DNA of 64,000 nt. Origin: Chromera velia. Its lineage: Eukaryota; Sar; Chromeraceae. Made by a program: the position numbers and the translations under genes. This document shows, piece after piece, positions 1 through 64,000 of the stretch. The stretch spans positions 10,001-74,000 of the forward strand of contig JAHBMJ010002314.1 in the NCBI GenBank assembly GCA_018398765.1. Direction: 5' to 3'. The notes beneath the pieces are model-generated. The model did no database searches and was not told the origin of the DNA. It saw only the letters and a program-made list of their open reading frames with translations. Within the stretch, counting starts at the first letter, position 1; every line of letters begins with the position of its first letter.

Positions 1-815
1 GAAAGGACCCCATCGTTGGAAGAAAGAACAGGACTCAAACGAAGTCATCCATGCCTGGATCGCCAGGAACAAATGAAAATGTAAAGAAACGTGGCAAAAA
101 GACGCGACTGTGAACGATTCAACACAAGGGAAATCTGGGCAAGTAGCAGAAGATGTAGGAAAATCAGACGAACGGCAGGATGCGCTTTCAGTAAGAATGT
201 TTGACACAACACCGCCCTCACTGAAAGAAAGAAACCGACTTGACTCTCCGGAAGGGTTGAATGAGGATTTTGCTCACAAGAGAGCAGAGCATGGTGAAGA
301 GCAGAAAGGCCGCCACCGCCTGCACAGGGAAGAGAGGATGGAAGGAAAAAAGGAAAAGACGCCAAATCTGAATTCCATACCGAGAACAAGAGAGCCCGAA
401 GGGAACAAAACGGAAGAGCTGTTTTCTACTTCAACTGCATCTCAGTTCATGACCATGCCTCTTTGCACTTTCTATCTCTATGGCTTCGTCGTCATTCGAG
501 CAGCCTGACTTGACGGACCTCGAGAATTGTGCGTGCGTCATTCGTCTCTATGCCCTCTTGGTAGACTCCCAGCTGCAGACAAAAAGGGAAGAGTTCTCAT
601 TCGTCAATTTTGAATGTGAAAATTTCCGCGGTTTTGATTGATCCCTTGCTGTAAACGTTGAGGATGTGTGCGAAGTTCGACCTACATTTCCACTTCCGTA
701 TTCCTTCGAGAGAGACTTCTATTCTGCTCTGTAGATGCAAACGAGAGCCTCTTCTCTTCTTGTCTCTTCTTTTTTCTTCTCCGCTCCTTCTATTGCTTCT
801 CATTGACGCACGCAC

Positions 816-2222
816 CTTCACTTCATGGATGGAGAGGCTCTTCTCCACAGAGCCGTCGTCAGAGAACTCGAAGGCGATTTTCGTGTACCCGAAAATGTTC
901 GTGTTCCCGTTGTACACCAGGAAGTCAATCACCAGCTTCTGAGTGTCTGCCTCCAGGAACCACGTAGGACGCTCGAAGACACGGGCAAAGAAGGCCTCGG
1001 CAATTTGGGAGTCAGAAGACATTTCGCACACAAACGCAGCTGCACACAAAAGAAGAGATTCAAAGATCAAAAGAAAGTCAAGTCACAATGTCTCAGTACA
1101 TGCAGTGAATGAAAAATTTCTGTGTAAGAGTCGGGAAAAAGCTCACGCAGATTAAAAGCTGTACAAAGAGACACTCAACGTGATCCTTTTTTTCCGTCTG
1201 CATGTGACATCTTTGTTCCATTTGCTGCGCAATTAGTCCCTCAGCAAGAAGGAAAAGTGAGCCAACTGACCGACCGACCCTTTCCTCCATACGCATCCGT
1301 CCCCCCTCTCGGGTAGCAGCCTATGTATCCGAGCCTCTCTTCCTGTTCTTCTTCGGAGATCTGCACACACACACAGAGAGCACTTCAAAAGTTATCTGCA
1401 TGTCCAAAGAATAGTCAAACACATGTAGAAAGAATCCGGAAGAGGACTGGAATATGAGAAGCTTCAAATGGAATTGAAGGGACCAAAAGAGAGGAGAAGA
1501 AGAGAGGTACGAGAAAATCAGTAAATTGCATTGTGCGTGCGTCCTCTCAAGTACAGCTGCTTTGCTCCACAGAGACATTTCAAAGGAATGTAAGCAGCCC
1601 TCTGAGCTGCCCTCCTGAAAGTCACTGATGCAGGAAGAGAAATACATTGAAACACATACACACAGTATGAATGCATCCGGGGACAAGATTGAACAAGTGT
1701 ATGTCATACATATTTTCCTTTGCCTGCTGACCTCCAGTGAGTGGTCGATGAGTGCGGAGACATTTTGTTGGTTCGCGACCCATCTGACGATCTCCTCGGG
1801 TGCTTTGGGGATTCTGTCCCTGACCTGCAGGGAGAACCTCACGGGGTTCTCTCCAACTAACACGTTCCAGTCCTGAATCACCACAGGCGTGTATACTGTT
1901 CCCAACAGGCCCGACGGGAGATTCGGGAAGAGAGTTGAGTACTGGTCGGGTGCGGTGGTGGAGAAACAGATGTCTGGGATGACCTCGGTGATCCATCTGA
2001 TCGTGTCGGTGCGGTCAGTGACCTGCATGCATGCATGTATCAACTTGCATGGGATGGGATGGGCAACTGCGCATGATTTGAGTTACCAATGCAGCACGGA
2101 CCCAAAGTTGGAAAGGGACAAAACATCTTCAACGAGACTTTTCGTTCAAGAGGCTTCACATTCTGAGAAAACGCGCACGGCAAAATCTTCTTTCACAATG
2201 CAGAGAGAGAACGAGGAAATGC

Positions 2223-2253
<31 letters not shown>

Positions 2254-3021
2254 GAGAGAGAGAGGGTGAGAGAGAGAGAAAGAGTCGACTGACGTCCCAA
2301 ATGGTCTTTCCTGTCTGCCCGTCGCTGGCTTCGAATGTGGCCTCCGAGATGGCAGTGTAGAGGGCAGAGCGGAAGTAGAAGGCGTCGTCTGTCTTCAATT
2401 GGAGGACGAGAGCAACGAGGTAGAAGATCGCAAACAGAATCAGACGAATCTGCGAAGAAAAGAACATACAGGGAGGATAGCAGATTGGTGTTGAGAGGCA
2501 CACACACAATTGGGGTCATTTGTGCCTTTGAGAAGTAGTTTTTCGTTCGGACTGCGCCAACCGGTCAGGTCTCGGCCCACTCCACCAACGACTGAAAGCG
2601 TGTGAAAAGAAATATTTTTGTGCCATCCGAGGTAGACAGATCCGTCGAGTGATCCCCCGTCCAACTGACTCACTGCTGCGAAAGGAGTGTCCTTGTTGAT
2701 TGGGAAGAGCGGCTCTCCTGAGTCCTTGAATCCTTTCGCTTTCTCCGCCTGTCGCTGTCTCTCACTTGCTGCCTGACTGCTCCCCCCTCCTTGTATCCCC
2801 CCCTCTCCCTGCAGCGCTGGCCTGGGCGTCTGCACCAGATGAAAGGCCGAGACGTCGTTCTCATCTCTGTCTTTGTTGGAGGGCGAGATCCCGTTTCCGT
2901 TTGGCGACTCGCCCCCTGCTCCCGCGCTCGTATCTGTCCCGTACTTTTGCATAAAGGGGACCGGCTTGGCGGGGGAGACGGTGCTGTCGAGAGCCTCGAC
3001 TGCGTCCATCCATCCATCCAT
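816..3021 (-). CDS. polycystin (TRPP) cation channel, gene B, truncated at left edge
   Basis: This is the N-terminal half of a PKD2-like channel of ciliary or endomembranes. Recognisable exons are about 3021/3009-2600 (hydrophilic N-terminus; start ATG unresolved, 3021 or 3009), 2449-2294, 2022-1732 and 1039-816. The second encodes S1 (IRLILFAIFYLVALVL) and the following loop. The third carries a stretch resembling the family PRLRQLRVR region (NPVRFSLQVRD). The fourth has the hallmark of the polycystin extracellular domain, a Trp followed by KLVIDFLVYNGNTNIFG and an FEF motif. A small exon near 1611-1540 and another near 573-540 are possible. S2-S6 and the pore must lie left of position 1. 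It lies about 0.7 kb downstream of a complete paralogue on the same strand, suggesting tandem duplication. The N-terminus is unlike that of the paralogue. Family assignment is firm; the start and the left end are not. Confidence 0.72.
2221..2280. repeat. (CAGA)n/(GA)n microsatellite
   Basis: About seven CAGA units run into a GA tract. It lies in the intron just downstream of the S1 exon of polycystin gene B, next to its GTCAGT donor at 2293. Confidence 0.9.
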
Positions 3022-3066
3022 CCATCAATCCATCAATCCAGACAGACAGACAGACAGACAGACAAA
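3001..3066. repeat. (CCAT)n and (GACA)n microsatellites
   Basis: Adjacent CCAT/ATCC and GACA tetranucleotide runs overlap the candidate start region of polycystin gene B on the minus strand. The runs create several ATG codons there and make the true start uncertain. Confidence 0.9.
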
Positions 3067-3690
3067 CATACATACAGAACGGAAGAATCACAGGGTGCTC
3101 ATCTTATGTTCATTTGCAGAAGGAATGGGAGCAATGGGAGAAGAAGGCAACTGTTAGAAGAGAAAAGGGAGGGAGGACTTTGGGAAGAGGGCTGTCAAGA
3201 GTGCAAACGTCAGTATGCAGGCACATTACAGAAGCCTTGATCGCAAAAAGCAATGAAAGGAGTTTATGATGGATCATGTACATGCATCTTTTCAGAAACA
3301 AGATCTTGGGGGCTGCACAATCGTGCACACTCGTCTGACTCACTGTTGTGCCTGCTTTGTGATTTGGATTTGCCCAAAGCCTGCAGACAGGGGAGATGAA
3401 AGCGCAGCGTATAGAGAGCCAAAGGCAGGGGTGCCGAGAAGAAGACAAACACAACCAAGACACTTTGACCGAACAAAGAAAAAGAAAAACCAAAAATGAT
3501 GTTCAAAATGGAGAATTTAGATAGTCAAACAGTCAGATGCAAGTCTATTTGAAAGACAGATGGGAAGCAGTACAACATTCTGGATAGAAGAGAAAAGTGA
3601 CAGAAACTTCTCCCCTGCCTCTATCCCGCCTCTCTGTTTGCCTGCTTGCCTGCCTGCCTGCCTGCCTCCACTCACTCATTCAGGATTCAG

Positions 3691-6600
3691 TCACTCACTG
3701 ACCCCCCTGGGCTTCTTTCTCGCCATCTCTCGCTTCATTTCCAAAAGCGTTTTGCGAAACGCGAGCTCGGCGTACACTGCAGAGTTGCCAGGGTCAAAGA
3801 GGAAAACAAAGGAAAACATAAAGAACGAAAGAAAAAACAATGAATGCGCGGCAATGAATTCGACACATGAGTACAATTCATTTTACCAATTGGGATGACA
3901 CGATTGAAGAGATGTGCTGTCTTGCGCTCAGTCTTCTATTCCCTTGCCCTCCCTAACGTGTTTGTAAACGATTAGGAGGAAATCCCTCAATGGTTCGACA
4001 AGTGAATGAATCTTCTGAAGACAGGAGGACGGCTGAATGTAAAGAACGGAGACCCACTCGAAGTCACGATGGAGAGGAGGAATTGAGCGACGACGATTGC
4101 GAACACCATCACGAAAGGAACGAAGAAGACGATCAGGGGCACCACCTCTTCCTGACTCAAATTGTTGCCTGAGGAGGTCAGGCGACCCATCTGCAGACAC
4201 ATGTAGTGAAACATAGAACTACAATACACATGCATACCCATGTGAGGTGGATTACTGGCCCCACATGACACCCGAAGCCCCACAGCCTCTTTCTTCCCGA
4301 CCACCAGGCGTTCAGATTGTGTTTCCAAGTTACGGCGACCTCTATCGACCTTCTACAATGACGAGGAGAGATGGAAGGGAGGTGTGGGGAAGGAATGAAA
4401 GAAGAAAGAGAGGGAGACAGGAGAGAGATGAGCTTGTGAGATCCCTAGAGTAAGGGGGGCGCACAAAAAGAATCGGAAAGAAGGTCCCAGTACAAGAAGA
4501 AAAAAGAGGAGATGTGAGAGAAAAGTAATCCGGTTATGCGCACGATACACGCACGTGCAATACAGAGGTAAATGGATCCACGGCCTCATTTTTCTTGAAT
4601 CACCCATTTCAATCCAAACCTCCAGCAACGTATTAGTATTAAATAAACAAAAAGTGAAAGAACAAAGAGACATATAGTGACAAAAGGCAGGCTTTCCACT
4701 GACGTCTCCCAGCACAAATGTGTAGCAAGTGTGCAGAGATTCCTCCAGAGTGGCAAAGTGTTCGTTTTGAGACCCGAACGCGAGGGTCGCAAAGAGGGCA
4801 AAGCCTGCAGGAAAGGGATGTGGGAGACACAACGACACACACAAAAACGGTCAAGATTTTTTTATGAAACAAAATGCATTCATTTTGATTAAAAGATCGG
4901 AGGAAACGACATAAAATGACACGACTGTGCGTTGTGTTGCTCAATCGTTGCTCACGTACATGAGGAAGGGAGGAGAGAGATGACGCCTTATTGCAGCATT
5001 GCAGCTCACGAACAAAAGTGCTCAGCAAAGGCTCCAACACAGCCAAAGGGTGTGTTGGAAGATTATATGTCCCATCGATCTGACTGAGTCCACTGACTGA
5101 CTGATGAAGAGGACTGCACAGGGCACGAGCAGGACCCCCGTGCGAAACCCCGCCCTCCCAGCGATCCACAGATGAGCTTGGACGTCCGGCACATAAATCG
5201 TCAGCCATCTGCACAGATGTGTGTACATGATAGCAGAAGCAATGCATTCGTTCTGCAGGTCAGAATGGAATTGATTGATTACGCGTGTAAGCCGAAGTGA
5301 AATTGATTGTAAGCCGAAGGAACGCACGAAGCTCAGCCACGTGCAAATGTGAAAGGAGTGGAAACACGACATAAGTTTGATCAAGTAAATGATGTTGTAG
5401 AACAATCACCCTCCCTGACTGCTCTCACAGCCAGACCATGCATAGCAGCTGCCCTCTGCAACGCAGCTGTTTATTTCTAAAATTGCGCCCTAGCTGCCCT
5501 ACCTGAGGAGACGCAGCCACACGGTGCAGAGAGTGATGGCCACGAGGCTCGTTCCAATTTCGTGCCACTGAATTCCCCTCATCATTCGACTGTTCAGTGC
5601 CTCGTATCTGATGTACCCCCCGCCCTCTGAAAAAAAATTATCAGGCTCAAAGTCCAAGTTGGACCCGAAGAAGTGAGACCCGTACAGATACACCCCCACA
5701 AGGCTGAGACCCAGACAGGTAAACACCAGCTCCTCCAGACCAGCGAAGGACGTAAAGGTCTTCCACTTTTTGTCCACAATCAGAACGACCAAGTACAAAA
5801 CCTCCAAACCCAGGGCAGCCCAGGCAAGGTAATTGGAGACGGTGTCCCACTGCAGGGAGAAGTAAATTGGCAGGGCTTTTAGGTTTTGAGAATGCATCTT
5901 CGTGAATGCATTTATTGTGGAGTGTCCTCAGCTGATTGATTGTGTCGAGGTCCATCCTACAGTCCGAGTCCTTTGCATTTCAAATTTGTTCCTTTTAATT
6001 CGTTCCTGCTTTGCTTCCTACCTCTTCACCGCGGAGACACTATTGCGTGGAAACTGTCTCCATCAAAGCAGAATGTTCGGAGGAATCCGTAGGAAAAACA
6101 CAAAGCAGACACACACCGAAGCTTCCCCCCCCCCCNNNNNNCCCCCCCCACTGACGATGTCTGAGGTCTCATGAGAAAACGACTTGAGGTGTTTCTGGAT
6201 GCCCCCACCGGAATCAAATTCAAAGACGATGCTGCAGTACGAACACAGAAATAAATGCATTGCACGTGTGCTCGTGTGCGTCTTCAATTACTTCTTGCTT
6301 CGGGAGAGTCCAACCAAAAAGAGCATGAGGACAAGGACAGAAAAAAGTGGAACAAAATTGTAGCACGCAAGAGTCTCCACAAAGAAGAATCAATCTCTTC
6401 TGGTTTCTTTGCACTCTTCTATTCGTTCCTCTACAGAGGGAGGGGAAGGTAAAACACACACTGCGTCGTTTGACCGACTCACCTTGTATACGACCAGGCT
6501 GCAAATTGAGTGTTGTAGAGGGTGAAGTCGATCACTAGGGAGGTTGTGTACCTGGTGGAAGCAGGAAGGAAGAGGAGAACAACGAATGTCGTTGGAGAAT

Positions 6601-9449
6601 GAGTTTCTTCGGATATTGACGCAGCAGTCTGACTACATCGGGACATTGCGATTGTGTCAGAAGGCAACCTGGCAGAGGGAAAGACACTCGGATAGTCATT
6701 CTGGTTCCCTTCAGCCGTATGTTGTTCTGCGTGTATGAACGGAGAGGAAAAGAAGCTCGGTAAAAGGCCGCCCCATCATGAAAATTTGATTTCATCAGCA
6801 TTTCCTCTCCGCTGACCTGTCCACCAGCCGGTCCGTTTCGAGAAGGCGTTGTACTTCTGCCTGCACACTCAGAACAAGAAGAAAGAGGGGGGGTTGGCGG
6901 AGGACAAGAATCGTCAGATTGCACGATGCGAGAGAGAGCCAGAGGGGAGCGGAAAGCCGGTGTGGGAGAAACAACAGAGTATCGGAACTTTGGCACAATT
7001 AACGTCGTGCTTGCGCTGTTGTTGAATTCGATCGAGAGGGAGCACACACTAAGTCTCTAATTTCCATTATCCCACTCCGATTGCACTTCCGACCTTTCTC
7101 TCGACACTTTCTAGGAGCTTTACGAGATTTTCTCACGGGATTTTCGTGAAACCACCATCAGATGTCATCTGGCAGTCCTATTCCTTCCCTCTCTCTCTAC
7201 TGACCAGGACACTTGCATGGTCGGTGAGGGGAACCTTCTCCACGAACCCGCCTGCGTTGAGGTACCCTTCTCCATCCTTCCACACAAACGGCCGCGTGGA
7301 GTTCTTCCCGTAGTTCTGCCTGTCGTCCAGAGCCCCGGGGGCCGAACCGGCCTCGACTGACTTGCCCCTCCAGATCTTTGGGTAGGCAAGGGCAAAGCGG
7401 GTGTCGGGGTTGTCTGTCGTCAGCATTCTTCGTGCAGTGAACCGAAGCTCTGCAAAGACAAAAAAAAGAGACCTTTGTTCGAGGGCCTCCATGCATTCTG
7501 TGCCGCGAAGCTCCTGGAGTAACACGAGACTGAGGCTTTCTCTCGCTGCTCTGGGTTCCGATATAGCAAACCAAACATATGCAGATTCGTGAGGTCATCC
7601 GAAAAAGAAAGAAGGGAAACTCCCCATCTGACCGACCGGCAGGCACAACCAGGTTGAAGTTCAGGAACACCCCGGGCCCAGAAGGATCTTGTGTGAGAAG
7701 GGGAACAACTACCTGCATGAAGGAGAAGATGATGGGGGGGGGAGTTCAGTATACACAAACGTGTGTGCATATCTGTGTACACACTTACGGACGGATCCTG
7801 TACAAAGAAAAGAAAAGAGCAAGAATCGGCAGGAAAAGGCAGACAAAGGCTGTTATCTTTTTCGTTTCTGGAAAAAAGAAGAGTTAAGGTGCAGACCCCG
7901 TCGAGAGGAAGCAACCCCAAGCTTTCTCCTTCCGCCCCAGGTCCCCCCCCCTGTCCGTTAATTCTTCTCCCTCCCTCCCTGTCTGACCTGATCCACCCAC
8001 AGAGCGAGTGCGTCTGCATTGTCGATGTTGCTGAATGTTTCTGTGAGTGAGTGTCGGACGAAAGTCCTCTCCAGCAGGGGCGAAGAGATGGCCTCTGTCA
8101 TCATGTCCGACTGTCTGTTGTAGAAGGCTGTGAAGGCAAAGGCGCTGGTCACCGCGAGGTAGCTGAAGAAGAGCACCTGCTGCAGCCCCTTCCGAATAGT
8201 CTTCTTTATCTCCTTCTTCCGTTGCTTCAAGTCGGGAGGAAGAAATATCATCGTCTGCATGGCATCCATCCCAACGAAGGGAGGGATTGGATGGGATAGG
8301 AAAGCACACAAGCAATTAAGCAAATTGCCACAATGTTGACCTTTCAGGGGGGCAAAAACGTGAGTGCCTCAGGCCCGTGTGCACACACACACACACGTAG
8401 ACGCCCACATCGGGCGAAGGAGTAGAGAGATACTCGGAGTTTCCTTGCAACCAACAAATTGAATAAGAAAAATAAGGGTCCTCGGAAATCTGCTTCTGAC
8501 TCGCTCCCTGCCTGCCTGCCTGCCTGCCTGTCTGTCTGTCTGTCTGTCTGTCTGTCTGACTGACTGACTGACTGATTGACTGATTGACTGATTGACTGAT
8601 TGACTGATTCACTGACTGACTGACTGACTGACAGGCTCTTGAGAGTCATCGAATCTGTCCTCTTCTTTGAGGTCATTTCCGTAGAGGAGTTTCTCGAAGA
8701 TCTTGGTGTGCAGCTTCTGCTGCTTCTTCCGAGGATCCTCCTTCTCTCGCTTCTCCTTACCGTCCTTATCCCTCTCTTTTTCCTCGTCCGCGTCCAGCTT
8801 CTCATCTTTTTTCGGATCCCACTGGAACGCGTCCTTCTGCACACACTCATATATGCACTCAGACGTTCGTTGGCACAGCTAGGGATACACATGTGAAAAT
8901 GTCTAGACTGCAGGAGATTTTGGTATATAGGGGCGCGAAGAAGTAAACAGAGAGTCAAGAACAGGGAACGGTGTGACCAGAATGAGGGGGGAGAAAGTCA
9001 AAGAGGATGGCATCCAGTCCGGCCATGCACTGAACAAAAAGGCAGGCGGGCAACCAGGCAGCTCTCGCAAGCTGGTAGATCCAACTCGCAGACCGGCAAG
9101 TACGCAGGCAAGCAGACAAATGGACACCTACACAAAGGAGCAGACACGACTCTGGTAAACTACTAGGTTGGGAGCGGATAAGGTGAGACAGCGGGACTCA
9201 GCATGCAGCATGCATGGAGTCAGTCTGCCACACGCAGAAACACAAATGGTTCCCAGGGCTTAAAGGCGTGAATCAAGAAAGCAAGCGGTTCTCGTCAAGG
9301 AGGCCTCGTCCGTCTACCTTTGCTGGAATGATTGACTGACGAACCCTGGGGTCTGCGCATATGCGGAAGGACTCATTGGTGTCTTTCTGCTTCTGCTTCT
9401 GGTTCACTGCCGCCGCCACGGTCTTCGTCCGATGGTCTTGCCCAAACAT
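3691..9449 (-). CDS. polycystin-2-like (TRPP) cation channel, gene A, complete
   Basis: A predicted non-selective, Ca-permeable channel of about 625 residues. Thirteen exons: 9449-9318, 8836-8633, 8254-7988, 7712-7637, 7449-7205, 6856-~6820, 6551-6483, 6231-6156, 5849-5503, 5208-5102, 4804-4704, 4190-4058, 3776-3691. All phases fit except the sixth/seventh junction, which needs a GTGGAC donor or a non-standard site. In order: a charged N-terminus; S1 (QVLFFSYLAVTSAFAF); FSNIDNADALALWV, like the family W-rich loop; GYLNAGGFVEKV, matching the polycystin GGY region; LVIDFTLYN; S2 to S4 in the long ninth exon; S5; pore helix ending VLGD, the polycystin filter; S6 (VVPLIVFFVPFVMVFAIVVA). The C-terminus is very short, with no EF-hand or coiled coil, unlike animal PKD2. 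The stop lies within a GTCAGT that could be another donor, so more C-terminal exons are possible. Confidence 0.88.
6136..6141. other. assembly gap in a C homopolymer
   Basis: Six N flanked on both sides by C runs, in the intron between the eighth and ninth exons of polycystin gene A. No coding sequence appears to be lost. Confidence 0.95.
8509..8632. repeat. compound (TGCC)n(TCTG)n(TGAC)n microsatellite abutting a splice donor
   Basis: On the minus strand the GTCAGT donor of the second polycystin-A exon begins at 8632. It runs directly into repeated CAGT units, then CAAT-type variants, CAGA and GGCA units. The repeat therefore starts exactly at the exon boundary. Confidence 0.9.
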
Positions 9450-10160
9450 GCTGCTTTAGTGGAAGCTGGGGTCCTTGCTCCTCTGTGCCAAACAAGCAGA
9501 CAATCACAATCTCTCTCCTCCGCTTATATTTCAGTATGTGTGGCAGTTGCGATTCATGCAGACAAGGATCAGAGAATGACGCACCGGAAAGATGGTGCGG
9601 ACTTCATCGCTGTACATATGCTACGTTGCTCTTGCGTTGCAGTCCTTATGCCACTCCGTGATGACAGCCAAGCACTGTTGGAAGGAATTGAGTGCTCTCT
9701 CTAGCTGAGTCCACAGATACAGAGACTTCATGGATGATGATGAGCGAAACGTCTCCATGCATGCACTATATATTAGCCTTTAAATTATCACATGCATGCA
9801 ATTTATGGAACAATTTATTCCATAAATTGCATATGGATCCGGTTGCATGGGGACGAAAACCAGCATGCATGGTTTCGCACGAAATGCGCGCGCGCCATGC
9901 TGCATGGGTTCGCAAAATTAAGTCACAAAACAAAACAACGCCTCAAAAGATGCAGCAGATCGAATCATCTGATCAAGACGGTTTCTTCTGCAGCTGCACG
10001 GGCAGTGCATCCCTGCAAGGCTGCAGCGTGTTAATTGATATGGCAGCAACGGCGCCAGTTCGAAAGGAGTCGTTAATTCTTCGCCGCATGATTGCGTTCC
10101 TGAGAACATTCCAGACTGACACAGACGCGTAAATCATCGGAGCACTACAGGCGGGTGAAG
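9450..10160. other. intergenic region between divergent genes (candidate shared promoter)
   Basis: About 0.7 kb separates the start codon of polycystin A (minus) from that of the FBH1-like helicase (plus). Small open frames here show no family motif. The stretch 9750-9930 is rich in TGCATG/GCATGC palindromes and holds one strong inverted repeat, listed separately. I see no clear TATA box. Confidence 0.5.
9796..9832. repeat. perfect 15-bp inverted repeat, 7-nt spacer
   Basis: Arms at 9796-9810 (ATGCAATTTATGGAA) and 9818-9832 are exact reverse complements separated by CAATTTA. The repeat lies in the divergent intergenic region, so it could be a cruciform, a protein-binding site or a trace of a small transposon. 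It is not followed by a T run on either strand. Confidence 0.85.
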
Positions 10161-13100
10161 ATGATGTCTTTGCAGGGTCAACTGCCCCCCAAAACGCCTA
10201 CAATGTTCGCAAGGTACAAAACAGAGTGCAGCAAGTGCCATCAAGTAGTGACGCCAGGATCCAGCTTCATTGCCAGATTGCCGGATGGCCAATGGGTCCA
10301 TGAGCAATGTGCGATCCAGCATTTCTCGGGAGCCTCAGGCTCTGTCAGCCTGCCCTTCCAGATGCCCCCCCAGTTGCCCTCTCTCCAAGACGCCCCCCCC
10401 ACCCCCAGTCTACAGGACGCACCAGGGACAGCGTCCCCCCCCCGAACACCTCCACGAGGCCGCTCCCACACAGGGGCCAGTGCCAGGTCCACCGTCCTTG
10501 CTCTCACCCCCCAGCCTCGCAGGGCTTCCGAAGAACAGAAGAACACCCCGACCAGAGAACAAATGGAGATCTTGAACCTAGTACCCCAGGCAGGGAAGTG
10601 CTATCAGGTCTGTGCGCTTGCGGGCTCTGGAAAGACGACCACCGTTGAGTGGATGGCTGCGGGAATTCTCAAGCGACACGGAGACAGCCACCGTCTCCGA
10701 TCACTCTCAACTCTTGGTGTGCCCCCTTACCCCCTCCTGTACACTGTCTTCAACGTGGCAGCGAAGGAGGAGGCTGGGAAGCGAGGTGGCGTCAAGGGGG
10801 TAGACGTAAAGACAGTGCACGCACTAGCATACCAATATGTGTGGTTTCACAAGGCCACCGAAAAGGAGACGGGGGCAGACTTCCTAGGCGCCCCCTTCCT
10901 GGAGACCATGGTCAATGAACATAGACTGCAGGAGTGGGTGCAGGGGCCGGGGGGGGAAGATGGCCCTAGAGGCAACCAGGCACGGAGACAGAGAACAGAG
11001 AACTCTGGTGGGGCTCACAGGGCTGGGGTCGAAAAGGCGGCACGTCAGGTTGCTGGAGTTCTGCGTGACACTCTGGAAAACTTTTTTCGTTCTGCTGACT
11101 TGAAGGTTAGTTGGATGGAAGCTCCTTTTCTGCTTTCTGGCTCTCAACCCGAGCTGGTTGGCAAAACCGTCATTGTTCGGGTGGAATTTTCTCTTGTCTA
11201 TTGTCCTTACCTTCCTTCTACGGTTTCTGCCTCTTCATGTGTTGCTGTTCGGCCACCTCCATGCTCCTTTCTGGTGCTGCGGACACCAGATATTCTGGCC
11301 TCATGCCTCTTCCTTTCGTCTCACAACCACCCGCTCTCTTTCCCCCCTTCCTCTTCCTCGCCTACCCAACTGTCGGCTTCCTCTCTCTGTCCCTCTCTCT
11401 GTCCCTCTCTCTCTCTCTCTCTCTCGTTCGCGCGCGCCAGTGTGTGCATGTGCATGCGTTTGTGGCTTTGAGTGACGAGATCGCATGTATTTTTACTTTG
11501 TTTGAACAGGTCGCAGCTTCCCACGTCCCACAAGAGTCCCTGGTGGAGCCACCACCGGACACCCGAACTCGACGCAAACCCCCGAGACTGAAGTTTCCTG
11601 TGGAGGAGACGGTGCAGAGGCTCGTCGAAGCCGCACAGTCGACATTCGATAGAATTGTGGATGGGGGTCAGTCAGTCGGTCTGCTCTCACATTTTCTTTC
11701 TTTCCCAACTCACCCGTTTTCTGTTATCGTCTCTTTCCTGTCTCTCTGTCTCTCTCTGTCGGCTCCTCCTCTCCGTCCTTCCCTCCACAATGCGCTGCCC
11801 CCCCCCTCTCTCTTCCCCGCTGTCCCCCCCTCTGGAAGACCTGACGAGTTGTTTCATTTTTCTCTGCCATTCCTTGCACATTCGCAATACTCCCGTCTGA
11901 ATATCTGTCCCTCCGGTGGCCAGTGACCGTTTGTTTTTTTTTTCAATGCATGCGCACATTCATCCACCATTCCGGCCAGTCATTGATCTTTCTGAATTCA
12001 GAACTGAAGATTGGGGGGTCTGGGGATCAGAAGCACCATTGACATTTCGTGCGAGCCTGGAGAAAGAAATGAGTACCGACTGTTTGCAGAGAACCGAGGA
12101 AGGACAACAAAGCAGACTTTCGGTATCCGTATGCTTCTCGTGTTTCTGTTTGCTCTGGTCTGTTCTCAGGCCCATTGGAATGATTCTCTCATGTGTCAGA
12201 CTAGATTTGGTTTCCATTTTGGTCATCTGCTTGGTCTCTTCAATGCCTTTTTTCTTGCTGCAGACCTTCCCTCCAAGTTGATGACCCACGACGGCTACGT
12301 GAAGGTCTTCCAACTTACGAATTGGGGTCTTGGCATAGGCAGCACGCCTGTGTGCTACAAGCACCAGATGCGAATGAAAAGGGTCCAGCTGGATCCAGTG
12401 AAGAAGCCTTGGGAGTGGCATTTCGTGTGCCCTCATAGAGGAGGGGGGTTGTTGCCGTGTGGTTTTAAGTTAAGGGAGAAGGAGGGAAGGGGATGGCACG
12501 GAGTCTTCGTAGACGAGGCACAGGACCTCTCCCCCTGTCAGTTCGATATCTTCTTCCCTGCACGCAGCAGGGGGGAGGGTGCATCCCCTTCTCATAACCA
12601 CGGGGTGGGGGGGGCGTGCGGCAGTGGCCGTAGTAATGGTCCTTTTGGGGGACAGCCCTCCGAACCTGTTTCCGGCCCCGTCCCCTGGACTGTGTTTGTG
12701 GGTGACATGAACCAATGCATCAACCACTGGAGGGGGGCGGACCCTCGAGCAGTGACGTTGAATATGGGCAGGCGATTTTTGTTGTCAGAGAGTTTTCGTT
12801 TCGGGCAGGAGATAGCAGACGCTGCCTCCTCAGTCCTGCACTTCATGAAGAGACCCCTTCGTATTATTGGCAGGGGCCCCCGTGGGGGGAGGGTATCGGA
12901 GGAGTTTTGCGGAATGGGGGGGGCTGCTCTGGGTGTGTGTGTAGAGAGGACGAGAGAGCTGCTTCAGCAGACAGGGGCTAGGTTGACCGTGATTGTGAGA
13001 CGGAATGCAACAGTAGCCCGCATGCTGTTGGAGAGTTTGCGAAAGACCCAGAAGGTCCCTTTTTGGTCCTTTGTGGCCTCCAAGAGGGGGGGGTGTCGTC

Positions 13101-14326
13101 AGTCCCCTTTTTCCTTCTCCTCTTCGTACAGACAGCTGGTATCCCTCCTTTGCGGGGGGGGTCCTCAGGTGTTTGGGAGGGGGCAGAACAGCCAGGAGGT
13201 ATGGGACTGGCAAGACCTGCGAGAGTGGGCCAAGACGTTCAAAAAGTCCCAACTTCTGCAGAAGATGGAGGTGGTGGAGGCAGTCCTCGGTCGCATTCGG
13301 GCTGAAAGGAGAAGACTGCAGAGGGAAAGAGAGGCGCGTGAACGAGGGGAAAGCCCCCCGGCAGGGGATGAGAGGGTAGATGATGGACAGGACGGTGTGA
13401 ATGTGGGAGAGACTGCGGAAGTGCAGTTAGGGGAGGACATTAAAGAGAGTGATTTCGAGACGGTGTTTGATGAGATGCATCGTGCCTTTTTGTCGTCTGA
13501 CGACGGAAGAGTGGAAGTTCAGTTTGCAACTGCACACAGATGCAAGGGGTTGCAGTTCGATTCCGTCCTCCTAGCAGAGGACTTCCGTCGTCCTGTTGTG
13601 AAGGATCCGGAGACGAGGAGGTGGCGACTGTGGGATTTGGAGGAATGCGAATATCCTTCGAATGCGGAGGAATTGAACCTGCTGTATGTAGCCGCGTCAC
13701 GTGCGGTGCGTGTGCTGTTCATGAATGACTGTTTGTGGCAGATTGTCTCAGGATCTCTGTGGTCCTGGGCTGCTGACACAGAGAACCGTAAAGAGTTTTT
13801 CGAGCAGATGAAGAGAGGTCATCAGTCCTCTTCCTCCTCTTCGTCTTCCTCCTCTTCGTCTTCGTTTTCCTCTGGAGGGGCAGGGATAGGGGCAGAGAGA
13901 GAGGGGAGGGTTGATTTTGAGAATCTAGACAGACAGCGAAAGGATGACGAGCATCGGTGGAGAGAGTGGGAGGAGAGGGTGAGGCAGTGGGGCAGAGAGT
14001 CTGCAGAGCTGCTGTGCCCAGACAAGTTGCCTGTCCCTGGGGCATCCCTTAGTTCCGGGGGCAGGTTGAAGAAGAATCTTCTGTCCCTGCACAGAGGGAT
14101 GGACTTCAACGGGGCCCTCCGGTCTGCCATTTTCCGATGGCACCCCGATCGTTGGAGCAAGTGGTTGGCAAAGCTCCAGGGGGTGTTTGGGGAAGGAGAG
14201 GGGCAGAGGAGGTACGGGTGTGTATATGAGAAGGTGACTGAGGTTGCGAAGGCAATCACGGCACTGAAGGATGCCTTCGTGGCAGAAGAGCCTGAGGAAG
14301 ATCTGAATGCATCCTCGGATGACTGA
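10161..14326 (+). CDS. FBH1: FBH1-like superfamily-1 (UvrD) DNA helicase with N-terminal zinc motif and C-terminal J-like domain
   Basis: A predicted 3'-5' DNA helicase/translocase that limits recombination at damaged forks. Exons 10161-11105, 11510-11666, 11980-12072 and 12264-14326 add to 3258 nt (1085 aa) with consistent phase. In order: a C-x2-C-x20-H-x2-C zinc motif (about residues 21-48); a Pro-rich linker; Walker A (ALAGSGKTTT, about 153); the FBH1-type LENFFRSAD; MTHDGYVKVFQL; motif II FVDEAQDLSP; VFVGDMNQCINHWRGA; SESFRFGQEIA; motif V HRCKGLQFD; motif VI ELNLLYVAASRA. These match FBH1 (FBXO18) far better than UvrD, Rep or Srs2. I see no F-box. A poly-Ser tract (13830-13873) precedes a C-terminal segment with FRWHPDRW and VTEVAKAI, resembling the J-like end of NFKBIL1. 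The 5'-most GTG at 10155 is ignored in favour of the first ATG. The introns hold CT-rich tracts. Confidence 0.9.
11385..11428. repeat. (CT)n tract in first intron of the helicase gene
   Basis: A CTCTGTCC-to-CT dinucleotide run lies within the intron 11106-11509. Confidence 0.85.
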
Positions 14327-14762
14327 GGGCTAGACTGAGTGAGGGTTGGAGGAGGCTTGTGTTGCTGTTTAAGCTAAGCCTTCTGAAAGGGCAGCCAGAT
14401 GTGGGCGAACACAAACAAAAAATCCTAGAAGAAATCCTAGAAGAAATCAAAGTCATGGTGTTCATAATTCAAATTCAAATTAAATCGTACACTGAGCTAG
14501 TCTACACAGCTAGTAGACTATTGGCAGTATAATAGCATCATCATCTGAGTCAGCATACGTCATCGCCATCGGGCCTAGCATCAACTCACTGGCATGTTAG
14601 ACGTGATTTACTTCAAGCAGACTGATACCCCAGTAAGATTAGGATTAGGATTTATGTTCCGGGTTCCCCCGCGGTCCACTGTCAAGGGTAATTTAGTCTT
14701 CATTCCTCTAAAGAATTTAGACAGGAATTTAAAGGAATTTAGACAGGAATCTAAAAGGTTAA

Positions 14763-14816
14763 AAGGAATTTAGAGTTCTAAATTCCTTAGTAGTAGTAGT
14801 AGTAGTAGTAGTAGTA
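14763..14816. repeat. 12-bp inverted repeat followed by (TAG)n
   Basis: AAGGAATTTAGA and its reverse complement flank a GT spacer at 14763-14788. About nine TAG units follow directly. Nearby copies of GAATTTAGACAGGAAT (14713-14752) suggest a small decayed repeat element. Confidence 0.75.
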
Positions 14817-14947
14817 TATTGATTGATTAATTCAATAAAGCAACTCTCAATAGATGAGAGCAGAAGCCGGACAGAAGTCGTGCAGTATTATTCCTGTATA
14901 GAGAACCATAAGATTGACTAGACTGTCCTTGACTGGACTCTCTAGTT

Positions 14948-14952
14948 CATTA

Positions 14953-14997
<45 letters not shown>

Positions 14998-15010
14998 GCT
15001 CTCTCTCCCT
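14948..15010. repeat. (CT)n microsatellite
   Basis: A mostly pure CT dinucleotide run with a few interruptions, in intergenic DNA. Confidence 0.9.
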
Positions 15011-15818
15011 CTCTAACTTTTACTTTTTTATACGTATATATTTTTTCATTTTTTTTGTTTTTTGCTCAACACTTATACTGATTTACTAACTTGAAGGTTC
15101 AGCTATATTACCCGGCCTGTAAAAACGTACAAAAATATAAAAAGTTTTTGCAATAGAATAAAGATGTATCGGTTTGAATGCATTCCTACGTCTTGACCAT
15201 TCAGAGAAAAAATTGAGAAGTCAAAATAAAATTATATAAAATGAATTATTTTGCAATGGTTTGACTGTTTTTCCCTATTTTTTCAATTGTAATCCTGTGA
15301 AAACCTAGGTAAAAACTAGGGTAAAAACTGCATGCAAAGTTAGTAACTTAATAATAGTAAGTCTGTAAACAGGTTTTGCAAATAGATAGCTATGCTAGTA
15401 GCTATGACCCCGGTATGTGTCCGGGGCGATTGTGTCTGAGCACAGTGTCTCGTCCTGCTTTCCACTTCGAGCTAGACATTGCGTCATTTTGGGAGTTGTC
15501 AAGCGGGGTCGATCTGCGTCTACCGTCTCCCGAGACTCTCCTCCTTGCTCTGAAGTTGCGCCTGCTCTGAGGCTGTTCATGAAAGCTTCATTCTCTCTTT
15601 CTCTTGAAGTTCGTTTCACTAAGCTTTCCCCCTTCCTGCCTAGCCGTGCGAATACCAACTTTGTGACCGTTGAAGCTATTTTTATTGCGACACAGCCTCA
15701 AAGCTTCCCTCAAAGTTCCTGCATGCCTGTGCTACCCTCACTCTACGCCGTCTGTGTGTCGAAGAGAGAATTTGATTTAAAAGACCGACCGAGCACCGTT
15801 TGATTGATTCAATCCGGT

Positions 15819-17369
15819 TCAATCCTCCTCTCTCTTGACCCTCGATCCCTCACTTTCGACCGCTTCGCCTGAGTCACCGCCATCCAGTCGAGGCCCCTTT
15901 TTCACCTTCGCATCTGCAGCGTCGTCCGGGAAGACAGCCGAGGCCGAACGAAGCAGAGAAGAGGGGTTCCTCGGTTGGTTCTCTTCCCTGCAAGGATAGA
16001 GAAGTGACAAGCCGGAAGAAAAGGAAAAGAGAAGAACGCAGCCATACAGTGGGCACGCACTCATGAGACATAAAGCACAACACAAGCATGCATGCATGCG
16101 GCCATGCGGCTCTCGCTTAGAGACAGGGCCTGGCATCCGGAAACCGAGCTAAACCCAGGACGAAGGAAATCGACGCAGCTAACGACCAACCAGAAGAGCG
16201 AGACTAACCAGCGAGACCATCAAATGGAGCCCGTGCAGCCCTAAGGCGTGTTTTTGTGTCTTTGTGTGTGTGTGTGGGGGGGGNNNNNNNNNNNNNNNNN
16301 NNNNNNNNNNNNNGGGGGGGGGGGGGGCAGGGAACGCGCAAAGCCAACGAACGGAAGAAAATCCTTGCAAAAAGAGAACCAGAGGAGAACGTATGACTGA
16401 CGCTTTGCTCACTGGAAGTCCCGTCATTTTGTCCACGACGAAGATGTGGTCGGTACAGAACTTCTCCATGTCGAGAGAACGGCTGGTCCATGTCATTAGG
16501 ATGGTAGTCACCCCTGCCTCTTTTGCCTTGGTCTGTAGTTCCGGGTTTTTGGCAAAGACGTTCTGCTGGGTGGGAAAGAGCAGAGCCTTGTATCGTCTGT
16601 CGGGAGGAGCCAGGAGGGCACTCAGGGCAGTTTCGTACAGAAAGGAGGTGGCCCCGCTTTTGTCCTCAGTCTGTGGCAGGACCACCAACTTGGAAGGCCG
16701 ACCCCCCCAGAGGTCAGCAAGCGCTCGCGAATTTCCCCGCTCCTCCCCGCCGGTGAGAGCATGAAAGTGGCGCCGGAAGATGCACCTCTGTTTCATTGCT
16801 GCGAAGAAATGTGCCTTCAGACCAAAACGATCCCTCAAGAGAACTTCAACGGAGGTTATCCAGTTGCAGATTCGATCGAAGTCCCACATCGTAATATCAA
16901 AATTCCAAACAACCAGAGCCGTGTCCTCGAAAGTGGTGTTCTCAGTCGGGAATGAAGGAGACACCCACTCACCCGTGGGAAGTCCGGGCGAAAGAAACGA
17001 TCTTTGTGGTCGCTCCTGTTTCTGGATGGGATCCTCCGTCTTGGATGCCGATTGTTTTACTGCCCTCATCGACCGCTCGGGGAGGGGCCGCTTCCCGAAA
17101 GGGGGCGGTAGAGGTCGGCCAAGTGGAGGTCCGAATCCGACCAAGGACTGCGGCTGTAGTTGCAGCAGGATTCCTGGGTGTGCTGTGACGGGTGAAAGGG
17201 GTCCCCCACCTGCTCCTAGATAAGCCGAAGGAGACGGTAACAATTGCACAGAGGAAACTGGCCCTCCACCTGCTGCCAGATAAGCTGAATGAGGCGGTGG
17301 CATTTGCACAGATGAACCTGGTGCTCCGGGTGGCCAAGTTCTGGTTGAGGCCTCAGCAGCCGCAGACAT
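15819..17369 (-). CDS. protein of unknown function, possible NYN/PIN-like fold
   Basis: I do not recognise this family with confidence. A long first exon (17369 to about 16416, GTGAGC or GTCAGT donor) and a short last exon (from about 15991 to the stop at 15819) are separated by an intron holding an N gap. The N-terminus is low-complexity and contains two copies of a ~23-residue unit around SAYLxAGGGPxS. The middle has alternating hydrophobic strands: TALVVWNFDITMWDFDRI, then LLRDRFGLKAHFFAAMKQ, and KALLFPTQQNVFAKNPELQ before KAKEAGVTTILM. Their spacing recalls the Rossmann-like NYN RNase fold, but the acidic active-site pattern is not clear. The C-terminus is charged and ends VKREED. A nuclease function would be inference only. 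Confidence 0.55.
16284..16313. other. assembly gap in a G homopolymer
   Basis: Thirty N flanked by G runs (C runs on the coding strand), preceded by a GT dinucleotide run. It lies in the single intron of the minus-strand unknown gene. Confidence 0.95.
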
Positions 17370-17850
17370 GGCAGGCGTCTTCGTGAAATCTAAAGGTGTT
17401 GGTCCGGCAGGGGACCCTCGCCCTCCGCTTCTGCCGGGTTACATATGTATACAGATAAATATGTTTATACTCTGCCAGAGTTCAAAGTGTCAAATTCCCA
17501 ACCAAGAGAGAGGGCTGTAAACTGCTGTAGAGACGGCGGTCTAACTGCGCTGTCACTGCAGTAAGAGACAGTCAGGAGGCTGAAGGACTACGTGCGATAG
17601 TGCTGGCAAACAGACGGCAACCGAAGGCGTGATATATATGTTGGTGAGATTGTGACAGTAGGATTTTTGACCAGCGATTTCCCTTGTATCAGTCACTGTC
17701 AGAGTTCGTCGTAGAATGTCGTAGTATAGTCCGTCTATAGTCCGTCTACATGCATGCACGCGTGACATGCATGCTTGCAGTGATATATCGCAACATTTCG
17801 CAACCCGATTGTCAGAGTTTCGTTGAAGAGTGCTGCAGGCTTTCTAGACA

Positions 17851-17940
17851 CCGCGGCGTTTACGGTCAAACGCCGCGGTGCCGCGGAGCGGCACCAAGCG
17901 CCGCGGAGCGCCCGAAGGGCGCACCGCGGCGCGCCGCGGT
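17851..17940. repeat. array of four perfect GC-rich inverted repeats
   Basis: Four back-to-back perfect palindromic units lie within 90 bp. At 17851-17878, CCGCGGCGTTT arms have a 6-nt spacer. At 17878-17894, GTGCCGC arms have a 3-nt spacer. At 17908-17922, GCGCCC arms flank GAA. At 17923-17940 there is an uninterrupted 18-bp palindrome, ACCGCGGCGCGCCGCGGT. The context is otherwise about 45-50% GC. Confidence 0.9.
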
Positions 17941-18375
17941 TGTAAAACCTTGAAGAAAGGGGGGAACCGCGGCGTGATTGTTCCGGTCTTTACCTTTTCT
18001 GAGGTAAGTTGAACCAAATTGATCAGCAATTTAAAAGTTTTCTGACGGTTCGGAGATGCATAGCACGTCCCAGCATACCGGCCGTAGACTGCTCGGCATT
18101 GGGAGTCGTGCCTAGACCTGTTTACCTAGAGTCTATCCAGTCGGGTTGATTTTGCAACGACCTGCCTTGCTATCGCGTCTTTACCTAGTATTTCTTCTAT
18201 TTATGCCATCGAGCGCAATGCCTTCACCGCTTTTCTGCAATTGATCAAATTTATCATTGAAACACCTTAAAAAAAAATTTGTGGCGCCTGCGGCGCGCAG
18301 AAAAAGCCGTTTTGACGGTATATGGGGCCATGTCCCAAATGGGAGGGCGCGCCGCCGCGGAGGGGCCTGGAGGGA

Positions 18376-18394
18376 ACCGCGGCGCAGCCGCGGT
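18376..18394. repeat. GC-rich inverted repeat sharing the CCGCGGC core
   Basis: ACCGCGGC and its reverse complement surround GCA. This is nearly the same palindrome as at 17923-17940, some 440 bp away. The surrounding 18280-18410 is also rich in GGCGC, GCGCGC and CCGCGG. Confidence 0.85.
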
Positions 18395-18677
18395 GCTAAA
18401 AATGGCCGCTCTAGAGAGCCTGGAGTGCTGGAAGAAAACCTTCCAACTGTGACCGCCTGACTCAATAGTGACCAGGGGGTCATGTCGTCCGATGCTTGCT
18501 TTACGACTCAGTCGCTTCCTTTTCAGCTGCACACCAACCTGCTAGTCGAAGCCTTGATATATACTCTCTAGCTCAGTCTGAACAACTGTTGTTGACAATT
18601 GAACAACACTTGTTTCTTGGCTTTCTTCTTCTCTCTCTCTACCGTAGCCTGGCTGTATCCTCTTTTCGGCGCGCAGG

Positions 18678-20432
18678 ATGTCAGACAGCTTCATCACTTC
18701 TGATGACCTCTCTGCCGATGTAGAGGAGGCAGTGATGCGCCAGTTTCTCAACAAACTGGTCGCGGGAAATCAGCGGGCCACAATCAAACCGAAACATCCC
18801 AACTTTGCTCTCTACAGGGCAGTCATGCGGGAGAAAGTCCCTTCGACCCTTTCCATTGCCCCATTGATGGTCGACTTTCTTGCCCTCAGACATTGCATTG
18901 CTGAGTCTCTCTCTGAGTCTCCAGAAGAGTTTCACAAGAGCAGCCTCTCCGGAGACTTTGTAGACTTGTGCTCCAATCTGGAGGTTGCAGCAAAGAACCT
19001 CTCCCAAGACGTTCGGAAGGCGTGTGTAGATTGTTGTGTCATGCCTTCCCTGGCAACCACAGAGATTTTCCAAACAGCCCTCGAGATGTTCTCATCTTTT
19101 GCCCGTTTCTGTCAGAATGGTGGGGAGGAAAGTCATGGGGCCCTCTCCGCCGCCGCCTTTCTCACGTTTGCCGGGGCCCTGGTGCTTTCCGCCTTTTTGA
19201 TGAAGAACGCGCGTTTGCAGAAGTTGATCTGGAGAAGTGAAGTCTTCAGAGAGGCACTTAAGCGCACACTCCAAAGACTGCGCTTCACCAAAGGCCATCA
19301 CAACGGTTTGATGCCTCTCCTCTGGCTTCTCTGTTCGTTCCTGCCCACAGGGAAACGAAAAGTGAGGCGCAAGACCCGCCAAAGAGCTCAATCGGATGGG
19401 TGCCATGGGGAGTAGTCTACCAGATTCACTTGCCGGAATCCGATGGGATGATGTAGACAGTTCCCCGATCGACTTTTCCCACTTGATTCGGTGTGTGCAG
19501 TGGAACCTAGAAGGCTATTGTGAAGCCCATGTCGGGTCTTCTCTGCCTATAGTTCTGGATGTCCTCAGTCACTTTGCCCTTCCGAGTGAATTTGAGAAGG
19601 CAAAGAAAACAGCATTTCTGGGGACTGAATCAGATCACCATGCAGGGGCAGATGCGCTGCGACTGTTCAACAACGCCGTCGAGGACCTGAAGGAGGACCT
19701 GAAACCCCGTGTGAATGTGTGCGGGTTCCCCGAAGGCCTCAGAGACTACTGCAATCACAAGTTCGTGCCAAGTCGCGATCAAAGAGAAAGACAGATCCAC
19801 AGAGCTCTTGTGCGCATAGAGACGCTCCAGCTGTGCATAGTTAACCCCAAAGTCGCCACCACGGTGCAAAAAAAAAAGAAGGCGTATCTCTCTAAACCCC
19901 ACGCCCTTGCAGAAGTGTTCCTCCCTGAGCCCCCCCCTCCCTTTCTGGACCTCTTCATTGCACGACTCGACAGTATTGTGCCCTCAAAGACCTCCTCAAG
20001 ATCCCGCCAACAGATTTCCACAGCAGCAAAGCGCCGGTGGGAAAAGGAATTCCCTTCCAATGCGATGAAACAGCTGCCCCTCACCTCCCTTCCGACAACA
20101 GCAACGGAGTCCTCCCAAGCACAGAAAGAGCACCCGCATCAGCGTGTCAGACAGGACGCCTTCCTCGCCCTTCCCCGCGCGGAGCAGGACGACAGATTTC
20201 CAGTCTGGTGCGACGCCCCAAAGTGCCGTGTCACCAAACCACACATGCAGGTCCGCCCACGCAAGGGACAGTCTCTCAACCTGTGCGCTGCTCTTTTTCT
20301 CAACACATATGAATGGATGTATTGATATGTGTCTTTCATGGCTATCTGTCTGTCTGTTTATCTGTCTGTCTGTCTTTCTGTCCGTCCGTCTGTCCGTCTG
20401 TATGTCTGTGTCTGCCTGTCTGTGTGTCCGTT

Positions 20433-20467
<35 letters not shown>

Positions 20468-22251
20468 GAAAGTCTGTCGGGAGGTGGAGAGGCAAGGGGC
20501 GCTTAACTCTCACCTTTCGGGCCCCCTGCCCACTTTGTCTGAGTTGTCGTGATGTTCTTTTGTCTTTGTTGTTTTGTTTCTTTTTGTCTATTGTGTTCAT
20601 AAAGAAAAGAAGGGAGAAGAAGAAGCATACTAGAGAAACATATAGTCTGTCTGTCTGTCTGTCTGTCTGTCTGAAAGGAAGCGAAAAAGTTAAAGTAAAG
20701 AAAAGACGATATAGTCTGTCAATCTGACCGTCTTTCTTTCTTTCTTTCTTTCTTTCTGTTTTTCTTTCTTACTGTTTTTCTTTCTTTCTTTCTTTCTTTC
20801 TTTCCTTCTTTCTTTCCTTCTTTCCTTCTTTTCTTCTTTCTTTCTTTCTTTCTTTGTTTGTTTCTTTGTTTCTTTGTTTGTTTCTTTCTTTCTTTCTTTC
20901 TTTCCTTCTTTCTGTCTTTCTGTCCGTCTGTCCTTCAGTCCGTCTGTCTGTTGAAGAAGAAACATACAGTCTGTCATCATATAGTCTGTCTGTCTGATTT
21001 TTTTTTTGAAACTGGAAAGAAGAAGGCAAAAAGAAGTCTCTTTGTTTGACATGTCGTCAGTCTGTCCGCCTGTCTGTTTGAAGGAGAGAGGGAAAAACAA
21101 CAATTCAGTCTGCCAGCTTGTCTGCCAGTCTAGGTAGACGAGAGAGGAGTTAGAGTAAAGCGATCAGGCTGCGTGGGCATCTCTCTCGTCCATCTCCCTG
21201 TTGTGTAGACGAAGGGAATAAGAGAGGCAAGAAAAAGGTACATAGAATCTGTCAGTCTACACACATGCAAGGGTGAATGAATGCCTGCGTATGTACTTGT
21301 GTACGTGTACGTGTTCATTCCATCCAATTGGATGTCTGTATGCAGGTCTGTCCAACTTGCCGTCTCTCTGCCTACTGCTCTCGGTCCTGTCAGATCCATC
21401 ACTGGACATTCACAGCAGTTGGTCAGGGCGGGTGCCATTCAGACTGGGAATCAGATACCGAGAGGGAGGGACAGACCGACACTGCAAAAACAACCTTCCC
21501 GAAAAAGGGTTCAGAAGAGAGGTGTGGGGAAAGAGAGGAAAAGGGGGAAAAGAACCCGAAAGAAGAGAAAGAGGAAGAAAACGATGATGACACTTCACCC
21601 CCAAGCCACAGGCTCTTCTGCATTCTGTTGAAGCACAACGTTTTGGACGTTCTGGAACATTTCTCGTGGAATCAGGTCCTCCGCCCAACCTTCAAAATCG
21701 TGTCTTCCACCTGCAGAGTCGGCTCTCATGACCGATTTCTCGTCGAACTCACTCGCCGGGTCACAGTCGAAGACACAGAGTCAAAGCCGATAACCACCTC
21801 CCCCCAGAAGTGCGGTGACGCCTGTGTCAACCGCAGTGGTTTTCCTCCCCCCTCTTTTGGGCCCTCTCCACCGTGCGGTGGGCCCTCTGAGGGCCCCGGC
21901 ATCCCCGAGTGCAGTCACGGGTCAAGCACCAGTGCATCGATCATGTCTCGTTCTGCCACCGACCAGAGTGTCGACTCCTGCATCCCCAATCCAGCAGATC
22001 CTCCGGCAAGTGTCGGCCAGAGTCAGCTAGCTGGGAGGGGACATTCAGACTTGGAGTTTGACAAGCACCTGGCTGCGATAATACGAGCACGGAGTCGACT
22101 CCAAACACTTCCTCTCGGCCGTTTTTCGCCTGTCTTGAAGCAGTCTGACAGCTCTGCTACTGCTCAATCATGCTCCGCATCAAACACAACAAAGAAGACC
22201 ACGCCTTTTAAAGACACAAGCAGTGAGACTGCGGAGAGAGAAGAAAAATGA
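18678..22251 (+). CDS. MYND-type zinc-finger protein
   Basis: A predicted ~795-residue protein ending in a MYND finger, usually a protein-interaction module in nuclear regulators. Exon 3 starts at 21346 after an 1095-nt intron (20251-21345, CAG|GTCCGC donor). Joining it to exon 2 assembles the finger from WCDAPKC, VCPTC, YCSRSC and IHHW, the classic Cys/His order, so the intron splits the MYND domain. The N-terminal ~550 residues are helical and unrecognised; I see no SET domain. The reading frame changes near 19340-19424. A short intron 19333-19423 (91 nt, GTTCGT..CAG) gives an open frame of 796 codons, but a frameshift or two genes cannot be excluded. The C-terminal 240 residues are Ser/Pro-rich and probably disordered. 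The long intron is packed with TCTG and TTTC microsatellites. Confidence 0.72.
20340..20935. repeat. large (TCTG)n and (TTTC)n microsatellite cluster
   Basis: TCTG/TCCG units run at 20341-20468, again at 20645-20676, then TTTC/TTCC units at about 20729-20925. All of it lies inside the intron that splits the MYND finger. Long lysine-rich frames on the minus strand here are translations of the repeat. Confidence 0.92.
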
Positions 22252-23830
22252 GAAAAAACACATTTTTTTGTTACATGGTAAGAATTTTGAAAGACATTCA
22301 AAAACGAACTTTAAATTAATAAAACGTCCAAAGGCTTACTTGACGTTGAAACTCTATCAGTGTGTGAGTCGGTTAGACAAAAACTGTGGTAGTATTATAC
22401 TACTATAATAAGTTAGTGATAAATTAATTGAATTGAATTGAATTGAATTAATTGAATTGAATTGAACTGAGGCGGATAAAGCCGGTGAGCCATCACTTAG
22501 GCTCTGGCCAACTACGGGGCATGACATGCAATGTTGGTTAAACTTGGTTTATAAAGGTAGTCGATAACAATTTTGACAACAACCTAGGCAACAATATTAT
22601 TATGCTTAGTATTATAATATACATTATAATAAATATTATAATAAATTATAATATAATCGATCCTCGACTAATAATCGCTAGAATAATCAATGTTGCTACT
22701 ATAAATTGTTTAAAATTCGGATGAACAACATTTTGGTAAGACATTTGATGATATCTAGACTTTAGCCTTTAGGTGATGAACTGTGTAGAAAAGAAACGGC
22801 CAGCATAGATGATAATCTGGGCAGTGGATTGAAGATATTCAGGTCAACAGAGATAGTTTCGTACTGAGCAGACAACGCACTCTACTTGAAAAAGAGTATT
22901 CGCTTTTATAAGGGTCACCAGCACTTGAAAGCGGCCTTTTAACGGAACTGTAGAGTCAGTGTAGAGTCACACTGTAGACGTCTAAAAATTCTAGACTTGG
23001 ACTGCATATGATTACATGGTCATTGATGATTGAGGTTTTTGTTATGCATGCTCCGTAGCTCGTGTTGCTATATATGATGTACGGATCTAGTCTGTCAAAA
23101 AGTTCCGGTACGTTCCGGTTCATCCCTTTAATTTCGAATTTAGGAGCAAACCTGCTCATCGATCACTTTTAGTGCGGCTTATCCCTCAGGCGACGGCAGG
23201 GTAGAAAGACAAGGAGAAGAGCGGAGAAGAGAGGAAAGGCAGGGCAAAAACTTCATAAAATGTTCTCTCCTTATTAAATTGGCTTGGCAAAGGCGACCCT
23301 TTGATGGCCTTTTAGACGGCCGATCTCGCCGTCTCGCGTGCATCGCATGCAACCGGCCGTCTCATGCCGTCTCGCGTCTCATGCCGTCTCGCGAGACGGC
23401 ATGCATCTCAATTCAAGTTCTGGTCTCATATTCTGGTCTCTCTCCTAAAACTTGTGCAAGGGACGTACTTCAATGACCAGCAGGAACTTTAAATTGTCTG
23501 GATCATATTCCAAGAGGCAAACAGTAGAGATGTGTGGTAAGCACATCGGAGGGTATGATACTCTCGTCCGATTTATTAAACATTCAAACATGATCTGTGA
23601 GTGACCCACGCAAGGTCATTGACTACCTCAGCAGTACACTCCCATCACCCTTAGCACCAAAGAGGCCCGAACGCATCCCCCAAGGAGCCGATTGACGTCA
23701 CGGTACGGAAGTTGGCATTTCCTCTGAGATCCCGAAGCACTACAGATTCCTTCTTTCAGTCATCCGTCTCTGGGCTTGCCGTCTCCCTGCTCGCATGCGG
23801 ACTGCTGTCTGCTGAGGTGTGCTTGTTCGA
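22252..23830. other. intergenic AT-rich region
   Basis: No gene is supported. It includes a (TTGAA)n run near 22425-22470 followed by a motif shared with 60.28 kb, long AT-rich DNA (22560-22720), and a cluster of GCCGTCTC repeats with a perfect palindrome near 23.3-23.4 kb. The promoter and 5' UTR of the HPR-pseudouridine synthase gene should lie in the last few hundred bases. Confidence 0.55.
23311..23403. repeat. GCCGTCTC repeats with a 24-bp perfect palindrome
   Basis: At 23380-23403 the 12-mer CATGCCGTCTCG is followed directly by its reverse complement. Upstream, AGACGGCCG and CGGCCGTCT form a further inverted pair. The unit GCCGTCTCGCG occurs three times in about 80 bp. Confidence 0.88.
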
Positions 23831-26800
23831 ATGTCACTGCTGTCTCTGGGAAAGGGGGTGTGGCGTCCTCGGCAGCTCTGTCTGAGGACCGCAGACAGAG
23901 CCTCGTCGTCTGTTGCTGTCTGCACAACCGCCCGTCTACGTGAGAATGAGCTAGACCAGAGAAGACAGGGTGGAAGGGCGTCTCAACAGCCGATGCAGAG
24001 ACCCAGCGTCAGACACAACGCCCCACACAGCACCAGCAGCAGCAAGCACAGCTCTGCTCCGTTCCCGAGAGGTGGCCCGAGGGAGTCGCCTCTTGACAGA
24101 GACGCCTGCATCCGAGTGAAAAGAGTGTACGTCAGTGTGAGACGGCCGGAGTGCAGGATAAATGAGAGCGTGGTTGGTGTGCACATCAATGTACATTCAG
24201 GGAAATGAATTGATGGTGGATAGGGTGTTTTCCCGTGTGTGTCGACATGCACACTTTCATGAGAACAAGACTTGAGGCCGGTTGGAAATGAAAGGGCCAG
24301 AGGAACGAGAGTAACCGCAATCCTACATTGAATGTGTTAATACACTGGTGTTTCTGCCTGTTGGTTTTATCTCTCATCCTCACCTTCTTTCTTGCCTGTG
24401 CGGAGTCTCTTTCCCTTGCACACTTCTTTGTAAATTCTCTCTGCCTGCAGAATAGCTGCGTGCTCGTCTGTCCAGGATCTCCACCAGATCGTCACAGAGC
24501 TAGTCACAGGAACATTTCAAGGAACAGGAAGGGGACCGGGAGAAGTGCAGCCCCAGGAGGAAGGAAAGGAAAGCAAGAGTGTGGCAAGGGGACAGGCACT
24601 GGATGTTCCGAATTGCATTTCGGCCCTGTCTGCGTTGGTTTACGTCCAGGAAGAGAACAAAGAGAGGGGGGGAAAGGGAAATGGGCGGGGGGAGAAGGAA
24701 GGGAAACGCCCTGGGGAGAGGGAGAGACGGAAAGGAGTGGAGGTGATGCAGATGCTTGTGGACGTTTTGTATCGATTCTGCCGTCAGTCTCTCGTTCGAA
24801 TTCGAAGGATTCCTCGAAAAAGCACTGCAAAGATGTTCTTGGCTACATGTTTTTCTGTTGGTGGCTCCAAAATGAAGAATAATCTTTGTTGATTACTGGA
24901 GGGACCTCTGGGTACCCTCTTTAAGCAGTTTGTATTTCTCTCGCTCTGAGGGCATGCCTGCCCCTTTTCTTGTCCTTTTTTGCATGCCCATCTGTTCGCT
25001 CTGCTGACGCACGCACGCTTCCTTTGTCGATCGATGTTCTCTTTGCGTGGCCTCTTCCTTTTATGTGGTGTTGGGGACAGTCCTTCTCTTCTCTACTTGC
25101 AGAGTGAAATCCCAAGAACGGACGCTCGAATCAGTGTTGTGCGTTTGAATAAGCTGTCTGCTTCTCCGCCCGTCCACTTTCCTTTCCCCCTTCTTCATGC
25201 CCTTCCTTCTGCTCGTTGACTTCATTGTCCTTGCGCTAGTCGTGCTTTGTAGCTCCTCTCTATTTGTTCTGCCTGCAGTGGAGTCAGAAGGCAAGCTCTC
25301 TCTGTACAAACCCCAAAACGTCTTCAAGGCCTCCCACGCCCTGGCCACACTCTCGACCAGACACTCAGAACAGCTGGGAGACGAGACACTCCAGAAAGTG
25401 TGTGCCTGTCTGAGGGCGATACAGGAGGGAGCCATTCCGATCTTAAGGAAATTTGACGCCCACCATCTCTCTATTTCCTGCTGGTCTGTTGCTACCGTGC
25501 AGACTCTGCTGCAACAGCGAGGACAGATCCGACAAGGAGCGGAGGGGTCAGAGTCAGGATCGGCAATCGATCCCAAGTTTTTCATACTGGTTGCTTCAGA
25601 GGTGTGCAGAGGAGGGGGGAGACGGCTGGAAGATTTCAAGTGGAAAAATTTAGCCAATCTCGTTTGGGCATTTGCACGGTGCGAGCAGCAGGCACCATTG
25701 TTATTTCAGTGCGTTGCTGACCACGCTATATCGATTTTGGAGAGGGAGAGGGCGGGGTTAGAGACGAAGGGATCACCCCTGACGTCTCCCCGAGAACGCT
25801 CTGGAACATCTTTGGAAGAGGAGTCGTTGACGATGTCGTCGATGTACCCGATGGACGCCTCCAACATTCTTTGGAGTTTTGCCTTTTTGAGAAGTGTTGA
25901 TTTGAGGTTGCTTGAGGCACTTTTGAGCTCTCAGCGAGTTTTGAGGGATGCAGAAAGGGGGTTTGTGAACTGGTCTGACTCCACTCTTGCTGGGGTCTGC
26001 TGGTCTATCGGCTTGTCAGGGGTGAAGAGGGAGCAAGCGGAATGCAGAGAAACGGATGAAGGGAGGGCTGCAGCGGCATGTGCTCGGTTTCTGGACTCTC
26101 TCACTGCATCTTCTGATCGCGTGAAAGCAGTTTCAGCAGGCCACTCGCTGTCCCACGTCGCTTGGGGTGCCTCGACGTTTGGATGTACTGTCAAGTCCTG
26201 TTTTTCGTTATTCAAGGGCATTTTAGAGAACACGTTGAGGCAAATGGAGGAGGATTCTGTCTTTGAGGGTGGGGGAAAGGGAAAGACCAAAATTCGAATG
26301 CAAGATGTGGGGGTGTTGCTGTGGTCCCTCATGAGAGCCGGGGCGCTTGCAGCCAAGTCAGAAGACTCGTGTCTGTTGGTATCTGAGTCGAGAGAAAGTT
26401 TCAGTTTGATTATTCGATTCCTGAATCGACACATGCGGGAGTGTACGGGGCAGGAGGTGGCCAGAGTGCTCTACTGTGTGAGCAGAAGCACAGACGAACC
26501 TCTGTCCTCTCTCGGGCTTGACTTTGCCCTCCTTGCGCAGAAGTTGAGGGGACTGCTGGGCAAAGAGGGAGGGGGAGACGGATTGGTTGGGTGGGAGGAT
26601 CGAAGGACGGGGGGAGCGTCTGTGTTCACACCTGCCGAGCTAACACAATTGGTTTGGGCACTAGGGTCGGGAGCGTCGCGTGGCTCCAGTGACCCAGAGC
26701 TTTATGGGACGACCCCTGTGCTTCCTCTGGATGTGCTTGAGGGTCTCTCTGGCAGTGCTTTGGAGTTGGTGAGGGGGGATGTGGAGTGTCGCTCGAATTT

Positions 26801-29484
26801 CGACAACTTTGTGGGTTTTGTTGATGGTCTGGTGGGGGGTATGGGGTATCGGTGTGACGAGTGGCTGGCGAGAATGGCCGAGGAAGCGGTGGCCTCGGGA
26901 GGCGAGAGAGAGAGGGAACGGCAGGCGGTGGGGGGAGATTTCGGTGTGTGTCTCGGAGGGAATCGGGGGAGGTTGGAAGAGGACGAGGCAGAGGCCGTTG
27001 GAGAGGGGGGCGCTGCGACAGATGGAGGAGAGTACAGACCCAGATGGGCATCTGTGGTGTCCTCCTCCTTTGTGGGGAGGGTGGGAGAGGGAGACCGGGG
27101 CAGGATGGAAAGGGACAGCAGAGAGGGAGACGGTCGGATAAGCAGAGTCCTGCAGCAGAAAGATCTTGAAGAAGAAGAGGATGACGAGGAGGAAGAAGCA
27201 GAGGAAGAGCAAACCGCAGTGTTTGGGAAAAAGCTGGAGGAGCCGAGGTAAGCTCAAGCTTTTTGGAAGATGTGGTGTGACCCCCAGAGAGAAAGCAAAA
27301 TTGTCCTTATGATCTGGATGGATGCGTCCTTCGCTTGTTTTTTAGATGACAGACGTGTGTCTCCGGCAAGTCCTCCCTTTATCACCTTTCTGCAATTGCA
27401 ACGAAACCTGACTGCCGAACCTACCTATCAGCTGCGTCATTGCTGGATAGACACGCACATACACACACACACGCACGCACGTACGGTGACAAACCGCTTA
27501 TGAACATTGTTCTTCGCCGTGAATGAATTGACTGATGCCCCCTTCTCGCCCCCCCCTCCGCAGGCTCCTGTACGAAGACGCTTCCCTGGCGGTGGTCTTC
27601 AAGCCTCCTGGCTGGACTGTGCACGATATCGCGTGGCGTAGCGTTGACGAGGCACTGGGGGCAGATGCGATCTTTCGGTCTGAGCTTCTCGGTGCGGGTC
27701 TTCTTGGACCGGACGGGGGTTTGGAGGAGACGGGGACAAGAAGGGGTCGGGTGATTGAAAGGATGCTGGAACCTTCTGTGAAGCCGTTGTTGAATGAATT
27801 TGTCGCACTGGTCAGTGGGACGTAGGTTTACATGCATCCTGGGCAGAGCGAGGAAGAGGGGTGTGTGCTTCTCCTTGGAATTTCTTAGACGGACAGAAGC
27901 GTGTAGATGAGCAAGTTTGGTATCCATAGAAGCACGATGAGTGAATGAGTGAGTGAGCGAGTGAGTGAGTGAGTGAGAGGGAGAGATTGTGTGCGCGAGT
28001 GCCTGTCTGCGTGTGAGCTTTCGGACTACTCTGCACATTGTTTGGGACTCGTTCCTGCCCACCCGGTGTTTTTAATTTGTCTTTACATATTCGAGAACCT
28101 GTGAGTGCTTCCGCACCTTGGATCGAAAAAACGACACCTCACTCCTTCCGTCCCTCCCTCTCGACTGTTTCCCCCCCAAGCAGAACTTCCCCTCCTTCGA
28201 CCTTGGCCTGAGACCCTCCTATGGCCATGGCGTGTGTCACCGTCTCGACCTGCCCACCTCTGGTCCTGTGGTGGTGGCAAAGAGCCTCGAGGCCTTCGTA
28301 TTCGTGCGGCTGATGTTCGCAGCAAAGAAGGCAAAAAAGGTTTGCATGTTTGGCAACACCAAGGGGGGGGTGGATGGAGGTGCTGCCTATCCGAGCCTCT
28401 TCATGTTGTTGAATCGATCGTTCTCTTTCTCTCTCTTTTGGTTTTTGTCTCCATTGCTGTTTCTTTCTGCCCCCCTGGCAACCCCTGCAGCCCTCATTCC
28501 TTCGTCCCGCCTTCTGCGGGCTCTCTGTCAGGGAAGGGAGGGTGCATGCCTCTTTTTCGTTCCGGATTCGGTCTGTGTGTTTGTGTCATTGAATTCTTTG
28601 CAGTCCTATGTCTGTCTTGTGAGAGGGCGACTGGAGGGGCCTGATCTCTCAGCTGATGGGGGCAGGGAAGGGGGGCGTCCCCAACCGACCTGGTTTCCCA
28701 TCAGTGCTCGTCTGAGGAAGATGAGGGACGTCCAAGGAAAAACATGCGTTAGAGTGGCCCCGAATGGCCGAAATGCGCTTACTGTCTGGAGGCCTGAGGG
28801 ACACTTCAGAGACCCCCTCACGGGCACAGAGTACACTCTCGTGAAGGTCCGACTGATCACAGGCCGCACCCATCAGATTCGGGCCCACCTTGCGCACATA
28901 GGCTTCCCTGTTGTGGGGGACCGCAGATACTCCGGCGGTCAAAATGGGACCACAACTCGGATGGAGGCAATCAGAGAGATTCAGTTCGAAGGAGACAGAG
29001 ACGGGGTCTGGCGGGTCGACTCAGGGCCAGACTCCTTTGGGCAGTGCATGGATGATGCGGTTGTTGAAAGAAGGGTAGGCGAACTCATTTGGGAAGGAGA
29101 GGGGAAAGAGAGGAGCCAAGAAAAGCGGCAGCAACAACAGCGCCAAGAGGCAGAATTGAATCCTGGGAGGGGGGGGTCGTTCTTTTCTCCTCCAGAAAGA
29201 GCCGCAGGATCCGAGGATGAGCATGCCGAGATTTGGTCAGTCACTCTTTCAGTCAGAACAACAAACAAGCGCGTTGCTTCCCTTTTTCTGATAGTTAAGT
29301 CTGCGGTGTGGCGGTGATTCATTCTTGAAGGTGAGTGATCTATCCGTCTACCCGCATGTATCCAGTGGCATCTAGAACGAAAACCAGTGAGGGAACGAAA
29401 CTGGACGAGGAAGAGCGACAGTTTAATGTACTTTCGCGCCTTTCTGCCCCCCCCCCAACTTTCCCTCCCTCTCGCTGTCTGTAC

Positions 29485-29517
<33 letters not shown>

Positions 29518-29867
29518 AAAGAGAGAGAGTCACTGACTGAGAGTGCGCGCGCCCATGCGCTCGCACCTGCGTGTGCATCCATGCCTTCGTCTCTTCAGAT
29601 ACGTGAATATCTTTATTGTTTGCTCTCTGACTTCTTTTCAGGTGTCCGCGTCTCTTTCTCCACTGCGACTCCTTGTCCCTCCCGTCTCTGGAAGAATTCA
29701 AGTCCCGGCGCTTGACTCAGCAGATGGGTCCAAATCGTACGCTGCGAGAATTCGAATCGGAAGTGAACGTCGAATCTCCGCTTCCTGCCGATCTTGAAAG
29801 AGCTTTATGTTACCTCGAGCCTGTCAGTCCGGGGCCTCCGGGCGTCAAAACGAACCAGAACCAATGA
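23831..29867 (+). CDS. heptatricopeptide-type helical-repeat protein fused to RluA-family RNA pseudouridine synthase
   Basis: A predicted organellar RNA-binding enzyme that isomerises uridine to pseudouridine. Exons: 23831-24126, 24451-~24860, 25279-27247, 27564-27810, 28184-28339, 28604-29235 and 29642-29867. From exon 3 onward all junctions keep frame; the exon 2 donor is unresolved. The N-terminus is Arg/Ser-rich with few acidic residues, like a mitochondrial presequence. Exons 2-3 carry about eight degenerate helical repeats with a conserved Trp (NLANLVWAFARC, ASNILWSFAF, LSHVAWGAST, VGVLLWSLMR, LTQLVWALGS), as in FASTK/RAP-type HPR proteins. An acidic linker joins them to the synthase: RLLYEDASLAVVFKPPGWTV, then HRLDLPTSG with the catalytic Asp, SYVCLVRG, TGRTHQIRAH and the C-terminal CPRLFLHC. 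The CCG-AG|G-CTC junction at 27247/27564 shows the fusion is one reading frame. I see no S4 domain or RAP domain. Confidence 0.88.
27934..27978. repeat. (GAGT)n microsatellite
   Basis: A run of GAGT units with one variant, in the intron downstream of the GTCAGT donor at 27811 of the pseudouridine synthase gene. Confidence 0.88.
29488..29515. repeat. (GT)n microsatellite
   Basis: About 14 GT units within the last intron (29236-29641) of the pseudouridine synthase gene. Confidence 0.92.
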
Positions 29868-29976
29868 TGTGCTGCATCATGTGCACCTTGCGGGACGGTT
29901 TTAGGCAGACCTTAAAAGTTGTAAAGGTTATCGAAATTACGGTATAAACTACTTCTCAACTTCGGTATAAGTCTAA

Positions 29977-30443
29977 CCCTACAGGTAGCTAGGATTTTGC
30001 GGGATTTTAGCTAGCCCAGGATTTTAGCGGATTTTACGGGATTTTGGCCAGGATTTTAGCAGATTTAGGCGGATTTTGCCCAGGATTCTGCCGGACTATT
30101 TCTCTAGGATTTTAGAATCTAAAATCCTGGCTCTAGGGATTATAAAGACTAAAATCCTGGATCCTAGGATTTTAGAAATGAATCCCACGATTTTATGGGA
30201 TTATATCTTTCCTGTAAAATCCCGTAAAATCCCGTATAGTTCCGTAAAATCCTAGGAAGAGGCTAGGATTTTAGCTTTCTTCCAGGATTTTAGATTCTAA
30301 AATCCTAGGTGTAGGGATTATATTTTTAACGTTAAGAGTCCGGCAGAATTCTGGGCAAAATCCGCTAAAATCCTGGCCAAAATCCTGTAAAATCTGCTAA
30401 AATCCTGGGCTAAAATCCTGCAAAATCCTGGCTATCTGCAGGG
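29977..30443. mobile_element. foldback (MITE-like) element with ~105-120 bp terminal inverted repeats
   Basis: The left end (from CCCTACAGGTAGC at 29977) and the reverse complement of the right end (CCCTGCAGATAGCC, ending 30443) align over about 105-120 bp. Identity is high and there are two small indels. Each arm is itself built from repeated GGATTTTAGC-like units. The ~230-bp centre holds two further near-perfect hairpins, AGGATTTTAGA with a 1-nt spacer and its complement. There is no coding capacity, so it would depend on a transposase elsewhere. I could not identify a convincing target-site duplication. Confidence 0.8.
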
Positions 30444-33143
30444 AAGTAAGATAAAAAGAATATCGCTGATTATGCCAGTGTTTATGAGCAGTATCATTAT
30501 GATACGATTTCTTTCCAAGTGACCCACACCCTGAAACACATTCAAACTAGCTGTGAAGGCTGGTATGAAAGGCAGGCTCAGGCAGCATTCAATCATGCAT
30601 GTAGCCTGTTCTTTGCGTGAGTCTCAAAGTCAGGCAATTCTGAGATGCATCTCGAGATGCATACAGTTAGCGAATTGGCCTATCCGGGCCAGCGCCCAGC
30701 TAAACACCCAGGCAAGCTGGCAAGTTGGCATGTGCATGTGTAGCTACATGTGTAGGCTGACATTGATCTAGGCATTGATAAACATTCACGCTAATTCTCA
30801 ACTTGAATCTTAAGTTAATTGTTCAATGATCAATCACAAAATGTGATAAAAAATCTTTGTACTTGTGTACATATAGTGTCATATGCTATAAATATTTTAA
30901 ATAAGGTGGTAAATAAGCTATATACCAAATCATGTAGCTAATGAGACATTGATGAACTCCTTTATAGATATTAATATCATATTATTGCATATAGCATGAT
31001 TAACAAACTAATTAATAATGAAGATATTATAGAAAATAGACTCAGTAGCTAGTTCAGTAGTATCTATAGATCAGACAGCAAGAACCTCGTAGATTTATAC
31101 ATGCACAGCGGCAAGGTGCATAAAAATTCAACATGGTTCAGCAACAGCAGAGCTCAGCTAGAAAAACCTGTGTGTCTCATCAGTCACCAATGTAAACCAG
31201 AACGAGTCCGAACGACTTGGTTTCCCATGAAACAGTTGCAGAAAGGAAAGGACTGGTCGGTGCTCGCACATCCATATGCAAGCGCCAGAATCCATGCAAA
31301 CCCTTCACAGCATCAGCGATGAATCACCACATGAAAGAAGATATATTTTACAAGATGAAGCCGACAAACACGCGACGGGAAAACGGACATATCGGAGTCT
31401 CTCTCCAACGTCTCTCTCCCGACGCATCTCGACGCCCCACCTATCTACTGTTGCTTCTTTTGGTTTGATTCAGAAAGCCACTCATACTCTCAGCAAACCA
31501 AATGCCTTGTACATTCCCAATGGCTTCTCTCTCTCTGTTTTCGACAACCACTCTGCTCATCGAGCTCCCACGCGCATTTGTGTGACCTGTCTCTCCGCAC
31601 GTACCTCTTCTTCAATATTACCGTTCCATGTGCACTGAAACGAGACTCATTCATTGCTTTTTCACGGACGCCGCACAGGCAGGTCCCCCCGAAAGACGCA
31701 CCGACGACCCTCCATACAACATCGGCAAGAGCACACAAGAGCATCCGCAACACCCCTCGACAAAAAGAATCCCAACAAATGCAATACTGAGGAGGAAAAC
31801 CCAGAAATGACAGACAAGAAAAGAGAAAGGAAGACAGACCGCTTCACCATTCACCTCTTCATTTCCAAACCACGCTTTTCCTCGCAGAAATGCAGCCCAT
31901 TTGAAGAGACGGGGCTATCCTTCCTCTCCATCCGTCCTCTCCATTCTTCCTGCTTGTCGACTCGTCTTTGGCTTCCGAATGTATGTCTGTTGGAAGATTG
32001 ATTGCAGAGAGAACAGTCAGGAGAGAGGAGGCCTGTACTCTTCACAGACCGCACGCACTCCCTGCCGGCCTTCTCTTCTGATCCACATCTGCATTCTGCT
32101 TTTCTGAATTGGTTTGTCCATCTAAGTCAGTCTCTGCTTCTCCATCGCTCTGATTACGTCTTCTCTCTGCCTGTACGTTCGCCTCATCTCCCTCTCCCTT
32201 CTTTCTTTGGCGCTTTCCAGTCCGTCTGTCCTCCCCTCCTCTCCCCAAGTTCCCCCATTTCTCCTTACCCCATTCCAGCGACAACCCTTTCACGCAGCAC
32301 CCGCAACAGCAGCAGCATTCACGGGGCCCTGCACACCTCTATCTGATCCTCTCGTTTGAATCTTCTGTTTCTCTTTCTGCTTGCGTCTCTCTCTGTCCAT
32401 TCAACCCGATTCGATCGCTTCTTCTCACCGACCGTTCTTCCCATGAAACCGCAAAGAAAGACATCAGAAAGCGCAAAAAAACGATCGCCATTCATTTGTA
32501 ATTGATTGAGAGGGCAAGCGAAGGGAAACACGAAGAAGCTAAAACCACACAGGTACGATGACACGCAATTTTGTTTTCTTGCTTTTCTCTTGACATCCGT
32601 CTGGAAGAAAGAGAGAAAGCAATCAGAGCATACCGAAATGCACGTCTCTCTTCTCTTCCCTTCCCTGTCTTTCCTTTCTTCGTTTCTTCCTGCCTGCTGC
32701 CTTTCTTCCTTTCTCCTGCTTCTTGTACCCTTTCGATCTTTCGTTTCTGCTTGCTCTTTTCCCTTTCCACGTTCCTTTTCTCCTCTTCCTTCACCTCTGT
32801 CTGCATCACTCGTACCTCCCAGAGCAACAGGCTGCCGGTCTGCCACTTTGCTGTCTCCACGCAGTCTCATGGGATGTACTCCTTTCTATAGACAGTCCTT
32901 TCCTTTCCTCTGCCTCCCAACGTCAATCAAGCAAATTGAATCGTGTCACGTCATCTTTGTGTCGACCTCCGTGTCTCTCTTTTTCCATCTCTCCATTTGA
33001 ACATCCATCCATCAACGCTGATGTAACACCGACTGACTAAAAAAAGAAGGGCGGCACCTTCTCGACAGAGAAGGAAACCCCAACGACCCTCCAACGTGCA
33101 CCTGAACGTACAGGCTCTTTCTTGCGCTCACTCTCTCACTCAC
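30444..33143. other. intergenic DNA without supported genes
   Basis: The stretch 30444-31100 is AT-rich with no coding signal. From about 31350 to 33100 the plus strand is strongly pyrimidine-rich (TCT/CCT/TTC), so purine-rich Arg/Glu/Lys frames appear on the minus strand. None has a motif. It could hold the 3' UTR or extra 3' exons of the minus-strand Cys-rich protein, whose apparent stop overlaps a good GTGAGT donor. Confidence 0.5.
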
Positions 33144-34376
33144 TCACTGTGAGTCTGAAGAAGAAAGGGGGGCACTGACTGCCTGCGCCGCAAGATCGGG
33201 TTCTCCCCCTGCAGGCCTGCTCGTTGCGTCAGCAGCTCTGGGGGCAGAGACGGAGGGGAGGGAGGGTACGTTCTGTTTTGGGGCTGGGCTCACATCCACA
33301 CTCCCCCCCACAGCCTCCTCATCTGCCTGGCTCTGCTGGCGGAGTGCTGCGCTCTCGGATGCTGATGTGACTTGTGAAGGATGAGAGACGGGATGTGCTC
33401 CAGGGTGAATTTGGAGAATTCCCTGCTGCGAGAGTCTCTCATGGAAAGAATCCCCTTCTTGGGACTCCTCCTCCAGCTCTTTCGCTTCTCTGCCGTCTCC
33501 TATGTCAGAGAGAGTGGGCGGAGGCGAATGGGGATCTGTAGGGCGTCGGAATATGCTCTCACCCGCCGGCCCTTCCTGATGCATGCCGTCTCCCTCCGAC
33601 TCCAATCTGTCGAGGGTCAACAGACGAGCCCGCCGATCGCCCCTGAACAAACCACAGAGACGACCCCAGGCCCTCACAACCCCTTGGCGAATTCTCTCTC
33701 GCCGGGAGGGCGGAGACTTCCACCACAACATGCACAATCCCACCAGAACTACCACCCCTACCCCCAAAACCACAAGGCCTATCCCCCAACCGGGAAATCC
33801 ATCTGACGTCTCTGACTTGCTCACACAGTCCTCCTTCGAGGCTGCACAGTCCTTCTCCCCAAGACAACACTCTTCATCCTCCTCTCCCTCAGACACGCAG
33901 GAGAAACCGACTCCTTGCGTGCAACACGAAGCCCCTGCCGAGGTCAAATAACGAGGAGCGACTGCGGAGACGGCAGACTGAGCTCTTTCCGTCTCCTTGG
34001 GAACACAGCACTTGTCCTTGGACTTCAAATAAGTTCCCGAGCAGGCCATGTCAGGGTCACAGCAGTGCACAGAATGCACGCCACACAGTTTCTGACCGGA
34101 CGAGGGACAGCAGTCGAACGCGCACCCCGCCCTCTCCTGGCACTTGGCGGAAGGTGTGAGAGGAGACAGGTCTGCCGAGGGACAGCAGCATCTCATCGTA
34201 GACGACACCATCAACGACTCGATCCCCGATTTGTCGGCGCACACGTTCTGCCCATGGCAGGTGTCCTCCGAACACGCCTTGTGCAGCCTTTCACACACCA
34301 GGTGGGTCGCTGCTGGGGCCCCGCAATGGCAAATTCTGCAGAGGCCGCAGAGAACTGCGAGAAGCAGAAGAAGCAT
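33144..34376 (-). CDS. Cys-rich type I membrane protein, granulin-like CC pattern
   Basis: An uninterrupted 410-residue frame. It begins with a Leu-rich signal peptide (MLLLLLAVLCGLC). An ectodomain of about 180 residues follows, with some 30 cysteines, many as CC pairs (RCCCP, DCCPSSG, HCCDPDMAC, KCCVP, SCCTQG, ECCLG). The spacing recalls granulin-type disulfide ladders, but no exact family match is claimed. One transmembrane helix follows (GIGLVVLGVGVVVLVGLCML), then a basic stop-transfer patch and a Ser/Pro-rich cytoplasmic tail of about 190 residues. It is divergent from the secreted Kazal-like gene 0.6 kb away. Ligand and function are unknown. The last codons form a GTGAGT that could be a donor, so the real C-terminus may be longer. 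Confidence 0.75.
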   Translation of the reverse strand: MLLLLLAVLCGLCRICHCGAPAATHLVCERLHKACSEDTCHGQNVCADKSGIESLMVSSTMRCCCPSADLSPLTPSAKCQERAGCAFDCCPSSGQKLCGVHSVHCCDPDMACSGTYLKSKDKCCVPKETERAQSAVSAVAPRYLTSAGASCCTQGVGFSCVSEGEEDEECCLGEKDCAASKEDCVSKSETSDGFPGWGIGLVVLGVGVVVLVGLCMLWWKSPPSRRERIRQGVVRAWGRLCGLFRGDRRARLLTLDRLESEGDGMHQEGPAGESIFRRPTDPHSPPPTLSDIGDGREAKELEEESQEGDSFHERLSQQGILQIHPGAHPVSHPSQVTSASESAALRQQSQADEEAVGGSVDVSPAPKQNVPSLPSVSAPRAADATSRPAGGEPDLAAQAVSAPLSSSDSQ

Positions 34377-34986
34377 CTTGCTTCCCGTCAGTCTGAACTC
34401 TCAAACGAACAGAAGGAACGCACTGGTATCAGTGGCTCGTGCCCAGAGTTGTTTTGCCCTTTGAGTGAGTCGTGAGAGGAAGAGACACGTACCATGAGAG
34501 GACGATCTCGAGTGTCGTCAACCTCAAGGTGAAAAGCTATGAAAAGCTGCTAGCTTGTAAGGCGCATGCATGCATGTATAAGGCGCATGCAGGATGTAGG
34601 CCGGGCAGCACGGGGTCCGACCCGCGCGGCCCGACCGTCGCCCCGCGGCCGCGGCCGCATGCAGCGCGCGCGGTCCGACCGATACGCAGCGCGCGCTGTG
34701 CTGAAGTCGAAAGCGGCGCAGGGCACGACGTGCAGAACTGCAGCAAAACTCCCTGAAAAAAGGGCTTGAATAATTTTGAAGACACATCATTGCGTGAACG
34801 CCTACTTCTCTTCAGCTCCTTCATTCATCATCAACTCACATTTCCACTCTTCTGGTCAGCTATTACAAAAGCGAACCCCTGGTGCCAACTACTTTGACTG
34901 CTTGAGAGGGTTTGACACTGGCGTCTCTTTTACAGACACCAAACCGATCAGTCACAGCCTCCAGCTCATACTCGTTGACCGACACA
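34377..34986. other. divergent intergenic region with a GC island
   Basis: This separates the Cys-rich membrane protein (minus) and the Kazal-like gene (plus). Two copies of AAGGCGCATGCA lie at about 34559-34595. A GC- and CpG-rich block at about 34605-34725 holds CCGCGGCCGCGGCCGC, two GGTCCGACC units and two GCAGCGCGCGC units. It is a plausible bidirectional promoter or CpG-rich regulatory block. No ORF is supported. Confidence 0.5.
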
Positions 34987-35853
34987 ATGTTGAAAGCGTG
35001 TCTTCTTCTCTTGGCTGTCCTTCCTTCGCTCTATGCCCAAGAACAGCGCGGCGTTGCCGTGGATTCAGGCTACGGAGGTCCTGGCTATGGACGTCCTCGG
35101 CCTGAGCCTGGCTTCTGCCCCCGCCACTACATGCCTGTGTGTGGCAGAAACGGACGCACTTACCCGAACGACTGCACTCGAAGGGCTGCTCGAGTCCGGA
35201 AGGCCTACGACGGGGCCTGCCGTCCTGGGCGCCCCCGTCCCTTCCCGAGACCTGATGGCCCCGGCCGTCCTCGTCCGTTCCCGCGCCCTGAGGGTCCCCT
35301 TCGCCCTCGGCCTTTCCCCCGGCCTCGTCCCTTCCCTCGTCCCGGCTTCCCCTTCCCCTGGCGCTCTGCCTCTCGTCAAGATCGTCGGTTGGAAGAGACG
35401 GTTTCTGAAGTGGGTGTTGTGACTCCTGAAGACACTCCTCTCCCCCAGACTGAGCCTCTGACTCCTCCCACCGAGACTGCTGAGGAGAACGCCGTCTCCT
35501 CTGACGAGACGGGTCTGATCACTCCAGAGGAGGAGGATGACTACGACAAGCAGAACTTCGGATTCGTCAACGGCCCCTGGTTCGATCAGCGCAGACAGAA
35601 CTACTTCAACGGGGGGTTCAACCAGAACTTCAACACATGGAACGGCAACAACTACGGCAACATCGGCACCGTCTTTGGTGGCTACAACGGATACGGGTAT
35701 TACGGCCGTCGCTTGCAGGATGTTGCAGATCCCTCTGTGGACTCTGTTGTTTTCCCTGAAGCGACCGGAGAGGTTCAGGAGGAGGAAGAGGGGCATTCTG
35801 AGACGGACAAGGGCATTCTGCTCAGCCGTGATGCGCCCGAGGGAGGGAGATAA
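34987..35853 (+). CDS. secreted Kazal-like, Pro/Arg-rich protein
   Basis: A 288-residue secreted protein. The signal peptide is [17 protein letters not shown], with likely cleavage before QEQ. Residues about 37-75 hold a Kazal-like motif ([15 protein letters not shown] ... GAC) with only four of the usual six cysteines, so it is an atypical or degenerate serine-protease-inhibitor fold. A Pro/Arg/Phe repeat region (RPRPFPRP units) follows, then an acidic Thr/Glu stretch and an Asn/Gly/Tyr-rich segment ([15 protein letters not shown]). The ATG at 34987 is preferred over an upstream in-frame start because it begins the signal peptide. The frame ends within the first copy of a [11 protein letters not shown]-type repeat whose further copies continue in another frame to 35949. 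Inhibitory activity is not assured. Confidence 0.8.
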
Positions 35854-35949
35854 GGGAATCATCCTCAGTCGCGATGCGCCCGAAGGAAAGAAAGGCATTC
35901 TTCTCAGCCGCGCTGCACTCGACGGAGAGAAGGGCATTCGTCTCGGCTG
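35809..35949 (+). repeat. four-copy KGI-LSR-A--G coding repeat crossing a frame change
   Basis: Units of about 36-42 nt encode [36 protein letters not shown] and KGIRLG. The first is in the Kazal-like frame. The rest are in the +1 frame after a GGGAGGGA duplication near 35841-35848. In the shifted frame the repeat ends at a stop at 35947-35949. Confidence 0.75.
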
Positions 35950-36235
35950 AGCAGGGAGAGAGTTGGGGATAGTTACTGTGGGGGAGTGAAAAGAGAATTG
36001 AGATAGAGGGTGGATGACGAGCAGGAGCGAGGGAGATGACGATCTTCTAAGTCGATTCCTTCGTCTTTGCCCAAAAGGGGTGAAGAGTGAAGGAGGCGTC
36101 TTTGGATTTTGTTGTCTCGGTACGTATCTCCGTCTTTTTAGTTCTGCGTGTGTGTTGTCTCGAAAACCCATGAAGCTCTTCTGTTTTATCACTAAATTCA
36201 AACACGTTGGGAAGAAGAAGAAAAAGAAAAAGAAC

Positions 36236-37599
36236 GGCATGAGATGGTTCTTTCTTTAGATGGATGCAGTGCCCGCGATTGCACTGGTAGTGACTGTGTG
36301 TGTTCAACTTGCTTTGCTTGAGTCTCTCTGCTTGTCGTGTCTGCATCGCTGACTTGCATCAGGTTTCTGTGTGTACTTGCATGGGTGAGAGCCGCGCTCC
36401 ACCGCATGTATGTATGGTTGGATGAATTGTTGTAAGGGGGGAACTATGAGAATTCGGCTGCTGAAGGCAAAAGGTGGGAAGATGAATCGACCTGCTGGCC
36501 CTTGTCTTTTTGTTCAGTGGCCTCTTTGGTCGATTGATTCAACTTCTCAGACTTAGTCCTCAAAAGTCTGATAAAAGAAGCAGCACTTGCAGTGTTGCCC
36601 TGGCCCTTTGTTTTTGTATACTTTTCTGGCCTGGTTTTCGTAAGCGAGCGCGTTTGACCTTGAGTGTGTAGACTCGGAGGAAAGCGTGCATGGATCCAGG
36701 CAGGGATAGGGTGAGAGCGTACACGTGTCTCATTGTGGCTTTCTCAAGAACTTGTCAAGCGAGTGAAGAAACATGATCATGCCTCGGGCTAGGCCTTCGG
36801 ATGCCTAGATCAATATAAAGTCCGAAGTTTAATTGGTATTACTACATAAACTGCTAGATAAATCATGTATCAGACTGTTACTACTTAGATTTAGAAAGTG
36901 AACATTCATTTAAAAATATAGAATTATGATAATATATATTAAGTATTAATTGAATATTATAGAATGAACTAGAGAAACGTGCATGCAGTAGTTGTCGTAA
37001 ACTATAGGTCGTAAAACTACAAAGTCTTTTCATCTTCAACTGCTTCTTTCTCTGGTAGTATAGTATATAGCATAAGTTCAGTGCAGGACTCAGTACGTTT
37101 ACTACGCTACCGCTGTAGTCTATCTAGTAGTCTGTAGAAAGGGAAATCTCTGTAAAGCTATAGAGATTCACGCTATGCTGAGTTAATCATAGATACCTAG
37201 CTCATACCAAAATTCGGTATTCCATCTGGGCGACGATCCCGTAATAATGGTTGTTCGTCTAGTTAATTGTTGGTATTTATCCTGAAGATTTTTTTTACAG
37301 CTCTACGTCATGTACTAGCTACGTTAGCTAAAGAAAAAAAAGAACTTTAAACCGACGTTAAAACCGTTAATTAACTTTTTTTTCAGTCAAACATTGAACT
37401 GTTGTTCAAGTGTTGTACAAATGTTGTTCATGTGTTGCACCACTTTTGTTAAGAGTTGTTCTGGGTCAAAAATAAAAAAAAAAATCGGTTTTTTCTTTTA
37501 ATAGGCCTGAAACATCAATAGGCCGATGGTTGCTAATATGTTCGAGGCCTATCTTAATGCCACTTGACTGCCCTTTATAGCTTTATACGAGTTGCTTAA
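36236..37599. other. intergenic AT-rich region
   Basis: Nothing coding is recognisable. Long A/T-rich DNA occurs at 36800-37500, with homopolymer A and T runs near 37290, 37330 and 37480. The region may contain the 3' UTR of the Kazal-like gene. Confidence 0.55.
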
Positions 37600-37881
37600 C
37601 TCCTGACAGAGAGGGGGGTCAATGTAAATGCAGTTGACGACAAAGGTTGTTCGGCCTTACACTGGATAGTGTTGAATCGAGACATGATCATGATAACGTA
37701 AAAGGCAAAGCAAGAAGAGAGGGAGTTAGAGGTTGAAGACAGTGTGAAGTTACGGATTGCCAAGATCCTTGTTGATCATGGCATTGATGTGGGGATAGAG
37801 AACAATGAGGGGTTTACAGCAGCTGACGACGCCGAATTTGCGTTGGAGGAGGGAAATATGCTCTCCAAGAGTATCTGTTGA
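37600..37881 (+). pseudogene. degenerate ankyrin-repeat fragment
   Basis: One reading frame of 94 codons carries two ankyrin-like units: LLTERGVNVNAVDDKGCSAL then HW, and AKILVDHGIDVGIENNEGFT then AADDAE. They match the family pattern of LL-x3-G-x-x-V/D-N-x-x-D-x-x-G-x-T-A-L. A TAA interrupts the frame between the units, another stop lies directly before the first, and the frame ends at 37881. No start codon or splice signals rescue it. It is probably a dead copy of a multi-repeat ankyrin gene. Confidence 0.65.
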
Positions 37882-39189
37882 ATTTGCCTTTTCTTGACTC
37901 AAGTTCAGAGTCCGGGAGTCGACCGGAGAGTAAGTCCATTCCGACCGATTCCTGTGAGTCTGATTCTGATAGTTTAGATAAGGATAATGCAGATGATGAC
38001 TCATCATCGGGGGCAAAATCGCCAAATGCATCCTTTCCGTTTTTTGAGAGCTTTGGGAGATTGTTTCAATGCATAAGATCTTGCCATGGTTTGAGATGGC
38101 AAGGGGTCCGTTGAGGGGCAGATTTAGAGGAGAGCAGTGAGGAGGAAGCAGGAGGAAGAGGAGGGAGATGGAGAAGGGGGTGAGAACGATAAAGACGGAG
38201 AAGAAAGGAGGGGAGAAGAAGACGAAGACAGAGAAAAAGGAGAGAGCGGAGAGGATGAAGAAGATGGAAATAGAGAGGGGGATGAGGGATGGTTTTATGG
38301 GGGGGTGGGGATGACTCGGCATGGGAGGCGATGTGGAAGGCTTAGCTAGAGGAGCCCTTCTAAGAGTTTCCAAAGGGCCAGAGAGCCCTAGCAGAGAGCC
38401 AAACAAGATAGTTTGTTCCCTTCCCTGTAGGACCCCAGATTAAATTTCTTATGGATTCTTGTCCCCGTGACGGCCACAGTAAAGACGTTGTCATAAACTG
38501 AACGTCTTCAGCATTAGACTGCATGCATTATAGTTTTTGAATTGAACATTCACATACATCCATACGCTTCCTCTTCAACTAGCTCTTTGTGTATGCACGT
38601 CAGCTATAGTTAGCTACGCTTTCTGGGCCACAAGCTGAATTTTTAATAGTTTTTTTGTCTAATATTTCCCCTAGTATTTCCCCTTGATAGTGCAAACACT
38701 ATCCAAACCCCATGTAAAGGGGGGAGTTGGGACTGAAAGAGGACCTAAGCATCTATTCTTTAATATAAATATCGATGTAAGAGCTAGTAGTAGTTAGTTT
38801 AATAACAACTTATCTGATAACTCGAGCCAAAATATCAGTACGAGCTAGTAGGAGTATCAGTGAGAGGAGACTAGGGGGCACTTAACACAATTCGTGCTTT
38901 CGAGTCAAACGGAGAGTTTTTTTTTTTAAGAATCATTATGATGATGTTAAATGCATTTGGTTAATTAAAGCTAAATTAGCTCATAGTTAGTTAGTTAGTT
39001 AGTTAGTTAGAGGATGCCTAACCCTAGTTGGAGCGCTAAGCTCCCAAGCGGCACATACATGCATGGTTGTTGTTTGTTAAGTCGCCGGTAGAGTTAATTT
39101 TCTAGAATATAAAGACAGGCATCAAAAAGACAGACCGGATGTGAGCGTAGAAGCGATCGAATGACATTACAGATGAAGAGTTCAGATAT
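37882..39189. other. intergenic; acidic low-complexity frames, then AT-rich DNA
   Basis: From 37880 to 38350 plus-strand frames are Ser/Asp-rich, then Glu/Gly-rich. They may be the remains of the gene that supplied the ankyrin fragment, but they lie in different frames and have no motif. From 38400 to 39189 the DNA is AT-rich, with a (TTAG)n run near 38977-39010. Confidence 0.45.
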
Positions 39190-40029
39190 ATTTACACCGG
39201 GGAGTGGACAGTTACAATCATTTGAATTAATGGATTCCAGCTCAGCCAGGCAGTGCAGGAATTAGCCTTTTTTACTTCTTCTGCCCTTATAATGCTTTTT
39301 ATTGCTCCTATCCCCACCATTGCTCTTTTAATTTCTTTTTGTCCATCTTCTTTTTCCCTGTTCTCTGCTTTCTCTCTTTCCCTTACGCTTCCTTCTATCT
39401 GGAAAAGTTTTTCGTTCCCTCTCGCTATCTCATGATTTGACATCCTGTTCTTTTGGTGCACTTCCTTTCTTGTTGAGAAGGCTCTCTATATACTCCATCC
39501 GCCTGTATTTTCTTTCAATAGATTTATTATTCTCTATGTTCTTCTCGTGCAGTCTCTCTGTTCTCTTTTTTTTTTTTTATCCTAAGGCTTCTGTATTCCT
39601 TGTTTACTTCTCTTCTCTCCGTTCTTGCCCTTTTTAACTCTTCTTTTACAATTCTCTTTCTCTCTTCTTCATGTGCAAGAGTCTTTTTCTCCTTTTTTTT
39701 GGCCTTGGCTATTTTTTTGTCTGCTTTTCTTTCTCTGTTTCGCGCTTCTTTTTCTTTTTTCTTGCAGATGACTTCAGGGGGGTCATCAAGGAGTATTTCT
39801 GTCCCTCTTTTCTTTTGTCTCTCTCTTTGTGCTGCTTTCATGTATTCCTCTCTGATTGCCGTCTTTATTCTTCTGTATTCCTCTTCTAATGTCTTTCTTT
39901 TTATACCAAAACCCTCTTCTTTTTACAAGATGTCTGTGTATAGCACGCCGAGGTTTTCCTTTTCTATTCTTTTTTCAAGGCCTTCCGTGAATTCCCTCTC
40001 CGCTCTTGCAGGCAGAGGACCTCACCATC

Positions 40030-41010
40030 TTTTTTTAATTTGGTCTTCCTCTCTTAACTCACTCTCCTTCTTTTTCTTCTTTTTTCTTTTCTCCGGTTCT
40101 TCTTTTATCTGTACTTTCAGGCTTATACACAGTGCAAGGTGGTCGAAATTAAGGGAGTGGAGGGGGGCCCGGCGGATTGTGAAGGATAAAACAGAAGGGA
40201 GCAACTCAGCGGACACACACACATAGTCATTCACTGCCTTCCCTTCCCTACCTACTATGCATGCATCAAATGTGTATCGTTTATCAAAGTCAAACGTCTC
40301 CTCCTCCTTTCCTTCCAGGACCTGTATACAACATTTTCGCAGTCTATTTAAGGGAACGATCTTTCTTTCTTGATAAAAAGAAATGAAGATAACATTGTTT
40401 CCTCGCTTATCTGTGTTCTTGTCCTCTGACTCTCTATATGGTCTTGAATCCCCTTTTCCTTTTTCTGCCCCTCTTTCTGCTCTTGGTCTGTCTATCTCTC
40501 CATCATCCCACACCATGCGCAGTACCAGGGTCCCTGTTCTTGCATTGAAGTCTCCTCCAATACATTGAAGACTCCTTTTTCTTCTTTTTGATTCTGATTT
40601 CCTTTTGATCCCTTCCAATTTTTCGCTTACCTCTTCAAGTAGTGTTTTATCTTCTTGAGGGGAGTCTGCACAAGGGTTATATATTCCCACTACGCACGGC
40701 CAGTCGAGATCGTCGGGGGCACTCACCTATGTAGCAGCTCTGCTCAGCCTCTCTGCTTCGAGTCCTAACCCTCTTGCTTTCTCCCCCATTAGTATCGCCA
40801 CCCCTCCCGTGTTGTCCTCTTCTTCCCCGTGTTGTTCTTTTCTTATCAGCGGAAAGTTTCGTCCTTCCAGTTTTCTGTTCGCAGTCCGACATTTGTGCAG
40901 GGCTAAAAACAGAATGTCTGCCTCTTGCACCTCTCTCTCAATCGAAGCTTTCTGAAACTAGAACAGTCTCCAGTTTTAAAACACTTCCTCGGCAGTTAAA
41001 CCACCACATA
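40030..41010 (-). pseudogene. LINE AP-endonuclease (EEP) domain, broken
   Basis: In order on the minus strand: WWFNCRG resembles the WNVRG start of the domain, followed by ADILFLALHK (family: ADIIFLQET). Then come GGVAILMGEKARG, VVGIYNPCA, GGDFNARTG (metal-binding Asn/Asp), DYVCVSAELLPSV and FDHLALCISL (normally SDH). A stop near 40950 and a frame change near 40730 interrupt it. The order and spacing fit non-LTR retrotransposon endonucleases rather than cellular APE1 or DNase I. Confidence 0.75.
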
Positions 41011-41239
41011 TTCAGGACTTCTTCATTTTCCCAGTTTCCGTTGACTGTCTAACACTGCTTGCATAGTTGTTTTCCACCTCTTCTTTTTCTGATTCTTCTT
41101 CGCTTCCTTCTCTTTCTTTGTTCTCTCCCCCTTCTGATTCTGTCATGGATGACAGGATGCTTGATAGAGGAGAGAGCGGGACTGCTTCTTCTGAATCCCG
41201 TTGCGATGAAATTGGAAAAAGGGGAGGTGAGGGAGGGTT

Positions 41240-42760
41240 TTGAGGCATGGGACTTCGAGGGGGTGGAGGTGGGGAGGGAGGTGGAGGCGGGGGGGGAGGA
41301 GGTGGAGGAGGAGGAGGTGGGGGAGGTAGAGGGGGGGGACCAGAGTCAGACGGCGCATGCAAATGAGAAGAAAGAAGAAAAGAAAGGGGGGAAGGGCACG
41401 TGTTTTGAGAAGGGGAGAGAGGTGACAAAAAGGATGAATGGCGGTTCTCCTAGCCTGGCCTCTTCCCGTCCCCCCACCCTCTTTTTTCATACCTTTTCAT
41501 TCCCACGCCAGGACCGGGAGACACCAGAGGAAAACAAAACGGTAGGGGCTCAGGAGAGGGGCGGGGCAAAGACTATATTATTTTTAAGGGGGGCAAGACG
41601 TAGGTGCGTGTGTGTGCATGTGTGTGAGAGAATGTGGGGGAGGAAGAGGTGGGGGAGGTGAAGGGAGAGGACCAAAGTCAGACGGCGTATGCGAATTAAA
41701 AGGAAGAAGAAAAGAAAAGGGGGGAAGGCACGTGTTTTGGGAAGGGGAGAAAGGTGATAAAAAGGATGAATGGGAGTCTAGATAGTGGTTCTTCCGGTCT
41801 GGCCTCTTCTTGTCCCCCCACCCTCTTTTCTTATACCCTTTCATTCCGAGTAACATTCCCACGCCAGGACTGGGAGACGCCAGAGGAAAACAAAATGGTC
41901 GGGGCTCAGGAGAGGGGCGGAGCAAAGAGGAGCAAGACGTGGGTGCGTGTGTGTGCATGTGTGTGAGAGAATATGGAGGAAGAGGAGGTGGGGGAGGTGG
42001 AGGAGGAGGACCAGAGTCAGATGGCGCATGCGAGTGAGAAGAAAGAAGAAAAGAAAGGGGGGAAAGGCACGTGTTTTGAGAAGGGGGGAGAGGTGACAAA
42101 AAAGATGAATGGCAGTTCTCCTGGCCTGGCCTTTTCCCGTCCCCCCACTCTCTTTTCTCATACCCTTTCATTCCTATGCCAAGACCGGGAGACATCAGAG
42201 GAAAGCAAAATGATGGGGGCTCAGGAGAGGGGCAGGGCAAAGGGGAGCAAGACGTGGGTACGTGTGTGTGTATGTATGTGAGAGAATGTGGGGGAAGAGG
42301 AGGTGGGGGAGGTGAAGGGGAAGGACCAAAGTCAGACGGTGTATACGAGTGAGAAGAAAGAAGAAAAGAAAGGGGGGAAAGGCACATGTTTTCAGAAGGG
42401 GGGAGAGGTGACAAAAAGGATGAATGGCGGTTCTCCCCGGTTCTCCCGGCCTGGCCTCTTCCCGTCCCCCCACCCTCTTTTCTCATACCCTTTCATTCCT
42501 ATGCCAAGACCGGGAGACATCAGAGGAAAGCAAAATGATGGGGGCTCAAGAGAGGGGCAGGGCAAAGGGGAGCAAGACATGGGTGCGTGTGTGTGCATGT
42601 GTGTGAAAAAATGTGCGTGTATGTGTGTATGAGTGGGTGTCGGGCTTATCCTCAGAGTAGGACGGCAGAGGCATGAAGAGGAAGAAGAGATGGGGGAGGA
42701 AGAAGAGGAGTCCGAGTCGAGAGTGAAAGGCAAAGGGAGAAGAGGAGCAACATGAAAAAG
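41240..42760. repeat. ~330-bp tandem repeat, about four copies
   Basis: A G/A-rich unit recurs with the anchor AGTCAGACGG (or one mismatch) at about 41345, 41677, 42015 and 42331, a period of 313-340 bp. A degenerate fifth copy lies near 42660. On the minus strand each unit encodes Pro-rich sequence (PSDxGPxPxPPPPP, SLTHMHTHAPTSC, PxPEPPSFCFPL). The frame stays open over long stretches, so the repeat probably expanded inside an ORF. Confidence 0.85.
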
Positions 42761-45215
42761 AAAAGAAGCTGGATCTATCAAATCGTTACCTTCCTTATCG
42801 TTCCTTATTTGCCCGTCTCCCTCTTCTTTTGTTACGTTTGTTTTTACTTCTATCTGTTTCTAGATCTGTTCTGACTGGCTTGGCTGGGAACAGAGAGATA
42901 CAAAAGGGAGGAAGATGAATCAAAGGAGGCTTGACAATGGAGGTCTCATCAGATTTTTCATTTTCTTCTAATAGCACTGCCCATCTGTTCCCAACCGCTT
43001 TCTTTCCCCGTCCCGACAAGCAGACCCCCGCCTTGAATGCCTTCCTACCCCTGCACACTGACCATCTCTCCTCTTCTGCGCATTTATCTATAAATAGAGT
43101 CTGACCATCCCAGTGGGGAATGTACCCCAGTCCTGGGGGGGGAAGAGAAGAGCAGAGAGGAGGAAAGTCCGAAGGGGAAGGGGAAGAAAATCTATCATGC
43201 GAGGAGCATGAAGAGAGGAAGTCCATCCTATCGCCATTAGTTGATTCTACGCAGAAAGCAGGAGAAAAAGGGTAGGCCCGTATGAGTTTGCATTTATTTA
43301 GTTCAATCAACTGACTGTGTTTCGTTTCTCGCTTATCAGAGTATGTGCAGAGAGGAACGCAGCTTGTTAAGATGGTCTTTCTTTCTTTTGTACGTTCGAT
43401 TGGATTCTTATATTCCTGCTTGCCTGAATCACTCCTTGTGCTTTCTGGAAGCGGACTTATAATCTTTCTATCTGAACCAGGCAAAAGAGAAACGACCGAC
43501 CGGGCCTGCCCCTCCCTTTATTCTAGTAGGACAACTCGACGATGGTGGAAGGGAGGAGCTGTGCCCTCAATTAAAATAGGGACAGGAGGCGTATGCGACT
43601 TGTTGGAGGCAAATAGAATCCTCAGGCGACATGGGGAAGGGAGGGAAAGGACGGGCTGTTGGGACTATTTGGGGGTGGGGGCTTTTTGTTCAGGCAGAAG
43701 CCCCCGAAACTGCCGTGCTGCAGGATTAGAAGGTCTGCAGGGAGGAAGAGTCCTGCTGCTCTTCCTCCCCAGCCTGGGGGACGTTCAGTGTTAGGAGGGC
43801 TGACCCCCCCCGTCCCCTTCCCCCGAACCCCCCATAGCCTTATGATCGTCACTCACACCTCCTATCTGTCTCTGCAGTCCCCCGGCCTAACCTTTTCCTG
43901 CCTCGGCGTCTCTGCCTCTTACCATCGCTTCTATGAACGCGAGACGGCAGCTACTGAGCCCCAAAGTTTCTCTCTGCTTGGATCGGTGCTTCTGCTCCTG
44001 TTCGATAGTGCCGGGTGAATTGTGATTGGACTTGCTCTTCCCTTCCTCTTCAACCTCAGACAGGGCTACCCTGGGCTCCCTAGGGTTCATCGGCCATCAT
44101 CGGCATTTCATAGGCGTCCTCAGAGCGGAAATGGGAGAACATATTGGTTATTGTCTACTCTAAGTAGAACGCAAAGAGACGGGTAGTCAATTCGGCTCTT
44201 TTCTCCCTTCCCCCAGCCTTCAGGAAGTCCTCTCGCACCCCCCCTAACTGCTGGGCAAGCTGCTTGTCTTCTGCCGATGCGATGCCATACCCTCTCTCCA
44301 TATTCATCACCACTGTCTTCACTTTACCAAAGAGGCGGTAGAGAGGGGAACTCCCAGTGTGGATTCGGATCTTGGGTGTGGACTTCTAAGATAGAGAAAA
44401 AAGGGGGAGGGGGATCTCTTTTGCATCATCTGCGCTCTGCAGGCTTCATACAGGTGGGAGAAAAGACGATGATGCTCCTGGTCGAACTCAATTTCACCAA
44501 TAGTCTATTTCCTGCCCTCGTTGAACCTCGAGATGATGGAGAATAAGAGAATGTTCCATTTCTCTGGGATCGCAGGGATGGTAGGAAAAGTGCCTTTCTC
44601 AACCTCTTCCTCCACAATTTCCTGTATCGCGGAGAGAAAGCGGGACAGAGGAGAGAAGGGGTACGTTTGTTGGGGAAAGTCTATCTGCTTGAACCTAGTC
44701 CATCCTCCCTCTTCGTCCAGGGCTCCCATCTCCAATGCTTTCTCTTTGTTAGCCTGAACGTGCGGCCCCAGGGGGGGGAATTCAAAATCAAATCTATGGA
44801 TTACTTTGGAGTTCTTCTTACAAAGCTTAAGCTTCTTTTCCCTGTCTATCCACTGCTCCAACAAAGAGATCTGCATCTCAGATATCTTCGCCTCACAGAT
44901 GCAAAGGTTGTCCTTCCTTTTCTTGATAAGATTGTGGGTCTTCTTCTGCTTTGCTTAGTGGTCGTCCTTGGAGACGAACACTTCGGAAAATTCTTGAGTG
45001 AGATTCTTGATCCCTCCTTTTATATCTTTCACTGCTTGGAAATGAGAGACTTTGCTGCTTGGACGTTAAGAGGCGTATTAGGAGGGGGCAGGGGATCGAA
45101 TTGCATCTTACTACCGTCATCCATGATTTTACTGCTGCCCTCTAAGCGCAAAGGAAAGAAAGAGAAGAGACTGAGAAGGAGAGAAGTGACGAGGAGACGG
45201 CTGAAGTAAGTCATA

Positions 45216-45772
45216 GTCAGAAAAGGCTCAAATGGAGGCTATCAAAAACGAGAGAAGAATCGATATGCTCGGTTTCTGCTGTAGAAGAGTTTCTGCTGGG
45301 TTTCTGCTAGTTAAAACTAGTTAAAACGATCATTCAAGCCTAGAATCAAGCGGTGGCATGTGTTGTGGGGCTAAACAGAATTCGCAACGGGGTTGCGAAA
45401 ACTCTTTAGTACGGAGCCCCAAATATATAGATATTATAAATCTGTGTGAACAAAATTCAACTTATTCAGATATCATGTAACATGTATTACATTATTAATA
45501 TATGCACTTCGCCGACCCTGGCGCGCTGAGAGGTAACACCCTGACAGGCTGTCACTCTCAGCACCGTGCAGACAGAGCATTGATAGCATCGCTCATAGAA
45601 AGGGTGACGCGCCTGAAAATGCGCCACTGATTGTTTTGTGAAACGAGTTTGACAATATATTCGACACAGGGATCGGGAGCAAATGCAACTTGTAAACCTT
45701 TCCAGAAATCAGATTGCAAGTCAATTCTGCAGCGTCCGGCCCAGCCTCACTTCCTGTTTTCACTCCATTATG
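45216..45772. other. intergenic spacer
   Basis: AT-rich DNA with no supported gene. It holds the 3' UTR of the large receptor-like gene on the minus strand and the upstream boundary of the LINE. Confidence 0.5.
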
Positions 45773-48362
45773 TCAGAAAGGCGCAATCTCTCCCATGAAG
45801 GGTTCGAGGAGCTTTTGGATTCGCGTGTCCTCCTCTGTGATTCCCTCCGCAGTCGTCTTCGGCTTTCTGGGTACGGCAACTGCAAGCAGACGTTTGCATT
45901 GCAGGGAAACTCTGTGACGAAAACATCTCTTTGTTGCAAAGACTATCCTTTGACAGCCACTCATTGTTGGGGAGGTTTCCAGCGAAAACAGGAAAGGACA
46001 GCTTAGGGATACGGTTGAGAACACATTGACCGAAAAGGGGAAAGTTTGAATGTCGCACCGTAGACGAACACTAGGATCCCCACAGAAAAAGACACATACA
46101 ACAGATAGACCCAGACGGGCTCGTCATGACAGACGTGTTTTCATTCATTGCGCCTTTCCCCATCTACCGTGGAATGATAACGCATGAAAAAGCACAAGAG
46201 ACTGGTTGTTCAAGTGATCGCTCCAAGGTGTGGACAAATGGCCATCTGTTCATCGTTTCTCCTGCATTCACGACGCAGACTTCCACGCGGGCATGCAGGC
46301 AGGACTGACGTGGAAAGACGTGAACGAACAACGCGATCTTCTCGTGGAGTCTCGCCCTCTCCTTGTCGTGTCTGCAGGGAGACAGAGAGATGAGCAGGGA
46401 GACGGACAGAAAGATAACTTGCTTCATTTGCATAGACAGACAATGATACATGATTTGACAGGCAGATAGATAGGCAGACAGGTTCAAAAAAGTGAGCAGG
46501 CGCAGAATTGTCTTTCACTCACCCATTCAGTCATTTGCTCCTTCATTCATTTTTCACATGCATGTCCCTCCATTCCTGGTCTTCCTCTTCCACACAGAAA
46601 GGCCAAGTGGAGAGACATGCAAGAAAGCAGTCACGACGGACGACAAAAAGCAGGAAGAAGCAAAGGCGTTTGTAGATCTGGCAATTCGTCCAGATGGTAG
46701 ATCCACAGGAAGCATAGAGAATCACCAAAAGAAAACTAACCGAAGGACTTTCTTGGACCTGGCCACGAGTTCATTTGCGATTTGGTCATCTGTCATTCCC
46801 CCCCACTCCTCCTTCCTCCACTTCTCCAATTCGTCCTCTTGCTTCTCCTTCTTCACCTTCAACATGCCACGGTAGCCAAGTTCGTCTCGGGCCCGTGCTG
46901 CCAAACTCTCACATTCTTCTAACTGCACACACAGCAAGGAGAATCAAACACTCGTTCGTGTTTTACATCTGACATTCCCTGTCCGACTGTGGACTACTCA
47001 AGAGACTCGTATCCAGGAAAGGTGCCACAACAAAATGAAGCAGTTTTCTGAACAAGCAAGTTGTCATTTTTCAAACCGCACGCGGAACAAAACAATTGAG
47101 GGGAGACCATGCCTCAAAATAGCCGACAGGCAGAAGAAAAGAACCCGCTTAATTCCACAGACAGACCTCCTCAATGATTCCCGTCTTCTCTGCCACCTGC
47201 CGAATGAGGGCCGAGAGCTCCTCACAAAACTCATCAATGTCCGCAAACAGAGATTGCTTGGCCTGTAGGGAGACAGTGAGAAGGGAGAAGGGAGAAAAAT
47301 GAAACGAAGAGACGCCCTATTTGTAATAAAGTACAGATGGGAGAAACTGCGCTATCTCCATCTTCAAATTGGAAGAGAATCGGGCAAGGAAAGAGAGAAC
47401 CATGGGACACAACGAATCAATGCTTTCTGCGCTTTTTGATTTGGAGAGCTCGCCGAAGTTCTCATCAATGGATCCACGTATGAATCTACGGTTGGATGGA
47501 AAAAGAAAAAACAAAATGACGAACCGACCCACTTACCAACTGACTGACTGGCTGACTGAGTGACTTGCTGACTGACTGACGGACTGACTGACTGACTGAA
47601 TGACTGAATGACTGACTGAATGAATGAATGAATGAATGAATGAACAGTATTTGCTCGTGCGTACCGCCAGCTGCTAGTCAATGGCCCTCCCGTATCGTGG
47701 GTAGCCGCTGCCTTCTTTGACACACAGACGGAACGGCAAAAGAAAGCCAGAGAGAAAAAGGAACTTCTGACAAACAGACCCAAAACCAGACGGGTGCTCT
47801 TTCCAACTCTCCAGACTGACTTTGTACAGCTCTGCCACCTCTCTCTGGGCCTCTGCGAAAGCCACAGCGTGGACCTCGACGTGACCTGAGAAGAAAAAAG
47901 AGGAACGACAATTAATTCTGTTTTTTTTTTTGCTGTAAGGAGCCCAAGGTGGGGTAGGAAAGCAAGAAAGGTCCAAAAAAAGAGTACATATTTCTATATG
48001 GATGGAAAAATCAGAAGGATCCCCCCGTCTTTCTTGCTGAAGAGTCGGAATGTATGCGGAAAGAGAAACCTTTTGTAAGTGTGCCGGCGATGTTAGGCAA
48101 TCAGGCGATGTCAAGCACTCAGGCAGGAATACCAGTAAACTTCTATGCTCTCTATACTACTCTGTGCTGAACACGATCATAACCTTCTGCTCACCTTGTC
48201 TGAACACAAACTTGGCGAGGTCAGGCAACGACGCGTCTGCAGGCTCCCTGTGTTCGAGCAGACAGAGGAGCTGGGCAGCTGCCGCGGCTGGACAGACCGA
48301 GTGAGAGATCATCACAGACACTGCCCGCTCTGTCTCTGGACCCAGTCGGGCACTCACCACCT
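45773..48362 (-). other. domain block: cytoplasmic C-terminal exons
   Basis: Exons at 48361-48194, 47887-47824, about 47487-47330, 47262-47167, 46923-46738 and about 45878-45773 encode charged, helical sequence: VAFAEAQREVAELYK, LFADIDEFCEELSALIRQVA and ECESLAARARDELGYRGM. The last exon ends GITEEDTRIQKLLEPFMGEI then APF and a TGA. Coiled-coil propensity is apparent, but no enzyme domain. Confidence 0.65.
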
Positions 48363-51300
48363 GCACCCATGAAAACAAACCACATACAATTGGTTTTTGG
48401 GAAATGCGTGTTTGTTGCAGCCACACACACAATCACCACCGGGAAAAGACAGACACAGGAAAGGACAATTAAGGAGTGGACACATTTAGCCACCTACTCA
48501 AATTCCGTATTGAGCCAAAGAAGATGGAATCCTTGGTCCCCCCAAAAAATATTGATGGGTCAGTAGTATGAAAGTCGTTTACATCAGTCCCTCTGCTTCC
48601 CCCCCCATGGCTCATCCTTTCCCCCTGCCGACCTCTTCAGGGTCATCCATTTCGTCCTCTGCCGCCGTGTCCGTGTACCCACACAGTGCCCTGACTTTGG
48701 CCCTAATGTCTCTGTACAGATACCAGACGTCCCTCCTCAGAGCCCAGCAGAAGAACAGACAGAAGAGGAAGTTGAGGACGATGATGAACAGAAAGAAGGA
48801 CGACCGAGAGGAGTCGGCAGGCTCAAAGGGAATGTACAGACAGAGACAGAAGGACAGAAGAACAACAGACGTCGCCGTCTCCTCGAGCCAATTTAAAATG
48901 CTGCACAGAAGACACACACACATACGCACACAAATCGACAGCAACATACATAAATACACATTTAAATACACATACGCACAGCCAATTCTGCAAGCAACCC
49001 CAGGCCAACGGATTCAGACCCTCATAAGGACGGCGAAAAGGACCGCACACAGACAAAGACGTACGGGCAGATGTTGGGATTTGTTGAAGATATCCAACGA
49101 CAAGCAGGAAGCTAATTCACGTCTTTCTGCGAAACAGGGAACAGTCAAGCAGTCCTACTGACTTGTTTTCTGCCGTGATGAAAGGCTGTGCCGCCATTTG
49201 AGCTGCTGCCGCTGCAAAAGCCGTTCCCGTCCCCAACGCCAACTGCATTTTGGGGCTGGACCAGAATGCTGTCGTGAAGGCGGCCATCAAGACTCCTCTG
49301 CAGAGACAGGATGGAAAGGACACATAAAGATCTGCCCGGAAGGAAGCATATGTGTGAACACTTCGTTGAAGCCAAGTGGAACACCGGATAGGCAAGATCT
49401 TCCCTCTGCTCCTTAAATGCTTGTGTGCAAATGACGAAGGCGCGTCCGAGTTTAAACATGGAAAGGGTAGAGATCGGTCCTCCCCCGCCAAGAAGAAGTC
49501 GTTCCATGGAAGACATGTGCTGACCTAAAGAGATACCAAACCTCCCAGACACAGTACTGGTGCTTGAGGCCCTCCACCCAGTAGCCTAGAGCGAGCCTGA
49601 GTCGGGGCCTCGAGTGGCCCTCCACAGTTGCCACCACCGCAGCCCCCACGGCGACGGGCAGCCCGAAGCTCCACAGTGCCAGCCCAGGAAGAGCGAGGCC
49701 GATGGAGAGGTCCATGTGTGGTCTGCTGTTGCACACGATGTTGGGATCTACTCGGAGGTGGGATCGGAAGTCAGCCAGCGTCCTGAAGAGGCAGGGTGAG
49801 GAACGAGCAGTGCAGAGTGTGTTGGTACGGATTTGTGTTTCTCATTGAGGGCGGGAGGACGGAGTGTCTGCTATTGTGCTCCAAAGGACCACGGAATAGA
49901 GAAGCAGCAAAGCAGCGGAGGAAGACAGGAAGGCGGAAAGGGAAAGGCAGAGGAGAGAAAAAACAACAAATGGGGCAGAGGGGGAAAAAAGCAAAGCAAG
50001 GTGAACAAGAGCGACTCGGAAGAAGGTATGGGCGGCAGAAGCTGAAGAAGTGATGAAGCAATACTTGAAGCCTCAATGCCGCATTGCATCGTGGATACTT
50101 TGATTTTACTTTCAGGCGCTTCAGAACACTCCCGTCAATTCATTTGACTGACTCGCACTGGAAGGTCTCCACGAAGACCCTGGTGATGGACGGCAGAAGG
50201 GCACCGAGAAGGACCGAGACGGTGATCATGCCGAACCCGAAATAGTTCTGGCTGGCCTGTATCAGCGCCAGTCTCCTCTTCTTGCCAGACCGCACCCGAA
50301 AATTCACGTACAGTCTACGGAGCTGGAAAGCACTCATCGTAAGGACTGCCGTCCCGAGCACCACAAAAATCGGAGCCCAAAAAGAGATCCGCACAACAAT
50401 CCAGAAGGGGCTCTGTCTGCACACGCATAGAAAGCAAACACGCAAATGGTGAGTCTGGATACTCAAAGCAGATCTGAAGGGTAGGCGAGAAAAAGAGAAG
50501 CAAATCAGCAGCGGGTGTATTCACATCGAGACTCCACACATCCACACAAAGTCTCAAGGGCTCCCAACTGAGCTGTAAAAAGGGGAGAAAATGTGATGGG
50601 TGGAAAGCGCAATACCCACGCATTTTCCCGGGCTCGCTGGCATGTCAGACAGGAATGAATGGTCGGATCAAAAGGCATCGACTTTCTGAAATCAGTGCAG
50701 TCACGGCCGGGTCCTCCCACTGACTTTGCACTTGTCAACTCGGTCGTCGTTGTTACAGTTGCCGTCCCTGTACTATTGACAGCATCTGCCGCCAACAGAT
50801 TCTCGCTTGGCACAAAGAGACAATCCGGTTGCAAAAACTGCAGAGAAAAAGCAGAAAGAAGAGGATGAAAAGACAGGACCCCGGTTGCGGTTTCCCTCCT
50901 GACAAGAGTAGGACAAGCTTCTGAGAGAGATTCGGTACGGGATGCATACAGTTGATTCCATACGTCTGCTTCGTCTTTTCTTCTTTCCTGCCTCCACTCC
51001 TCGCTCACTCTCTTTTCGCATTCGTTCATCTGCTCCTCTCTTCATTCGTGTCTGGCGTTTTTATTTCTGCCACGAACCTTTCTCTCCTCTCTTCTCCCTA
51101 CCCCTCCTCCCGAAATGCTGACCTCCTGTCCGAGTGGCACGCTGACTGCCAGACTCCTCACTGCGGAGTTCCAACCTCGTAGGTCGGGGGGGATGAGGGT
51201 CTTTAGACCATCCACAAATCTGCACATAGACAGGGAAAATCGGTGTTTCGATGGTCATTCCTTTCTCCCCAGAAAGGTGATGAACGGGACAAAAGCCTTG

Positions 51301-52397
51301 CTCAGTATTTTTTTTTTTGAGAGCATGAGGGTACATGTAAACACATCTCTCTTCGTACCCAACTCCTCCTTTCAGCCGCCCCTCGCTGATTTGGTTCGGC
51401 CTGTCTCTTGCAAACTACCTCTTCCTCCGGATGTTTTGGCATGTGTGACTTGTCTGTCTGAACACCTGTTCTTCAATGAGTTTTTGTACCGCCTTTCAAA
51501 GGGGGAAAGAAGAGTCACCTGTCGGGCGCTCAACGCACGCACACAGGCACCGACGGGCTGACTGACTGACTGACTGACGCGATTGCAGAGATGAGGGTGA
51601 AGTAGTTGATGAAGATTCGAATCTTGGGGGTCCACAGCGTCTCCTGCATGCATAGAGGCAGTTGCATTCTTTCGGGCTTGTGTGGTACTGCAGAATTAAG
51701 AATGAAGATTCAGAGATATGGGGGAAGAGTCCGGATTCATCTGTGGAAAAGAAGGAGAAAGAGCAAGAGAGAGGGGCGGTAGGAGGGAAAGGGAGAAGGG
51801 GAGAAGAGACACAGCGGCATTTGTCTGTTGTGTTCTCTCATCTGACTGACCTTTTTCTGCGGAACCAGTCGGACCGAGATGGCGTTTCTGTACAGGCCCC
51901 AGGCAAAGCTGGAGATAATTAAGGCAACAACTGCATGATGGAACAGAAAAGACAGGGAGCTTGATGAATTGATTAGGTTTTTCGGATAAAAAATTGAAAA
52001 AGACAGACAAGGAAAATACCTGCAGTTGATGGATTCATTCCATGAGCAAGTAGAAAAGTAATTGCATGAGAAGGGAGGGGAGAGAGACAGCTCGGGGGGG
52101 ATTTCAAGCAAGTAAGTTTCACTGCGATGCAATGGACTCTCTTGTCGAATTATTTGTCATATCAAACAGCGAATGCACGAAATTTGTCAGTGAAGAAAAT
52201 GAGAGTGACAACCGGGAGAGAAAGCAGAAGGAAATTTCAGGATACCAAGAAACTGACGCATGAAGAGTGCGATGAAAATGAAGGCGTTGGAGACATCAGA
52301 TCTGCAGGTCTCACAGGCTGCTTGGGTGTCTGAGTACGCCCTGCTGTACCCAGAGACGCACATCTGGCAAAGCACACCTGCAGATAGGATGCACACA

Positions 52398-52495
<98 letters not shown>

Positions 52496-55400
52496 GACAC
52501 GCTTTTTTCTACTCACATGTCTGACTGAATCAAAGAGATCTACTACCCTGGGTCCAAATGGAAAGAGCGCACTTCGTCAAGCACATCGCTGCATATACCC
52601 CAAAACGGACCCAGGAAAGACAGACCAAAAGCTTTTTTTACTCTGAAGACTTCCCTGCCCACCTCTGTGTCCATTCGCACAGGTGTCCTCCACCAGGCAG
52701 GCCTCTTCTCTTGGACACTTGGAGAAAACGTCGTGGGTTCTCAAGGGGAAGTTCGATAGGTCAGGCCTCCAGTAGCCCCCCCCAGACAAATTCGAGTCCA
52801 GCTGCATTGATGCAGAGGCATCAAGAATGTTACGGAAGTTAGGGAAGATGCAGAACCCGTCTACCGAGGTCTGTACTGCATCTCTCTCTCCCCCTCTTTC
52901 TCTTTCTCTCTCTTTCTCTCCGAGAGAAGTCTGAAGACAAGTGCTTTCAGAATGGGACCCGGACTCAATTACTCAAGCATCTTCCCTCCTTTGCGTCTAT
53001 CATTTTCAGAGAATCAGTGCATAGTAAGCGAGCTCATCCACTGCCGGACTCACCGTCCAGATGTCATTTGTCGGGAGTGTGGACACAGGCCCCGGACAGT
53101 ACTGGCCGTCTGGACAGGGGAGACAGTTCCCGTGCTGCCTGTTGGCACGCCAACCGAAGACGCAGAGGCAGAACGAGAGACTGGTGCCCCCTGTGACTCC
53201 ATAAGATGTCGACTGCTCAGGACACTGCAAATGAATGTATGAGAAAGATCTTCATTTTCTTTCAAGAAGTGGACGGCTCGGGGCATTGCTAAAAAATGCA
53301 CAGGAAGAATCTCCAGAGAAATCACCACAAAAAACAAAGAATCGAGTCCACAGGGAGAAAAGAAAGAAAAGAGGCCAAGAAGACCTGTAGTCACTGCTGG
53401 GACAGAACTTGCGAGTTTCGACCTGACCGAAAGACAAGATCCTGAAGCAGCTCGGTTCGGATTGTAGGTATCTGCGGGGCAGTCTGTACAGGTCTCTGCA
53501 AGAGGGGAGGGAGCAAGAAGCTTGATTGCCAGGTGTGCATCTTTTGGAAGTATCGCACTTCACTTCTTTGGAAAGACATGCCTTCACTTTCTGCACTTCC
53601 TGGAAAGGCCGCGATGAATGGCAGCAAACTTCTCACATAGAGACCCATCATTCCTGAAGACTGCAGCCGACTTGCCCTTATCGTGGTATTCAGAGAGCAA
53701 CGAGGAAGAATATCGAAGCCAGGAGAGCGAAAGCGAAAGCCAGAGAAAGAAGGAAAAGCATGCCTGGATACGCACGCGCATGCCAAAGGTGCTCCCCGCC
53801 CCTGACACATATGAACACAGACGGAGGGAAGGAAGGAAGGAGGGAAGAGGGGAGGCACAGAAGGAGAGGGAGGACGTACTTGTGCTGCTATCGTATACAG
53901 TACCAGCGCTGCAGGCTGAGCACTCTCCTGAGAGAGGGTCTGTGGCCTGCAAACAAGTCATACGGTGGCACAGAAGCCAGAAGAAAGAGAAATACAGACA
54001 GAGAGTGCCAAAGATAGCTAGTGTACTTACATGGATCATTAATGTAAGGATTTGTAGAGAGAGGAATAGTATGGTGACACGGTAACTACCCAGCGTTGGA
54101 CAATTTCTTCATCTCAGGATTCGCAGTGCGTATCTGACGCCTAACTTTGTGTCGGTCTCGAACAAATTCATGTGATTGTTTGTTTGTCTCAGAGAGCAGT
54201 TGGATTTCAGGCCCCCCAAAAAAAGTAGAATAAAAGGCCCAGAAAGAAAGAAAGCCGCTGACCGCAAAAACAAATCCAGCCGGGCAGTCGTCACAAAATA
54301 CATCGGTGCCTGTGGACGTCACAAATTGTCCCCACGGGCAGCTGCAGTCATGGTAGAGAGGTATTTGAGAGTCATTCACCCGATCATCCACGCAAGCAGG
54401 AAACTTTTCACAGACACGCCCACACATTTTGTGGCAGCAGGAAAGGAACTTGGTGGAATCATTGTGACTGCAAAACATCAAGTGCCCCTCCCAGCGTCTT
54501 GATCACTGACTGACTTCACACAGGTTCCGTTTTCGACGTTTGCAAGTTGAAAGTCCAGACAGGGCGTGCAGTGCGAAGCGTCGCTGGAGGGCACGAGGCC
54601 CTCCGCACACTGCAGTACAGAGAGGGGGCGAAGGGACACATGGGGTGAACACATACAGATACTGAGGCACAGACACAACTCCTCTCTGTACTCGCACTGT
54701 CTCGAACCCGCTGTTTCATGCACACTCACCCGCAGTACAAGCACATGTGCTACAGGGAGAGCAGCGGTTGGAGAAGAAGAGAGAGTGACATCTGTTGTTC
54801 GATCAAGGAAATTTCGCACTGAGGAAAACTTCGCATTTACGCTGAAGAAGAGAGTTATTCGTGAACGAATCCAAAAACGGCATCTTCTTTGAGACAAAAA
54901 CTGACCGAGCCACATGCGTTGGCGTCATTGCTTGTAGAGACAGTAACGGAGACTGCGAAGACGTTCCTGCTCTGCTTCCCCGTTCCGCACTTAGTGCACC
55001 CAGTGGAGCTGGAAGAGTCTCTATGGAACCCAGGTCTGCATACACAGCCTTCAGTACTCAGCCAGTCTCCAGAGAGTGCCAAGGAAGGGAGAGCAGGAAT
55101 GCTACCACTGCTTCCGGATCCAGGTCTGCACAGAGCGGAATGTAGAGGAGTCACTGAATCGTTTGCTTATAATGAACACCACGCACTCCCTGGAGGTATC
55201 GATATTACACACATATCATTCCATATTTTTTTCGTGAGTAAAGGGGTCTGCCCAAAGCAAAAAAACGACACATGAGAGCGAAAACGGTCCCCAGACGGAT
55301 TTCCGAAGTGCCTTGGTGCTTTGCTCACAGACGAGTCTGCCTCAACCCCAATCGCTGCTCAATGACTTGCAAACCAATTTCACTTTTTTTGTCCACAGCC

Positions 55401-57468
55401 CCCTTCCCTCCCGTCGACTGACAGTCCCTCAAAAAACCCAATTTTGCACAGTTGTCCCTCAGTCATCAGCGAGGCCGCAGAGGACGCCGCCAGAGACGTG
55501 GTGGCACTGGGCCAGTAGAAGACCCCCGTGAGGGATGAGGAGGGGACGAACCCGAGGGAACTGTTCGAATTGGGAGTCGCATCTGTGCCGATCACATTGA
55601 CAGCAATCAGACCCGTTCTTTCAAGAAAGGCTTTTGAGACATCGCCTTCCTGCACGAAGAAAAACAGAGTTACCATTTCGAAACAAAAAGGGTAGCAGAA
55701 ACGTCGGCTTCGAACAGCGAAAATCAGAGTGAACTTTGACCCGCGACTGAATCTTCCTTTCAGGCCCCCCAGACCTCCCCTAGAAGGTACCTCAGATGCC
55801 AATACTGTTCTACGTTGCTCTTACAGTAGTCACTTATCGTCTCCTGGTTCGCTGCGTGACTGGCAAATTACAACAGTCAGAGCACTTGCTGGAGTCTGGA
55901 AAGTCCGGAGTATGTCCTTCTCACAAATGACAGAGGGGGAAAGACAGGGATTCATGCGTCGACAGACCGTCAGACCGCTCCCTCCCTCGTTGAGAGTTCT
56001 CAAAAAGAGGCCCTTGCTCTGCGTCAGCCACTCAGCGTACGACTGAGAAGAGTCCAGAAGGGCCCCCGTCAAGGCAGTTGCATCTGCATGCATTCGAGGA
56101 GAGTTGGGTTGGTGTGAACATGGCTCGTGTTTGTGTGCTCGTGAGTTGCCACAAAGGCAATCTGATGTCGATAAAAAGGCTCTCTGAACCCAACGCGCTT
56201 TGAATTACTCCCTACCTCTACAGATCTGCAGTGTGCATTCTTTCAAATATTCACGCTGCACACCACAAGAGGACCGCATGGAAAATCTCCGGACGATCTG
56301 CAGCGAAGAGAGAGAAGTTTCTCTAACGCAAAATTCTCTTACCTGCAATCGCAAGTGCAGTGAGAGCAGGAAATCTCCTAACGACGTTCCCGTTGAAAGT
56401 CGTAGTGGCGAGACCCAGAAGGTTGGCGACAGTCCCGTTCACAGACCCCGACAGATCCAGAACAGAAAGGAGGGGAGAGTCGCCCATCATGGACTCGAAG
56501 GAGGCTGCGTCCAGGGCAGTTGAGGCAGAAAGCCCTCTCAGCAAAAGAGATGAGAGCTGGTGTGAGCTCCTGCGGGGGACAAAGGAAGAGCAAGTGAGAC
56601 ATGCACGAAAGCGGAGGGAGGGATGACTCCCCCGAGGAGAGCCATATTTTAGCAGGAACACGCAAAGACACACACAGAGGAGCACACACAGACAAAAAGG
56701 GGGAGGCATACAGACAGAGAGAGGGTGCCCGGAATACGTCGATCCCCCTTTCTTTGCCACGACCCTTCTGCCTGCCTAGGGGTGTCGCCTCACTGTTTCC
56801 TCTGTGACGTTTGGAAAATCTTCCGCCTGCTCTGCCCACCCCACTCTTCAACTCATGCCCTTCTTCTCATTTCCTCACAGTACTTACATGGTGCCAGTGC
56901 TAAAGGTGACGACCAGATTGGCATTGCCACTGATGTCCAAGTGCCGCATAGTAGACGGTATGTCGTCTGGTATTGTGAGACTCTGGAAATCATTCCCCCT
57001 TACGTCGAGCAGCTCCAGATTCTCTAGTGCCGGCAGAGCTCCTGTCAAATTGAGGTTTCGGAGTGTCAACTGCTTCAAATTGGGAAGGTCAGAAGACGAA
57101 ATAGACACGGAGCCCAAGGAGGAAGAAGAAATTCCCTCCAGAAGCGAGAGCTCTAGGGTAACCAGATTTTGACAGTTCGAAAGTGTTGGAAAAGTAGTAA
57201 AACCGTTCGCCTCAAAATCCGTCTGGTTGCTCCATCTTCTTCGTACTTCAGTCGCAGAACCACAGTCAAGGCTGGTGCTTGCCAGGTTTCGTAGTGGAGC
57301 ACTTCCGACATCACACTCGCTGTTGCTTCCATGTGCATCAATGTCTCCATCCACTTCTTCATGAAAGGATGGACGGGCGAAAAGCCGCCTTGAATTTCGT
57401 TTCAGTTCAGCCATCCGCTTCCTTCCGAGATCAGCGTGATGCATCAACCCGAACCTGTCTTGCTGCAC
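45773..57468 (-). CDS. large LRR / Cys-rich (GCC2-GCC3, ephrin-receptor-like) multi-span membrane protein
   Basis: A receptor-like surface protein spread over at least 20 exons across 11.7 kb. The first recognisable exon (57468-56888) has leucine-rich repeats. The next (about 56570-56347) continues them. A Cys-rich ectodomain follows (56.1-52.3 kb), then a transmembrane core (52.0-48.6 kb) and a charged cytoplasmic C-terminus ending in the exon before the stop at 45773. The segment with GYWRPDLSNFPL ... CPREEACL ... CANGHRG at 52.8-52.66 kb, joined to LCQMCVSGYSRAYSD and CETC at 52.38-52.26 kb, is the signature seen before the transmembrane block of protist GCC2/GCC3 proteins. No kinase domain is visible. 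A signal peptide exon is not identified; a further 5' exon may lie near 57.6 kb. Single-gene status is inferred from domain order and consistent GT-AG exons. Ligand and role are unknown. Confidence 0.75.
47537..47642. repeat. (CTGA)n/(TGAA)n microsatellite
   Basis: A run of CTGACTGA units grading into TGAATGAA units, in an intron of the large receptor-like gene. On the coding strand it reads as TCAG/CAGT units like those at donors elsewhere. Confidence 0.88.
48620..52020 (-). other. domain block: transmembrane core
   Basis: Hydrophobic exons include VVALIISSFAWGLY (51.93-51.85 kb), IRIFINYFTLISAIA (51.65-51.57 kb), IVVRISFWAPIFVVLGTAVL and FGFGMITVSVLLGALLPSI (50.42-50.15 kb), and LSIGLALPGLALWSFGLPVA (49.79-49.52 kb). 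VLMAAFTTAFWS plus an Ala-rich helix (49.30-49.17 kb) and FFLFIIVLNFLFCLFFCWAL (48.83-48.63 kb) follow. KIRIFINYFTLI and the ALGYWVEGLKHQYCVWE stretch match positions conserved in protist GCC2/GCC3 membrane proteins. About seven or eight helices in total. Confidence 0.7.
52260..55155 (-). other. domain block: Cys-rich EGF/ephrin-receptor-like repeats
   Basis: Small exons encode CVCRPGFHRDSSSS with TKCGTGKQS, CAEGLVPSSDASHCTPC, CSCPWGQFV with FCDDCPAGFVF, GECSACSAGTVYD, and CLPCPDGQYCPGPVS. Then come the YWR ... ACL ... CxxGxxG and LCQMCVSGY segments. Each exon carries one partial disulfide unit, as in GCC2/GCC3 (TNFR/ephrin-A-receptor-like) repeats. Confidence 0.75.
52398..52497. repeat. (CT)n(CA)n microsatellite
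   Basis: A short CT run followed by about 45 CA units with CG interruptions. It lies in the intron immediately upstream, in coding sense, of the LCQMCVSGY exon. Confidence 0.92.
55830..57468 (-). other. domain block: leucine-rich repeats and adjoining ectodomain
   Basis: LRR-like strings: LPNLKQLTLRNLNLTGALP, LENLELLDVRGNDFQSL, MRHLDISGNANL, LLSVLDLSGSVNGTV and FPALTALAIAG. The first exon ends at a canonical GTAAGT (56887). An exon at about 56084-55850 (ALTGALLDSSQSYAEWL) follows before the Cys-rich part. Confidence 0.75.
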
Positions 57469-58276
57469 GCCTTTCCTGGATCACTGGAGCTCTTTGCCAG
57501 TCGGAAGTCTTGACCAGCCACTTAATTGAAGAGTCAAATGCACAAAACTTCTCTACAGCTTGCATACAGGGTTCCTGGATTTCTCCGACGCCGCTGTTGG
57601 CAAGACCAGTTTGACAAATGTGCAGCATAGTCTGTGTGCATGAGCAGGGCGCCCGTTTACGGCCGCTTGTCAATGTATGTTTGGTGTCCGTATACACTGC
57701 GAGAATTCGTTCATAGAATTTTAATGTATATATACGAAAAAATGCACCTATAGATTCAATATATACAGATCTCGAGAGTAAAATGCACTCGATGCATGCG
57801 ATAGGATCGCGGTGTTGCAGACGTGTTAATTGCACGTTTGCAACACGAGCTGCCCTCCAATTCATGATGCAAGAGCTATTAATAGATAGATCGGCGGATT
57901 CATGATGACTGAAGCAGCACAGTCTATATAGTACAGACGGCATGTCGATATGTTGCAGTTGAAGACTCTGCAGCACCTGATGCTGAAAGCCTCTTTATCG
58001 ATGTTGATAATCTCCAATTGCCGCAGTCTGTTTGATCGCTTGCACCGTGCACCTATTATTAATAGTATATTAACATCGATATCGATGTATATATTAATCA
58101 ATATTGATTCAGAGAGGCCGACTGCATTGTTGATCGAGCCCTCGAATGAAATCCGAATTCCTTTCAGGGACGCTTTGAACGTGCCAAGAGTCTTGCGTCA
58201 CTTCTTGCGTCACGCTTTGACCTGGCTGACTTTGCAATCGACGGCCCAAAGCATTCAGCCGTCTACATATTTAACA
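57469..58276. other. divergent intergenic region (receptor gene / HOP2)
   Basis: About 0.8 kb between the first recognised exon of the receptor gene (minus) and the HOP2 start (plus). A minus-strand open stretch near 57.62-57.47 kb could be an upstream exon but has no motif. A 16-bp perfect palindrome, ACATCGATATCGATGT, lies at 58073-58088 in AT-rich DNA. Confidence 0.5.
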
Positions 58277-59477
58277 ATGGAGCAGCCTCCTCCTAAGAAG
58301 CCGAGAAAGGCAGGTCCCAAAGTTGATGACAACGAGGCCGCGGAACTGATTCTTCAGTACCTGACCAATCAGAACAGGTCTGCGCGTCAACCAAACACGA
58401 ACGTGCAGTAGTGCTTCAGCGCCATCATTTTGATTCCACAGGAATACTTTGTGACTCTGCAGACCCTATTCCAGCCAAAATGTGAGCTCGTCGAAAAAAT
58501 TGTCCCAGGAGGCTCTGCTGGGAGGGGCATCAATGCTGAAGGGTGATTTTTGCAGGTGTTTGACAATCTGCGAGGAGCCATTGCAAAGCCTTTGGTCGAA
58601 AGGACTCTCTCCAAGCTTGCGACGGATGGGAGCGTGCTTCTCAAAGAGTGAATCAAGAGGGCCTCAATTTGTCCCGCTCGGCAGCTTGCAGAGATTGAAG
58701 TGCAATCTTTTCGTGTTGCCTGTTTTGTGCAGATACGGAAAGTTCAAAGTGTACATGGTCAAGCAGGTCGGTTCTGACCATCGGCTGGGCAAGGAGGCTT
58801 GTAGCAGTGCATTTCAACAGATAGATGGACTCGCGTCGTGCGACTTGCAGGGAGCGGCGAGCGACCTTGGTGCCGAAGAGAGAAATGAAGAGCTGAAATC
58901 AGCGAGTCAGCAGAACAGCGTTCTTGAAGTGCGAATCAAGGAGCTCATGGACCAGCTGAAAGATCTGAAAGACCGTCAGTCGAATTTTCTCCCAAACATC
59001 TGTTTTCCACCAAAGGTGCCCTCAATCTTCTCTGCCTTTTTGCACAGAAGAGGGCGCGTTCAAGAACAAGCTTCCCATTGAGACGATCCAACGGAGAATC
59101 GACAGCGCGCGAGCACAGATCAAGGGACTACAGACGCAACTTCTCGAGTTGAAAAGTCAGGCGAAGGGAGGCGACATGCCCACCTTGGAAGAGAGCGTGC
59201 AAATCAAAGAGAAGTTCGACCTCGCCTGGACCCTTTGGAAAACGGCGAAGCGGAAAGGTCTGTTGCAAGTGCCGTACTCTGACGCCGTATTTACCTTTTT
59301 CAGTCGATGGCGGGAGCGCTAGGACGCCTTTTGTTCTGCATGCAAGATTTTCCACATGCAGTGATGGACATTCTGCGGTCGTTGGCGATCAAGGCAGAGA
59401 CCAGTGTCACTTTCTTGAAGGAAGAACTCGACGTGGAGACGGACTCAGACTGGGAAATCGACTTTGGACCTGCGTGA
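58277..59477 (+). CDS. HOP2: HOP2/TBPIP (PSMC3IP) homologous-pairing protein
   Basis: A meiotic factor that pairs with MND1 to stimulate DMC1/RAD51 strand invasion in the nucleus. Exons: 58277-58377, 58463-58481 (19 nt), 58556-58647, 58733-58974, 59048-59257 and 59362-59477; all phases agree (259 aa). If the in-frame 54-nt segment 58767-58820 (GTCGGT..CAG) is also spliced, the protein is 241 aa. Human PSMC3IP is 217 aa. The winged-helix start has AAELILQYLTNQNR, then PYSSQN, VFDNLRGAIAK and EYGKFKVYMVKQ, closely following the HOP2 pattern NRPYS-Q-VF-NL and YGKQKIY. A coiled coil follows (NSVLEVRIKELMDQLKDL), then IKEKFDLAWTLWKTAKRK, as in the C-terminal KE-WRKRKR region. It ends in ELDVETDSDWEIDF, like GIETDEDY. 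A PPKKPRK motif near the N-terminus may be a nuclear localisation signal. Confidence 0.9.
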
Positions 59478-61220
59478 GCAGAAAATCCACGATGCGTCGG
59501 ATGCGTCGATGACTTCTCTTTCACCGCTTGTGAGTCTCTGGCCTCTCAACCAAGCTTCTCTTCGTCTTTTACACAAAACACTGTTGAAAAAATGAATTGT
59601 AGTTAGTTGCAATGAATACCAGTGCTAACAGCTACTTGCTGAATCAGCATGATCATGCCATGATGTAAGTAAAAAAAGGGTGATTGCATCATTCTCTAGA
59701 TCATTCTACAGTGATTTTCAATAACAGTATCAAACATTCAAGTTTTACAGTGATTTCCAATACATTTAAATCATTATTTATTCTTAAATTAAATTTTAAT
59801 AGAATAATAAACTTTTTATGTGCGAGTGCTAGATTTAATGCAATATGTAAAGTAAAATGGCTTAAACATGCTTCGATGCTCAATAACATGCATGTTACTA
59901 GTACATATAGGTTTAGAATTGATTTGGCTGCATGTATGATATATTAAAACATCTATCGCGAAGCATAAATATAAATATATTTTTAAGCCGCTGGCGGTTA
60001 TTTGTCATGTTTTTGCGTGTGTTTTCTCCTCTGGGGGAGGGCTGCCGAGCTTGTTTCTTGCCGAACGTTGGAAGCCTTTAAGGATAGGCCACTAGTCTAG
60101 GCAGACAACGATGGCGTATGATGATGATGAAATACATTTTTTAATCCACCTCTGAAGAGGCTAGCTAAAGAGCTATTATCTACATAACAAAGTTAAACAA
60201 ACTCAACTGAGACTTTTAGTGTTAAAGCTCTAAACCTCTTAGTATATTTGGATTGAATTGCATGAATTGAGATGGTTGAAGCCGGGGAGCCACTATATAT
60301 AAATGACATATAAAATCTTAAAAACATAAATTTACATATAAAATTTAGCATACTTTTGACTTAATTAATTGACACTGTGTGACCTCGTGTGTGTAACAGA
60401 GTAAACGTACAACACTGCACTGGCACTGTTTGCCAGTGATTTATTCTTTGAAAACTAGCAGTCATAGCGATATAAAATTCGCTACTAGATCGATGCCTAA
60501 TTATATGTATCGATTCCTAGCTATAGAATAGCATCCACTCAACAACTTCTGCATGAAGTTACCATCAACATGATTCTATTCAAGGTTCCATTTTTCTCTA
60601 CATTATTCTAAAATTGATTGCCCATTTATCATCACGCCGCGCCATACCATAGACAGCCTACGTGAATCGCAATTGCCTTCGTGGAGCCCCACAGAAACAA
60701 GAAAAATGATACAACACGGGCATTCGATATGCGACCGGTGGCAGCCATGATCCGAGCAGGTGGGTCGGCGGGCTGCCAGGCGGGAGGTCGGGCAGTGGTT
60801 ACAGCAGCGATGCAAAGGCAGTAATTCATACGTGCGTGTTACCATAAATCCCACCTTCTATCGCAACGTGCGTCGCTGCGTCGTACCAGCTCAGCCACAT
60901 GAAGTAACGCCAAGCCTTCAGCTTGACTGTTGTCATTTGTCACAAACAAAAACAAAAGCTACAGAAAAGATTCCGGCACAAAACTGGCACCTCATCCTGT
61001 CCATTCACCCACAACACACACACACGAGCCAAAGCCAAGCCAACACAAGCCACGCCGTGCAACTCTGCACACGCGGAGAAATATTCAATGAGGCATCCTG
61101 AACAGATTAAACAAAGAGAAAGGGAGAGAAGGAAGAGAAAAAAGAAGAGCCCGTACGTATGCAACAAAAACACACAACGACTTCTCATCCGAAATGCGTG
61201 CTCTACTGCCACCGCGTCTC
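59478..61220. other. intergenic AT-rich region
   Basis: No gene is supported. The stretch 59640-60560 is strongly AT-rich. A GCCGGGGAGCCAC motif at 60281-60293 follows TTGAATTG repeats, as at 22.48 kb. The small open frames at 60603-60854 and 60760-61243 lack motifs. Confidence 0.55.
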
Positions 61221-61738
61221 TCAGGATCCATGTCCGGCCTTGACCTCATCCGAGACGGCCTCGCTCAATGACCGCTGGAACCGGTCAACTGCCGCCGCAA
61301 CACTGGCAGACTCAGAGGCTCCCTCCCTCCCCCTGGACTCCCCATGCTGATCAAGTTGCTCTTCTGTCTCCGCGCGTGCATTAGCACTTGCGGCAAAACT
61401 CACTCTCTGTCTCTCTGCCTGCGCGTCTCCGATGACGGCAGTGGAGGAGAAGACGTCTGCCACTGGGAGGCGGTCGGACGTCGTGTGGGGGAGACCCAAA
61501 CCGTCTGAGGGAGCCTGAGGGACTGCCGCATCCTGAAAGCCCTCCCCTGTTGCCCGTGGCATCTCACGCTGCCGCTGCAGGGGTGACGCAGTCCTTTCGG
61601 GTGTACTCTGATTCAGACCTCCGTCCTGCTCTCCTGGAGTGTGGTCATCACCCAGCAATCTGCACCTGACACAGGCAGAGAACGACAGAAGAAATCATTC
61701 CCTCTTCCTTCCTTCTCTCTTTGCCTCTTCTGTCTTTA

Positions 61739-61793
<55 letters not shown>

Positions 61794-64000
61794 TTCCTTC
61801 CTTCCTTCCTCAACTTATTTTCTTCCTTCCTTTCTTTTTTTCTTCTTTCCCTTCTCCCCCCCCGCCCCCCTTTTCTTGCTCGCTTCCTTGTTGTCGTTTC
61901 ATCATTTCTTCCAGTCCCTTCTGGTTCACTGGCCGTCTGAATGACAGACCGTCTGTCATGCAGGCAGATTGAATAAAGAATTGAATGAAGAAATGATCAC
62001 TTGTACATTGATAAATGCAAACTTGCCGCTTGCCCCACTGACTGAGTCTTACTGACCGACCCGCTCCTGAAGGTTGTCAACCCTGCCTTCAGTTGGCCCT
62101 CAGACCCATCCGGTTGCCTTCCATGTCCATGTCCACGCTGAGTCGTGCGGGTGAACACCAGACGCACCAAGACAAGAAAAAGCCCCAGGGCAGCGAGGGC
62201 AGTACCAAGGATGAGAGTCAGAATCTTCTTTCCCTCGGGAATAAGGAAGAAAAAGAAAACCTTCACCGCCAACTGAGGGACCTCCTCCAAAAGGGTAGCA
62301 GGTGCCGAGGCGGAAAAGACCAGGCGATCCAGTTCCTCTGCCGACATCAGTCGCTTCTTCTGCCTTTCCTTCTCTTTCATCTCTTCCCTCTTTCTGTCCT
62401 CGCACTTCATGCACTTTTTCTCTTCCCCCTCCTGCAAGGAAGAAAAGAGAGGGTGGAAGGAGGGGAGGAGAGAGGAAGAGAGGGGAGTGCAACACGTTAA
62501 AGGAAAAAAACCAAGGCCAGAAGAAAGAAGGGAAAAAGACATGATGCGTCAAAGGAAAGGAAATGGGTCGATGACATTAAGCACGAGGACAAGATGCAAG
62601 AAACGGGGTCAACATGAAGTCCTCCTTCCCTCCCTCCTCCCTTTGCTTGTTCCTCAACCCACCTCTTGTTGCCTCTGTCCCTCTTTGAAAACACTTGCCG
62701 GAGAGATAGGCGACACCTCGATCAGACCCCTGGAGTTCCCATTCCTTTCTCCACCGCCTTCCTCTCTTTCTCCTCCTTCTGGAATGTCTCGACCGGCCTC
62801 CACGTCCTTCCCCTCTGGATGCGATCTTCTGTCCCGACTCTCTTCACCTCGGTCTCCTAGTCTCTGCCTCTGCCTGTGGCCTGCATTTCCTTTTTCCCCC
62901 CCTTCTTTTTTCAGCCTCAGCTTCATTGACAGAGGCGCAACCCCAAACAAGTTGGAAGTCGCCAGCATCGCAAACTTCAGAGAGACCAGACCGAGGACGT
63001 AGAGGACCCCCGTCAGAGGTTTGTGCCTCACCTCCGCCCACCACGACTCTTTCTGAAGCTCTCTGACTTTGTAAAATCGCCACAGTGAGAACGCGTTGAA
63101 GGCAACCACTACGGCTGCGTGAATAAGTGAGACCGCAAACAGACCCACGGCTGCCGGCTCTCCCTTGACGGCTGCGGCCCCCACAAGGATGATCAGAATC
63201 ACGTCTGTGTAAATGTTGTTCACTTGCAGGATCGCCCCCAGCACCGGCGGAAACTTCATCTCCCACTCCTTCCACTCCCACACAATCAACATCGCAGCAA
63301 CAAGCAGGACACCGAGAACAGACACCTGCACGCGTGAGAGGGCGCACGTAAATCATAATACCCGGCAATCAGTTGCAGCATGAAGAGAAGTGACGTTGAA
63401 GAGATCGAAAGACTACACAGGAAGGAGTTTCCACTGCTTCACAGGTTGTGTAATCACTCAAAGTGACAACACAGAAGGAATGTTGGGTGGATGGGTAGAT
63501 GGATGGATGGTTGGATGGATGGTTGGATGGAGTCTCTCGCTTGCAAGAGCTGCATGCAGAGGTTCTGTCTTGTGTGACCAAAAACTTGGTTTGTATGATC
63601 CATCATGATCAATCCACTGTGTTATTGAGGGAGCCTGCACGGTTTCTTTCCCCTCCGGGGCCTCCCTTCCTGCACCTCTCTCACGTTACTCCACGCAACA
63701 ACTGCTGCCCCCCCCCCCCCCNNNNNNNNNNNNNNNNNNNNNNNNNNNNNNNNNNNNNNNNNNNNNNNNNNNNNNNCCCCCGACGAACCTGCACAATAAG
63801 GAGAACCCTGTTGACTTGCTGTTTGACGACCCTCAAGAGAAGTTCCCATTCGGTCGGCGGACGGCAGAGCTGCTTCGCCGTCGTCTCCTGCAGGTACGGC
63901 AGTGCGTGGATTGATTACAGGAAGCATCGAGAAAGAGGTGTTGTGAAAAAGAAAAAGGGGCAAGTGAGGGAACCCAGGCCTCGAGAAATGAGGGCGCATC
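61221..64000 (-). CDS. multi-span membrane protein of unknown function, 3' part (continues past right edge)
   Basis: Exons recognised on the minus strand are 63892-about 63790 (ending LLRVVKQQVNRVLLIVQ), 63325-62663, 62431-62061 and 61659-61221. The last three fit in phase. The large middle exon encodes about four hydrophobic segments (SVLGVLLVAAMLIVW, NNIYTDVILIILVGAAAV, AVGLFAVSLIHAAVVVAFNA, GVLYVLGLVSLKFAML) and then a charged Arg/Glu/Gly-rich loop. The next exon opens with a CMKC pair and a Lys/Glu-rich helix and contains one more membrane span (LTLILGTALAALGLFLVLV). The last exon is hydrophilic and ends KAGHGS before TGA. The layout resembles the transmembrane half of the large receptor-like gene to the left, but homology is not proven. 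A 55-base gap and the window edge hide the N-terminus. Confidence 0.65.
61739..61850. repeat. (TCTG)n(CT)n(TTCC)n microsatellite
   Basis: Successive TCTG, CT and CTTCCTTC tracts lie in the intron (61660-62060) between the last two exons of the right-edge membrane-protein gene. Confidence 0.9.
63722..63776. other. assembly gap in a C homopolymer
   Basis: Fifty-five N between C runs. It lies immediately 3', on the coding strand, of the donor of the rightmost recognised exon, so it is probably intronic. Confidence 0.95.

Follow-up and report, generated by a model that had tools for sequence, protein, structure and literature searches.

The locus described here occupies positions 23831 to 29867 of a 64,000-nucleotide stretch of Chromera velia DNA (contig JAHBMJ010002314.1), the whole of which is referred to below as the window. 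A gene model of seven exons, running from an ATG at 23831 to a TGA stop at 29865-29867, encodes 1,311 amino acids without an internal stop, and its introns are of the GT-AG type with compatible phases (Table 1). The original prediction had set the same start and stop and had described repeats with a conserved Trp, an acidic linker, and an RluA core carrying HRLD and TGRTHQIR; the seven-exon model and the profile searches bear this out, and at the sequence level, the predicted protein is confirmed to comprise eight helical repeats of the HPR/OPR/FASTK type, followed by an acidic linker and a complete RluA-type pseudouridine synthase. The intron between the repeat exon and the RluA core, which had been claimed to preserve the frame, is a 316-nt GT-AG intron of phase 2 (donor GAG/GTAAGC, acceptor CCGCAG/G) across which the model stays open; the last 30 bases ahead of its AG are 83% pyrimidine, and purine content is 0.726 at 27000-27247, 0.449 in the intron, and 0.538 in exon 4. 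No in-frame stop is present in intron 5 (28340-28603). The N-terminus is provisional, because no homologous sequence was found for exons 1 and 2, and intron 2 begins with a weak donor, GTGGCT, for which 24888 offers an alternative.

Table 1. Features of the Chromera velia HPR-RluA locus (window coordinates)
Feature	Position	Strand	Basis or remark
Exon 1, provisional	23831..24126	+	N-terminus MSLLSLGKGVWRPRQLCLRTADR..., basic and amphipathic, mitochondrial-presequence-like
Exon 2, provisional	24451..24860	+	Gene model; without detected homology
Exon 3: HPR array and acidic linker	25279..27247	+	Gene model, profile search
HPR-type repeats	25452..26702	+	Profile searches; Trp/Tyr anchors, 8 units
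Acidic linker DLEEEEDDEEEEAEEEQ	27162..27212	+	Translation, composition; from residue 864
Intron between HPR exon and RluA core	27248..27563	+	In-frame TAA at intron start
In-frame ATG, possible alternative RluA start	27535..27537	+	Reading frame upstream of RluA exon
Exon 4: RluA motif I (RLLYEDASLAVVFKPPGW)	27564..27810	+	Gene model, alignment
Exon 5: RluA motif II HRLDLPTSG	28184..28339	+	Gene model, Pfam
HRLD	28238..28249	+	Presumed catalytic Asp at 28247-28249
Exon 6: SYVCLV (presumed core Tyr) and TGRTHQIR	28604..29235	+	Gene model, alignment
TGRTHQIR motif	28859..28882	+	Translation, alignment
Exon 7: C-terminal RluA strand WCPRLFLHCDSLSLP, tail, stop TGA	29642..29867	+	Gene model, alignment

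The eight repeats are anchored by Trp or Tyr at residues 304, 365, 434, 477, 531, 584, 634, and 695; their spacing is irregular (43 to 69 residues), with insertions between units rather than a clean ladder of 37 amino acids, and insertions interrupting the 37-amino-acid motif have likewise been noted in HPR-like proteins of Plasmodium (PMC11079077). A repeat model built solely from the repeats of RAP proteins of the same genome gave the frame 32.9 bits, the only score above 5 bits among the 379 window frames of at least 80 amino acids, and the best of 2,000 shuffles reached 12.5 bits. Conversely, a model of the window repeats picked out 6 of the 20 RAP frames given to it, five of them far above the shuffles (L027, 93.2 bits; L033, 38.3; L044, 37.1; L036, 35.7; L028, 34.8) and the sixth weakly (L029, 12.9 bits); its maximum in 800 shuffles was 9.4 bits, it also gives up to 13.3 bits to frames without known meaning, and the HPR frame of contig C3849, considered below, is absent from its best 40 frames. 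The HPR-type signal in profile searches, on which the original prediction had staked itself, was present in both model directions. Against the PDB, a profile of the 8 window repeats and 6 RAP repeats matched RESC6 (E 1.1e-13), ASA2 (E 6.1e-8), mL115 (E 1e-6), and mL113 (E 0.0016); with the window repeats by themselves, the ATP-synthase-associated subunit ASA2 was the sole match below E 0.01 (3.8e-4; mL115, 0.13), and a phmmer search of the PDB with the array gave no meaningful match (best E 1.7). When the whole array was compared with its own genome, only C251 (a RAP-protein frame; E 0.067) and C1255 (E 0.096) followed the self-match, both weakly. Single-sequence AlphaFold modeling returned an all-helical structure with a mean pLDDT of 48.3 and no usable fold beyond "helical." Neither FAST_2 nor the RAP domain was among the three Pfam families that matched the full protein at E values up to 10, no Pfam match to S4 was found in it, and FAST_1 (residues 422-454; E 0.018) scored 15.3 bits, below its cut-off of 27.4; identification as a FASTK protein was rejected on this basis, as was identification as a RAP protein, which lacked a C-terminal RAP match in Pfam. 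Judged by its sequence, the array is a series of tandem helical repeats with the HPR signature.

The C-terminal part is, by its motifs and profile scores, a member of the RluA family. PF00849 (PseudoU_synth_2) was matched at E 1.4e-18 (68 bits; cut-off, 26.8), and the HRLD Asp, the core Tyr, and GRTHQ(I/L)R are all in place, as expected of the complete core that had been predicted. We take the HRLD Asp to be the nucleophile, and the roles of the Asp, the core Tyr, and GRTHQ are presumed by family membership; the Plasmodium protein PF3D7_0511500 (PFE0570w) is presumably also of RluA type. TIGR00005 scored 101.5 bits (E 5.1e-29), below its cut-off of 192.7, and the best equivalog scores, those of TruC (tRNA; 66.5 bits) and RluD (rRNA; 65.3 bits), were far below cut-off. 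Equivalog identity was rejected, and no modification site can be assigned to the RluA part, because its scores lie under every NCBIfam cut-off.

The fusion survey covered the genome of Chromera itself, the sole eukaryotic genome searched. HPR frames were found upstream and on the same strand in 4 of the 14 contigs with PF00849 matches (the window, C3849, C829, and C797), and all 8 of the 4,508 frames that exceeded 8 bits fell within these four loci; the background comprised the remainder of the window and the 10 PF00849 contigs without HPR signal, each read over 8 to 10 kb, a span that farther exons could escape. The apparent recurrence of the HPR-RluA fusion at no fewer than three further loci is a new observation of this study. 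In C829, an HPR repeat, with a modest score of 10.3 bits, and RluA motif I lie inside a single open frame. In C3849, the HPR frame runs to ESLWETPDLL, where a GTACGT donor follows, and VVYKPPGW opens the following exon; the RluA core seems to start within the HPR frame, the residues concerned being assigned mostly by by-eye alignment, with Pfam reaching only the last three of them when the two pieces were joined. The catalytic Asp, the core Tyr, and GRTHQ are conserved at all four fusion loci despite divergence elsewhere, with HRYD and THQAR as variants in C797; CPRLFLH of exon 7 is common to C3849 and C829 and appears as RLCLH in C797. In the tree, the window RluA domain groups with five other Chromera loci (support, 99/95), and no HPR array was found in the 10 kb fetched for C3623 and C988/C2251, which belong to the same clade. 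The sequences suggest a small enzyme family whose members each come with a built-in module for docking on RNA.

With sequence evidence for both modules, intact active-site motifs, and a recurring layout, we propose that the gene specifies a nucleus-encoded, probably mitochondrial two-module enzyme whose array binds an organellar RNA and whose RluA domain isomerises a nearby uridine, a reading to which we give an even chance of being correct. RNA binding by the array, the organelle, the target, and the activity are what we infer: the N-terminal HPR-type alpha-solenoid would bind one specific RNA of the organelle, with a fragment of the broken-up mitochondrial large-subunit rRNA as the likeliest candidate, and the C-terminal RluA domain, tethered through the acidic linker, would isomerise a uridine close to where the array is docked. 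Within the protein, the array would occupy the place of the S4 domain found at the N-terminus of bacterial RluC and RluD, and the RluA domain would occupy that of the C-terminal RAP domain of many HPR proteins. The three further loci share the layout and have different arrays, which suggests several synthases, each serving a different RNA or site. Heavily fragmented rRNA has been reported from Chromera mitochondria (PMC9550989), and the mitoribosome of Toxoplasma contains HPR proteins (PMC11652630).

The RluA domain might instead have been retained chiefly as a scaffold for RNA binding or assembly, in a protein that acts in mitoribosome assembly or organises rRNA fragments and for which catalysis is minor, and we consider this unlikely. 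Weak PDB matches to synthase-like proteins (E 0.058, 0.072, and 0.17), one of them named mt-LAF3 and all presumably from kinetoplastid mitoribosome assembly, would be in keeping with such a role, as would the HPR proteins of the Toxoplasma mitoribosome and Chlamydomonas MAA2, which is not known to carry an HPR fusion. Like the proposed Chromera enzyme, this synthase-related protein works on organellar RNA, but its role, in trans-splicing, is reported to be pseudouridine independent, and it may or may not have kept enzyme function (PMC8394491). The retention of Asp, Tyr, and GRTHQ at every fusion locus, amid divergence, argues for selection on chemistry.

It is doubtful, in our estimation, that the array is directed elsewhere, to plastid RNA, to tRNA, or to mRNA in the cytosol, so that the architecture would be right and the mitochondrial rRNA target wrong. 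The mitochondrial assignment rests on crude features of the provisional exon 1, in which the first 60 residues contain 10 Arg and 1 Lys versus 2 Asp and 2 Glu and the hydrophobic moment, a crude measure, is 0.55; moreover, RluA-family members modify both tRNA and rRNA, and neither the TruC nor the RluD score comes near its cut-off. Import into a complex plastid is, however, expected to need a hydrophobic signal-peptide-like core, and by Kyte-Doolittle analysis of the provisional exon 1, none is present in the first 40 residues (highest 11-residue mean, 1.14). Chromera is photosynthetic (PMC4501334) and one paper connects HPR proteins with the apicoplast in addition to the mitochondrion (PMC11079077), but apicomplexan HPR proteins are elsewhere described as mitochondrion bound (PMC11652630, PMC12691811).

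Two adjacent genes, namely, an HPR protein ending at the TAA at 27249-27251, in frame directly behind EEPR, and a separate RluA enzyme starting at the in-frame ATG that precedes the RluA exon frame by ten codons (and itself follows a TGA at 27529 by two codons), are highly improbable, because the HPR-then-RluA order is repeated at three other loci, C829 has an HPR repeat and RluA motif I in one open frame, and the C3849 core apparently begins inside the HPR frame, while the TAA belongs to a good donor, the ATG falls among the pyrimidines that lead up to a good acceptor, and the phases match; the modest HPR score of the C829 frame keeps this probability above zero. One protein appears from its sequence to join an organelle-type RNA-binding repeat array to a pseudouridine synthase.

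A functional precedent is human: FASTKD2 is described as assisting RPUSD4 in 16S rRNA modification (PMC12687428), and RPUSD3, RPUSD4, TRUB2, FASTKD2, NGRN, and WBSCR16 are described as one functional module (PMC5377769), so that in humans the large-subunit rRNA of mitochondria is served jointly by a FASTK protein, which is HPR-related, and a separate RluA synthase, whereas in Chromera, if we are correct, the two are a single polypeptide. The original prediction, whose interpretation is partly supported, did not refer to this precedent; with its help, a programmable array, a mitochondrial location, catalytic activity, and fragmented rRNA as the target may reasonably be put forward. The Chromera protein resembles the HPR/RAP proteins of Apicomplexa and Chromerida in its Trp-anchored repeats, its two-way profile matches, and the order of N-terminal array and C-terminal domain, but that domain is RluA rather than RAP and the repeats are irregularly spaced with insertions. 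With RluC, RluD, RPUSD1, and RPUSD4 it shares a complete catalytic core and its motifs, but it has a long HPR array in place of an S4 match and clusters with other Chromera loci. As an analogy, plant PPR-DYW factors, in which the DYW domain acts in RNA editing (PMC13126933), also combine a helical-repeat array with a C-terminal base-modifying domain; their enzyme and reaction are unrelated, their repeats are of another family, and HPR repeats have no known RNA code, that code being described as uncharacterised in a 2025 review (PMC12691811).

More tentatively, and with the balance against it, we raise the possibility of a protein-array-guided synthase family in which each enzyme's own HPR array chooses the organellar RNA site, in the manner of H/ACA guides or PPR-DYW editing, perhaps in order to mark and assemble the separate pieces of a fragmented mitochondrial rRNA. 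Were the proposed two-module enzyme to be borne out, a partnership known in trans from human mitochondria would have been placed in one polypeptide, and this combination would be independent evolutionary evidence that the FASTKD2-RPUSD4 partnership is direct. Recognition by HPR arrays would become open to study, since the mark made by the enzyme beside its docking site could be mapped, and the finding would bear on the maturation of ribosomes with many-fragment rRNA in the relatives of malaria parasites.

Seven exons make up our model of the fusion gene (table below), which encodes 1311 residues and then a TGA stop. Each of the six introns has GT-AG borders, a CAG acceptor, and a pyrimidine content of 67 to 83% over the 30 bases preceding the AG, and in-frame stops lie within every one except the fifth (28340-28603). 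The critical intron of the original prediction, which joins the array exon to the RluA core (27248-27563), has donor GAG/GTAAGC and acceptor CCGCAG/G, and the whole model reads through without a stop. Because the intron 2 donor is weak and a search for homology to exons 1 and 2 found none, the N-terminus is provisional; by a crude measure, it opens with a basic, amphipathic stretch (hydrophobic moment, 0.55; 11 basic versus 4 acidic residues in 60) that has no hydrophobic core, features that match what would be expected of a mitochondrial presequence. About 110 bases past the stop codon lies a 467-base fold-back (29977-30443) with nested inverted arms of up to 55 nt, 95% complementarity, and TAGGATTTTAG-like units, which resembles a small element of the fold-back or MITE type, and upstream of the gene a frame at 21277-22248 matches the MYND finger weakly (E 1.5e-4; 22.2 bits versus a cut-off of 22.7).

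Exons of the fusion gene in the window
Feature	Position	Strand	Remark
Exon 1	23831-24126	+	N-terminus, provisional
Exon 2	24451-24860	+	Provisional
Exon 3	25279-27247	+	Frame with HPR signal
Exon 4	27564-27810	+	Model
Exon 5	28184-28339	+	Model
Exon 6	28604-29235	+	Model
Exon 7	29642-29867	+	Last exon; C-terminal strand CPRLFLH; TGA stop

The repeat array was assessed with profiles in both directions. A 37-position HPR model derived solely from 37 segments found in six RAP-match frames of the same genome (L027, L028, L029, L033, L036, and L044, the last with a RAP match below the curated cut-off) took in nothing from the window; of the 379 window frames at least 80 aa long, only the exon 3 frame exceeded 5 bits, scoring 32.9 against a shuffle maximum of 12.5 (2000 shuffles, first 800 residues), so that the HPR signal survived the profile search proposed for it at the outset. 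In the reverse test, 20 RAP frames, the 4508 frames of the loci and window, and 800 shuffles (maximum, 9.4 bits) were scored with a model made from the eight repeats of the window. That model gave 93.2 bits on L027, 38.3 on L033, 37.1 on L044, 35.7 on L036, 34.8 on L028, and 12.9 on L029, with 18.5 on fusion locus C797 and 12.6 and 11.7 on fusion locus C829; the HPR frame of the remaining fusion locus, C3849, was absent from the best 40 rows. By this model the L029 and C829 scores are weak, since frames without known meaning reached 13.3 bits in the same scan (L053:7331-7462, with 9.4 in L054 and 9.3 in the window). Among solved structures, a profile of the eight window and six RAP repeats matched RESC6, ASA2, mL115, and mL113, and the window repeats alone matched only ASA2 (3.8e-4) and mL115 (0.13). 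At the sequence level the array is thus HPR/OPR-like, with insertions separating units spaced at 43 to 69. Its Pfam match to FAST_1 was weak (E 0.018), and the structure model was poor (mean pLDDT, 48.3).

The eukaryotic search covered the organism's own genome (177.8 Mb, 4040 contigs), in which 18 of the 21 RAP-domain matches listed exceeded the cut-off; 28 RAP proteins have been predicted for Chromera velia (PMC8190603). FAST_1 matched 12 contigs at E <=1, four of them with RAP matches too (C251, C3240, C355, and C326). The C251 RAP protein (L027/L023) carries an unusually regular array of near-identical 37-aa HPR repeats, which matched RESC6 (2.5e-15), mL115 (1.3e-12), RESC8 (1e-10), ASA2 (1.1e-7), mL123 (1.1e-6), and designed Armadillo fusions (3.9e-11, 3.5e-9); in C3240, FAST_1 matches recur at the same 111-base steps, beside a RAP match.

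The complete RluA core originally described, with HRLD and TGRTHQIR, was confirmed by a PseudoU_synth_2 match (E 1.4e-18, Pfam) and by the series motif I (KPPGW), HRLD, SYVCLV, TGRTHQIR, followed by the C-terminal strand. PDB sequence matches included RluD (E 8.9e-12), RluC (1.8e-11), human RPUSD1 (9.9e-11), RluA (2.1e-9), and RPUSD4 (2.5e-5). No NCBIfam equivalog exceeded its own cut-off against this part, and thus the substrate site is not readable from its sequence.

PF00849 has at least 17 matches on at least 14 contigs of the genome. When 8 to 10 kb around the PF00849 matches on the 13 other contigs, together with the window, was scanned with the RAP-derived model, 8 of 4508 frames (minimum length, 25 aa) exceeded 8 bits, in the window (32.9), C3849 (29.1), C797 (24.4, 16.4, and 10.5), and C829 (21.3, 14.8, and 10.3); all eight share the strand of the RluA exons and either precede the RluA start or are joined with it. 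The ninth-best frame scored 7.0 bits, and the remaining ten contigs had none above 8 bits in the stretches scanned. In C829, one frame (4433-5890 of L055; modest HPR score, 10.3 bits) carries both an HPR repeat, TLPNLLWSLANLS, and motif I of the RluA core, PRVIAETPAFAVFFKPARW, with no intervening stop. In C3849, a 1005-aa frame with HPR signal ends in ESLWETPDLL at a GTACGT donor, and the next exon opens VVYKPPGW; we read the final residues, by eye, as a putative RluA strand 1, of which the Pfam match on the joined piece reaches only the last three. These two layouts give the HPR-RluA join in the window support beyond its own intron. The HPR and RluA frames of C797 are separate; this paralogue (L053) has HRYD in place of HRLD and GRTHQAR in place of GRTHQIR, and a long branch in the tree. 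When the RluA pieces of C3849 and C829 were used as queries, no other complete member turned up; C344 gave a candidate fragment. At locus L049, three tandem near-copies of the motif-I exon start (CVQVVYKPPGWLVN) lie at about 6293, 6387, and 6482, and the last alone continues into an RluA core.

In an RluA tree of 33 rows (nine Chromera, joined by hand, and 24 bacterial, out of 80 loci), six Chromera loci formed one group (support, 99/95): the four fusions together with C3623 and C988. The branch separating the fusions alone was weak (68/85). There may have been one fusion followed by array loss in two loci, or the arrays may be undetected there. The C988 RluA begins close to the end of its contig, and C2251, which has the same exon close to its own contig end, showed no HPR signal in the preceding 9 kb. 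The RluA of C3623 (L054) likewise has a long extension at its N-terminus, a low-complexity frame of 1168 aa that shows no HPR signal and runs on into motif I.

No HPR-, OPR-, or PPR-pseudouridine synthase fusion appeared among the open-access titles and abstract openings listed, and "pseudouridine" is absent from the main text of two family surveys (PMC8190603, PMC13126933) and from a review on dinoflagellate RNA-binding proteins (PMC12787238); our claim is only that we did not find such a fusion among these.

In humans, FASTKD2 is reported to help RPUSD4 modify 16S rRNA (PMC12687428), and RPUSD3, RPUSD4, TRUB2, FASTKD2, NGRN, and WBSCR16 are described as a single module (PMC5377769). The FAST_1 matches to HPR arrays, together with the six human HPR proteins counted in PMC11079077, which we take to be the FASTK family, suggest that FASTK proteins are HPR-related. 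The Chromera fusion proteins look like the FASTKD2-RPUSD4 partnership, but in cis. To call the array "programmable," as originally proposed, goes too far, since the RNA code of HPR proteins is uncharacterised according to a review (PMC12691811). The main rival, that the fusion protein is a scaffold whose chemistry is of little importance, seems to us less likely than the reading that we favour. The human parallel, the heavily fragmented rRNA of Chromera mitochondria (PMC9550989), and the HPR and RAP proteins reported in the Toxoplasma mitoribosome (PMC11652630) lead us to favour, with about an even chance of its being correct, an organellar, probably mitochondrial, rRNA-directed synthase, which its array would dock on that rRNA.
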